Below, piece by piece: positions 1 to 64,000 of a DNA stretch of 64,000 bases. Within the stretch, counting starts at the first letter, position 1. Each line of letters begins with the position of its first letter. Origin of the DNA: Monosiga brevicollis MX1. Lineage: Eukaryota > Opisthokonta > Choanoflagellata > Craspedida > Salpingoecidae. The translations under genes and the position numbers were made by a program. The DNA is taken from assembly GCF_000002865.3 (NCBI RefSeq), contig NW_001865039.1:1385043-1449042 (forward strand), given 5' to 3'. Under the pieces are notes generated by a model. That model was not told the DNA's origin. It ran no database searches and was given only the letters and a program-made list of their open reading frames with translations.

Positions 1-1035
1 CGGCTCGACGGGTTGCAAATTGTTGAGGAACCAAAAGGAGAGGCCCATGTCTTGGCTAAAGGGGATGCCAAGGTACTCGTCAAAGCCCTGGTTGGTGGGC
101 AAGAAGATTTCGCGTTGGCCCAAGTGCCACTGTGACGCATTTTGCAAGGCCAGGGCAGAATGGGTTAGCACCTGAGCGAGGAGTCGCGAGTCTGCACATG
201 CGTGTGGTGGCGAGCCGCATATTGTGATGTCGTGTCGTGTCGATTGACGCGTACCTTGCCAATGGCGGCAGTTGCGTAGCCCGCTTCCTTCAAAGCCTCG
301 GCCATGGTCGTTTCGTTCAAGGGCAGACCACCGACAGCCTGGGCGCTAAAGACCATGCTGTCCAGGTTAAGGCCCGGGGCGTTGGGGGCATAGGTCTAGT
401 CATCAGGAAGTAACATCAACAAGAACGGATCAACCATCAGCGAGGAGCGGCGTTGGCATGGTACAAGGGCCGAGATGGCGTATGTGAGGACGGGGGCTAC
501 GGGTAGATGCTCGAAGATAAGGCACGCACCCCAGGAGCGATTCCAATGCCAGAGCGCACACTGTAGCGGCCTGTCATCATGCTGGCGCGACTGGGGCTGC
601 ATACCTATGGATAGCATTGTGCCAGTGAAAGCAAATGCAAGGTTAGGTTATGCCGCGTTTGAGGAGACGCGAGTGCACGGAGCGGGGTATAAAGGCTAAA
701 GGCTGCGCGAGTCAACCTACGTGGAAGGTCGAGTACCACTGGGTGAAGGTCATGCCAGAGGCTGCCAGCTTCTCCAGATGTGGGGTAAGGATGGTGCCGT
801 TCTCTCCGGAGAAAGCACCCTTGACGCTGGGCAGACGAATTTGATCGTAGCCGAGATCATCTGCCAGTGATCAAGTCGGGTGGGATGAGCGCACTCAAGC
901 TCGGGATTGGTTGGCAAGAGGAGGCGGGCCCATACCGGCGAAGAAGACGATAAAGTTGGGACGCTTGGCGAAGGCTTGGTGGGCAGCCAAGAGCAGGCAG
1001 CCCAAGAGTGGGACCAGGCGGCTGATGGGCGCCAT
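1..1035 (-). CDS. Arylsulfatase-type sulfatase, N-terminal part (gene runs off the window)
   Basis: Five exons on the minus strand read in one frame: 936-1035, 721-860, 530-604, 255-395 and <1-129, with junction phases that agree. The start ATG at 1035-1033 opens a signal peptide of about 23 residues (MAPISRLVPLLGCLLLAAH...). Next comes PNFIVFFADDLGYD, the metal-binding N-terminal strand of the alkaline phosphatase/sulfatase superfamily. Exon 3 carries CSPSRASMMTGR, the sulfatase signature; its Cys (codon 601-599) is the residue the formylglycine-generating enzyme converts to formylglycine. Exons 4 and 5 give AAIGKWHLGQ, the conserved GKWHLG block. The product is therefore expected to be a secreted or lysosomal hydrolase of sulfate esters. 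The substrate cannot be read from the sequence. The remaining two thirds of the protein, including the C-terminal substrate-binding region, lie beyond position 1. Confidence 0.93.
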
Positions 1036-1810
1036 GGCGCTTGGTGGCGGAGATGGAAACCGGCGGGCGCCGCGCTTGAATGGAGCTGAGGGAGGTGATG
1101 TTGGGTTGGAAGTGAATATGGCAAATGCCTGAGAATGGGTCCACGTTCACGGCAATGGCCAGTCGGTCTGGGGAGGCGTGATGTCGGACGAGCAGGGTTA
1201 AGGTGTGGAAGGCGATGTCTTGAGCACGGGGGAGGAGGGCCCTGCGGCTTCTACAAATTGTCCTCTAGTCGGCGTGCGCAATCAGCGACAGCACAATCGG
1301 CGCTGCGAGCAGGAGGGAAAGGATCTTGGGCCGATCGTAGGTTCTGCGAGATGTCCGACGATGTGTGAGGTGCCAGGCCAAATCCAGGCCGATGGGGATT
1401 GACGCTGGTGCTCAAGTCAAGAGAGAAGGAGAGGACAACACTTCACGAACGGGCAGCGGGCACACCAGGGTTAACAGTGCTGTGTTTGAGCAGGTCAAAG
1501 TGACCAACAAGCATGGAAAATGCGAGGAGGGGAGCAGTCAGTACGGCTCCATCGATGTCACACTTGCAAGGCTGATTTAGGACGACTGCACTGGCAAGTT
1601 CCCTGTGTTGTTTTGAAGGCCGTGTGGGCAGTGCAGTGGACATGTGTGATGACGCGGTGCCAAGACATTTGACAGCACAACTCTGAATGTGTGTGTGTGT
1701 GTTTGCGATGCTCGAAAGACCCTTCGATACGTGTGCATGGTCGCGGTCGCGCATGCGCAAGATTTGAATGTCAGACAACCATGAGAGACACGGGAGAGAA
1801 AGAACGAGAG

Positions 1811-1841
<31 letters not shown>

Positions 1842-2855
1842 GAGAGAGAAAGAGAAGCCACTGAAGAGTTACAAGAGAGAACAAGACTGTGTGATAAAGA
1901 CACAGAGAGATAAAAGCGAAACAAAGCGACTTTCGAAAAGGCTACTGCCGTTTCACATCTGGAGCTCTTTCTGAGTGTCAGTGTGTGTATGTGTGTGTGG
2001 GGACATGTACAGATATCGGGTGCATTTGTTTGTGAGTGTATTGCCAAGGGGGACTGGAGCGCTCTGCTTTTCCACATACCGGCTGCGGCGGCTTGATGAT
2101 AGGGGGTAGGGGCGGGCAGGGCACCAATGTGGCAATGGTCGGCAGTCACTTTGAGCAGACGGCAGGGAATGGTGAGGAACGGCAGTGCAGCGCAAACATC
2201 CAACCACGGCAGAGTGGTCTTGCTGTTGCAACAAGTCGAAAAATGACAGCTCGGAACCGAGTATCAGTGGTGGGCGGGCAAACCAAAACAAACCTTGTGG
2301 CCGTGGACGTGTTTTGCTCGGCAGGCTGGATGTACATGTACGGGTACGTACGTGTACACGTACCTGTCGCTGTTGCACGAAAACAAACGAGGACCGAGGA
2401 AGGCTTTTTATGAACCAAACACAGACGTCAGTGCTTTTCACCCAAACAGAGAGAGGGAGGACGGTTGAATTGAAAGCTGAAAGTTCGTTAAGACGGGGTT
2501 TTGTTTTGGTTTGGTTTGGCCTGCACTCGACCATAGCAGGACGATGGGGCCCTTGCTGGCACCCGCTTGCCAAGAGGGTGCTGCGGGTTGATCGGGGTAC
2601 TTCAATCGCGAGTGATGTGTGTTTTCAAACCCATCCCCGTTTCGCGCGCTGACCGTGAGCAGATGGCGCTGCCGTCGGCACAAGGGGCAGGATGGGGTTA
2701 CCCAATTGTGCCGCGCGGTTCATTTTTGGGGCGGCGGATACCTATGCCCTATTTCTTCACACCATCACCAAGTGGTTACAACAGATGTTTTCAACAATCG
2801 ATCTTGACGTCCATATTTAGCTCAGAGGGGTAATTTGATTTTGTTTACATGTTTG
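1036..2855. other. Intergenic spacer, no gene seen
   Basis: This 1.8 kb lies between the 5' end of the sulfatase and the 3' end of the CRYZL1-like gene. Open frames here are short or low complexity; for example a Ser/Leu-rich frame arises from the GA tract at 1783-1856. No exon chain or family motif was found on either strand. A cluster of six GTAC tetramers lies at 2332-2363. The spacer presumably holds the sulfatase promoter and 5' UTR. Confidence 0.5.
1783..1856. repeat. GA/GAAA-rich simple repeat
   Basis: Purine-only run of GAGA and GAAA units in the intergenic spacer. Both strands give spurious open frames across it (Arg/Glu/Lys on one, Ser/Leu on the other). Confidence 0.9.
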
Positions 2856-4897
2856 TCAGCGGAAGGAGAGCACCAAGCTACCGGGTCCACGATGGGCGTG
2901 CGTCAAGTCGCTCCACTGGGCTGCCAACTCTGCTAGGGAGACGGTGCGTTCCAAGTGCGGTTGTACCAAATCTTGTGCCACCTGCATGAGTGCATGTCAA
3001 TGATGCCATGAGGGATGAACCAGACAGCTGAGGTTGCCTGGGTCATGGCGATCAAGCACTCACAAGTCGCACAATATCCTGAAGCATGTGCAGCAGGTGG
3101 CCCTGGAAAGCCGTGCCCTGGGTCCATAAGAAGGGAGAATAATACTGCACGGTAGCTCCTGCATCCACCAACAGTTCCTCTTCCGCCTCCGTCAACTAAC
3201 AAACGCGCATCAATCGCATGAGTTACACCACCAAAGATAGACGGGGCAAGCAAGTCGAACATGGCAGGCAAGGTGTGGGGTTGAATGGCCTCTAGGTCAC
3301 GAGCGCTATGTCACGGACAACGCAATATCGGGTAGGCACGTACCCTCAGCCGCTCTTCCACCACCAAAACACCACCCACGGCCAGGCAGGCCAGAAGATC
3401 GGTCAGAAGGGGCAAGGAGGCACCGCCAGCCCCATCCTCAGGACCATCTTCCTCGCTCTCCAGGGTGGTGGCGGAGTCTGAGCGATCCATTGCACCTGGA
3501 GCGCGCCGCGTTACATCGCTCTCTCTACGCCACTGCTCGGCAAAGATCACGTTGTATCCCAGCCCTCCAGTCAGCTCTTGGCTACGATCTGCCAAACTAA
3601 TCACGCCACCAGTGCAAGTCTAGTGAGATGGCGAGGGTCTGGCGCCCCCCGGCCCTTCCGGCATATGCTAGAACACAGCACACCTGCCACTGTGCTCCGC
3701 CACCGCCACAAGCTGTTTTTGTGAGCTGAGATACAATTTATCCTTGCTAGTTCTTGCGGTCGCTGTCACCTGTGCCGCACAAAGAAGTCGCACAGTCAGA
3801 GGCAGGGTCAGGGTTGCTGGCCGAGTCTTGTCTGGGATCTGCACGTACATGGCCTCCCAAGCGGGTTGCATATTGGCAGACAAGGTGATGATTGGCACTC
3901 GCTCTAAATCACATCATGGGTCGTCAACTGATGAGCGACCCACGTATTTGGCTCGCAGTGTCGGGGCAGCAGAATGAATGTCATGAGCCTACCCGCGGCA
4001 AACAAGGACCTGATCGCCCGCCATGAGCGTGGATCGGTATTGCAGACACGTTAATGCCTTGAGCAAGCCGCCCGTAGCGGCCACCAAACGCCGCGCATCG
4101 ACACCCTGTGCAACTGCCACGCAGCTGTTTTTTCCACGGACAGTAGTGTTTCCAGCGTTCAATGGGGTCGATGAGGACAGAGCGTGGCCAAAGCGAAGCG
4201 CGAAAACAAAACGCAAAACAAACAAACAGACAAACAAACACAAAAACAAAACCAAGAGGTGATGCTGCTAGTCGGTTGAATCAATCGACATCTTTCAGGT
4301 CCGGGCGGGCCTAAGCATCTCACCGACCTCCATTCTGGGACCAAGCAGTGCTCAGCAAAGGTGGTAGAGGTGCCGTTGTGTGGCACCAAACCCAAGACCA
4401 ACTGATCAGCGGGCAGGCGATCTGCATCCACAGCAAGACCGTGCTGCACCACCGTGCCCACGACGGCGCCACCCAGCAACACGGGCCGCTGGGCGTCGCC
4501 ATCTCCTGCAAGCTCGCTCCCCAAGTGGCGCAAAAGGCTCTGAGCCCGAACATGCCAGGAGCAGATTGGGAGGGGGGGTGAGTCCAGATACAAGTTTGCC
4601 AGGCATCCGCCTTCAAGAACAAACCTGATGAGACGGGACATTCACTAGCGCTGCCTTGACCTATCCACACGCCCAACAAGATGTGAGCATCAGTGGCACA
4701 TGCGTGGGAGCATGATCCGGGTGTGGCCCGCCAGTATCAAGCTGGTTTTTGATGTTCCAAGCCGGACGTCAAAGGCAAACCCTCTGATGGTCCTTGAACC
4801 GTACCTTGATAAGCACATCATGTGGCTGTGGCACTGGCCATTGCACGTCTTCCACACTGGGGCCAGCCCCACTGGCATCCAGTTGAAGCTGCTTCAT
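2856..4897 (-). CDS. CRYZL1: Quinone oxidoreductase-like protein 1 (CRYZL1-like, MDR superfamily)
   Basis: Nine exons (minus): 4805-4897, 4625-4660, 4328-4539, 3993-4124, 3849-3903, 3684-3769, 3344-3596, 3064-3195, 2856-2981. All junction phases agree and give 374 residues, against about 349 in human CRYZL1. The start gives MKQLQLDASG; exon 1 ends in PQPHDVLIK, the usual strand at the start of the GroES-like domain of medium-chain reductases. Exon 4-5 gives LVCRGASANHHLVCQYATRLG, placed like the Rossmann nucleotide-binding loop. Exon 7 has ELTGGLGYNVI, matching the ETGGLGVDIV stretch of CRYZL1. The last exons (QGHLLHMLQDIVRL, ending SLVLSFR) follow the CRYZL1 C-terminus. The family is zinc-independent and its physiological substrate is poorly known. 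An insertion rich in acidic and Ser residues in exon 7 (about residues 230-255) is not in the vertebrate protein. Exon 2 is only 36 nt. Confidence 0.88.
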
Positions 4898-5162
4898 CTC
4901 TCTGGTGCCTGCCCCCCGCCAACTCTGCTGTTGCTGCTCAGCAAGAAAGCGTGTGAGAGATCAAAAAAAGAGAGAGTGAGCTCGAGAGAGTGAGAGAGAG
5001 AGAGGTAAAGGAGGAAAGAAAAAAGTAGAATTACCACATGTAGATAGAGGGAAGAGAGAAAGAGAGATATGAAAGAGAAGAAGAGAAAGAAGAAGATAGA
5101 AGAGAAGAGAGAGAAGACATAAACCAACAAAGCCACGAAGAAATAGCACAACTACCACATGT

Positions 5163-5200
<38 letters not shown>

Positions 5201-5244
5201 AGAAGAGAGAAGAGAGAGAAGAGAGAGAGAAGAGAGAAGAGAGA

Positions 5245-5279
<35 letters not shown>

Positions 5280-5664
5280 CACAGAGAGAGAGAAGAGAAC
5301 ACACACCAACCACAGAAAGCCCAGTTTCGTTGCTTCCATCATTAAGATTCAAGATCCTTTCCTTTTTTTCTTGATGCTCACACCACCTTGCCAGCCCGAC
5401 TCGAGTTGGCACCAGCGCCTCGTTCAGATCTCAAGGATGCATTCGATTTGATTGGTTCAGGATAGTCGTATCTGGCTCAACGTGGCGGTGGAGGTGTCGT
5501 CGGCACAGGCTTGATTCACGAATGGCGCTGGCGGGTCACCTGGCTTGGAGTTCTTTGGGGGTGACAGTCGATCGACTCGCATAGGTTTCAAGCTCTGCAT
5601 CGCTTCGCTCATGCCTCCGTGAAGAAAACGCGAGTGACAGTCAAACAACTGGCGATCGGCCATT
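4898..5664. other. Divergent spacer dominated by GA repeats
   Basis: Shared upstream region of the CRYZL1-like gene (-) and the mannosyltransferase (+). No coding sequence was recognised. About 320 nt of it is a GA/GAA tract (separate entry). The clean 370 nt next to 5665 is the likely promoter of the plus-strand gene. Confidence 0.5.
4967..5292. repeat. Long imperfect GA/GAA microsatellite with an embedded 13-bp direct repeat
   Basis: Nearly pure purine tract with GAGA, GAAGA and AGAGAAG units. A unique 13-mer, TACCACATGTAGA, occurs twice inside it (5032-5044 and 5153-5165). This suggests the tract grew by duplication of a segment of about 121 bp. Serine/leucine open frames on the minus strand are artefacts of the tract. 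Confidence 0.9.
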
Positions 5665-7364
5665 ATGCGGAAAATGGGCTCTTCGGGGCGCCCTTGGTGG
5701 CGCATCGCTGCCGGGTTGGTCCTCGTGATCGTCCTCTGGCTCGCCCTCTCCCGGGCACCACCGCCCCAACCAGCACCCGCAGCAAACGTCGTGTTCACTC
5801 ACCAGCGTCACATGGGATTGGTCCGCAATGGCGTCTGGCAACCCTTTGGGCAAGCATACGACCGAGCCGTTCCCACTCCTCTCCCACGCACCGAAGCGAA
5901 CCGGGTGCTGGCCCCGGAAATTTTGACGGCGGCCCAACAGCAGTGGCAAAGCTTTGCCCAAAACATGCCTACCTTCACCAGCGTGCGCAGTCTCTTCCAC
6001 GAGCGCGGGATTGTCATGTCTGGTGGTCACTACCAACTCAATTATGCCTATGCAGCGGCTCGCATGCTTCGACAACGCGGCTGTACCCTGCCCATCGAGT
6101 TGTGGCTCAGTAGCGGTCGCAACGAGTCCCTGACCCCGGCACAGAGGCAAATCTTTAGCCGGCTTGGTGTGGATCTCTTTGATACGGACGCCGCCGCCGC
6201 TGTTTTTCCCGCCATTCGCGCTCGCATGCACACGACAAAGCGCGGTGACAAGCCGTACGTTCTGAAACAGATTGCGTTGATCAGCTCTCGCTGCCGCGAG
6301 TGTCTCCTGCTTGATGTTGACAACATCCCCATGCGCGACCCGACTTATCTCTTCGAGGCACTCGAGTATCGCGACACGGGCCACCTACTTTGGCCCGATC
6401 TTTGGCATATGCGTGGAGGCCAAGCCTACATTCGCACCATCTTTGGCCTACCATCCACGCATGAGGTCGACATTCGAACCGTTGAGAGCGGAGTCATGGT
6501 CGTGGACAAGGCCCGCGCCTGGCGAACCCTTTTGCTCTCAACCTTTATGCAGATTCAAACCCATTTCTACGACAATCTCATGCGCGCCCTTTCTCACTTG
6601 GGAGGGGGTGGAGATAAACAAACCTTCTGGATTGCATGCAAGGCCTTGAATGCTTCTTGTGCCATGATTGATACCCCTGTCGCTTCAGCAGGTCGCATCG
6701 TTCCCGATACGACCATCTTTTGTGGACGGGAGATGATACAACATGATCATATTGGTCAGCCCCTCTTTGTCCACTCTAATATGGACAAAGAGCGGTTTCA
6801 GAAGGCCGTTGCCGCAACACCAGTCTGGTACGTGCAAATAAGGGACCCCTTCACAACACGCGGCTCGGTCGTTCGTCTGCCACCAAGCGAAAGGCTCCGG
6901 CTCTCGGCCCGCACGAGCTTTTCCTTTTTTTCTCCTCGCCCCAAGATCAAGCTGATCTGCTTCACTTCACTTCCTGGTCCCTCGTGCTGACATCACAGGT
7001 CCGAGTCATTGCGACGGGCTGAGGTCATACGCCGACCACGGGAGGAAGCCAGCTGGAGTGTGGCTTTTACCCACCAGCCAGACTGTGGTGGCGGTGGCTG
7101 GGTGGTGCAGGTCGGTGCTCTTGGCTTTATTTTCTTGCACGTTGGGCAGCCTGTTTTATTTATCGACTCTCTTGAAGAAGTCTCACAGCAACAAGAAAAC
7201 GCAGGAAAAGTCATCTCAACGCTCATCATCATCAACCTTGTTCTCGCGTTGACCACGGTGTAGATTACCAGCAATTTTGAGTTGATGAGCCTCCGGGAGG
7301 CCGCCCAGACTGACTTCGAACAAGAACGCTACGCTTTTATGCGCGAGTACATGGTAGCATCATG
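5665..7364 (+). CDS. Type II membrane mannosyltransferase, MNN1/MNN2 (MNT) family
   Basis: Exon 1 (5665-6827) starts MRKMGSSGRPWW, followed by one membrane anchor at about residues 13-30, so the protein should be Golgi type II with a luminal catalytic domain. The body matches the fungal alpha-mannosyltransferase family: SGGHYQLNYAYAAARMLR, then ELWLSSGRNE, then CLLLDVDNIPMRDP, whose D217-V-D219 is the metal/nucleotide-sugar DxD motif. HLLWPDLW, ESGVMVVDK and GGGGDKQTFWIA are further family blocks. A donor GTACGT at 6828 joins exon 2 at 6999 in phase. The 3' end is uncertain. Exon 2 stays open to a stop at 7263, but 7286-7364 encodes a coding-like stretch (LREAAQTDFEQERYAFMREY) that could be a third exon joined from the CAG/GTCGGT site near 7110. 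It transfers mannose to glycans; the acceptor is not predictable. Confidence 0.85.
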
Positions 7365-7846
7365 ACTTCTTTGAGAGCATACGCACAGACGAGACTTTTT
7401 CATATTTGTGCGGGTTATGACAAGTCTTGGCAAGACCAGATGCCACACACTCGTGTGCAAGCAACAATTGCATATGACAAGCTCCACTTGCAGGATGAGA
7501 GACACACGCCCTCTGTTTGTTCCATCACTTGAAGGCACGCTCAAAAACAATAAATTTCAGTGGTGCTTTTCTATACGCATGAGAAACGGCATGGGATGCA
7601 CGAGCGCAGGGTTGGGCCGTTGACATGGTTTTGAGACGGCACACGCAATCACAGGCCTGCGGCCGAACCAGCGGATTGCACAAACGAGAAACATCCCTCG
7701 ACGGGACTCGAGAAATACCCCCTTCTACAGGACGTCTAACGCTGCTTCAGCGAGTGGAGGGGCACAGATGATGACAGTGGGACTAGCATACAATGGTGCA
7801 AACGCCGCTTGGGGCATTTGATGTGAGCTGGCGCAAACTCACTCGT
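7365..7846. other. Convergent 3' spacer, nothing recognised
   Basis: This lies between the ends of the mannosyltransferase (+) and the dystrophin-like gene (-). AATAAA at 7549-7554 (within AACAATAAATTTC) is a candidate polyadenylation signal for the plus-strand gene. No other signal was seen. Confidence 0.4.
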
Positions 7847-10800
7847 TTACGCCTTGGACTCGGACAACGCCAAAAGGGTTTCAACGGCCTCGAGGACCTT
7901 CAGGCTGTATCGACGCTGCTGCGGACTCAGATCAACTTCCTCCGCCACGTGCGTAATGTCTAATTACATGGAAGCCACGGCGTGGCGTTCATGCAATGTG
8001 AGCAAACGTACTGCTGCACTACAACCACAATTGAAGTTGAAAAAAAATCAGGTCTCCACTCACCTCCCCACGTGGGAACTCGGGTCTCATCGAAACCCAG
8101 AGTACGCCAAGCCGAGTGAAACATGTTGAAGTTCTCGACCACTTGAGATGGGGTCAGTCGCTCAGCCGCAGAGGGGTAGGCCTTGAGCGGTGATCGGTAC
8201 GGCTTGACTTGTGTCACTATCCCAAGACCACACACACATGAGGCAGCGAGCCGCACAGGCGGGAAGCTAGCAAGTGTCTATGGCGCAGTCTAATCCATGT
8301 GCCCGGGCGAGGCGAGCAGAGGGAGGAGCAGGCACACTTACGCTTGCGCTCACGAAGGCGGTGGTTAGCCAAAAGACAAAAGAGGTAGCCGTCGCTGAAG
8401 ACCGTCAAATAGTCTCGCACGGCATTGGCCTCGGTCACATCGGGCGATTGCACACCAAGGATTTGCTGGACACGGGCGCGGCTGGCTAGCACGCGGCTCT
8501 CAAAGTTGTTTGACACGGCTCCCAGCCGCTCATCGCTCAAGCGGCGTTCACCAAGATCCGGTCGTCGCACAGTGGCTGCGTGACGGGCAATGCGGCCTTC
8601 ACCGGATGCGTCAGGCGAGGCGTCTGCCATGCTTGGCGCACGATACACCCGGGGCGTTGAGGTGGTCAGGGCAGGCGGCGGCGGCGGTCCTTCTGCCGAT
8701 GAGCGTCGGCTGTTCTCACGTGCACGCAAAGGGGGCGATGCATCGCTGGCGCGAGTGTCAGATCCACGACGCCCAGGTGTCGGCATGGGGCTGGCGGCAA
8801 GCACAAAGTCCTGCGCCATGGACGCTGGATCGGGGGAGTAGGATGCGAGGCGACCCAGGCGAGCTCGAAGCCGGAACGATGCCGAGCGAATCGAGTTCTT
8901 CTGACGCTTGATTGTGTCGCGGGGGAGTGGGGTGTTGCCATACTGATCCTGCTCTTCGAGCATGGCAGCAGTCTCGGCGCCCCATAGCTCGCGTCGTTCT
9001 TCCGAGTTCAGCAGCGATCGGCGTGGTGCCCGTGTGGGGGCATCCGATGAGGCCTTGATCTCGTCCAAGCACTGTCGGAATCCATCAACTAGTGCCGACA
9101 CAGCCGTCATGGCTGTCGAAAAAGCCAGGTCACGTACGTGGCCTGGTTCGGTGGGCTTGGGGGCAGCGAGGCATGGTGTAAAAGCGATAGCCATGAGGTC
9201 TGCGCCAGGCCCACAAATGGGAGAGCGCACATCGCAGGGCTGAGTCGGGGCATACCTCGGCACGCAAATCGGCAAAAGCCGTGGACAGGCTGTCGGCAAT
9301 GGCGGCCAGCTCATGGGACGGGTCATAGGCCTTCCAAACGAAGAGAAACTGAGTGTGCGTAGGGTGCAAGTGTACCGAGAGGGTAGGGCGGGGCGAGGTG
9401 GGAGGAGATTGAACAGCCTACCAAAGAGATGTCCGGCTCATCATCGTTTGTCGCTTGCAGAGCGCCATGCTGCAGCTGGGTGTGAGGGGGATATTCATTG
9501 GCACGATGGGCGGCGCGCTCATAAATGGGCATGTCGTCGTGGGTGCCAGCGCGTGCCAGCTCATAAGCAGGGGCATTCACTTGCTCGTTGTCGTTGTCGT
9601 GACCCTGTGCCATGCCAGAAGCCACCAACATGGCTTGCAGCCGTGTCAACTGGTCAACCAGGTCACGGTTGCGCTCATTGAGGTCGTTGATGCGGCCCTG
9701 AAAGGCGATGATACAGTGAGCGGCCCCAAGAACCAAGGTGAGCAACCAGAGCTGTGGCGTTTGTTGAGGGAAACATGGGTGGTCCGGCGCACCTGCATGG
9801 CATCGCGCACGCCCTCATCTCCGGCCACTGGCTCTTGCAGTTCGGCCACGCGGTCCCGTTCACTGTCCATCAAGCGCTGTAGCAATTGACGGTTCTCAGC
9901 GTCGAGTTCATCAATCACACGAAGCAAGTGCTACGCAGCAGCCATCATCCACGACGCCCACCCAGCAAGCAGGCACATTGCGGTGAGTCAAGGTACGAGC
10001 ACGGCACATTCGGCAGCCTTCAAAGTGGACCTCGCCACCTGACCGAGGCCGAGAGCGCGCGAAGCATACCAATTTCTGCTCTGTTTCGAGATTGACGACC
10101 ATTGTTGACACGGGGCCACCCTCATCGTCTGCGGCCTTGAGCTGGGCCGCCATTTCCTGGATCAGATCGTGCTCATCTTGTAGTCCTGCCACTCCATGCG
10201 ACAGGCCAACATCGGCGTGGTCGACCACGTCATCACCCTCCGCCGGCTCTTGGAGTGCTTGTTCATAGGGCACAGCCACAGACATGCGGGGTTCAGCCAC
10301 AGGTACGGGCTTGGCGGCACGCGCGGTGCGGGCGGCTTCACTCTCGTCCGCCTTCTTCTTGGTCATCTTGCGCTTGATGCGGCCAAAAAAGTCCTTGGCA
10401 TCCTGGCGCGCGGTGGAGGAGAAGCAGTACTCCTTGACCTCGTGGGATGCCTTGTGACCATTGCCCTCGCGGCCAGTCCAATAGCACTCTTGGCACACAT
10501 CACGGTCCATACTGGTCATGTTCTTGTAGCGAAAGCCAATGATCGGGTACATCTTGCACACGCAGCAGGTCGTTTCGTGCTTGGCTGCGTGGGCAAAGCA
10601 TAGGCTAGGTGAGGGTTGTCAAGTCTTTGGAAGCGCGGAATGGGACTGGCTGTGGTTTCCACAGCAGCCGCCACCCCCTCGTGGTCACAGTAAACGTACA
10701 GTTCTCGGTTGCTGCGACGCGATGCATCACGGGAAGCCACAGAAGAGGTCGTGGGTCCTTTTGGGACGCGAGCGAGGACCAACGCGAGTGAGGCCGCGTC

Positions 10801-12536
10801 GCATGGCCTGTTGTATGCAGTCGCGCGCGACAATTCGTACCGTCATACAGTAGTTGACAAAGGTGTTGAGAGAAATCTGGGTCGCGGCAGCGCCATTGCG
10901 CTCCCGTTCCAGCTGCAATAGCACGGCGGAATGCACGTGAGACAAATGTTCAGTAATTTGCGTCTTGCAAACAAACCCAAGGCCATACCTCAAAGACACG
11001 ATGAGCCTCCTGTTCCGGAAACTCCTTGGTCGGGCAGAAGGCATATGCTTCGCGAATGCCGTTGGGCAGGCCCACCACGTGGCGCAACAATTGAGTCAGT
11101 TGTTCCACAGTGATGAAATCGTCTTGGTTGGTGTCATAGATGGTGAAAAGGACTATGGGTGCCAGAGCAGCAGTTTGACCTTTATTCGTGAGTGCAACAT
11201 GTTGGGGCATCCAAGCATGCACGCTTTATGGCGGGACGGCAAAGGACGCACAGCGGTACTTCTCCTCAATCCAGGAGACGCTCAAGAGCGTGAGAGCCGT
11301 CTGAAAAGCTTGCAGCGAGATGTGGCCCGAGCGATTGCGGTCGTAGATCTTGAGCATCATGGAGATCATGACTTCGACGTTGCGTTGGGGGTGGGGCAGG
11401 TCTGCGTACATCTCCATCAAGACAACGGCCATTTCCTCGGCATCAATCTGCTGGCCGGAGGAGTACTGTCGCACAGTCAAAAACGCACAAAGACCACCAA
11501 ACTCAGGTCAGACATCATGTCCACCCAAGGGTTTAGTGGGAAAGACTTGTCGGCGGATCGGCGGCCTGCACGGCTGGTAGCACGGACGGGAGCATTCCAT
11601 GACATACGTCGCTGTGTACGTCCAGTGCGTAGAAAGCATTGAGCGCCGTGGGCAGCTTGATTTGGCTCACTAAAACCAGACGAGGCAGCCATGAGACGAG
11701 GCAGTATCGGGGCTACTGATGGAGACCTCGGCAGTATCGGGGCTACCGACGGAGACCTCAGCAGATTTGTCTGTGCCACGAGAGGCGTTTTGAACTTACT
11801 GCGCAGGTACACTTGAACATCGCGCAACTTGATGGCCGTGCGGTACGCAGCCAAGCGAATGTCATCGTGGGCACCTGGTATGCGACCGACCAAGCACGCA
11901 TTTTCTCGAGTGAGAATGCCACCGAAGAGAGAAGGGGACGGTCGGAGATTTGATAATGCAGGTCAACAGCATAGGAGTGCCACACTGCATCATGTGCATG
12001 CAAGAGGGGATGCTACTCTACTCATACTTAGTTCCTGCAGGCAGCTTTGGAGGCGGGGATCTACCCATTGCGTGACGCGCGTCTCATGGCTACGCACGGG
12101 CCACAATGTGTTTCAGAGTAAGCGGGGGTGCAGATGAGTGCGAGTCAGTATCTCCGGAACTGAGTTGAATGGCGAGCCCTTGAGAGGGCCAAAGGTGATT
12201 GCAGTGCGGGCTGTGAGACCAACTTGATGTAGTATGGCGTGCCGCTATCCGTGAGGGCCTTGGCCCAACCGTGAGGCAGGGGTTCTGGCGGTGGCGCATG
12301 AGCGCCAACAAAAGGCCGTGGTGAGTTTTCAAGCAAGCCGCTGCCCTCAAGCCCCTCACATGTCATTGCTTACCACCAATCATAGATTTGCGGGCAGGCA
12401 CAATCTCGCTGCGCCAAACGGTGGTCATGGCACGACGAGACGCCAGGCGATCGTCATCTGAGCGTTGCGATGAGACAGAGATGGACGAGCCCTGCTGCCC
12501 GAACGAGGCCTTGTTCACGGCCTTGGCACGACCCAT
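7847..12536 (-). CDS. DMD: Dystrophin-family protein (WW, EF-hands, ZZ, coiled coil) with a C-terminal CH-like domain
   Basis: Sixteen exons (minus): 12374-12536, 12224-12284, 12028-12089, 11800-11874, 11608-11669, 11252-11465, 10989-11152, 10841-10912, 10700-10757, 10070-10584, 9793-9930, 9422-9697, 9256-9348, 8342-9155, 8064-8216, 7847-7959. All phases agree; the product is 1010 residues. There is no N-terminal actin-binding region or spectrin rod. After about 56 residues comes a WW domain (LPHGWAKAL...PYYINHETRVTQWVDP), then the dystrophin EF-hand block (RLAAYRTAIKLRDVQ, KIYDRNRSGHISLQAF, YDTNQDDFITVEQL, LLWLPVMHRVAATE). A ZZ zinc finger at about 311-365 (CCVCKMYPIIGFRYKNM...DVCQECYWTGREG) should bind a beta-dystroglycan-type partner. 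Coiled coils at about 483-620 match the dystrobrevin-binding region. Residues 652-880 are Ser/Pro/Arg-rich. Residues of about 885-1005 look like a calponin-homology fold, unlike metazoan dystrophins. It is expected to be a membrane-cortex scaffold. Confidence 0.92.
11693..11762. repeat. Two-copy minisatellite in a dystrophin intron
   Basis: About 33-nt unit containing GGCAGTATCGGGGCTAC, present twice in tandem with few changes, inside the intron between the exons at 11608-11669 and 11800-11874. Confidence 0.7.
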
Positions 12537-13278
12537 GATAGCGATGCAAGGACCCTAGAGGGGTTGATGGGGAGTGGTCGTGTTAGCCTTGATAGCCGCC
12601 CGCCTGGGAGGGTAGGGAAGCAAGGGAGGTTCGCCGCACCGTGGTTGAGCACAGACGCTCGCAAAACGGCAGCGGGTTTGATGCAGGGTCACACAGTGGA
12701 ATCTGGTGGTAAAATCCGATTCAAACCACCTTGGTGAACCAGCCCTTTGTCCGTTCCCACCCGTGTCGTTGGGGGGAAGCTGACGACAACCGTGGCACTG
12801 CAAAAGAGCGTGTCGTTTTCAAAATTCCTGAGCGTTGGCGGCGGGCAAACATGGGGTGGCTGAACATGCAAAACAATCAACTGCTCGGCGCACGTAGAGG
12901 GAGGAAGAGCTGAGAGAGCACGCTCTGTCGCATTCCTGACCAACCACATCGAACCGTGCATTCATGCACGCATCAATTTAACAGAAACAGCTGTTTTGAC
13001 CAACATACCCTTGTCCCGCTGACATTTCCAGTATTATTGTCAGCCTTTTTCCCGAACGAACACATTCATGTGTGTGTGTGTGTGTGTGGTTTTTTTTCTT
13101 CTTTTTAGGCAAACGGCGCTGGCAAGTCATAGCAGCGGCCCCTCGAGTTGGACAAGTGTGTGCGCGCGCATGCGTGTGTGTGTGTGGTACGGAGGTTGGC
13201 CGGGGGCAGCAGTGGTCATGTCGTAGAGGGGATAGTGATCTACTTGGACTGTTTTTATTGTGCACTGATTTGATTGAC
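12537..13278. other. Divergent promoter spacer
   Basis: Intergenic DNA between the start codons of the dystrophin-like gene (-) and ELP6 (+). It holds GT microsatellites (13071-13088 and 13174-13188) and a T-rich tract, but no exon that could be supported. Confidence 0.5.
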
Positions 13279-14806
13279 ATGGCGGCGACAATGCTCAATG
13301 CATTGTTGCAGCAGCCCGAATCGGCCTGGCAGGTCTGTTTCTCGAGTTGACTCCTTGCTTGGCCGCCAGACCGTGGCCTCGGCGCATGCCACACCACAAG
13401 TGTTAAGACTAGTGCAGGCTCACGTTTTCGTCTCATCGTCCGGTTCTGTACAGCTGCCCTCTGGTGTACTGTCTGCTTTGGCCGACGATCGGGCAGCCGG
13501 CGATGCTTTGGCGGCCTCCGTAACGGCCCGCTACCTCAAGGGTGAGTTCTCGCCAGCGTTCCTCCTTTGCGCTGGCGGACGGATGCTTGCCACAGCCTCT
13601 GCCATGGCAAGGCGTGAAACGAGCCTAGCAGCAAAGGGCAAGCTTTTCAACTCCAGGCTGAACGCGGGCCTAGCGCACGCATCAAGGGTGTCTAGACACA
13701 CTACGGCGACTGCAGCCCCGCTCATGCTCATCAATCTATGCCGCACTTTGCAGCCCAAGGCACTGTGCTTTTGGCTGATCTTCGGCAGCCAAGCACGTTC
13801 TATCAGACCGTACTGCGGCGCATGGTGGGTGTTAACCTTCAATGGCTCATGGCCGTTCTCGACCTTCATGTAGCTGATCTCACCGGTATGGGCGTGCCTC
13901 TCTTCGACCTCCTTTCGTTGTCCCAGGGTGTCGTGCAAAGCCGACTTGAGGCCCAGCTTCATCAATTTCCAGTCACTAACACCGACCTGACGTACGTTGG
14001 CGCACGCTGCTTGGTCCGTTCTCTCCTTTTGTGCGTCGGAAATGACGGCGGTCTGGTTTCTGGTCATGCTAGGCAATGGTTTACCCAGCTTGAGGCGCGC
14101 GCAGCCGAGCTAGCATCGCAGGATTCACCCTTGCTCATCATCTTGAGCAACCTGGACGTGCTAGCCTTGCTCATACCATCTGCGCACCTCGGGGCTGGCC
14201 TCATCCGCTTCCAAGCACTAGCTCGCCAGCACCCGCAGGTTTGACCGCGCAAACACAAGGGCGTGCACGCTCAGGAAAGTGTCCAGCACTCATCAAGGCT
14301 CATCCGCCACACCTGATCGCCACCACAGATCACACTCCTCACAACGGCTTGCGTCGCCGTTGTCGGTACGCGCCCCGCAATCATCCTGTCTGCAAGCTTG
14401 CAGACTCCAGCTCCAACCTTCTTACAGCCTTCGGCCCAAAGCCTCACCACGCTCGTTGCTGTCCCCGTGGTGGCTGTATCTAGACGAGGGCCTGGAGCAT
14501 GAGCATGATGTTGCTCAGCTACTCAAGACGCTGTCTGCATCAGCCGACCGTCGCATCGAGTTTGCACGGCTGACAGGCGGTGAAACGCCTGATGTGAAGG
14601 GCTCGGTACGCACGAGACAGGCCACGCCATACCCGCGCTCGCTCAACACTGGCAGTTTTGTACACCTCATGCTATGCTTGTGCCCCATCTGATTGACTCA
14701 GGCTCGAGTGTTCAACGAGCCCCACGAGTGGACGGACGCTCTCTACAACGTCACGGATGCTGGTATTAGCTTCCGCCCCTTTGGGCTCGTGGCGGGCCAT
14801 GTGTAG
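13279..14806 (+). CDS. ELP6: Elongator complex subunit ELP6
   Basis: Six exons: 13279-13332, 13418-13541, 13754-14238, 14329-14365, 14484-14605, 14702-14806, with phases consistent throughout and a product of 308 residues (human ELP6 266). Order and spacing follow ELP6: a short MLNALLQQPE start, RYLKAQGTVLLADLRQPSTF (human FYLKANCKVCFVAL), SPLLIILSNLDVLALL (YPVLLVDDLSVLLSL), ITLLTTACVAVVDEGLEHE (GNMVVLVHDSGDAEDEE) and a C-terminus near SFRPFGLVAGHV. ELP4-ELP5-ELP6 form a RecA-like hexameric ring that binds tRNA in the Elongator complex, which installs the cm5-type modification on wobble uridine. As in other ELP6 proteins there is no Walker motif. Exon 4 is just 37 nt. KTI12, the Elongator partner, lies 7.5 kb away. 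Confidence 0.85.
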
Positions 14807-15109
14807 CACTGCATTCGTTGTTGCGCCACACATGAATACCAAGCCTGAATGACGCGTTTTCATTGCATCGCTGCTTCGTTTTCGCCCACATTGTCTCTGT
14901 TGGATTCACATTCGAGCACTCGGTGCTCTAACATTCAGGAAACTTTTGACAACCGACAACCGACACGCCAATTCACAAGACTACCCAACTATTGCACATT
15001 CAACTCCCCCCTCCCACAAAAAAAAGATTTATTCGAATCTTGCATTTCATCAAAGGTGGGGGGGAGGGGCACCAGATCGGAATGGTCGTGAGGGGGGTAC
15101 ACATCAGGC
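14807..15109. other. Short convergent spacer
   Basis: 3' ends of ELP6 (+) and the ADAM10-like gene (-) face each other across 303 nt. An A-rich stretch at 15018-15027 and a G-run near 15057-15066 are the only features seen. Confidence 0.4.
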
Positions 15110-18100
15110 CTACTTTACGGCTCGTGGAGTAGGCAGGCCACCCTTTTTACGCGAAAAGCGGTGGACATCTTGTCGAGCATGAGAACGTCGTTGAGGCAAT
15201 CGGCCATGTTCCACATCACGCGCTGGCTCGGCTTCCGCGCGGCCCGTTTGTGCAGGGCCCGTTTTCGCACGTCGCTGGGGTAGGGGCTGACGACGCTTGG
15301 CTGGTACATTAGCATCGCGACCTGCTTCACCTTTTGCCTCCCGTCGCAGCGTACGCTGTCGTTCATACTCGTTGACCCCTTGATTGTTCGGGTCAAGTGG
15401 GAAGACAGATTGACGCCTCGGCCGCACCGCAAACTTTTTGTCGTCCATCTAGCAGGCAAGCAGGTTGGCGCCGCGTGCCATGAGCGCATCACTGCGCCAT
15501 CATTGCAAAAAGAAATCGCCTACACATGCGCTGCTGGGAGTCAGTGCAAGAATCCACGCCGACATCGACTTGGACACGCACCTGCTGTTTGTCTCCACGA
15601 TGGACACAATAACCAATAATAAGATAGGCCACACCCACGATAATCAGGCTTGTCAGAACAATGTTCTTCTTCATCCAATCACCTGGCGCAGCAGCGGCAG
15701 AGTTGAGACCCGGCCTGTGTTTGCACCACGAGGCTATGGCGGGGCGCAAGGACTTACTCGCCGATTGAAGCGTGATACTGCTCCAAAAGTCAACAAAGTC
15801 GTCCAAAGAATCCGTGGCGGCCACGCAAACTCCCATTTCATTGCAGTAGCCCCTCGCGCAGCGCGTGCCTGTTTGAGAGTGAGAAGCAGGGCCGCCACCG
15901 AAACAGACAACAAATAATAAGAGGAGGCGCGTTGTGCCAGAGAAATGGGGACATGCAAGAAAAATAGTTGCAAGCACGCACCAGCAGTTTTGATCAGATT
16001 GAATTGAGAGGTTGCGACCTGCTCGCCCGACTCGCCGTTGACCACGTGGTCGTATTCCTCGCCCACCAACACGAGATACGCCGGCTTGCAACTCGTACCA
16101 AAGGGGGCGAACGGGCGGACGGGTTGGCCAAACTCAGCCGTCGCTGACACAGGCTCCACCTAAAACTCAACGGTAGCCACGCGTGAGTTTATCCCCAACT
16201 TTGGTTCGGGGTGAGCTTTGGTGAGCACCCCACCTGGCCAATCTGGTAGCACCGCTCGCGCGTCACGTTGTCCTCCCAGGTCAGGTTGCCCCAATAAAAG
16301 TTTCTATGCCACCATCAAATTGCCCAACATCGAGTGAGCGGGACCCCGTGCTTCACGTGGAGAGTAACCAACTGGGACGGCTGGTCCGGTGTGTTCGAAC
16401 CTTGGGCAGAATGGCACCGCGTTGGGACTGGCGTCATGGCGGCAACAGAGTCGGCAAGAGTCTTCAGCACTACAATCGCAGTCTGTCGCTGAGAATCGCT
16501 CACAGAATGGCCGACAGCGCGCCTCTGGGTCTGCGCAGGTCAAAAGGGGATGGGGTTTCAAATGCACAAGCGGGGTCAGGAGGGATGAGAACAAGGTTAT
16601 GAGGAAAGGAGCAGAAGGAATCAGGGGTACGAAGAAAATAAGACAAATGCATAAACAAAGAAAGTCTAGCGCAGCTTGGGCGCGGGTCCCTTTGCATAGC
16701 CGAGTGCATTCACACTTGTGCGCTGCCAACTCACCGTCATTGGGTGTGCAAGACCCCAAGTTTAAGCATGGTGTGCCCGGATCCTTTTGATCTCTGTGAC
16801 ACAGCACGCAAGAAGGGTACAATCTAATGAGGTTCGGAGGAAAAAGAAGCAAAGAGCACCCACTCGGCTAGCTACATGGTCAGGGGCAGGACGCACAACT
16901 CCGGACACTCAAATACGCCTGGCGTCTGTTTCTCGCATGTCGTTGTGGCAAAGCAACGGCGGTCCAGGTCGAAGGATTGGTAGCAAATCTGCAGTGCGTA
17001 CACGACATGAAATGTAAGGAGAATGTGTGAGCCAGCCACCAGCCCATTCTTGGACGCAGATGGATGGCTAGCATGGAAAATCAAAAGACCAACAAACGGA
17101 CAAACAAACAAATCAACAACAACAACAAAAACCACAATCAAGAATACTGACACGAGTGGCTGAGTACTGGCAATCTTGGCAGCAGTCCTGATTATAATCG
17201 CTACAGCTCGACCCTGATGTCAGCTTGCAATCTACAGTACAGCAATCGTCACCTGCACGGAGATGTATCAGTATTGTTGAAGCCAACGGCATCGTTCAGG
17301 GCTGTCTTCCAACTGAAGCAGATGCATGACACACCAGCAAAACCTGCATCGCACTCCTCGTCATCGCTTGTGCCAGCTTCATCGTCAGGTCCGTTCGGCT
17401 CCCACACTCCATTCCCACAGATTGCAGCAGGCGTGGGCTGTGTTTATAGTAGGGAAGCCAGTGGTGAGGAACTGCACATGAGTGATTCCAAAGGGCTTTT
17501 GCATATGACCCGTCCTGTCTTTCTGTCTCTCCTTGGCAATTGTAGGCAGTGGTGTTTTGCGGGCAGACGGAACGTGGTCACAAGGCCATACCACAAAGCA
17601 GTTGGTGTCTGGAGATTCGAGAACCTCCAGAATGCTTTCTTTAGAACAGTCGGAAAAGTCATTGTTGTTGGGCTGCGAGCCATCCACGGCAAACGTATGC
17701 ATAACATAGTAGTTGCCACCTAATGATTGGATCAGGTCCGAAGGGGGGGGGACACGAGCAGGCACGGCGTGACGGGTGCACTCATGAGCTCAGCCACTTG
17801 CGGGCAAACGGTGACACGAAGGCAGGTGAACAAAGCACGCACTTGGATCGCAGTCTGTTCCATTGGGATCATGTGAGGCCCCAAAGTTATGCCTGCGCAC
17901 ATGAGCAGGTTGTGGGCGTCAATAAGGCAATCTTGACCAGGATTGTGTCAATGGGGAAGCGAGCCGTCATACCCAGTTTCGTGGGTGGTCACGAGAGATA
18001 CCAAACCGTCGGGTTGGGTGGTACCCGAGTTGAGATCTAACAGGAGGGCGGGAGGCAAGTTGGGCGTTTGAGAGGGTCGAGCGGTAAAATAGAGGAGCGG

Positions 18101-20260
18101 GAGGGTTTGGTGTGACAGATATGTGAGCACAAAACTTCTCAGCGACAGGCGACGCTGAAGGCATGTGACATACCTGTGGTCAAAGCAGTGTTGAGAGTTC
18201 CCGAGCTTGTTTCAACAGCGCAGACCCCTGCCGTAGCTCGAGTCGGCGAGCCGGTATATGCCAGGCCCAGAACCCCGGCTGCAAAGTCCTGCAACGAAAA
18301 GCAAAAGAAGAAGACGCAGCGAAGACAACACGCGCAAGTCAAATTTACTTGGCACCGAGTGCACGAACTTGGTGTCAATCAAAGCACGGCCAGTCCATGA
18401 ACATACTTGGTGCGTGAATAGGTGGGCCAGGCACGAGGCTGAATGATCATTGTCGCTAAAGGCTGACAACAAGGCTTCAACGTTCCATGCCCTGTTGTTC
18501 TGTAGATGGGCGCCCGGAGCAAGGGTCACGTCGCAACGGACTGGGCAACGTGGAGCTAGCGCAGAGCAGATCAATAACAGCCCACGGACCTGGTAATACG
18601 GATCGCTGGACGTCGTTTCATAAATAGTCAACGATTGGACGGCAACGCCGATGCCCACCAGAGAGCTGCCCCAATTCGTACGCTACGGGGCACGCAAGCC
18701 GGGCCGAGTACCCAAAAGCGCGATCTTGAGTGCGCCCCTCAATACAGCCACGGTGACCGGTGGCCAAATAATCAACGGGTCAAGAGTATGAGGGTGCCTC
18801 GAAAGCAGCAGATGCGCGTACTCTGAAAATTCCATCCACGACCGAGAGGTGCGAGAGTGCACGCGCTGTGCTGAGAGCTGGGTTTTCGCCCAGGGATAAG
18901 TGTAGGCGGGAATCGACGAAGAGGGACATCATACAAGTCGTGTCCGAGGCCGAGGCTACTCCCCGTCGAGCGCGCTGTTCATACCGTTGTTGTTGCTCTC
19001 TCGCAACCCAGGGGCTAATGACAAGACTCAAGTGAGTCGTGTACTTTGAGACTGAGAACAGAGACGGGCAAGTGGAACCACAAGAGCGAGGAGGCGCACG
19101 TGTGCAATAAATTCGCGGGCTCCAGCGGCGTTCGATGCTCGGCCGCGCTGTGATTGTGGCGCGCAACACCACAAAGGCTTGTTCGGTGTCCCGTGGCGTT
19201 GATGGGGGCCAGTGCCTCTGGCCGCAGCGCATCACGATAGTACACGATCATATCCCTAATGATCAAGGGCAAGCCATTAGACGATCTGCCTCGGAGAGGT
19301 CTCGGCAGGATGCTGTTGCCCCTCGCAACACACCGTTGAGGCACGTCATTTGAGGAATAATCTGCAAAGTGGTGATGGGCGTGCTCAAAATGAAGGACGC
19401 GACCGCTGGCAAAGACCAAATGTCCTTGAAAGATGCCTGGCTCGAGCAGCACACCGCGAGCAACCGAGTGGGGGTGCTCCGTGGCGGTGCCTATGCCCAC
19501 CAAAAACAGGTACAAATCGACAGGGAGTATTAGCCAGCATCGCCGCACAGTGCAAAATGCGCCGTGCGTCCAGCATAGGCAGGGCTTGGCATTGAGGTTA
19601 TCGACTCACCGCGTACGACATGGCCTGGAAAGCGGTAAGGTTGTACACCTTGGTCGCCAATCAGATGCACCTGTAGGGATGGGTGGTCAGCCATGAGGGT
19701 AGCGCGTCCTGCCTGGAGCTTTGATCATAAAACTTAAAGCTCCTGAACTCGCTGTCTCCGGTTTGGTCCCTTCTCTTCTTTCCGCCCACAAACCTGAAAG
19801 TCTGGACTCAAAAGGTCATCGTCGGGTCGAAACGCGAGCGTCAGATTGCTACGTGTGCCGGCGGCACAGAGTGCGAGAGAGGGCAAGGGGCGGCGTGAGA
19901 AGGAAAGGCCCATCACGGGGGGCAAACAGCATTATGGGAAGTAGGTGGCTGAAAAGGGCGCTGCAGGACCAAGGCCTTTGGCACATACAGGCCATGCGTC
20001 TGCAGCGCCATGTCGCGACGCCAGATCGGGTTGCCGCTCGTCCGCCGCTCGCGAATTGGACTGGCTCGCAAAACCTCGGCATAGCTGAGCGTCGAGCGCA
20101 ACGGGTGATCATCCGGCAGCAGCCCCTGCCCCTGCCCCTGCCCCTCTAATCCCAAACACACCCCGGCCAAACACCCCAGCAAACCCAGCAAGCCAACAAG
20201 GCAGCGGCGACGGCCAGCCGACCCAGCCCACGGCGAGGGGCGGTTCAACTTGACTCCCAT
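15110..20260 (-). CDS. ADAM10: ADAM10/Kuzbanian-type transmembrane metalloprotease
   Basis: Exon 1 (19989-20260) starts at ATG 20260 with a signal peptide (LVGLLGLLGCLAGVCLG) and joins in phase to exon 2 (19794-19848; NLTLAFRPDDDLLSPDF). The pro-domain includes LCGV at 19173-19162, a candidate cysteine switch, and a furin-type site RARR at 18963-18974. The catalytic domain has SCLAHLFTHQDFAAGVLGLA and a zinc motif split by an intron, HETG (17973-17983) joined to HNFGASHD (17869-17891), so all three zinc His and the Glu are present. NNDFSDCSKESI, the CGNGVWE disintegrin start and CKLTSGSSCSDYNQDCC follow. The Cys-rich part ends RGYCNEMGVC as in ADAM10. Then come one transmembrane helix (NIVLTSLIIVGVAYLIIGY) and a basic tail (15110-15448). 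It should shed ectodomains at the cell surface. Exon 15982-16159 adds about 60 residues with no counterpart in human ADAM10. Confidence 0.92.
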
Positions 20261-20498
20261 GTCTTTTTCTCTCTTGAGCAAATGTCAGACAAGATTGTCA
20301 TCATAAACTACATATGATGCTGCATTTGGTAAACAAATGTATACTTGCTGTGGTTAATGTATTTGGTAGAAATCTACGAAAAGTGCGATATGTTCGACGA
20401 TAAGTTCCTTTAAGCCTGAGCCTTTTGAATGTGTGATTTTTCGGCTTTTTAACGGTTAATGCCGCGACGAGCCGAGCGAGCTGCGTGTCGCCGACGGG

Positions 20499-21830
20499 AT
20501 GGCTGCTGCTCAGGCAGAGGAGGGGGAGGAGGAGGTATGGCGATACAGCGATGCCTGGATGACGCCAGAGCAGGAGTCGGCTGTTGTGGCGGCTGTTCAG
20601 GCGATGGAGGAGGCGGCGAACAGTCCCAATCCGTTTCAAGAATCCATGCTCCCGGATGCGAGTCAAGACGCCTTCAATTTACATCTGCTTGCTGACTCGG
20701 CCAGTAGCAGCCGGGCATCGCGCTCTCCTTTCTCGATCAGTACCCCGAGCCGGGCGCAGCACGTTGGCGGTATGCAGCCACTGACCGGTAGCTCATCACC
20801 GACACCAAGCCCCCGTCTTGCAGCGTCTAGCGACGACAATCTGACTGGTTTGACCTGCGATAGCCAACGGGTTGCTCGTGACCCACTGCCGACGTCTTCC
20901 GCCTCGCATCGTCACTCGCCTACTCCTTCAACCAGGGAAGCATCGCCATTCAAGGCTCTTCCAAATCATTCGCCGCTGCGACCGTCTTGGACACGCGCAT
21001 CAGGCGAACCTTCGGCAGCAAGCCTGCCTGCTCCAAAGCAAGCCTCACCGCAGCCCAGTTTGGCCACCCTCGACGATGAAATCGCCAGCTCTGATTCCCC
21101 GAAAAGGCAACGTTGGAAGCAGCGCTCGCCTGGTCATTGGCCTTCCCAGCCACAGGCCGAACAGTCTGCAGCTCGTTCGGCACCGAGTCTGGAAGAGGGT
21201 GCGGCTACGGCGCGTTCACCTTCGAGTTCGACAAGAGTGATGCCTTCCGGCTCACCTGTGCACAGCCCCGCCATCTCCGGAGGACTGCGCCCCACACCTT
21301 CGACAACAGAGAGCGCCCCGCTGTTTGGCAAGCGACCCAAGCGCGCGATGGGTGTGGCTCTTTCTCATGACGAGGATGACGATGCGGATGCATCTCAGCT
21401 TATTCCTGCTACTTTTCCCGGACCCAGCTTGCCCTCGGCTCAGCCCAATCTGCCTCGACAGTCAATGGTTGTATCCCCCGTCCCTTCGCATGACAGCGTC
21501 GAGCTATTGCCTGGCGTTCCAACAACGGCAGGGTCACAGTCACAACCATCGCCTCTTACAGGATCGCTCACGACATTCTCGGTGCCAGCGGCACCCAGTC
21601 AGCGCTTTGCGCCCTTGCCCGACAAGCTGGTTCTATCCGCCAATCCAGCACCCTTGCTGCAAGAGGATGCCGAGGCCGAGGCTTCAGCCCTGCAGGCACT
21701 GGCTGCCGCACCGTGGGGTCAGCACGAGGCTTCCGCCATGGCCAACCAAGCCTGTTTGCACTATTGGGCAAAGGCACACCTGGCTCGCTTGGAAATGTAC
21801 CTGCAGGAATTCGGGCACGTCCAGTCCTGA
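20499..21830 (+). CDS. Ser/Pro-rich, probably disordered protein of unknown function
   Basis: A single uninterrupted frame of 443 residues from ATG 20499 to TGA 21828-21830. It begins MAAAQAEEGEEEVWRYSD. An acidic N-terminal helix (about 1-45, WMTPEQESAVVAAVQAM) is followed by 350 residues rich in Ser, Pro and Thr, with many SP and SPxP sites and a basic patch, GKRPKRAMG, beside an acidic run, SHDEDDDADAS. This layout is typical of a phosphoregulated nuclear or scaffold protein. The end (about 390-443, ALQAL...CLHYWAKAHLARLEMYLQEF) looks helical again. I do not recognise a family. Codon use resembles the neighbouring genes. The ATG-rich divergent spacer to ADAM10 (20261-20498) is AT-rich and is the likely promoter. 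Confidence 0.7.
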   Translation: MAAAQAEEGEEEVWRYSDAWMTPEQESAVVAAVQAMEEAANSPNPFQESMLPDASQDAFNLHLLADSASSSRASRSPFSISTPSRAQHVGGMQPLTGSSSPTPSPRLAASSDDNLTGLTCDSQRVARDPLPTSSASHRHSPTPSTREASPFKALPNHSPLRPSWTRASGEPSAASLPAPKQASPQPSLATLDDEIASSDSPKRQRWKQRSPGHWPSQPQAEQSAARSAPSLEEGAATARSPSSSTRVMPSGSPVHSPAISGGLRPTPSTTESAPLFGKRPKRAMGVALSHDEDDDADASQLIPATFPGPSLPSAQPNLPRQSMVVSPVPSHDSVELLPGVPTTAGSQSQPSPLTGSLTTFSVPAAPSQRFAPLPDKLVLSANPAPLLQEDAEAEASALQALAAAPWGQHEASAMANQACLHYWAKAHLARLEMYLQEFGHVQS

Positions 21831-22292
21831 CCCATTTTTCCCTCCCAACATGTCTCCAACTACGAGGACGGAGATGTCTAGATGAGTGTTATACATGTGC
21901 GAGGCAAACGCAGTGCACCATTTGGGCATGGCACTGGTCGAGCTATGGGCAAACATTGGCTCTGAGAGCCCCCCCCCCCCACGCGAAGCCAGCACTTCAC
22001 CTAGCATTGGCAGTCTGAGGCCAGTTTGACACTGCATCAACAGCCAAAAAAAAAAAAAAATCAAGGAAAAAAAAAAATCGAGTCTGTAACTCCAAGACAA
22101 TGCGGGCAGGTGATTAAAAAAACAACAAAGGCCGACGCGCAGTTGAGCAGAAAAAAAGACGGGCGACCATCGGCCCAAAAAAATACAACAACCCTCAAAA
22201 GCGCCCTGATGTCGCTCGCATCGCGAGAATGGCAGTTCAGCGTGTGTTGTCCAAAGGGGAACAAAACAGTCTCTTTCTTGGGCGGAGCATCA
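21831..22292. other. Convergent spacer with homopolymer tracts
   Basis: Between the 3' ends of the Ser/Pro-rich gene (+) and KTI12 (-). It contains a C-run at 21970-21980 and A-runs around 22047-22060, 22069-22077, 22150-22157 and 22179-22185, consistent with UTR and poly(A)-site sequence. No gene seen. Confidence 0.5.
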
Positions 22293-23393
22293 CTAGCTTT
22301 GGCCTCGGTTGATAAAATCAACAAAAAGTGGACCAATCAGGTCAGCCGATTTGGGTGGATGGAGCTTGGCATAGGTGATAAACTGCAGGGACACGGCAGA
22401 ACAAACGGCGGAATGAATGGTGGGAATGAACGGCGGAATACACACAAAGGTGAGTGAGCAGCACAGTGCGTGTTGATTGTGGTGCAGGAGCACCGTCGGG
22501 TCAAGTCTTACCTGTCGTTGAATGCGCTTGAGTTGAAGCATGGAAAGCGACTCTCGAAGGACAACGGGGTCCGCACTGTGCGGTACTACGATTTTGTCAC
22601 CGAGAACCGCCGTAGCGCTCTTTTGAACAACCGCCTGACGCACATGCCCATCAGGGCAAACGTGAGAAGAGGTAAGTGCATTGGGCGGCGCGCTTTACAA
22701 AGCAGCGAAAGGTCATCTCGAGCCCTCATTCCTGTACCCTTTGTCGTTTCTGGTTGAGCGCCATATGAGAAGAGGCACGCGTACCTGAACAATGGCGCGG
22801 GTGATCGCGTCGAGTTGCTGCAAAAAGTCAGTCTCGGAGAGGGGCTGGGATTGTGTTGAATAGTTTGGGGTGGGTGCCGTACCCTCGAAGAGAGCGGCAT
22901 AGATGGCATCGACCGGCAAGGGTTTGTCGTCCGTGATGGCAAACAAGGGCTTATCCCAGCGATTCCGATCATCCGGTTGCTCATAGCGCATCATCAAGGC
23001 CCGCACGGTCTCGTCCTCACCATACGGTCGCCCCAATTGAGCATGCCGCTCCAGACACAGCTCATCGCGCACCAGCGGCTGAATGACACACGAGGTCGTC
23101 TTCATCGAGCGCGCGGCACAATAGAGCTCGTAACGATAGCCCTTGATGTAGTTGAGGCTGTCCACGATGATAACATCGTTGGCGTTGAGCAGGCGGCTCA
23201 TTTCCGATTTGAGGTTGCCTCGGGCCATCTTCTCGCTGGCCGAGGATTGATAATCCTTGCCTTTATCCACCCGTGCTGTGTCGTCCGATACCATCACCAC
23301 TCGCTTGCCACGGGCTTCCATGTCAACGCGCAGCTCCTCGGCTCGCCGCGTCTTTCCCGAGCAGGGAAAGCCCGACATCAAGACCAGCGGCAT
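22293..23393 (-). CDS. KTI12: KTI12, Elongator-associated P-loop ATPase
   Basis: Three exons: 22785-23393, 22512-22634 and 22293-22382, all phase 0; 273 residues. The start is the ATG at 23393, giving MPLVLMSGFPCSGKT at the very N-terminus as in KTI12, with the Walker A loop at residues 8-15. The in-frame upstream codons are therefore taken as non-coding. VIIVDSLNYIKGYRYELYC is the Walker B strand and following loop of the KTI12/PSTK kinase-like family. The C-terminal exon (FITYAKLHPPK...PLFVDFIN) matches the KTI12 signature that contacts tRNA and Elongator. KTI12 binds tRNA and supports Elongator-dependent wobble-uridine modification; in yeast, loss gives zymocin resistance. Its partner ELP6 is in the same window. 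Confidence 0.93.
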
Positions 23394-23577
23394 CTCGGTG
23401 GTATCCTTTTGCTTCCAATCCAACCCAAAGCAGACACGTCGCCAACTCGACCACACCACCCAACTTGAAATCCTTTATCCTGAACCACTCAAGGATCACT
23501 CCACGTCCACGTCCACGTCCACGTGCACCGCCACCGACCCGCCTCCTGTTGAAACCGTCCACCGAGCGCGCACGTCT

Positions 23578-23621
<44 letters not shown>

Positions 23622-23870
23622 GTGTTGTGGTGAATTGTCAGCAAAAACGAATCTCTTTGTGTGTGGGTGTGTGTGTGTGTGTGTGCTCACTTCAGCTTTG
23701 CTTCAGAACTGTGTGTGCGGGGAGGGGGGAGGTGCCTCGAGAGGGGCTGCGGGAGCATCGTGAGCGCGCAATGCCGGTGTTCTGGGATTGGGCTTGAGGT
23801 CAAGGCAAGGGGCAAGGGGACAGTGTTTTGGTAGCAATAGTGTACGACATCATCGGCGACGCGCATCGCC
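23394..23870. other. Divergent spacer with simple repeats
   Basis: Promoter region shared by KTI12 (-) and the coiled-coil gene (+). It holds a GTCCAC hexamer array (23502-23524) and two GT microsatellites (23581-23622, 23659-23685). No exon is supported. Confidence 0.5.
23581..23685. repeat. GT microsatellites
   Basis: About 40 nt of perfect GT, then TGTGTTGTGG and a second run of GTGTGGGTGTGT ending near 23685. Confidence 0.95.
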
Positions 23871-26800
23871 ATGAGCGCCGAGGAGGAACTGCAGGCCGAG
23901 GTCGAGGAGCTGCAGCGGCAGCTCGAGAAGCAGCGAGCCCTCGCGAGACAGCATCAGGATGAGCTTGAGCGGGCCTGTCTGCAGCTAGAGCAGACTGCTG
24001 AAAGCCAGCGCCAGCACATTTTGGTGCTTGAAAAGCGCATGCGTGACCTGGACCGACTACAAGAGGAGCAAAATGACAGCGACCAACGTCAAGCAGTACG
24101 CCCCCTCCCTCCCGTTTAGCTCGTTGTTCCGCCTGGCCCGCAGCCGCTGGCGAGGCACGGCTCACATGCCTCGGCCTCACTCTGCATAATCGCGGTGGGA
24201 TGCCGCTCATGGATCATAGGAGCTCAGTGAGGAAGTTGCTGCCCTGCGCAAGCAGCTTCGTCAGGCACAGGTGCGTTTGTACCCGCCTTGCGAATGCCCT
24301 GCATACAATTGGGGTGTTTTGACCGACCTCCATCGCCCATCTTCACAGGGTACCATCTCCAAGCAAAACCTGGAAATTCGCAAGCTGCACTTTCAACAGC
24401 GGCGCCAAAGTCCTTCTCCCAGAGGTTTGTTTTTTCTTGTCCTTGGCACCCTGGCGTGTGGCCGTCCTTGGGCCTCTCAAGTTGGGCAAACACCGCCATT
24501 TTCTGTAGGAAGCTTCACCAAACTCGGCGCTGACACCAGTCCCGAACAGCAAAAACGCGTGACAATCAGCAGTGCCACCTCGGCCGCTGCCGTTCAGGCT
24601 CGCCAAAAGGCCAAAGCGGCCTATTTATCTAAACAGCAGGAACTACGTGGTGTGTCTCCGCTCGCTGTTTGCTCCTCCCGGACACATATGACATTTATTT
24701 AGAGCCGCAAAGAGCAGTCGCGTTTGGTCACACGTTTTGAAGTGGCTTATGCTCGGCCAGCCCTTGCTTCAACTCACCCTCTTGGGTCTACGCGGCCTGG
24801 ACCCAACAGACCGCCAGGACAATGTTGCTCGATTTGAGGACATGATGGCGCTGGCTTCGCGCCGCAAAGCAGAGTTATCCCAAGAACAGGAGCGCACAGC
24901 CCAGGCCGCAGAGGCCCAGGCCCGAGCTTTCCAAGAGGAAATCAGCCGGCTGAGGTAAATGATGATGCGGCACTCATTGCATTGCCATGTGTAGCCATGG
25001 GCCCTTTTTGTACCGTCTACGTGCCCGCTCTTGTACACGTATCCTTCCCCTGTGTTCAACCGTGCCCTTTGCTTTGTGAAAGGGATTTGTTGGACGAAGA
25101 ACGAGAGCTACGCCGCTCCTTGGAGCATGCGACTGGATTTCAGAACGAAGTTTCCAGTGCTGACATGGGCGGGTCCGGGTCGCTGGCCGATGAGCTTGCC
25201 CTGGCTGCCCTGGACCCCACTGCCAATCTGGACAAATCACCAAGTGAACCAGCCGAGTCCAGCGAGCCAGATCAGCTCACAGGCGAGCGCGTCACGCTGG
25301 GCGTCCCGCTCTCTCTTGCCTCGGAGGTTGGTTTGGCCTCAATCAACCCCATGTCCTCTGCCCTGGTCCGACGCCCCGCACCCGTTTTAGACGTCTGCCT
25401 GGTTGTTGCTGATAATTTGTCCGGGTGCTTGGTTGGACGAGTTTTCTCAGCTGGCGGCGCTCGAGGCCGAGAAAGGGAACGAGCCTTTGGATAATGCGGA
25501 GCACAATGGCGTCGCAGAGGGCGAGTGCCAATCATTGGATATTGACACCGAGGAGCAAGAGCTGAGCGAGCTGGCACAGCAAGCCGAAGAGTTGGCTGAG
25601 CTGCGGGCTGATCTTGAGGTTTGTGATTTAGCCGAGCATGTCATGACATATAAAATCATTTTCTCCCCCGCCTCCGCAGGTCTTGAATGCAAGCCATCGA
25701 TGCTGTTCCTGGGTGGAACTTATATTTTCACGACTCGGCACATTCTCAGGAGGCATGTGAAGCCCGAGACATGCTATGGAGTCAAACTGTCAAGCTGAAG
25801 GAGGAGCGGCAAGCTACACTCCGGCAGACTGATGCGGCCAACCGGGTGCGTATCATCCATTCGTGGTCGTGTATGATGCAATCCTGCTCATGCACAAGCG
25901 ACCCTCGGCCTGAACCAAAAAAATGTTTGCTTATTAGTACCCTGTTTCTGCGTAGGAGTTGGCCAAGGCACTCTCCGAGCTGAATGACACCAAGCTGGAG
26001 CGCGATTCACTGCAGAGGCGCTTGTTGCGCCGAGGCAAACGCTTGGTTGAATTGCAGCAGCTAGCCATCGCACGCGGCTTCCATGCCGAAGCCGAGGCGG
26101 TGATTCGCCATGCCGACGCCGTCTCGCGCCAGTTTGCGCCGGCTGAGGTGAGGGTCCGCTCATGCCATGACACCCGCCCAAACTGGTTTGTTCACGGCCT
26201 GACTCCACGTTCTGCTGTGGGTTGTTGGCAGCAAACATCAAGCACGCCATGGTCTCAAGTGCGCGAACGGGCGTCCACGATGTCAACATCTCCAGATGCC
26301 CGCGGTGCGTGGTAGTAGAGCACATGCAACACGGCAATGCATGTCTAGCCAACTCACTCCTTCGACTCTCTCCTATCCGTTCCTGCGGCTTGCCTTCATC
26401 TTAGAGATGGCCATGCGACAGCGAACTAATACCATGCAGCGCCTTGAGGGCCGTCGTCAGAGCCAGAGCTTACCTCAAGGGTCAGATCCAAGCCCGTTGG
26501 CTGCGGCTCGGGCCGCGGCCAGAGCTGCTGCTTCCGGGCAAACGCATGCTGCTGCTTCGCACTCCGCCCCTGCGAGCCCATCAACGATGCAGAGTGGCTT
26601 AAACTTGGCAGGCCCTGGTGCACGAGTGCGCGGCGCCACCTTATCCGGGGCGGCTAGCACCCGGGCGCCAGCAGCACGTCGGGCTAGTAGTTCATCTCGA
26701 ATGTGGATGCCCGTGCAGCCAGCTTTGATCGAGGACGAGGCGCCGGCTGCCGCGGGCATGCGCCCCACGCGGTCTGCGACAGTGTCCTTGTTTGGCAACC

Positions 26801-26889
26801 GCCGGCTTCGGCGTGCTAGCGATGCTGGGTCCTTGGCACCGCCCAGTAAACCACCTCTGCCTCCGCGCCAGCTTTTGGATGAGGCATAA
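23871..26889 (+). CDS. Multi-exon coiled-coil protein, family not assigned
   Basis: Exon 1 opens MSAEEELQAEVEELQRQLE and stays in heptad pattern to a GTACGC donor near 24095. Further exons on the same strand carry the same type of sequence: VAALRKQLRQAQ (about 24222-24270), QNLEIRKLHFQQRRQ, AVQARQKAKAAYLSKQQEL, ARFEDMMALASRRKAELSQ, ERELRRSLEHATGFQNEV, ELSELAQQAEELAELRADL, then KALSELNDTKLERDSLQRRL and GFHAEAEAVIRHADAVSRQ. The last exon (about 26406-26889) is a Ser/Ala/Arg-rich tail ending PPLPPRQLLDEA. The layout (long segmented coiled coil, disordered tail) resembles cargo adaptors or golgins, such as the BICD group, but no diagnostic box was found, so no name is given. Not every splice junction was resolved; roughly 700 residues are expected. 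The tail is 166 nt from the convergent VWA8 end. Confidence 0.75.
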
Positions 26890-27055
26890 CAAATACACGC
26901 GTGGCAGTGTGCTCCACCTGGCTCAACACCTTCCTTCTTTTGCTTAATTATCGCCAGAATTTCACTCAAGCGAATTGAAACGGACATCGAGTGGACGGTG
27001 CGGGCCACTCGAAAGGCATTGGGATGCAAGCATCGATTGAGAAGAGTCAGGTTTC

Positions 27056-30000
27056 CTAAATGACCGTGCTAAAAATCTGCTGCAGAATGCTGGGTAGATC
27101 CTGCGTCTCAAGACACACAAAGCTCTTGCCAGCTGGTAGCTCACGCCGAAGGGTCTCGGCTTGGTCGTGCAGGGTCCCGCCTATGCATAGCACACCCAAA
27201 GTCAGAATGGGGTCAGTGAAAAGCACAAGGGGCACCGAGGAGCACACTCCACGTAGCGTCGGATTTCTAATCTGTATCGTCCAGGCAAAAGGTTGGTGAA
27301 AAAGGCCAACACACCAATCATCACAACGAAGGCCTTCACGTCAGGGTCTGAATTGAGAATGTGAGCCAATTCAGACGCAGGGATGCCGTAGCGCTCGAGG
27401 TTAGCGTCGGTCAGCAAGATGACAAAGCGTTCATCTGCTTCTTCCGAGGCCAGCTAATTCGCACACGGGCGAGGTGAGCGTGCGCCAGAAGCTCTTGTTG
27501 TCTGTTACACTTGGGGCAACTCAAAATGTCAAGCAAATAGAAACCAAGGGTCATGATCAGAATTTGGTACGACCATCAGGCCACATTGGCTGCGGACCTG
27601 TTGGATGGCCTTGGCCGTAGCCGGCAGCGTGTTGTCACCAGGCCAACAAAACTGCGAGTGTGCCATCATTTGCTTCAAGAGCTGCAAGACACGTCGTGCG
27701 GACAAATAATCAATCGTGAAACGTTGTGTACTTTTTTGGCGGTCAGAACAAGTAAAACGCATGGTTGCATCAGCGTGTCGGCTCGTCGGCTCGTGGACCC
27801 GACCTTGAGACGGTCGGCATCCGAGGCGGGTTTGGTTTCGTTCTAAGCATCGAAAAAACGGGCCACATGAGGCTGGCATTCATGCCACGCCAGTCAACGC
27901 ACAAAAGCTTCCTCCGGCACGAGTTTTTCTACAGCCTGCTGGTGACCTGACGTACCGTGACAAACGGAATCCAATCACTGTCTCCAGAATGTCCGATCAG
28001 CTGCCACGCAAGGCGCTCTTCGTTGGCATCGCGCATGCCCTCCATAAGCATGCACGCACATTCCATAGCACGTTGCAGCCGCTGATCCATTGAATTGAAC
28101 CTAAAGTCCACATTACGATCAGTCACAAGCATCACCACCAGACATGGGGGTGCCAAGGGCTTGGCAAAGTTTGTTTGTGGCGCGGTCGACTTACCGATAC
28201 ATGCTTGCGCTGACGTCGGCTAAAACAGTCACACGTTTAGGCGCCTGCTGTTCTCCGAAGTGCTCCGTTTCTTGCTCCACACGGCGTCGATACACAGCCT
28301 GCTCGCCCGCTAGACCTAAGAACCAGACAAGACGCTCAGGCGCGGATCGCACGCTACGTCGAACGCCGGCTGCAATTATTTAAAAGTCATTCAGCACCCG
28401 GTCTCACCGTCAATGAGTTTGTTGTCGTCAAGATCGCCATGAGCTTGATGACGCAGCCACGCTCTTTCTTTGCCCGAGCTGCGAAGACTTGCAATGAGCT
28501 CACGAAGCTCGCCAATTTGCGGTCGAACCGAGTCGACAAAGCGATGATAAACTTCCGCCTCATGCTCGCTCATGCCAATTTCGCGCAGGCGGTCTGCAAA
28601 TGCTTTGCGACCCATCTCGCGAGCGGCTTCCCTGTCGCGTTGAGAAGCACAAAAAATCAAGCAAGCAAGCAAGCAAGCAAGCAAACAAATAAACAAAGTG
28701 CGCCGCGTCTGTCAGTGGGGGTTCCGATACCCGAGGACCAAGCCACTGCTCCATGTTTTGTGGCGAAGAAATGGTAATAGGCCGTACTGGATGTGTTCCG
28801 GTACGGCGGCCTTTTCTTCGTCTGACAGTTGGTGAATATCGTGACCGGCATCAAGGCGGTACGGACCACCTTTGCCCCCTAGATTCAGCGTCGCAAGCCG
28901 GCAGTTATGATGGGCCGCTCGCTACCTCTTTACCAAATACTGTGCTCATTCTGATACATACCTAGACCAGCCGTGTCACGTCCTCCAGTCCCACCTGTGG
29001 CCACCCCAACAGCCCACGCCACGGGCCAGGTGAGAGATCGAAGCCAATCAGAAATATCCATAAGTTTGCTTGGAAGCCGGTCAAGCTGAGACAGGAGCCG
29101 AGTCCAGCATGAGCAAACGCACCTGCCCAAGTGTTACCGCCTACGTGGGGCTGATTCTTCTCATCCACTTTGCCTGCAAGCATAGCACATCGCGGGCCCT
29201 TCCACTGTGAGGCGGGCATGATACAGGTTGCAAAAGCCTTCCGTGGGCGTGTCTCTCGAGATCGAGTGCTCACCGTGCTTGGGTCCAGATGTATCCAAAC
29301 CCGAGTAGCGGTCATACTCCATGCGAAGCGGGCCATCTGTGGCTGCTTGGCCAACCTGGAAGGCACAGCCAAGTTAAAGAACAGTATTGGGTTGGACGAA
29401 ACATAAAAGCTTCGGGGACAGCTTGCTTAAAAAGCTACGACTTATGAGCAAACGCATGCCTACCATTGTTCGGTAGGCGTCTGCAACCGTAGGGTCAGGC
29501 TGGGCGGCGAACCAACGGATGGTACCATTTTGCATCACTACGGCAACTTTCGAGCCCAAGGCGGTTACGTCTACGGCGGGGCATGATCTGAACAGTATTC
29601 AGTCAGTATTGGATGAACCAGCAGCCTTCGATTGCCCCACAGCCGCCCCCCCCAGCCAGTGGTCATCGGCTGGTTGAGCACGAGCCGTAAAGAGATTGAA
29701 TTTCACTCACTCTTGCATCAAGGGGGGTAAAGGAATGGATTGCTCGGTGCATGTGACAGAGTCAAGCACGCGCAACACTTCGGTCGGCTAGACACGTGGG
29801 CATGCGAGCGGGTTAGGTGCCAGCCTGGGCCATTCTCACAGGCAGCACCTGCACGTGCGCGGGAACGAAAGGTTGAGAAATAAAAAAAGCGACAGGACCC
29901 TCACCTGATCGTCAAGGCTATCAGTTGTCCTATGAAGCGAGGTAGCCATTCCATTGCTGCTGGCAAAGGCATGTGGTGGCGATGCCGTTGACACCGCACA

Positions 30001-33000
30001 CGCAGTTGTCGCGCCACTCTCTAACAAAACGTCAACGTCCATCAGCCTCACGGCGGCGTACAGTGCGGTCAAGCATGGTTCGTCTAAATGCTGCAAAATT
30101 CTTTCCCTCACCCGTGTCCACTTGCATCACCGTGCCGGTGGTTGGATCTTCACCAAACAGTACTTGACCATCATTTGAAGCCCAATAGTTTTTGCCAAAA
30201 GCTGTGAGGCATAGGTTCTGTCGGTGAGCCAGCGTGTGCGCTCGAACAAGAGCGCATGTGTGGTCGGTCGAGAGGACAGTGAAATGGCCCCGCCCCACCC
30301 AGCGCACCTGTCAGCTCGACAGCCTGGCCGCTTGTGATATCCAACTTGACCAACGACGCTCCACCGCCATGATGGCCTTCCAACAAGAGCTGCGTTGGAT
30401 TCAGCCACTGTGCACGACTGATGGCTACAAGATGGCATTCATGAACGCCCGGAAGAGGATGAGGGAAGATCAACGTGCTGCAACATGCTTGCAGCCTGGG
30501 GAACAACTGGGTTGCCTGGTCTAGAAAACGCACGCCAAGGGGCTGTATAGACATGGGCAGCTGGATCGCGGGGGGCTACAACCATTGGGGATCAAGTTCA
30601 GGATCAGGACGTGAGGGGCATTGATCAGCAATCTAATTTCTCTCACTGGCACGAGCGCAAGGGTAGGCGGCAGCAGGCATACATACTCATAACCTGCACT
30701 TGAGGCTTGCCCTCCCAAAAGACAGCCAAGTGGTCGGGGGCTTTTGTTGCACAGTTTGTTGCAGCCAAGCGCAAAGGATGGGTCTGTGCAGTGTTGCTGG
30801 ACGATGCAAAGATGAAGTCACGCACAGCACTCAGCGCCCCGGTGAATGACCACCTAAAAGCATGTGATGTGGAACAGCAATGGATTCATGAGCCGGGGTC
30901 AACAAGCAAGGAGCTGTGGTGCTCAGATTGGTTCAAGAAGCGAGAGTATCACACGTACTGGTGCAAACTTCCATCCCAATCCAAGTGTGCCACCGTATTT
31001 TGCTTGGGCAAGGTGATCGCTAAACCTGGAATTGTACATACAAATCACGACAGGCACGATGAGAAAAATCTCACAGATCTGCCAAGAGATCGCCGTGTGC
31101 CCCGACCAACTACACAGCTACAGACCGGAAGCAGTAGCGCTCATTTCCTCGTAGCGTCCCAAAAAGGGCAACTCAAAACTGTCAAGTGCACGCCTATTTG
31201 GGTGGATAGCAGCGTAAGCACCTGAGGGCGAAAGTTAAGTGCGTGATGGTGTCAATTAGGGTACGAAAACAGACCTGTCGGAGCCGGTGACTAGGATGGT
31301 AGATGGATTGCGGAACATAACGGCAAGGCGGTGGTCATCCACCGGCACAACCTGTGCGGCTTGCTGATGCCAACTTGCAAGTCGCGGCTGAAAATGTTTT
31401 AGACCATATACATACGGCATCAGTGAGTTGGGGTAAAAACATGGTTGTATGACTGAGCCACCCACATTGAGGTCCCACCTTGAGGATGTGTTCTTCCTCA
31501 GTTAGGCTGTGCCAGCGCGGGTCTAAAAAAGACGGTTCCTCCTTGACTGGTTTAACAATCGTTCGCTGTCAATCAAATTGTCCAAAATACCAGTTGGTGC
31601 CGTCATAAAATGAGCAAACAAGATGATTTGACTACAAGACTCGCAGCAGTGGCTTGCACATGGGCCGCAAGCTGTTTTAGCTGACTTTGGCGCGGCCTAC
31701 TGAAATGGCCTGTCTTGCGAGAACAACCGGATTCATTTCAACAGGAGTCCTGTTCATGGCACAGCATGTTGTGAGGCTGGCGGCTATGGCAAAACCAAGA
31801 AGAAAGCGCTTGCACTCCAGGGTTTGATCGGGGCCATGCCTGCAAACGAACATACGTTGTTTGAAATGGACCAAACTTTTTGAGAGGCTGCAGGCGGATC
31901 TGGCCGGTTCCGTGGTATGGGACGCCGTGTCGGCGAATGATCTCAACAACCTGATAGCCCAAAATCAATCAATCAAACAAACAAAGAAAAGAGGCAAGTG
32001 TGATTGATACATCCAACAAGGCAACTCCTAGTCTTGTGGCGGCCAGCAACTGGGTCGAGAATGCACGTACCTTGTTGCGCTTTTCAATCGACTTGCTGTC
32101 AAAGTCAAGAACGTTGTTGATGGCACCCTCGACGCCATCCTCAGGGAAAGCATTAATGTGACGGGCAATGCTCACAAGCTACCATGTACAGGAATCAATC
32201 ATCAGCGCAGTGGCATTAGGTTCAATGCGCCAGAAGCTACAATAGCATGGTTCATAGGCTTGGTGCACCCCACAGACCTCGCGAAGGCTGAAGGGATAGT
32301 CCAATTGTCCTGTTTCAGACATTTGTCGCAGCTCAGCAAACGCTGAAGCTAGCTTCTCAAGAACCGAGGCATCGACGGCTGGTGCATAGGCCTATCGGGT
32401 GACAGAGAGGCCCAGACACCAAAATATGGGCACAGGTCAAACTGATGGCGCAAGGCAGGGACAGGCCTTTGGAGGCAAGGTGCGCTTCATCGCAAGGTGT
32501 ACATGCCTACCTGCAACATTTTAAGTTCAGCTTCCCGGCCCGGGTTCTCGACGGCGTGGCAGCTGAACAAGTCACCTAGTGTGCTGAAAAAGTCGTTGCC
32601 CAAAAACGGATAGCCTGGTCGATTTGCTAGGACGATGAGGCGAAAGTCGGGATGGGTGCGTATCTCATTGGCTTGGGCGTCTGAAGCAGCTGTTCCATGA
32701 GGTACAATCATGCGCCCGTCGGGCAGGTGAAAAAGACCAGTTTCAACAAAAGTCTTCAGCGTGCCAGTGACGTCGGTTGATGCCTGCCGCAAAGCACAAT
32801 CATGCCCATGGTAAGCAGACAAGGCTCTGGGCGCACAACGGCAACAGGACCAAATTCTGCTAAATAAGAATCCAAAACCACCATAGGCGCAGACAGACAC
32901 AGGCAGAGAGACACAGGCAGAGAGACATAGGCAGAGAGACACAGGCACAGAGACACAGACAAGAAATACCAGCTGCTGACAAAAAAGGCGCAAACGTAAA

Positions 33001-36000
33001 ATCATAAGAATGGGGATGGCCCGATGGTGTTGGTTACCTTGTCAGCTTCATCGATCACCAACACGCTGCCCTCTCGCACAGCTCGAATGAGTGGTGAATC
33101 CTCATACACAAGTTGGCCGTTCTCAATCGTCGGCGTCTGGCTCAAAGATTCAACTGCAGAAAGGAGCACAATGATTGCGAGTGATGCGGTGTTCGGAAAA
33201 AAGCAACCAAACGGAAGGACGGACACACGGATAAGGTAGAGTAGGGGCTATTTGAGGTCTGACCGGTAGAGTCTCGGTGTAATTGCAGATATTCCCGGGG
33301 TCGCTGCAAAAGCTGAAGCAAGCCATCGACAATTTTGTTCTTGCCGACGCCCTGATTGCCAATAAGTAGCGTGGGTTCACCTGCATTCCCACGTCACCAA
33401 AGGACGGTGAGCGGCATCGACGAGAGCCGATTCAGCAGCAAATCCAAGCGCAAAGTAGTACCGGAAATCAAATCCTTCATGATTTCATTCATCACTCGAA
33501 GGTGTGATTCATTTGGATAGAAGACCGTCTGTGCAGTGTTTTAGGCCCAGCGACACAGGATGCAGCATTGATCAGCAATGAGCAGTTTCAGACTGGAGAG
33601 GAAGGTTAGGAGCAGAGCCTTTCGAACAGAGGCTGTATGCGCATGGTCTACCCACATGGGGCACACGCGAGGTGTCACCATCCTTTTTGATGGGCAAGGA
33701 CACATCACCAATCCGCACGGCAGCATCCGTAACCTCGAGGGTTGGGACATCCAACTGTAAATCAGAGCTACCAATGGGCACCCAGGAGATGCTTCGTGAA
33801 TATGAACATGGAAACCCCGCTGCATCTGCCAACAGCGATGCAAGTGGCAAAAAAGACAGAAACCATGCGGAAAGAAGTTCAAACAATGTGGATCAACGCA
33901 TAGAGTTTTTTTCTTACGCAGGAGGCAAAAGTCGCTGCAATTCATCGCGCACCACACTGGGCAAGTACTTGGCCAGGGTCAAACGCTCAATCTACATAAG
34001 ACATGGTGGGTGGTTGGAAGTGACGGGAGGAAAAACAAGCAACAACAGCCGGGTCGGCACAACATTTGACCAGCCATACTTCGCGACGAAGGTCCACGCC
34101 ATCAAAAAGAGCAACACGGTGGGCAATGCGCAGCATCATTCGGGTCGAAAATTTGAGCGATGATGCCAAAACACCATCCCCTGCACCATCATGCAATCGC
34201 TGCATGGCACCATGAATGCGGACGGCTGCCTCGGGGTCTAGGCCTAGATCCAGCCACAAAGCAATATCAAGCAGGCGCTGCGTGTGACGAAGGGATGTGC
34301 GCTTCGCAAAAGCTGGCAAAAAAAAGGCGTAAGATGCAGGTGAGTGGAGACCCTGGCATACCGGTATTGCCTAGCAAGGCTAGCTGATCCTCCTTGCACA
34401 AGGGCTGGCAGATATGCCATTCGAAGAGGGAGGCGATCTCTTCTGTAATCCAGTTCTTGCCTGCACTCATACGACCATGTCAGTTATGGAGGAGCAGGGT
34501 GCTGTGATGCCAGGCACTCAAATTATTGTTCAGCGCCTCCGAAGCAGCGCTGACGCACCCTTGATGTCTGGCTCAGCCAACGCAACGATACGAAAACTCG
34601 GATGTATCAGTTCAACCCCTGGAGGAAACCAATGGTAAGACACACACACAAGTGCACAACACCAGCCTTCACCTGCGCCGGAGGCCCAAGGCCTGGCCTG
34701 ATTCTCAATGGGTTGCGGACAAACCGTGCAAAGTGGGGCTGGCCGGATCGAGGCCTGTAAGCTCAGCCAAGGCCTCCCAGCGCTCCCTAGTGTAATGCAA
34801 ACAGCGGTCACGATCAGCAGTCTCGGCAGATTGGCAGGTTGGCAGGGTATTCAGAGCTTTCATTCAAGAATCTCTGACCGGCTCATGAGATGGGTACCAC
34901 TGGGCAAGTGAAAATCACGATCATGAATCAATGACTGCAGGGCACCCAGCACCGAGGGATGCAGGCGATGAATGCCATCCATCAGGACGACCCTAAAACG
35001 TTAAACAGCAATTGTATCAGCTGGAGTGTCAAGCACAAAGCAAGGCCTAGTGCTCCGCGAGCGATCGCATCTCTTGGGCAATTCAAGACCCGACTTACCG
35101 GCCATTTTTCACAGCTTGAACTAGTTTGGCATCTTGCCAACAGGAATTGCCAGCCTGGTCGGTTGTGCGAGTTTGCAGTAGCTCGCGAAGCGTCAATTCC
35201 TATCAGCCATCAGAATTGCCATCAATGTGAAAGTGAATAGGTCTGCGTGTTGGGGGGCTCTTTGACAGTACGGTGCGCAGGACACAGTGGTTGGAGACGA
35301 TGACGAACCTTGTGCAGCAAGAGTTCATCAAAGGGAATAGCGAGGCGGCGACAGAACTCTTCAGCCACCATGCTTTTGCCGCAGCCGCTTGGACCTTAGA
35401 ACATGCGTGGAAGAGATGTGAGAAAGGCCGCGCCAATATTCATGGTAAAGAGGTGGCCATGTCCGGTACATACCAACGAGACACAGGTCTCCTGTGGCAT
35501 GGGACAAGAACATCTCTTGAAGAAGGTCTTCATGCGCGGGTAAGCTTGTGAATGCAGGGCGATGTGATTCGAGAGCGGGGCCTGAGCCAGACGACAAAGC
35601 AACTTCTGCATGTGCCGTGCGCAATATTGCTGGCTGTTGAAGTTTATGAACCAAGATGTGTGAGACAAAAAAATATCCGGGTAGATATATGTGTATGTAT
35701 AAATAATTTAATGCAAAACGTGAGCGAGGGAGAAGGGTGGAGGATGCTGAGTCAACGTGCAACAACTTGGGTGGCGCGCGAGAGCTGCAAGGGTTGAAGG
35801 AACAGGGTGCTGCAAAGCTGACTGACTTGATTGGGGGAGTGGATGAGCTCTGCCCGAAGCTTTTGGATCGGGGTAACGTGAAAGCTTTGTAGTCCATCAC
35901 GCAATAAAGCAGCTCCAGCGGGTGATGTCATCAGCGAATAGGGCAGCGCGTGCAGCAAAGCGGCATGAGGATCGAAATCAGAGCCCAAGAGTCGAGCTGC

Positions 36001-37418
36001 TTCAGCAAGCCGGAGATGGGCTGTATCGGCAGCCACAGGCAACTGGAGTCCACTTGTACTAGCGCGCTGCAACTTGGTGTCACTGTTGAGAAATGGTACA
36101 GCTGCGAAAAAATCCTGCAATAGGTTTAGCGTGAGCAAAGCCAGGCAGCTGCTACCTTTCTTTAGCCAGGCAACGTGGTGATAGTGACAGGGTTGCAAAG
36201 AAAGGCGGCATGGAGCACAATGGCAAAGAAATCCTTAAACGCACAGAGAGAGCTTTAGCACGTGGAAACTGGGCCAACTTTTGCCGCAAGTGCTCGTCGG
36301 CCAGTCCATCAATCCATCGAGCTTGAAAGCGAGATCGTAGGGGCGGGTCGAGAGGGTGGCCAGGGTAGGGGGGCGATGGAAGACCGAGAGCAATGACGCG
36401 GAAATCTTCGTGCACTGGGATGAGCTTTGCGGCATTGAAGTCAGCCTTTGGGAGCAACATTGCATGGGAAAGATGGGAAAGATGAGATGGGGCAGTGGAA
36501 GAGAAGCATTGAGGTAGAGGAATGTGCGGGTCGAGAGGGCAAGAATGACTGAATTTTGGTATGCATTTGCACGTGCCTCTGACATGCTGCCCTGCAGGAC
36601 CTTGTAGCGCTCGGGAGAAACAAGGAAGGTGCCATCCTCCAAGTGCATCTCGCGGTTTTCCAAGAGATTGTTGAGCAAAGGTAGCAGGTTACGCTCCGCT
36701 TTTTCGATACCTATGGCACGGTCGTTCGAGCGCAACATCCGCAGGGAAGATGTTCCCCCCCCGCCGACGTTAAGATCATGCACAGCGAGGTGAGAATCGT
36801 TTGTGATGCGAGTGGAGAAAGCAAATCATGAGACTGGGCAGCAGTGTCAACCCCCAACCTACCGTCGAGGACAAGGACGCGACCATGTCGAGCTGCACGA
36901 ACGGCGCACTGATCTTCGTACACCACAGCGTTGCCGCGCAGCTCCTTGCGTTGCTTAAGATCGTTTTCAGTCGTGTCGCGCGTGAGCGCCACGTATTCGA
37001 CCTCGCGATGAAGAGCTTCACAAAAGGCTAGGGCTAGGCGCCGTCGTGCTGCGCCTGGCGGGCCAATCAAAAACATATCTTGGCGCAGGATATCCTGATG
37101 AACATGGACGTGCCCGCACAGCATACGAGGATGAGATGCCACTGCGGTGAGCATGCGCTGCTATTACCACAGCAGCTGGGGCCACCAGCCGATGCAATGC
37201 ACCTTTTGTAGCATCCAACGAAGATGGCGGAGAAACGCGGGGCTCTGCGCTGGAGGTGCTGGCAAGAAGCGCACAGGCAAGCGGGTTTGGCCTGCAGCCG
37301 GGTTGCGGCGCGCCTCCACACCGCCAAGCCGTAGCAAGTCGGGCTCATTGTGCACGGATCGACGCGTGAAAGACGACTGTGCCACGGCGCGCACTACGCG
37401 CCGTCCCATCAACAACAT
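27056..37418 (-). CDS. VWA8: VWA8, mitochondrial AAA/dynein-like ATPase with C-terminal VWA domain
   Basis: One long gene of many exons. ATG 37418 begins MLLMGRRVVRAVAQSSFTRR, a basic, Ser-rich presequence consistent with mitochondrial import. Exon 1-2 gives FLRHLRWMLQK, then QDMFLIGPPGAARRRLALAF and DTTENDLKQRKELRG, the first AAA module, whose P-loop lacks GKS/T, as I recall for human VWA8. PPLRSRFQARW follows near 36320-36345. The second module, near 33290-33390, has an intact Walker A (LLIGNQGVGKNKIVDGLL) and Walker B (VLVIDEADK), then IVLANRPGYPFLGNDFFSTL. The linker keeps GGTGGRDTAGLG and REAAREMGRKAFADRLREIG. The VWA domain starts VTVLADVSASMYR (MIDAS DxSxS intact) and ends RELPAGKSFVCLETQDLPSI with stop 27056-27058. 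These blocks follow human VWA8 (about 1900 aa) in order. It is a mitochondrial-matrix ATPase whose substrate is unclear. Confidence 0.95.
28658..28687. repeat. AAGC tetranucleotide repeat in a VWA8 intron
   Basis: About seven tandem AAGC units followed by AAACAAATAAACAAA, between VWA8 exons. Confidence 0.9.
32891..32960. repeat. 14-bp minisatellite in a VWA8 intron
   Basis: Tandem array of a unit close to AGGCAGAGAGACAC, about four to five copies with single-base variants. It gives a spurious Ser/Val/Cys/Leu frame on the minus strand. Confidence 0.85.
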
Positions 37419-37817
37419 GGTGGCAACCTTGCCGCCACCACCGCCACCACTATCACGCCAACCCGGTGAGCACGAGGTTGCATGCAGGTGGGACACTCGT
37501 TCGTTCGAAAAAAAATTTTTTTTGAGAGAGAAAGAGAGAGAACGTCTTTCGCGTGCAAAACGTCTGACATTCTGGCGCGAATTATCAGCACGGACGAGTA
37601 CATCTAACATTTGTATTGATTCGTTGAGTTGATGCAGATATTCCTGGTGATATCATGATATTTACAGTAAACATCAGAAAAGAAGAAGTCGTAAATATAT
37701 GACTTTGTGTCGCATATATCTTGGACAAAGGGCCTCTTCTGACAAGGTGTGCTTGACGGACCGACGCACCGGACAGGACGGCGGTCGCGGCTCTCCTCGA
37801 AGCGGGGCGGATTAAGC
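37419..37817. other. Divergent promoter spacer (VWA8 / DHHC)
   Basis: Start codons of VWA8 (-) and the DHHC gene (+) are 399 nt apart. The middle is AT-rich (37600-37720), unlike the GC-rich flanks, as expected for a shared promoter. No exon seen. Confidence 0.5.
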
Positions 37818-40033
37818 ATGGCGCGGCCACCAGCGACGGGATGGTGGGCAGCTTGCGATCGCACGCTCACGCGTGTGGCAAGCTGGCTGCCGGTGGGGTT
37901 TGTGCTGGCCATGTGGGTTTGGAGCTACTATGTCTACGTGGTCCGGCTGTGTGCGCAGGCCATCAGCACGCCGTTCTTGGCCGTCGTGTACGGGCTGCTC
38001 TACCATGTGCTATCGGCCATGCTGTTGTGGAGCTATCTGCGCGCATTCGGTACCCCAGCCAGTGAGATACCTCCAGAGGTACGCTCGTTCACCGGTGCTC
38101 AAATCTTGCTCGACATGAAGGCTAAAGCCAGCGGCGAGTTTGTCCTCACGCGCGACGCATTTGCCATTTGGGTGCAATGCCATAGTTTGACCTGACCGAT
38201 GATGAACTTGAGGCCTTGGCTGATGTGCGTTGGCTTGACCGACCGCCACAACACTTTGCTCCGGCCCCAGCGTGCTTTCTTGATGTGGTGTTGTATCTAA
38301 TGAAGGATTGTCGCCCCGGCCCACGTGAATGTGTGATAGGGTCGCGTGCCGGAGTCATTGCGCACACGTCGCTTGCCCATTTTGACCCACGATGGTGTCG
38401 GACGTATGTTGCTATCAAGGGGAAAACCAGACCCCTCATGAGCATACCCTGTCAGCGTGTGGCCGTTGAGCATTGCAACATTGTATTGTCATGCCGTGCA
38501 TGCATCTGCCAATAGGGCTCCGATGGTGCCGGCAGTGTCGCATCATCAAGCCGGATCGCTGCAAGCACTGCTCGCTTTGCCGTCGGTGCATTCTCAAGTT
38601 TGACCACCACGTGCGTTCCGGTTCGATGCATGCGCACCATGGCACGAAGCCCTGCACTCACTTGCGCTCGCTGTGTACTGCCTTCATGCATCCATGTGAC
38701 GGGGCCACAAATCATGCAGTGTCCGTGTACGTCATTGTGCCCGCCTGATGTATTGGGAATCTTTCGGAGCTGCCCTGTGGCAGCGGCCACCATATGCTGC
38801 GCCTGTAAGATGCCGTTCCTCACCCAGGCTCATGCGCGCGTGTGTGCCCTGCCTGCCACAGGGGTTGGCAACTGCGTTGGGCACCACAACTACAAGTATT
38901 TCTTCCTTTTCCTGTGCTACGCAACCGTTTTCTTGGTTTACGTGGCTGCCACAACTGCACGTTATGCATTGGCTATTGCCCAGGTACTGGCGCTTGCCGA
39001 CCCGCCCTGCTCCTCCAGTGGAAGCAGTGAGACACTGTCAGCAACTGGTTCACAACGGCATGTGATTTTAAATAGGGAACATTGGATGCAAGCATCCAAA
39101 TCGGCTTTGTCTGCTTGACGGCTTCTTTGTTCACACTGAGCGTCGGTGGCCTTTTAGCCCTCCATATCTCCCTCTTGCGCGCCAATCGGACCACCATCGG
39201 TTGGTCCTCCCCATGCTTGCCATGCAAGGATCGACACTTTGATGTTAGCTCTGGACGTTAGCCCTGACCACGGACATGCTTTTGATAGAGTCTGCACGAG
39301 GCCCTCCCATGGTGGCGAAGGCGCGGCGGCGCGGGTTTGACCGCGGCTCGCCGCGACGCAACATTGAAACTGTGTGCGGGCCAACCGTCTTTTGGTGGTT
39401 CTTTCCCGTTCTTAGCAGGTACCATCATTTGTGCTGCTACTAGGCTCTCTGTTGAATATTTACATGTTAGTTCAACCGACCTGTACTCAGCTGATACCCC
39501 TTCGTGGTGGCATGGCAGCATGGAGGACGGCGTGGTTCATCCCGTAGACTTCAACGAAGAGAGTTTGTGGGTCAATATTTGGCAGGTATGGCTCAGACAA
39601 GGCTCAGACAAGGCTCAGCATGACATGCGGATACACGCTATCAGAGCGCAAAAGCATAGTCAGAGTTGTTTTCGATTGATGCAAGCAAAGTTCTGTTCCG
39701 CCAAACCAGGTGAATGTGTTAGTCTCACTGGAGTATGCATGCCATGGGTGCACATAGGTGCCACATGCAGGACGTCCAGGGCACGAAACGCCGGAGACGG
39801 AGGACTCTGACGAAGATGCACCAACGCCGGCAGCGGGTGGCCGCCACCAAACCGTTGTGGACGTGGACGAGGGAAACAACGACCGCGCGGCGGTCGAGGA
39901 GACAAGCTGGCCCATGCTGGAGCCCAGTCCAAAGCAAAGGCAGGAGGTAGAGGACGACGATGACGAGGAATATTTGGACAATGATACACAGGCTGAGAGC
40001 GCCCCCATGCTGGGACCGCAAGATCTGCTCTGA
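37818..40033 (+). CDS. DHHC-CRD protein S-palmitoyltransferase (ZDHHC2/15/20-like)
   Basis: Exon 1 (37818-38078) starts [14 protein letters not shown] and codes two membrane helices ([19 protein letters not shown] and [19 protein letters not shown]). The Cys-rich domain follows: [20 protein letters not shown], then [10 protein letters not shown] at 38581-38610. The catalytic Cys-Pro-Trp is supplied by a 7-nt exon (38720-38726) spliced to 38862-38983, which gives [18 protein letters not shown] and the third helix. The next exon has the fourth helix ([17 protein letters not shown]) and the TTxE motif, reconstituted as NRTTIES across an intron. [12 protein letters not shown] follows, resembling the conserved N-x-x-x-V-F-G block. 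The tail is highly acidic ([14 protein letters not shown]) and ends PMLGPQDLL at 40033. It should transfer palmitate to protein cysteines at Golgi or plasma membrane. Exons between 38150 and 38520 are not fully resolved. Confidence 0.9.
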
Positions 40034-40189
40034 GAATCGCTCTGGGGCCGATTGAGCACCAAGTTGAAGGGTGCATGGGTCCAGGCACAGGTTCAGTAAT
40101 GAGAAAAACACGGAGCTGCACCCCAGTGTAGCCTGAGCTGCGGTAAAAAGTGATAGAGGCTTAGGATTGCGAACATGCAAAGGCCGGCT

Positions 40190-41448
40190 TCAAGCCGACA
40201 GAGCTGTATTGGCTTCCTTTTCCTGAATTGATAAGGAAGACGCAGAGGCATGAGGGCGATGTAAGGGCCCGTGTTTCGCTGCTTGCACAGGGGCGGGATG
40301 AGCCGGTGAGGCGCCATCCACCTTACCTCCTCGCCAGAAATTTCCGACTTGATTTGCGTGAAGAGGTGCACAAAGTCCCATGCCTCATCCGTCTGAACGT
40401 AGACCACGGATATGAGCAAAAGACAGAGCGCTATCCTCGAGAACCGGACCCGAACGAGGCGGAGGAGAGGGAGGGGGAGGGGGACAGGAGGAGGAAGAAT
40501 CAAGGACAGATTGAAAAAGCACTGCTTCTTACCTCGAGCAACTGCTCCTTGGGCGTCAGATTTTTGGCGAGGGCCGACAAGTCGATCCCACCCTCCTGTG
40601 AGTCAGGTTGCATCCATGAGCCTTTGCCTGACCTGCGGCGATTTGGGTGCGCGGAAAAATGACTCACGGTCTTGGTGAAATCCAGGCCTGCCTCCAAGTC
40701 ACGGTCGAGATCGGCGATGGTTGTGATTTGAATCTTGGCACTGCGGAGCAAAGCCGGCCGCACGAAATGAGGCTGAGGTGCTTGGTGCATTACGCATCGC
40801 TTTAAGTCATGTCCAAAGGTCAGGTCAAGCCCTGCATGTACCTACTTGGGAGCTTCAGCAATTTGAGTGGTGATGTCGGCCTCTTGATCTGCTTCTTGAG
40901 CAGCCTCAGGGATGGTGGGGATTTCTAATACACAAGGAAGAAAAAAAAAAAAAAAAAGGAAAATAATAAATAAACACAAACCAAACCAAACCACAAAGAC
41001 CGAGGCAGACATCGTGAAGTCCGCGCAATCGAGTAGCACGCAAGCAAGTGTCGACTTCATGATGCGCACCATCATCCGACTCATCGGCCTCGTCGTCGTC
41101 GACGCCTGGAACCGTGGTCATGGTCAAACGTTCACTAGCGTCGCCCAAAAACAAACACGATAAGCGAATCTGACACACGACGGGCTCAAAGACGGCGGCA
41201 AAAACCATAATCGGTCAAGGTGGTGGCAAACTCTTCACGAGGAGTCACGTACTCTTCCTGATCCTCTTCAGCTTTGCTGCGGCTGTGAAGGCGCGCAAAT
41301 CCAATGCATCGAACATGAGGTGCAAAGGGTGGGGCTGGACGTCGGCGACGGCAGAGCGACGGCCCGACACAGGGGCGTACCGTGAGGTCTTGGCCTTGTC
41401 GTCGCCCCAGCCTCCTTGCTTGACAGCGGGCGCCTCAGAATCAGCCAT
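40190..41448 (-). CDS. IFT43: Intraflagellar transport protein 43 (IFT-A complex)
   Basis: ATG 41448 opens MADSEAPAVKQGGWGDDKAK; the GGW block is the IFT43 signature (human QGGWAGDSVKASKF). Exon 1 ends 41381 in phase 2 and joins exon 2 (41276 down): RKAEEDQEEYVTPREEFATT. Then GVDDDEADESDD, EIPTIPEAAQEADQEAD (human DIPIIPDLEEVQEED), AKIQITTIADLDRDLEAG (human IQIKRVMTYRDLDNDL), EGGIDLSALAKNLTPKEQLL and TDEAWDFVHLFTQIKSEI (human VGWDWDHLFTEVSSEV). The last exon is EKEANTALSA, with stop at 40190-40192. IFT43 is the small subunit of the IFT-A particle that drives retrograde transport in cilia and bridges IFT121 and IFT139. The 3' end is 156 nt from the convergent DHHC gene. Confidence 0.93.
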
Positions 41449-42095
41449 GACTGGTTGTTGCAAAGAACAGGAAAGCTAGCCAGCGAGCAAAACAGGTGCA
41501 CTGCGCAACACCATGAGCCAAGAATACGCCACGATCGCGCGCGCAAAACTGCACGGCAAGAAAACGACCCTTTGGCCCCATCCACCCCAACCCTCTTCTT
41601 CAATTTCTCTGCACAAGAATGTGCAGAGAGGAACAAACACAGCAAAAAGAGACATTGCATTCGGACGGTGTGGAAAGGGATGCCATCCCGGGACCGGGTT
41701 TGCGCTCGGCACCGACTGACTGGACCAACCTGATCAGTTCTTTGTTTTTGGCGGGAAAACTGTTTCAACTTCAATGGCCAACTTTGAAGAAATTTGTATC
41801 AGTTTACGCTGAAAAACGCTTTGAAAACAATACTCTGTTAGACAAAGATTTGACTTGGCACAGAAGGGTGAACAAAAGGTTTACTCTCATGCCTCTGTGG
41901 TCGCCTGCCTCTGTCAGTGACGGCGAGCCGAAGCGCAACTGTACGATGAGGGGCCGGGAGGCAAGGCTATGTACGAGCTTGCCAGTGTGGCATTTTCTTC
42001 TTTCTTCATCTTCTTCTTCTTCGTCTTCTACTCACTGTCAGCGTTGATGAATTGGTTTCATTGGTCAAAGCTGCTTACAGAACCAACGATACGAT
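41449..42095. other. Divergent spacer between IFT43 and a small ORF
   Basis: No exon supported. Contains a CTTCTT-rich stretch at 41998-42030, directly upstream of the plus-strand ORF and plausibly its 5' UTR or pyrimidine-rich promoter. Confidence 0.4.
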
Positions 42096-42470
42096 ATGCC
42101 TGACATGTCCACAGTCACCGTGGTGGTGCATTGGCCATTGAGCAAGGATCCTAATTTTCGGATGGATCGGTTGGACTTGGCGCTGCCCAATGATGTGGCA
42201 GCTGTGACAGCGGGTCAGCTCAAGGCTTTGCTGATAGCCAAAGTACCGGATTTGGCGTCTCAGGAGCTGGTGGTCTGTGGCGCTGCCGGCGCACTCGACG
42301 ACGGCATGACACTGGCCGCCACCGATTGCGTTGCTGGGCCAACCAGTGCACCATATCCCTTCCTACACGTCCAGGTTGATGACGCGGAGCTGCAGCGCCA
42401 AGCCACGGCGTATCTGGAACAACATGACATGTTCCTGCCCCTGGACGCCGTCACCATCCGACACGATTAA
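42096..42470 (+). CDS. Small intronless ORF, unknown (possibly beta-grasp/ubiquitin-like)
   Basis: ATG 42096 to TAA 42468-42470, 124 residues, no intron needed. It begins MPDMSTVTVVVHWPLSKDP. Third codon positions are strongly G/C, as in the neighbouring genes, supporting a real gene. The pattern (two short strands TVTVVVHW and DRLDLALP, a helix VTAGQLKALLIAKV, strand ELVVCGA, a turn, strand YPFLHVQV) would suit a ubiquitin-like fold, but that is only a reading of hydrophobic spacing. The C-terminal part (QRQATAYLEQHD) is helical. No family is recognised. It lies between IFT43 and PACRG, which raises but does not show a ciliary role. Confidence 0.55.
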   Translation: MPDMSTVTVVVHWPLSKDPNFRMDRLDLALPNDVAAVTAGQLKALLIAKVPDLASQELVVCGAAGALDDGMTLAATDCVAGPTSAPYPFLHVQVDDAELQRQATAYLEQHDMFLPLDAVTIRHD

Positions 42471-42489
42471 GCGCTCTACTGGACTTCAA

Positions 42490-42590
<101 letters not shown>

Positions 42591-43034
42591 CTTGCTGCTA
42601 TGGGCCATTTTCTTGTCGACAATTCAAAAAAGTTCTGACAATTTCTCTTGAGGGTTCATTACTGTATCATCCTGAACAGTAAAAACCACCTCCATCTCTA
42701 TACAGTTGCTAGAAGCCCTTGACAACCTCAACGTCAAGGCAACCGAGCAGAGCTACTCTCTCATACTCCTCATTCACCAGACAGCCAGACAGACGACGCA
42801 CGGACTGAGCGAGCGACTGCCAATTCGTGACGGACGGAGAGCACGGCCATTGCAAGCATACTCGTATCGAGGACGTGGGTTTTCGACACTGCGTTCTTGC
42901 TCTTGACTGGTACTTGGGAGGTGTCGAGCCAAACCGGGTTCGCGTCTCGCTAGCTGTCTCTGGGCTGTCAAGGTCTCAGCAGTGGGACCCCTCGCGCCTT
43001 CTCGCTTCACCCCGTTCTGTAATCACCGTTCACA

Positions 43035-44073
43035 ATGGCGTCCAAGGTACGGTCCTATACTCAACGGCCACACGCACCGTGGTGAGCGCTGTGCGTTTCT
43101 GACAGCTCCATGTCTTATTGTCGCTTGTGCACCGTTGGGCACGAAATAGAGCGCAACCGCCTTCTCGCCCCGATCCTCAAAGCCGACACAGTTTCGTTTT
43201 TTCTACGAACGTGGCGACTTTCCCATTGCCCTCGGCCATGATACCAAGGGCAACAAGATCCAATGGAAGGTATGCCCGTCACCTGTCACAACCGGCACAC
43301 ACTTCTCCGCGCAAGACAGTTGCCACAGTTGTGTCCCTGCTGCCCGACTCTACCTCAAACCTGAACTCACTGTTTTTCCCGCCAGGTTGAGATTGAGAAG
43401 TTGGACTTCCATCACTACCTGCCCCTCTTCTTCGATGGCCTGTGCGAAACCCAGCATCCTTACGACTTTTTTGCCGAGCAAGGTGTTTTGGACATGCTCA
43501 AGGCTGGTGGCAGCAAGGTTCTCCCCGTCATTCCCCAGCTCATCATTCCCATCAAAAGTACGCAAAACATCAGTTTGCACAGGACCCAGCGAGGTTTTCT
43601 TCCTTCTTATATTTTTCCCTGGCCAAAACCTTGCGCCTCACTCCTACACCTGGTTCTCACCTGGGTCACACATAGACGCCTTGAACACGCGCAATCCTGT
43701 CGTGGTGGCTCGCATCCTCAAAATCCTGCAAGAGCTGGTCTACTGCGCTCCATTCATTGGCGAAGCTCTCGTGCCATACTATCGTCAGATTCTACCGGTG
43801 CTCAACATTTTCAAGGCGAAGAACGGTGCGACTTGCCATCCGAATTCAGAGTTGTTGTCTGCGTGGCTCAGCATGTCCTCGGCTTACCCTAACGCCAACC
43901 TTTGGATGACAGAAACCTTGGGCGACGCCATTGCTTATGGTCAGCGCAAGCGCGAGAACATTGGTGACCTCATCGAGGAGACGCTTGAAGCCTTTGAGAA
44001 GACGGGTGGTGAGGATGCCTTCATCAACATCAAATACATGATTCCCACCTACGAGTCGTGCCTGCTGAACTAG
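43035..44073 (+). CDS. PACRG: Parkin co-regulated gene protein (axonemal PACRG)
   Basis: Five exons: 43035-43046 (only MASK), 43150-43269, 43386-43557, 43676-43825, 43913-44073, phases consistent, 204 residues. The sequence is close to human PACRG throughout: [90 protein letters not shown] and the exact ending [14 protein letters not shown] sits at the inner junction of axonemal doublet microtubules, bridging A- and B-tubules with FAP20. The vertebrate N-terminal extension is absent; the N-terminus here is [17 protein letters not shown]. The gene lies head-on in convergence with C2CD5 (424 nt between stops). Confidence 0.97.
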
Positions 44074-44497
44074 AACGACTGGAATACATTCTGGCAACAT
44101 TAGTTCTGCTCTTTTGTGCCAGCGCTCGTTGAGACAGAGAGGTTTGTGTGGTGGCGCAAGCACACGACTCGTCCAGGGCCAGCACCTGCTGTGTTTGTGT
44201 CCTTTGTATTCTTCCTCTGTGTTTCCTGTGGTTTTTTTGGCCACCCATGTTACTTGTCTTGCTGAAAGGGTCTCATGTATTGAACCTCCGCAAGGCTTTG
44301 CTCCATCGACACCCATGAACGAATAATTGAGACGATTGATTCTGATTGAGAGGGCATGGGACCACGTTGACACATTCGGGGGTTTGTACAAAGGGGTTTT
44401 GTTCAAATCAAAGACGAGGAAAGACCATGGATCACTGCATTCATCCCGAGTAAATAGGTTGAGCTCAGGATATCACCCGAAACGGCAAAGCCTCCCA
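44074..44497. other. Convergent spacer (PACRG / C2CD5)
   Basis: 3' regions of both genes; no coding signal or clear repeat recognised. Confidence 0.4.
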
Positions 44498-47400
44498 TCA
44501 CACAATGCTCTCCTCACGTCGAGGTGGCGATGCGAGATCTGAGATACTGAACTCGGAATCAACAGCCTCCGCACCGCCTCGAGACCCAGAGAGAGGCGGA
44601 TCTTGCTGAGGTGACAACAATTCCTCCTCTTCAGCAATCTCTACGGCTCGCATGAGCTCAGTACCGCCTTCCTCATCCACTAAAAGCGCATCACCCTGTA
44701 ATGCAATGAGGCATTGACCTTGGTTTTTGGACTGGTTGTCCAGAATATCCAAGTCCTTGATGCGATATCCCTGGAGCAAAAAGAAAAATCAATGAATAAA
44801 TGGTCACGCAAAGAGCAAATGAAGCGGTTTAGGAGCACGTCAGGCCAACGGCAATGTTGGCACATTTCTAAAAGCTAGCCATTGCGCCTTTGGCTTACCA
44901 CGAAAGCGTTACCGCCACGGCCTGCAACCTCGGCACGCGCAACCGCCAGTACTTCACGAATAAAGTGCTGCACAAACTGCCCGATGCCGCCGTCGGCCTT
45001 GAGATTTGTTGTTTCCTTGATCAGGTAGATAATGACGGGCCCCAAGTGCTGCAAGGTTTGACAGTCTGCCACGGTGACCCAAATAAGCTCGCCAAACGTG
45101 AAGCCAAGAATGCGCGCAAGTACCCATGGAAAGAGACCTGCCTCCATGCACATTGACCAGAACTCCGCTTCCCTCCCCTTTCCACCCACCCACCCACCGA
45201 CACACACACCTGGAATCTCATTGAGCTGCGTTACCCAGACCGAGCGGGCCGAACCCAGCTGGTTACCATGTGAGTTGAGCGTCAACTCGAGCTCTACCCA
45301 CACATCAATCCAGCATAAACCGGCATGGATTTCATTTGAGAGACGCTTGGCACGTACGGTTAAAGCCAATGTAACATCTGCCATTGACCTACCGTCGTCG
45401 GAGAGCGATTGGGTCTGGGTGCGGGACTCGCGAAGGGGGCGAAGGGTAAAAATTGAGGCTGTGACCACCACCTACGTCAGGTATGAGGCAGACAGTGAGT
45501 CATGAGGTGTATGTGGCTGGGCCCTTTATCATCGTGGTTCGCTACACACAAATGACAGCCCACCGTTCCCCTCTCTTTCGCCTGCTAGACCAAAGCGCTT
45601 GATATACCTGTACATCTGATGTTTCAGGCATGGCCACGTCCCAACGCAAATTGCTCACAAGCAGCGGGCGATGAGATCGATACTTAAAGCTGATGATCTG
45701 AAGAGCTTTGCGAAACAGGGTGGAAAACTCCGAGGTCATCGAATGTTGCGAGGAGCTGAGTTTGGCACGGTTGATCATGGTGAATGTGTCAATCAAGCGG
45801 TCTGGCTTCAAGTTGGCGTGCTCACGCAGTCCCGGTAAGGATTCCGTGCTGCCCAAAAAAACCCCCTCAGGGAGCTCCGTTTCGGCCAGCGCGGCAATTT
45901 TGTCAGCGTCAATATCATCGTCAATCTCAACTAAAACATTGCGCTTGCTGTCCTCCTGCAAAGCGCCCATCAATGCACTGTCCTCCTCATCGAGCTCAGT
46001 GGTGGCAAACTCAGCAAAAAGATCTTGGTTCTTCAAGGCCTCGATCCGCGCACGATGCTCCTGTGCCTTGGCCGTCAACCGCTGCTCCAGCGTCGAGTTG
46101 GCTTGGCGCTACTCGACGCATGGCACGCCATGATGAGGTGGGTGTGGAACAAGACGTGGGTGGTCAGGCTAGCGAGTCGTGATACCTGTGCGTTACGCTC
46201 AAACTTGAGATCGGGAGGCGAGGGCAAGCAAGCCAGGTGCATGGCAGTACCGGTGGCAACAGCCACCAACTGCGTCTCGCCAATCGTTACTTGTACACGC
46301 AAATTGAACACGGCGTTGAGGGCGCGCAACTTGAGCTTGTTGTACAACTAGTGCGCAGGCATGTACACCAAAGTGCACCGGGCAGTTAGACTGATTGGGA
46401 GTGGCGGGCAACTCTTGTGGGCGTGTGGCAGCTTATCAAGCACGGGCAGGGTGATAGCCCCGCTGTGAAAATCGCTGTCCCTGCTGACCTGTTGGTGAAG
46501 TGCATATTCCAAGAACGGTACGGCCTCGCCAAGTTCGGCGGCACTCTCGGCGCTACTCGAGGTACGCTTTCGTGCGCGACAAACACGTGCTTGCACCATT
46601 GTGGCCAGGCCAAGCACGGGCACATCCCCAGGAGGATCGACTATCATGGACACCCGCAACGCGGTGTCAACCCAACAGATCACAGCGCTGCCACGATGAC
46701 AACATCTCAAAATTGCAAGAGAGAAAGAGAGAGGAAACGGAGACTTGGGCACGCACCAGTGCAAAAGAGCAATTCCGGCACGGAAGACTCGGGATGCTTG
46801 CAGATACTGCAGCCAGCTTGCTGACCCACAAAGGGTTTGTTTGCGCACTCACGAGGAATGTGGTAGAGCACACACGGTGGCAAGTCCTGTTCTCAAGCGG
46901 CACCACACAGTTGCCAAATCAGACGCAGCGACACAAAAGGCACGTGTGCAACTATCAATACCAAATGTCTTTGGCTGGTTGTTAGTTCGAAAGACGAGTC
47001 GCAGAAGCATACCGGTGGCGGGACGACAAAGCGGCGGGAGAGCTCGGGCGGCGCGCTGCTGGGGACGGCACCATCACTCTGGCTCAAAGCGCGAGGGCGC
47101 CGAGTTGAAAGCAAGGAGGCATCGGCCGTCGCATCAAGGTCCAGCATGGCTGGTCCTGCGCTCATGTCCAGATTGACGACGGCAGCCGTGCCCGAGGCCG
47201 TCAGCATGCAGAGACTGTTGCAAATGGTGGTGACTTCAGAGTAGCCAATGGCAGCTGTATAGCCCAACTCGCGCACGTGAGAGCGCACTTCCTTTCGCAG
47301 TTCGTCCCACCACGCGTCACTGCGACCAGCACCACACGTTCCATCCAGAAACCCGGCATGAGTGGTTGCTCACAAGAAAAGCACGGTCGAAGAGGCATTC

Positions 47401-49449
47401 GACCTTCAGCCTTGGTGTTTGTCCTTGGCCAATCTCTCCGGTTTCGTACCGCGCATCCGTATCGTCGGGGTTGTCGAGTCGGTTAAGCAGCTTGATAGCA
47501 CGAGCCGTTACAACACCACCTGAGCTCCGTGAAAACAAGGCACCAAGGCCGCAGACAGCACCGTGATTACTATTGGTATCCACACAAGGCCAGTGTGCAG
47601 CTTTTTTTTTAGAACAAAGTTTTGTGGCTTTGTTATTCTGGCACTCACCGAGGCGCTGGACAAGACCAGGTGGGCAGGAACACATGGTAAGGAGGGGTAT
47701 TTCCTGAACCCCTTCGCTTTCTTTCGCCGGACGAGCAGACGCACACATGCACATCAATACGTGGTTGCCTTGACCCGAACGACATGTGCGAGGTCGATGC
47801 ACGGACACTTACTGAGCAATGCAGGCGGGCCCGTTGCATTGGTAGCCTATGCCAGCGCGCACAAGAAGCATCAATTGCTAGCGGGGAGCAGCCAGAGCAC
47901 AGAGCACAGAGCACAGTCACAATTGCGTACCGTCACAATTTGTGTGGGTTCAAAGTTCGCAGGCCCCTTGCCAGTGTCCATTGACAGGCTCTTCGGTACA
48001 TCAAGCGTTGGAGAGGTACCGCGAACGTGTAAGTGGGGTGAGCCAAGGCGCGGGATGTCTTGCAAGGTGACGAGAACCACGGTGCCGATTCCACGCGCCA
48101 CCAAGCCTATCGACCACCAAAGCCAAAGATATACAAAGATCAGACAGCACGCGCGCGCCTGGTGGTGGTGGTGGGAGGCAGCTGTACGGCGAGGCGGGTG
48201 AGGCCTTTGACAGAGCATGGGGCTCACCGGTCTCGCCCTCGAGATCAAAGGCCTGGCGGTAGCCCACAACAGCATTGGCTCCTCGCTCCTGCACCTTCAC
48301 GCCGATTCGACGCTGTAGTTCACCAGAGAGTCGCGCAAAGACGTCTTGGCGTGCTTGATTGGATGTACGCGTCGCCCGAAAGCGATCAATCCACTGTTGG
48401 ATCGCAAGGGAGGACCCGCAATCATAATTCAGTCTGACAAGATCCATACTCTTGGCTGGGCAGATTCAAAGTCCCAAAGTCAAGGCATGTTTGCTTAATA
48501 CGTACGTGAAACTCGGGATCGTCGTTCACCATGAGTTCTTCGACAAAGCCATGGACGGCCAATAAACGATAGCAGGAGGGGACATCCATGGTCGTGAAGA
48601 ACTGCACACCAACAGAGGTGTCGCGAAACTTGTGGTGGTCCCTAGCGGTAGCGGGGGCAAGGAAAAGGTGAGAGCAAGGAGTGTGATTAATGTGCTTTCT
48701 CTATAATATGGCCTGATCTGTTGCGTTCCTTTTTGGCGTCAGACATGTAACTGCCTCCACACGAACGTCAGTCGCAAGTCATACCTGAAAAGTTCTCTCT
48801 TAACGGTCAGCGAGAGAGAGCCCCGTATGCCGTGGAGGGTGTCGTAAATGGGGTAGGCTCCCGATAGCTGTAGCGAGGAAAAGAGGCTCACGTTTAGTCA
48901 AAATGATGGCTCATTCAACCGTCCACCCCACCCGCAAAGTTGGCAAGCAGGAACAGTACGGCATCGTGGACAATCGGGGAGGGGGGCAGCCACAAGCAGC
49001 AAGAGGCTCAAGAAGAGGCACCAAAAAGCGACAACAAACAAGAGCTCACCTGAGATACGTCCTGTTTGAGCAGAGGCTTGAGGTCGAGCAAGACTTGCCC
49101 AATGGCGTCATCCTGGCTCATGTAATCGTGGTCCCAGACGTTGATCAGCAGGACCTCGTCCTGCAGCTGCTCATCGTTGACTTCAAAGCGAAAGTCGTGG
49201 TCAAATTGTGGGTTGAGTGACTTTTTCACGACCGGTGTCTTGGCTTCTTTGTCTTTGCCCAACTTCACCTGCGCGCCAGCGTGCGTATTATGAGTCGGTG
49301 CAATGCGTCTAGCCGCCGGCGAAAGCCAAGCCCAAGTTCCGCGCTCGTCTTGCCTCGATGTAGGCGTCTGTTGACGAAGTGGCCGAGTCCATGATGGGAA
49401 GTCCCTCGGCGCCATGAATCCGAATTTTCAAAATCGCTGTGTGTGCCAT
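44498..49449 (-). CDS. C2CD5: C2 domain-containing protein 5 (C2CD5/CDP138)
   Basis: Exon 1 (49354-49449) starts MAHTAILKIRIHGAEGLP, the first strand of a C2 domain. Exon 2 continues VKLGKDKEAK, SLNPQFDHDFRFEV and INVWDHDYMSQDDAIG, whose Asp residues are in the calcium-loop position. Downstream blocks follow human C2CD5 in order: SCYRLLAVHGFVEELMVNDD, SGELQRRIGVKVQERGANAV, GVVTARAIKLLNRLDNPDD, SHVRELGYTAAIGYSEVTTI, LTASGTAAVVNLD, YNKLKLRALNAVFNLRVQVT, NVLVEIDDDIDADKIAAL, MINRAKLSSSQHSM, IIYLIKETTNLKAD, HFIREVLAVARAEVAGRGGN and NQSKNQGQCLIALQGDALLV. The stop is 44498-44500. In mammals the protein binds Ca2+ and phospholipid and aids GLUT4 vesicle fusion. Intron 1 uses a GC donor. The 49-kb end faces the C39 gene divergently. 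Confidence 0.95.
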
Positions 49450-50063
49450 CAGACGGTGCTCAAGTCAAGCCTCGAGCCTGGCTGTCCCAGCCCAAGCAAG
49501 CCAGCAGGTGAGGCCTGACTTACCTGGCATGACGCCGGTCTAAGCAAGGGTCCGCTGTCGCTTCCACCCCCAAACACGCCTGGCTGTCCCTTTGCTCTGT
49601 TTCTACTCTATCCCACCTCCCACAAATCCAACTTGTCTGCCCCCCCGCCCCTCGTCTGCCAGCCTGCTCAGCAGCAGATCCCACGGCAAAACCGGTCGCT
49701 GTCGGTCAAAGTGTCGGACGTATGAGCGGTAGTGTGATATCCATTACACTCTACATCCGATGTCGTCTCCTCTTTTTCGTCATTTTCGATGTTTGCGTCG
49801 TTTTTTACGACTTTAACATCGAGACGATTTATATGTGAAGCACGTTCAAGGCTTACGCGATGCTTCATTAACTTCATTTTTTGCTACATATACATGTGCT
49901 TAGGGTCTTGTTGCCTCCAACATTTTTTTCTCTTGGTGCGTGACGGGCGATGGCGATGGCGATGGTGATGGCGGCGGTGGTGGGTTCTGCGCGCGCTTCT
50001 TCTCATTGGTCATTTGGGTGCACGCGTAGGGGAGAACGTGGGCAGTGGAGAGCAGTCGTGAGG
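49450..50063. other. Divergent spacer (C2CD5 / C39 protease)
   Basis: An AT-richer block at about 49780-49900 separates two GC-rich flanks. An upstream in-frame ATG at 49950 could extend the C39 gene by 38 residues but would displace the signal peptide. No other exon seen. Confidence 0.45.
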
Positions 50064-51432
50064 ATGATGGGGTTGAGAATGCAGTCGGTGTGGCTGGTGG
50101 TGGTGGCCGGCGCCCTGGCGGTGTCAGGTCTTCAAGCGCCACTCTTCAAGCAGTGCGATGCGCGCTGGGGCAGCAACGAGATGGGCGTGAAGGGTACGCG
50201 ATCGAACAGGACCCCGTCTTGGGCATTGAATGAATCGAGTCATCACTTATCCCTCTTACCATCCTTCTTGGGCGTCACTGTTGTTGTTGTTGGTGTTGTT
50301 GGTATTGCCTTTGTGCCACAGGCAACGGCGAGCGCGCCACCATTTGCAAAGAAGGCTGTGCCATGTCCAGCCTAGCCATGGCTTTGGCGGGGTTGAACAT
50401 TACCGTCCCTGGCCATAAGGAGACCACGCCGGTTCGTATGGTTGTTCTCATCCGGCTGCGTTGTCGGCTTGGCCACAAAGCTTCCGCCTCTGTCTGCAGA
50501 GTTGTTGTCTCTTGGCCGCCCTGCTTGTTGGACATGTCGGCCAACACGGCTCACGACTGTGTTTGGTTTGGTGTGTGCAGGGCACGCTCAATAGCTTTCT
50601 TGAGGACACACACCTGTATACATGTGCTGCCGGAGACTGCAACAACCTCGTGCTCAATGCCGTTGTTGCCGTCACCTCTCGCTTGGCCCTGTCCGGCGAA
50701 ACGCACACTCCAGCCTTTTCCGAGATGCAGCAGCGCTTGAAGGAGGGGGATACCATTTACCTCGCTCACGTGCGCAACGGCACCCATTTTGTCTTGCTTC
50801 TGAATGCTCTGGCCGATAAGGAAGCCTTTTACGTGAATGATCCTTACTACAACGTGACCGAATATGCACATGCCGACATTGTGGACGTGATTGTTTACCG
50901 CCTCCAGCCTGCGCAGGCCGATTACCGCGTGACCAGGCCCCTCTTCAAACAGTGCGATCCTCAGTGGGGCTCCACAATGATGGGCAAGGACACCATCTGC
51001 CAGGTGGGCTGTCTCATGTCATCTACATCCATGGCGCTCAACTCGGCGGGCATCAGCATCGACGGAAATGCAGCCAACCCCGGTACCCTCAATGCATGGC
51101 TCAAGGCCAACGGCGGCTATGTAGACGGCGAGGACATGGATGAGGCAGTCGTGCCCAAAATTGATCCGGCTCGGATCACCTGGCCTTCTGACGGCATGCA
51201 CACTAGTCAGGATTTGACGCACAACCTGCTCCGCAGCTACTTGGCCCAGAACCGCACGGTCATTGCCAACGTTCTGCAGGGCCATCACTTTGTGCTCGCC
51301 GTTGGCTTTAGCTACCACGACGACGACGTGGTCTTTGTCAACGACCCAGGCTTTGAGACTACCCAGTACTCGATGAAGAACGACGTGGTGGGGTGGCGTA
51401 TCTTTGATGTCGCTGACACCTTCCAGCCCTAG
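50064..51432 (+). CDS. Secreted protein with two tandem C39-like cysteine peptidase domains
   Basis: Three exons: 50064-50193, 50322-50431, 50581-51432; 363 residues. The start ATG 50064 gives MMGLRMQSVWLVVVAGALAV, a signal peptide ending near residue 23. The rest is two copies of a peptidase C39-like fold (Peptidase_C39_2). Copy 1 (about 26-198): PLFKQCDARWG, ATICKEGCAMSSLAMAL, GTHFVLLL, YVNDPYYN. Copy 2 (about 200-363): PLFKQCDPQWG, DTICQVGCLMSSTSMAL, HHFVLAVGF, FVNDPGFE. Each copy keeps the Cys, His and Asp in the positions of the papain-like catalytic triad. Secretion suggests an extracellular or food-vacuole role, for instance against bacterial peptides, which is an inference. The family is common in bacteria. 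Copy 1 is interrupted by introns and copy 2 is not. Confidence 0.88.
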
Positions 51433-51868
51433 GCACAAGACGTGTGTGTGCCTGGTCTTGCGGGCTTTGTTCTTGGCCCACTGCGTGCTGTCGACCGTCT
51501 TTCTCGTTTTTGTTCTCGAATCTTTGAGTTCTTGGATGTGCAGTTTCCTTATCGTTGCTTGAGATGCTTTTTTTTTCTTTGACATGGACAAATGAGGGGT
51601 CACGGGGATGGCTTGAACGCTTGTGAGCCCAGCTCTCGGCTACCTATGGGAGATGCGAGTCGTTTCATGGTGTGCGCACGTGTCGTCACCAGCTTCAATC
51701 GAGACATATTTTCCACAACCGGACTGAGGGGTATCATCGGGCCTGGGCATGGTAACCATCTCATTTGCATCTCAATTTTATTTCGTTGCTTTTCTTCTGT
51801 GTGTATGTGTGTATGTATGGGCGCGCGTTGCCATCGGTACCGGGCAAGCAGATTTGCTTTACCGCGCC
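51433..51868. other. Convergent spacer (C39 / CX9C gene)
   Basis: 3' regions of the two genes, 436 nt; T-runs at 51567-51580. Nothing coding recognised. Confidence 0.4.
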
Positions 51869-52380
51869 TTATCGAGCTTGCGAACCGCTTGCATGCGCAC
51901 GCTCTCCGCATTCTTCAAGCTTGATGTTGCCGTCGTTTTCTACATGGGGAGTGGCACATTGTGCCGGCCACGGCGTATGAGGCATGGTGCACTTTTCAAG
52001 CCAAGGCGATTTGGCGCGTTGGCTGAACATCTCCATTCCCATTCGGTGGTGGGGGTGGCGGGGGCAACCAACCTTCTCGGTCATGCAGTTCATGTAGGTG
52101 GTAATCAGGTGGCGGCAGTTCTGAAGCAACCAGGGTGGCTCATGAGGGGCAGCCGCATCCTTCATGGCACGGCATGGCAATTTGTGCCTTTGGGTACTGA
52201 GTCTTGACATGAATTGGGCCTTACCTTGTCCTCAAAGCTGTTGGCCTTCCAGCAGTTGAGGAGGGCGTCCATGTGTGGGGCGCATTGCTGCTCTGCAAAC
52301 ATGGCGGGGGAGCTCGCCCGAAGCCGGGTTGACGGCGGCTTGGCATGGCGCACTTTCAATGGCAAAGCACGGCCTCGCAT
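51869..52380 (-). CDS. CHCHD1: Twin CX9C (CHCH) mitochondrial protein, CHCHD1/mS37-like
   Basis: Exon 1 (52225-52380) starts MRGRALPLKVRHAKPP, a basic N-terminus, and contains CAPHMDALLNCWK; exon 2 (51869-52120) begins NCRHLITTYMNCMTEK. Both are exact C-x9-C motifs, the hallmark of the coiled-coil-helix-coiled-coil-helix proteins imported by MIA40. The basic start, the NCWK context and the spacing are closest to mitoribosomal subunit mS37 (CHCHD1, yeast MRP10), which has ACWKQNEF. Total length is 135 residues (human 118). The segment after residue 68 is not conserved in the family and could instead be intron read-through, because a GTTGGT donor follows MTEK. Confidence 0.65.
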
Positions 52381-52633
52381 CCTGAACAAATGCACACGCA
52401 AGAACCGTCCCGTGCGTCCATGCCAAGCGTGAGTACGAGACGCACTCATGAGCCCTGATGCAGGCGAGCCTCGTTCTGCCCACCACCAAGGCCGCACTGC
52501 ATCTTATCCATCAGTCATGCGATATCCAGCCCACGCCTTCAGAGACCATGTTCTAGTCCCCCTTTCCCTCCCATGACCTCTATCCCTCGACCACCGCCCG
52601 ACTGCCACCACCACCGGCCGCCGCCGCTCACCG

Positions 52634-53124
52634 NNNNNNNNNNNNNNNNNNNNNNNNNNNNNNNNNNNNNNNNNNNNNNNNNNNNNNNNNNNNNNNNNNN
52701 NNNNNNNNNNNNNNNNNNNNNNNNNNNNNNNNNNNNNNNNNNNNNNNNNNNNNNNNNNNNNNNNNNNNNNNNNNNNNNNNNNNNNNNNNNNNNNNNNNNN
52801 NNNNNNNNNNNNNNNNNNNNNNNNNNNNNNNNNNNNNNNNNNNNNNNNNNNNNNNNNNNNNNNNNNNNNNNNNNNNNNNNNNNNNNNNNNNNNNNNNNNN
52901 NNNNNNNNNNNNNNNNNNNNNNNNNNNNNNNNNNNNNNNNNNNNNNNNNNNNNNNNNNNNNNNNNNNNNNNNNNNNNNNNNNNNNNNNNNNNNNNNNNNN
53001 NNNNNNNNNNNNNNNNNNNNNNNNNNNNNNNNNNNNNNNNNNNNNNNNNNNNNNNNNNNNNNNNNNNNNNNNNNNNNNNNNNNNNNNNNNNNNNNNNNNN
53101 NNNNNNNNNNNNNNNNNNNNNNNN
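52634..53124. other. Assembly gap (491 N)
   Basis: Run of N. Its right edge is a GA microsatellite, the likely cause of the failed assembly. Confidence 1.

Positions 53125-53192
<68 letters not shown>
53125..53192. repeat. GA microsatellite at the gap edge
   Basis: Perfect GA dinucleotides from the last N to 53192; the true length is unknown because it enters the gap. Confidence 0.97.
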
Positions 53193-53195
<3 letters not shown>

Positions 53196-53806
53196 TGATC
53201 GCGTGTGTGAGAAAGAGTTTTCGTCATTTCACTGCCTTCGTCTGCTTGTGCTTGCTTTGCTTTGCTTTTGCTTTGTGGTTGTCACTCGTTTTGCTAAGCC
53301 TGTCTCTGAAGCTTCTCTGATTGTGTATCGTGGTGGGAAGGGTTCTCTGACTTTCCCTCAGCTTTGACGTCTGGTCGTTTGCACTGGTGAGCACCATCTC
53401 TTCCAGTTTGCCTAATTTCTTTGCTAACTCTAGCTCTGGCTCAGTTGGCTCTGGCTCAGTTGCTCTTCTCCCTCTTCAGTCTTGGTCAGTGAGTCGTGAT
53501 GGCAGCGCCGAGCTGGGGTGTCTTGATGGCGATGAGGAGAAAGGGACTATTGAGTGACAGGCCTCGTGGGGCTTCTGAAGGGTGAAGCGGGAGGGCTAAT
53601 CAAGGTGGAGCAAGCGGCTGTGTGGGCGGTGCACATAACACTGTTGTTGGTGACGTGTCGTCGCGCGCAAAACCAACCACTCATGCTGCTGGACCTGCGG
53701 CGTGATGGTGCTCCTTTGACGTCGTAGATCGCCAGCAGGTGCGCCGTCAAAGCAAGCGCGCGGATCAGGATATCATAGCTGGCACGGGGGACTGCTGCAC
53801 GGTACC

Positions 53807-60500
<6,694 letters not shown>

Positions 60501-60737
60501 AAACTTGAGACTGGTGTCCTGAAGTAGGCGATGCCATCAACGGGCTTCCTCTGTGCCAATCAATCTTCGTACCAGTTTCCCAAAGAACACCATGCATGCT
60601 GTTGTGTTCACAAAAGACAACTCGAACCTTGTGCAAAATCCCAAAAAGAAAAAAAAAAAGAAAAAAAAAAAAAAAAGCCTCAACACATCACATCAAAAGC
60701 CTCGTGGTTACTTTCTCGCTTGCACGAAATTGTTGGC

Positions 60738-61637
60738 ATGGCGGCGAGTACCACCAGTGTCATGGAGAAGGGAAGCGACCAACGACCGACGGGTGTCGGG
60801 TCGCAGGAGGAGGAGGAGGAGATTCCCGAGTTCAAGGAGGTGGCGGTTACGCTGGCTACGGGTGAAAGGGTAGCGGTACTGCGTCGCAACATCGAGGAAG
60901 ACTTGCAAGTTGATGCTTCCTTTTTCGATGAGGACTACACGGTGGCGGCGGCCACCGGATGCAGTGTGTGGGAGGGTAGCTACTACATGCTGGCCTGGTG
61001 GCAAGAGGAAGCACAAGCCGCATTGCGGTCTTGCAAGGTCCTCGAACTGGGCTCAGGTACCGGGCTCTTAGGCTTGGCTATTGCAACACTTGGAGCTCGC
61101 ACGCTCCTGACCGATGTCAAGTCGGTTGTGCGTGAGATGTTGGACATGAACATTGCGCGCAACAGTGCTTACGGCACTGACGCTCCCGAATCGAAGGCCC
61201 CTGACGGCTCGGCCCAATGTTCGTGGCCGGGGCCGGCGACGTGTGCAGTCGGGCACGGATGGGCAGCTGCGCGCCCTCTGGATTGGACCGTGAGCTTGGA
61301 GAAGCAATTTCCCCTGCAGGAGGGCCATCCCGCCGATGCCGATGTGCTCATTGGAGCTGAGACCGTGTGGCTCAAAGAATTGATCGAGCCGTATGTGGTC
61401 ACGGTGGTGGCACTTTTAGAGGCGCATCGCCAGCGACACGGCACGGAGATGGCTTGCTACATGTGCTATCGCAATCGCGGGACGCAGACGTCCACTACTT
61501 TTGCCACGACCGAGGAACTGATGGCCGCACTCCGCGAGCGAGGCTGTGTGGTGACCACTGTTGCTGAGGGCGTGACAGAATATGCTCCAGATAGCCTCTG
61601 CACCATTTATCAGATTGCGCTGGGCCCAGTCAAGTGA
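60738..61637 (+). CDS. METTL21-like (lysine methyltransferase family 16) SAM-dependent methyltransferase
   Basis: Single exon, ATG 60738 to TGA 61635-61637, 299 residues. It begins MAASTTSVMEKGSDQRPTG. An acidic stretch (QEEEEEIPEF) precedes the domain. Residues 101-113, VLELGSGTGLLGLA, are motif I, the SAM-binding loop of seven-beta-strand methyltransferases; TGCSVWEGSYYMLAWW before it is the family's GxxxWxxA-type region. ARTLLTDVKSV is motif II and ADVLIGAETVWLKELIEP replaces the usual DxxY block of family 16, with ETVW in place of D-x-x-Y. The ending is SLCTIYQIAL. Members methylate lysines on chaperones, elongation factors and valosin-containing protein; the target here cannot be told. 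The stretch 60501-60737 upstream contains A-rich tracts and is the likely promoter. Confidence 0.88.
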   Translation: MAASTTSVMEKGSDQRPTGVGSQEEEEEIPEFKEVAVTLATGERVAVLRRNIEEDLQVDASFFDEDYTVAAATGCSVWEGSYYMLAWWQEEAQAALRSCKVLELGSGTGLLGLAIATLGARTLLTDVKSVVREMLDMNIARNSAYGTDAPESKAPDGSAQCSWPGPATCAVGHGWAAARPLDWTVSLEKQFPLQEGHPADADVLIGAETVWLKELIEPYVVTVVALLEAHRQRHGTEMACYMCYRNRGTQTSTTFATTEELMAALRERGCVVTTVAEGVTEYAPDSLCTIYQIALGPVK

Positions 61638-61687
61638 GTGTGAGGGCGCTGATGTGAATGTATACATCAAGGATGAGCGTGGCCGCG

Positions 61688-63875
61688 CTATGCCTTCCTT
61701 TTTAAGCGAGTGTGGATGAATTGAAATTGGAGATTGAGCAGTGCATGAAGAAACGATATTCTTGCAGAATGATTGGCACACGAGGCCCACAGACACCAAA
61801 ACCGTGAGCGCATCACTGCTTCGCTTCTTAGCACAGGAGCACCAAGATTCGGGCACAGCCCGTCGTCATGCTGTCGGGAGCGGGGGTTGGGGGGTGGGGG
61901 GGAGGTGCGCAGCGGCAGTGAGACTGGAACAATGCAAACAAAGAGGCACACGTCGACGTGGTCAGCCGATGCCATACCGTTGCAAGTTGGGCATGAGCGT
62001 GCTCTTGTCCGCGCCGGAGACGGAAGTCATTTGCTGCAGGGCGTTCGGGCAGTGGGACAGCAAAGCTGTAAAGTCGGCCGTGCTCAGTGGCACGCTGTTG
62101 AGCGGAGCAATCACCTATGGGACGAAACGATTCACCCCTTGTTGAGCTTGAGGGTTGACCGAGTCGGGTGCCAGCGACGCGTGGGGCCCAACTCGTGAGG
62201 TGAGCAGGCGAAGCCAACAAACCAAGGTGACCAAGTCTTCAAAGACATCGCGCCAATCGCGCGTGTGTGAAAAGCCTGCGATGGTGGCAAACAAGGTTTT
62301 GAGCACGCCAAAGACTTCCGGTCGCATGTTCAGCCCTTCCATGCAAAATCTAGGGGAGAGGTCGAGTTGGGCAAAGTGAGGTGCGTTGTCTGCAAACGCA
62401 GAAAGGAAGTTTGTCATGCACGTAAGGCTGGGCTGGACGGCGCACCTGCGAAATTCTTCAGCACTGTCTCGTGTCTCAAACAAAGCACTTCGTAGGTCGC
62501 GCATCGCCTACAGTAGCCAGCAGGCGAGAGCAGATGCACGGACGGCTGGGTCAGCCATACTTTGCCTTCTTTGTTCATTTGGTAGCCAAGCATCTCGACG
62601 CACGGCGGTCGGGTTGAGGGCTTGCCCACCTTGAGAAAACCCTTGTCAAGATCAAGTTGGGTGGCAGGCGCCGTCCAGTGCTCCATCATGACGCGCGCCG
62701 CCTCCAGGAAGTTGCGCAATGGAATCTCGAGCAGCGGCTGGGGCAGTAAGAGGGCGATCCGGGCGGGGCGGATCAGGCTGTGCGATGACTTGTGGGTGCA
62801 TGGACGTAGGCCAGGTAACTCAATGCAATGACGCACGCACCTTTTTGTTGAGGGCAAGTCGATTGTCGACAAGAAAGGCCATGGCAGCATAATCGCTGGA
62901 GTGGATACGTGGCGTCGGCGACACACAACATCGGGGTGAGACCACGACCTGTTTTCAAAACGATCACTTCTCACTTCATCCCCCGCCTTGACCAGCGAGG
63001 AGACATTGGCATGCAACACAGGAGCTCTTAGAACTAACGCAGCAAGGTCCGACGGCAGCTGGAAGCGTAGGCAGATGGCTTCGTGAATGTTACCCTCCAA
63101 GTCTTCCGCGAGCTTCAGTATCCGGCGCAGATTGTCAAACTATGTATGCAGAAGAAGAAGAAGACGGCACGGCCGAGGATGAGCGTTGCACCAAGTTGGG
63201 GCAAAAGCATCTGGGCTGCATGAGAGGGTCACCTGCCGCCGGCAAGACCGGAGAGGAATGTGGTGGCGCTCTGCCAGTTCATCGAGGTCCTTGCGCTGAT
63301 TACGGGCTAACGAAACAAGTGCAGTGTGAGTTTTGAATTTTTTTTTTTTTTAATCTTTTTTTTTTTCCCGCCGGGCATTTAGGCATGGCTTGTCACAAGC
63401 CACCTTGCTTACCCAGGGAGCGAGAAACGATGTCACGAATGATCTCTGAATGAAAGCTGTAGTAGATGGTGAGCAGGGATTGAAGAGCAGGCCGACGCAA
63501 GGAGAAGATGTCCCGATGGTGCTTGACGCTCGGCTCTTGAAGCCACGGCTCGATAGAGCTAAAGTATTGAAATTGGTCGACGGTGTCGTTGAGCACAATG
63601 TCGTGTCCGTGGGTGCGCCATTCAGGACGTTGTTGTGCACCCTCGCGCGCTACAGCCAGAAACAATGTGGGCAGTGAACGGGATACGGTCCAGCAACAAG
63701 CGAGCTGTGCGCACACGGCAGCAAAGAGCACACAGTACGCACGGCTGTGATAATCGAGCCACAGTCGAAAGGTGCCAATGTCCACGTCAATCTCCGGCCC
63801 AGAAGAAATCCATATGGTCTCCATCGAAGCCGTTGACCCTGCCGCCGTGGTGATCACAGAGGCACGCGCACTCAT
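61688..63875 (-). CDS. FIBP: FGF1 intracellular-binding protein homologue (FIBP)
   Basis: Exon 1 from ATG 63875 includes METIWISSGPEIDVDIGTFR then LWLDYHS, matching human FIBP [20 protein letters not shown]. QPEWR... is followed by IFSLRRPALQSLLTIYYSFH and EIIRDIVSRSLGK (human [25 protein letters not shown]). Next are QRKDLDELAERHHIPLRSC and RRQFDNLRRILKLAEDLEG (human [35 protein letters not shown]), AFLVDNRLALNK, MMEHWTAPATQLDLDKGFLK, DWRDVFEDLVTLV and ADFTALLSHCPNAL. The last exon gives SCANHSARISFLHALLNLQF and stops at 61688-61690. FIBP binds FGF1 and interacts with STK11/COPS-type partners in vertebrates; since FGF signalling is not known in choanoflagellates, the ancestral role must be different. 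Only 50 nt separate its stop from the convergent methyltransferase stop. Intron positions were only partly resolved. Confidence 0.9.
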
Positions 63876-64000
63876 CACCCCCTAATAAGCGCTGCCAAAC
63901 TCCACTCCCCCTCCCTTGGACAAATGTGTGTGAGAGTGAAAGAGCGAAAGAGTGAGAGTGTGTGTGAAGAGTAGTGAGAGTGAGTGTGTGAGAATCGTGA
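63876..64000. other. Upstream region of FIBP, window end
   Basis: Contains GTGTGAGAGTG-type imperfect repeats from 63924 on. No gene seen before the window ends. Confidence 0.5.

Follow-up and report, generated by a model that had tools for sequence, protein, structure and literature searches.

A seven-nucleotide exon very probably supplies the catalytic cysteine of a putative DHHC palmitoyltransferase gene in Monosiga brevicollis

Exons as small as a single nucleotide exist (passages of PMC4674806), and an exon of a few nucleotides can carry part of an active site. In the plant invertases and fructan exohydrolases a 9-nt mini-exon, which encodes DPN of the NDPNG motif, contributes to the catalytic motif and specifies an active-site residue within it, and a chicory allele that lacks this mini-exon is described as putatively non-functional (both in passages of PMC8831610 and PMC4477480). 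The single-nucleotide exon of Arabidopsis APC11 is constitutive, is not a multiple of three and is needed for the reading frame, according to passages of PMC4674806. The cassette micro-exons of animal neurons are likewise very short exons lying between ordinary splice sites. We describe here a comparable case in a window of Monosiga brevicollis MX1 DNA, by which we mean the whole stretch of 64,000 nt analysed (contig NW_001865039.1). In this window, two introns 7 nt apart interrupt the active-site motif of a DHHC gene, and the seven-nucleotide exon between them very probably supplies the catalytic Cys, most likely as a constitutive exon.

A preliminary description of the locus had placed the micro-exon TGTCCGT at 38720-38726, bordered by CAG before and GTACGT after, between a donor at 38611 (GTGCGT) directly behind FDHH, which ends at 38610, and an acceptor at 38861, with the next exon starting at 38862 as GG GTT GGC. 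Re-reading the letters bore out all of these positions, as well as the lengths of the flanking introns (109 and 135 nt), their phases (0 in, 1 out) and the single occurrence of Cys-Pro-T in the intervening 251 nt. The claim that joining the exons gives DHHCPWVGNC also held, without a gap relative to human DHHC20 across the motif. The local context reads ...TTT GAC CAC CAC/GTGCGT at 38610/38611, ...ATCATGCAG/TGTCCGT/GTACGT around 38720-38726 and ...GCCACAG/GG GTT GGC at 38862, and the junction sequence expected from the micro-exon model is CACTGTCCGTGGGTT. With a limit of 15 nt or less between AG and GT for such an internal exon, the present one measures 7 nt (CAG/TGTCCGT/GTACGT). The sequence and the splice sites are observed directly, and the features of the gene are as follows:

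37818..38078, plus strand: probable first coding exon; open frame from ATG to a GAG/GTACGC donor, product ending in ...IPPE
38516..38610, plus strand: cysteine-rich-domain exon; Pfam DHHC match at G000:C56:1423560-1423652
38611..38719, plus strand: intron 1 of the pair; 109 nt, GTGCGT...ATGCAG, phase 0; donor 7.4, acceptor 3.4
38720..38726, plus strand: micro-exon TGTCCGT; 7 nt, encoding Cys, Pro and the first base of Trp
38727..38861, plus strand: intron 2 of the pair; 135 nt, GTACGT...CACAG, phase 1; donor 4.1, acceptor 3.4
38805..38861, plus strand: possible alternative second intron; 57 nt, GTAAGA donor 8.0, the best in the region; product 98.5 versus 128 bits
38862..38983, plus strand: exon after the micro-exon, (W)...ALAIAQ; Pfam DHHC match, donor GTACTG
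39076..39199, plus strand: exon carrying the start of the TTxE motif and ending in a split (E); aligned to DHHC20
39289..39418, plus strand: exon starting in the split (E); aligned to DHHC20, donor GTACCA

Judged from its sequence, the window gene appears to encode a functional palmitoyltransferase resembling DHHC20. The spliced product of the micro-exon model scores 128 bits against Pfam DHHC (PF01529), for which the cut-off is 28.7, and contains both DHHCPW in the Cys-rich domain and RTTIE, an instance of the TTxE motif of DHHC palmitoyltransferases. This motif spans two exons, 39076..39199 and 39289..39418, which extend the domain downstream. A search of the PDB with the same product matched eight distinct sequences, the best being human DHHC20 (6bml; E 1.2e-37 over 158 residues), to which the alignment is gap-free through FDHHCPWVGNCVG and includes RTTIE. 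The five highest-ranking of the eight comprise four entries for DHHC20 plus 6bms, which carries the name Palmitoyltransferase. By these best matches the gene may belong to the ZDHHC2/15/20 group. The outer parts of the model are less firm: the hydrophobic stretches of exon 37818..38078 were taken as TM1-TM2 by reading, without a family match, and the donors at 38984 (GTACTG) and 39419 (GTACCA) both lack the G at +5 present in 17/17 reference donors, which makes the 3' ends of 38862..38983 and 39289..39418 less sure. Between the first and the cysteine-rich-domain exons, a stretch from about 38186 looks coding; no phase-matched join from it to 38516 was found within 38079-38515.

To score splice sites we used a matrix built from 17 introns of this genome, namely 11 of the Unc18 gene, fixed by the sequence of a solved protein, and 6 of DHHC paralogues, fixed by homology; these introns measure 74-189 nt (n=17), the 11 from Unc18 being 78-189 nt. 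The Unc18 exons were spliced by eye with the human protein for a guide, and removal of the 11 introns reproduced 484/484 residues of PDB 2xhe_A, the UNC18 protein of Monosiga brevicollis. The agreement identifies the genome as that of M. brevicollis, so that a choanoflagellate origin is well supported, and it also gives manual splicing a positive control. G is present at +5 in 17/17 reference donors and in both donors of the pair. The donors 38611 and 38727 score 7.4 and 4.1 in a left-one-out reference range of 2.8-8.1, and the acceptors 38719 and 38861 score 3.4 each in a range of -3.1 to 8.2. The sites of the pair thus fall within the range of the 17 references, though they are not the strongest nearby. 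The micro-exon donor 38727 is middling, standing above 3/17 left-one-out reference donors, and is outscored by 4 of the 31 GTs in 38560-38989 (38805 at 8.0, the first intron's own 38611 at 7.4, 38621 at 7.0 and 38598 at 6.4), while the acceptors 38783 (3.2) and 38827 (3.1) are about equal to 38861 (3.4). Since nearby donors score higher and nearby acceptors equally well, it is homology, and not site strength alone, that picks out the micro-exon. The introns that would compete with the pair have unusual lengths: that from 38805 to 38861 is 57 nt and the one produced by skipping is 251 nt, both outside the 74-189 nt of the references.

How readily could such an exon appear by chance? The pattern AG-TGY-CCN-T-GT occurred in 60/50,000 dinucleotide shuffles of the 251 nt, and in 8/50,000 when the fuller GTNNGT donor was demanded. 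When any exon of at most 30 nt that restores Cys was admitted, 7,068/50,000 shuffles contained one; hence the evidence lies in the exact C-P-W and not in the Cys alone. The 64-kb window holds one further match to the short pattern (26783, plus strand) and none to its GTNNGT form; with one mismatch allowed there are 2 matches in the window versus 0.37 expected. Across the genome (39.47 Mb in 57 contigs, both strands) AGTGYCCNTGTRNGT has 7 matches, 2 forward and 5 reverse, so that about 2e-5 would be expected per 251 nt. A reversed-pattern control gave 20 matches (14 forward, 6 reverse), and the pattern as such is therefore not enriched. Scanning 600 nt to either side for motifs places DHHC-domain sequence beside only one of the seven, that in the window; no DHHC motifs lie within 600 nt of the other 6.

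Between the flanking exons we enumerated 66 open-frame models with a single intron, for which GT or GC donors were allowed, and a further 250 with two introns, for which donors were limited to GT, the middle exon to 150 nt and the introns to about 40 nt or longer. DHHCPWVGNC is yielded by 1/316 of these, the micro-exon model, and no other single-intron or two-intron route to it exists among the remaining enumerated models; DHHC as such is contained in 11 open models, one with a single intron and ten with two. Pfam DHHC scores are 128 bits with the micro-exon, 106.7 with donor 38615, 105.4 with donor 38621, 98.5 with an 85-nt middle exon, 89.4 with intron 2 retained and 40.2 with the micro-exon skipped. 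It is very unlikely that only the intron 38611-38719 is removed, leaving 38720-38983 as one exon with 45 extra residues between CP and VG, so that the 135 nt would be coding sequence or an optionally retained intron. These 135 nt are a multiple of three without an in-frame stop, the retained version stays open, and a gene predictor working without homology could accept it; against this, the Pfam score drops from 128 to 89.4 bits with the match broken into two stretches, no insert is present at this point in the three alignments shown, all of them to DHHC20 entries, and taking out the 135 nt restores exactly the Trp. Less probable still is a middle exon of 85 nt (38720-38804) ending at the GTAAGA donor 38805, the region's best at 8.0, which would give DHHCP, 26 further residues between CP and W, and then WVGNC, all in frame: its second intron of 57 nt is below all 17 reference introns (74-189 nt), and its product has 98.5 bits versus 128. 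Finally, we find it barely credible that one longer intron, from 38615 or 38621 to 38861, yields DHHVRVGNC or DHHVRSGVGNC and thereby a catalytically dead relative. Both frames are open and score 106.7 and 105.4 bits, and donor 38621 scores 7.0; nevertheless Cys, Pro and Trp would all be lost, both products being without the Cys, a complete and bordered CPW between the exons would be a coincidence (the 60/50,000 shuffles above), donor 38615 scores -9.0, and the introns required, of 247 and 241 nt, are longer than any of the 17 references.

A different alternative accepts the micro-exon and makes it a regulated switch, in which inclusion, skipping or retention of intron 2 is chosen to set palmitoyltransferase activity. 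The preliminary description had gone some way towards this by calling inclusion an all-or-none control point, on the ground that skipping deletes the active-site Cys and shifts the frame. The premise is correct, as the skipped version loses the Cys and meets a stop at position 86 of the reconstructed piece, whereas the control point drawn from it is unsupported on three counts: 1) retention of intron 2 keeps both the Cys and the frame and adds 45 residues. 2) The higher-scoring donor at 38805 likewise keeps Cys and frame, adding 26 residues. 3) Removal of intron 1 alone already restores DHHCP. Since retention and the 38805 donor also stay in frame, several outcomes are possible and not two. 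We regard it as unlikely that the exon acts as such a switch, and equally so that active enzyme results from inclusion and truncated enzyme from skipping, with retention or the 38805 donor placing 45 or 26 extra residues right behind the catalytic Cys-Pro. The loss of Cys and frame on skipping and the in-frame inserts that the other two outcomes place beside the catalytic Cys speak for it; yet competing sites by themselves show no regulation, and 7 nt is not a multiple of three, as the lengths of many cassette micro-exons in animals are. The preservation of frame on skipping that would mark a regulated cassette micro-exon is absent here (7 nt, frameshift), and by our own estimate a stop-free 135-nt intron that is a multiple of three, at about 5%, is too common to argue for function on its own. 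If the switch were true, micro-exon-style control of an enzyme would predate animals and neurons.

The reading we prefer remains that of a micro-exon most likely included constitutively, whose presence in the mRNA we infer from the evidence above. Short introns favor recognition across the intron, and under this intron-definition model errors are expected to be retained introns, not skipped exons (passages of PMC2397502 and PMC6142364). The flanking introns (109 and 135 nt) both fall inside the 74-189 nt of the 17 references, so that intron definition could act on each of them separately and the length of the exon would matter little. Their removal would probably be stepwise, as 7 nt hardly leaves room for splice-site factors to bind on both sides together. 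If intron 1 went first, the intermediate would be in frame and stop-free, with DHHCP already present. In plants the intron before a micro-exon is detained more than the one after it, as reported in a passage of PMC8831610.

A family search of the genome recovered nine other DHHC-like loci, a lower bound, and their introns, as read from the sequence, bear on the origin of the pair. L009 (minus strand) has an intron exactly at DHH/C in phase 0, its next exon beginning CPF, and L005 (minus strand) has one at CP/W, likewise in phase 0 and a single nucleotide away from the second window intron; L008, L004, L007 and L002 each carry one intron elsewhere near the motif, and L001, L003 and L010 have none near it. 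A single intron near the motif is thus present in 6/9 of these loci and absent from 3/9, and in none of the nine examined do both flanking introns occur together. That two paralogues carry one or the other intron singly suggests that the two intron positions are separate and lie within 7 nt of each other by coincidence, and we infer that the arrangement probably arose when the gene acquired two introns, each at the kind of position where relatives in the family have a single one. The counterpart of each intron in a paralogue may reflect shared descent or repeated gain at similar sites. Choanoflagellate genes have many introns, with gains both in the ancestor shared with animals and after the split (passages of PMC5560861). 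The ten loci together have eight introns in about 13 codons versus the roughly 3 that the Unc18 density predicts (Poisson 0.01), a figure to which we give no weight as the stretch was chosen post hoc. Three of the paralogues, L009, L008 and L007 (all on minus strands), are divergent, by-eye splicing reading DHHCPFVDNDVG (with the Cys of NCVG replaced), DHHCNVVENCIG and DHHCGFLGTCINAFN, respectively.

In the CCT chaperonin genes, a rough by-eye count of profile coordinates over 15 pairs of exon matches showed no second micro-exon. These 15 pairs abut or overlap, and some lie in one open frame or contain stops, so that not each is a proven junction. The family also has four wider profile gaps (contigs C24, 69-140; C30, 114-172; C47, 83-99; and C42, plus strand, 176-309). 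The C47 gap belongs to a CCT-like gene (G000:C47 177184-178113) whose profile jumps from 83 to 99 between exon matches, representing either a missed short exon or a divergent stretch. A search of viral contigs for a relative found none. In the openly licensed literature we found no papers joining DHHC, microexon and palmitoyltransferase, which is weak evidence of absence; the available passages of two DHHC papers (PMC13247117 and PMC12316389) hold nothing bearing on a split active site, and those of PMC4739763 include methods text on micro-exon detection in a holozoan.

Annotation pipelines easily overlook exons of this kind, and the window enzyme could well be mis-modelled either without its catalytic Cys or with an insert. 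Monosiga brevicollis has no neurons. The case suggests that an exon of 7 nt is within reach of the short-intron spliceosome of a choanoflagellate and, in view of the two paralogues with one similar intron each, that micro-exons can arise from two nearby intron positions without regulation. Human DHHC20 shares with the window gene the same Cys-rich domain, CPWV and TTIE, and differs in that the active site of the Monosiga gene is split by introns. Animal neuronal cassette micro-exons differ from the present exon in being alternatively spliced and often multiples of three, and the Arabidopsis APC11 exon, at 1 nt, was demonstrated by cDNA and reporters, whereas the Monosiga micro-exon is a prediction (for both systems, passages of PMC4674806). 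The closest precedent is the 9-nt active-site mini-exon of the plant invertases, which belongs to another enzyme in another kingdom and whose loss keeps the frame, whereas loss of the 7 nt here does not. Tiny exons within catalytic motifs are already established in plants, and the DHHC gene of Monosiga is a well-supported fresh example of them and a modest surprise.
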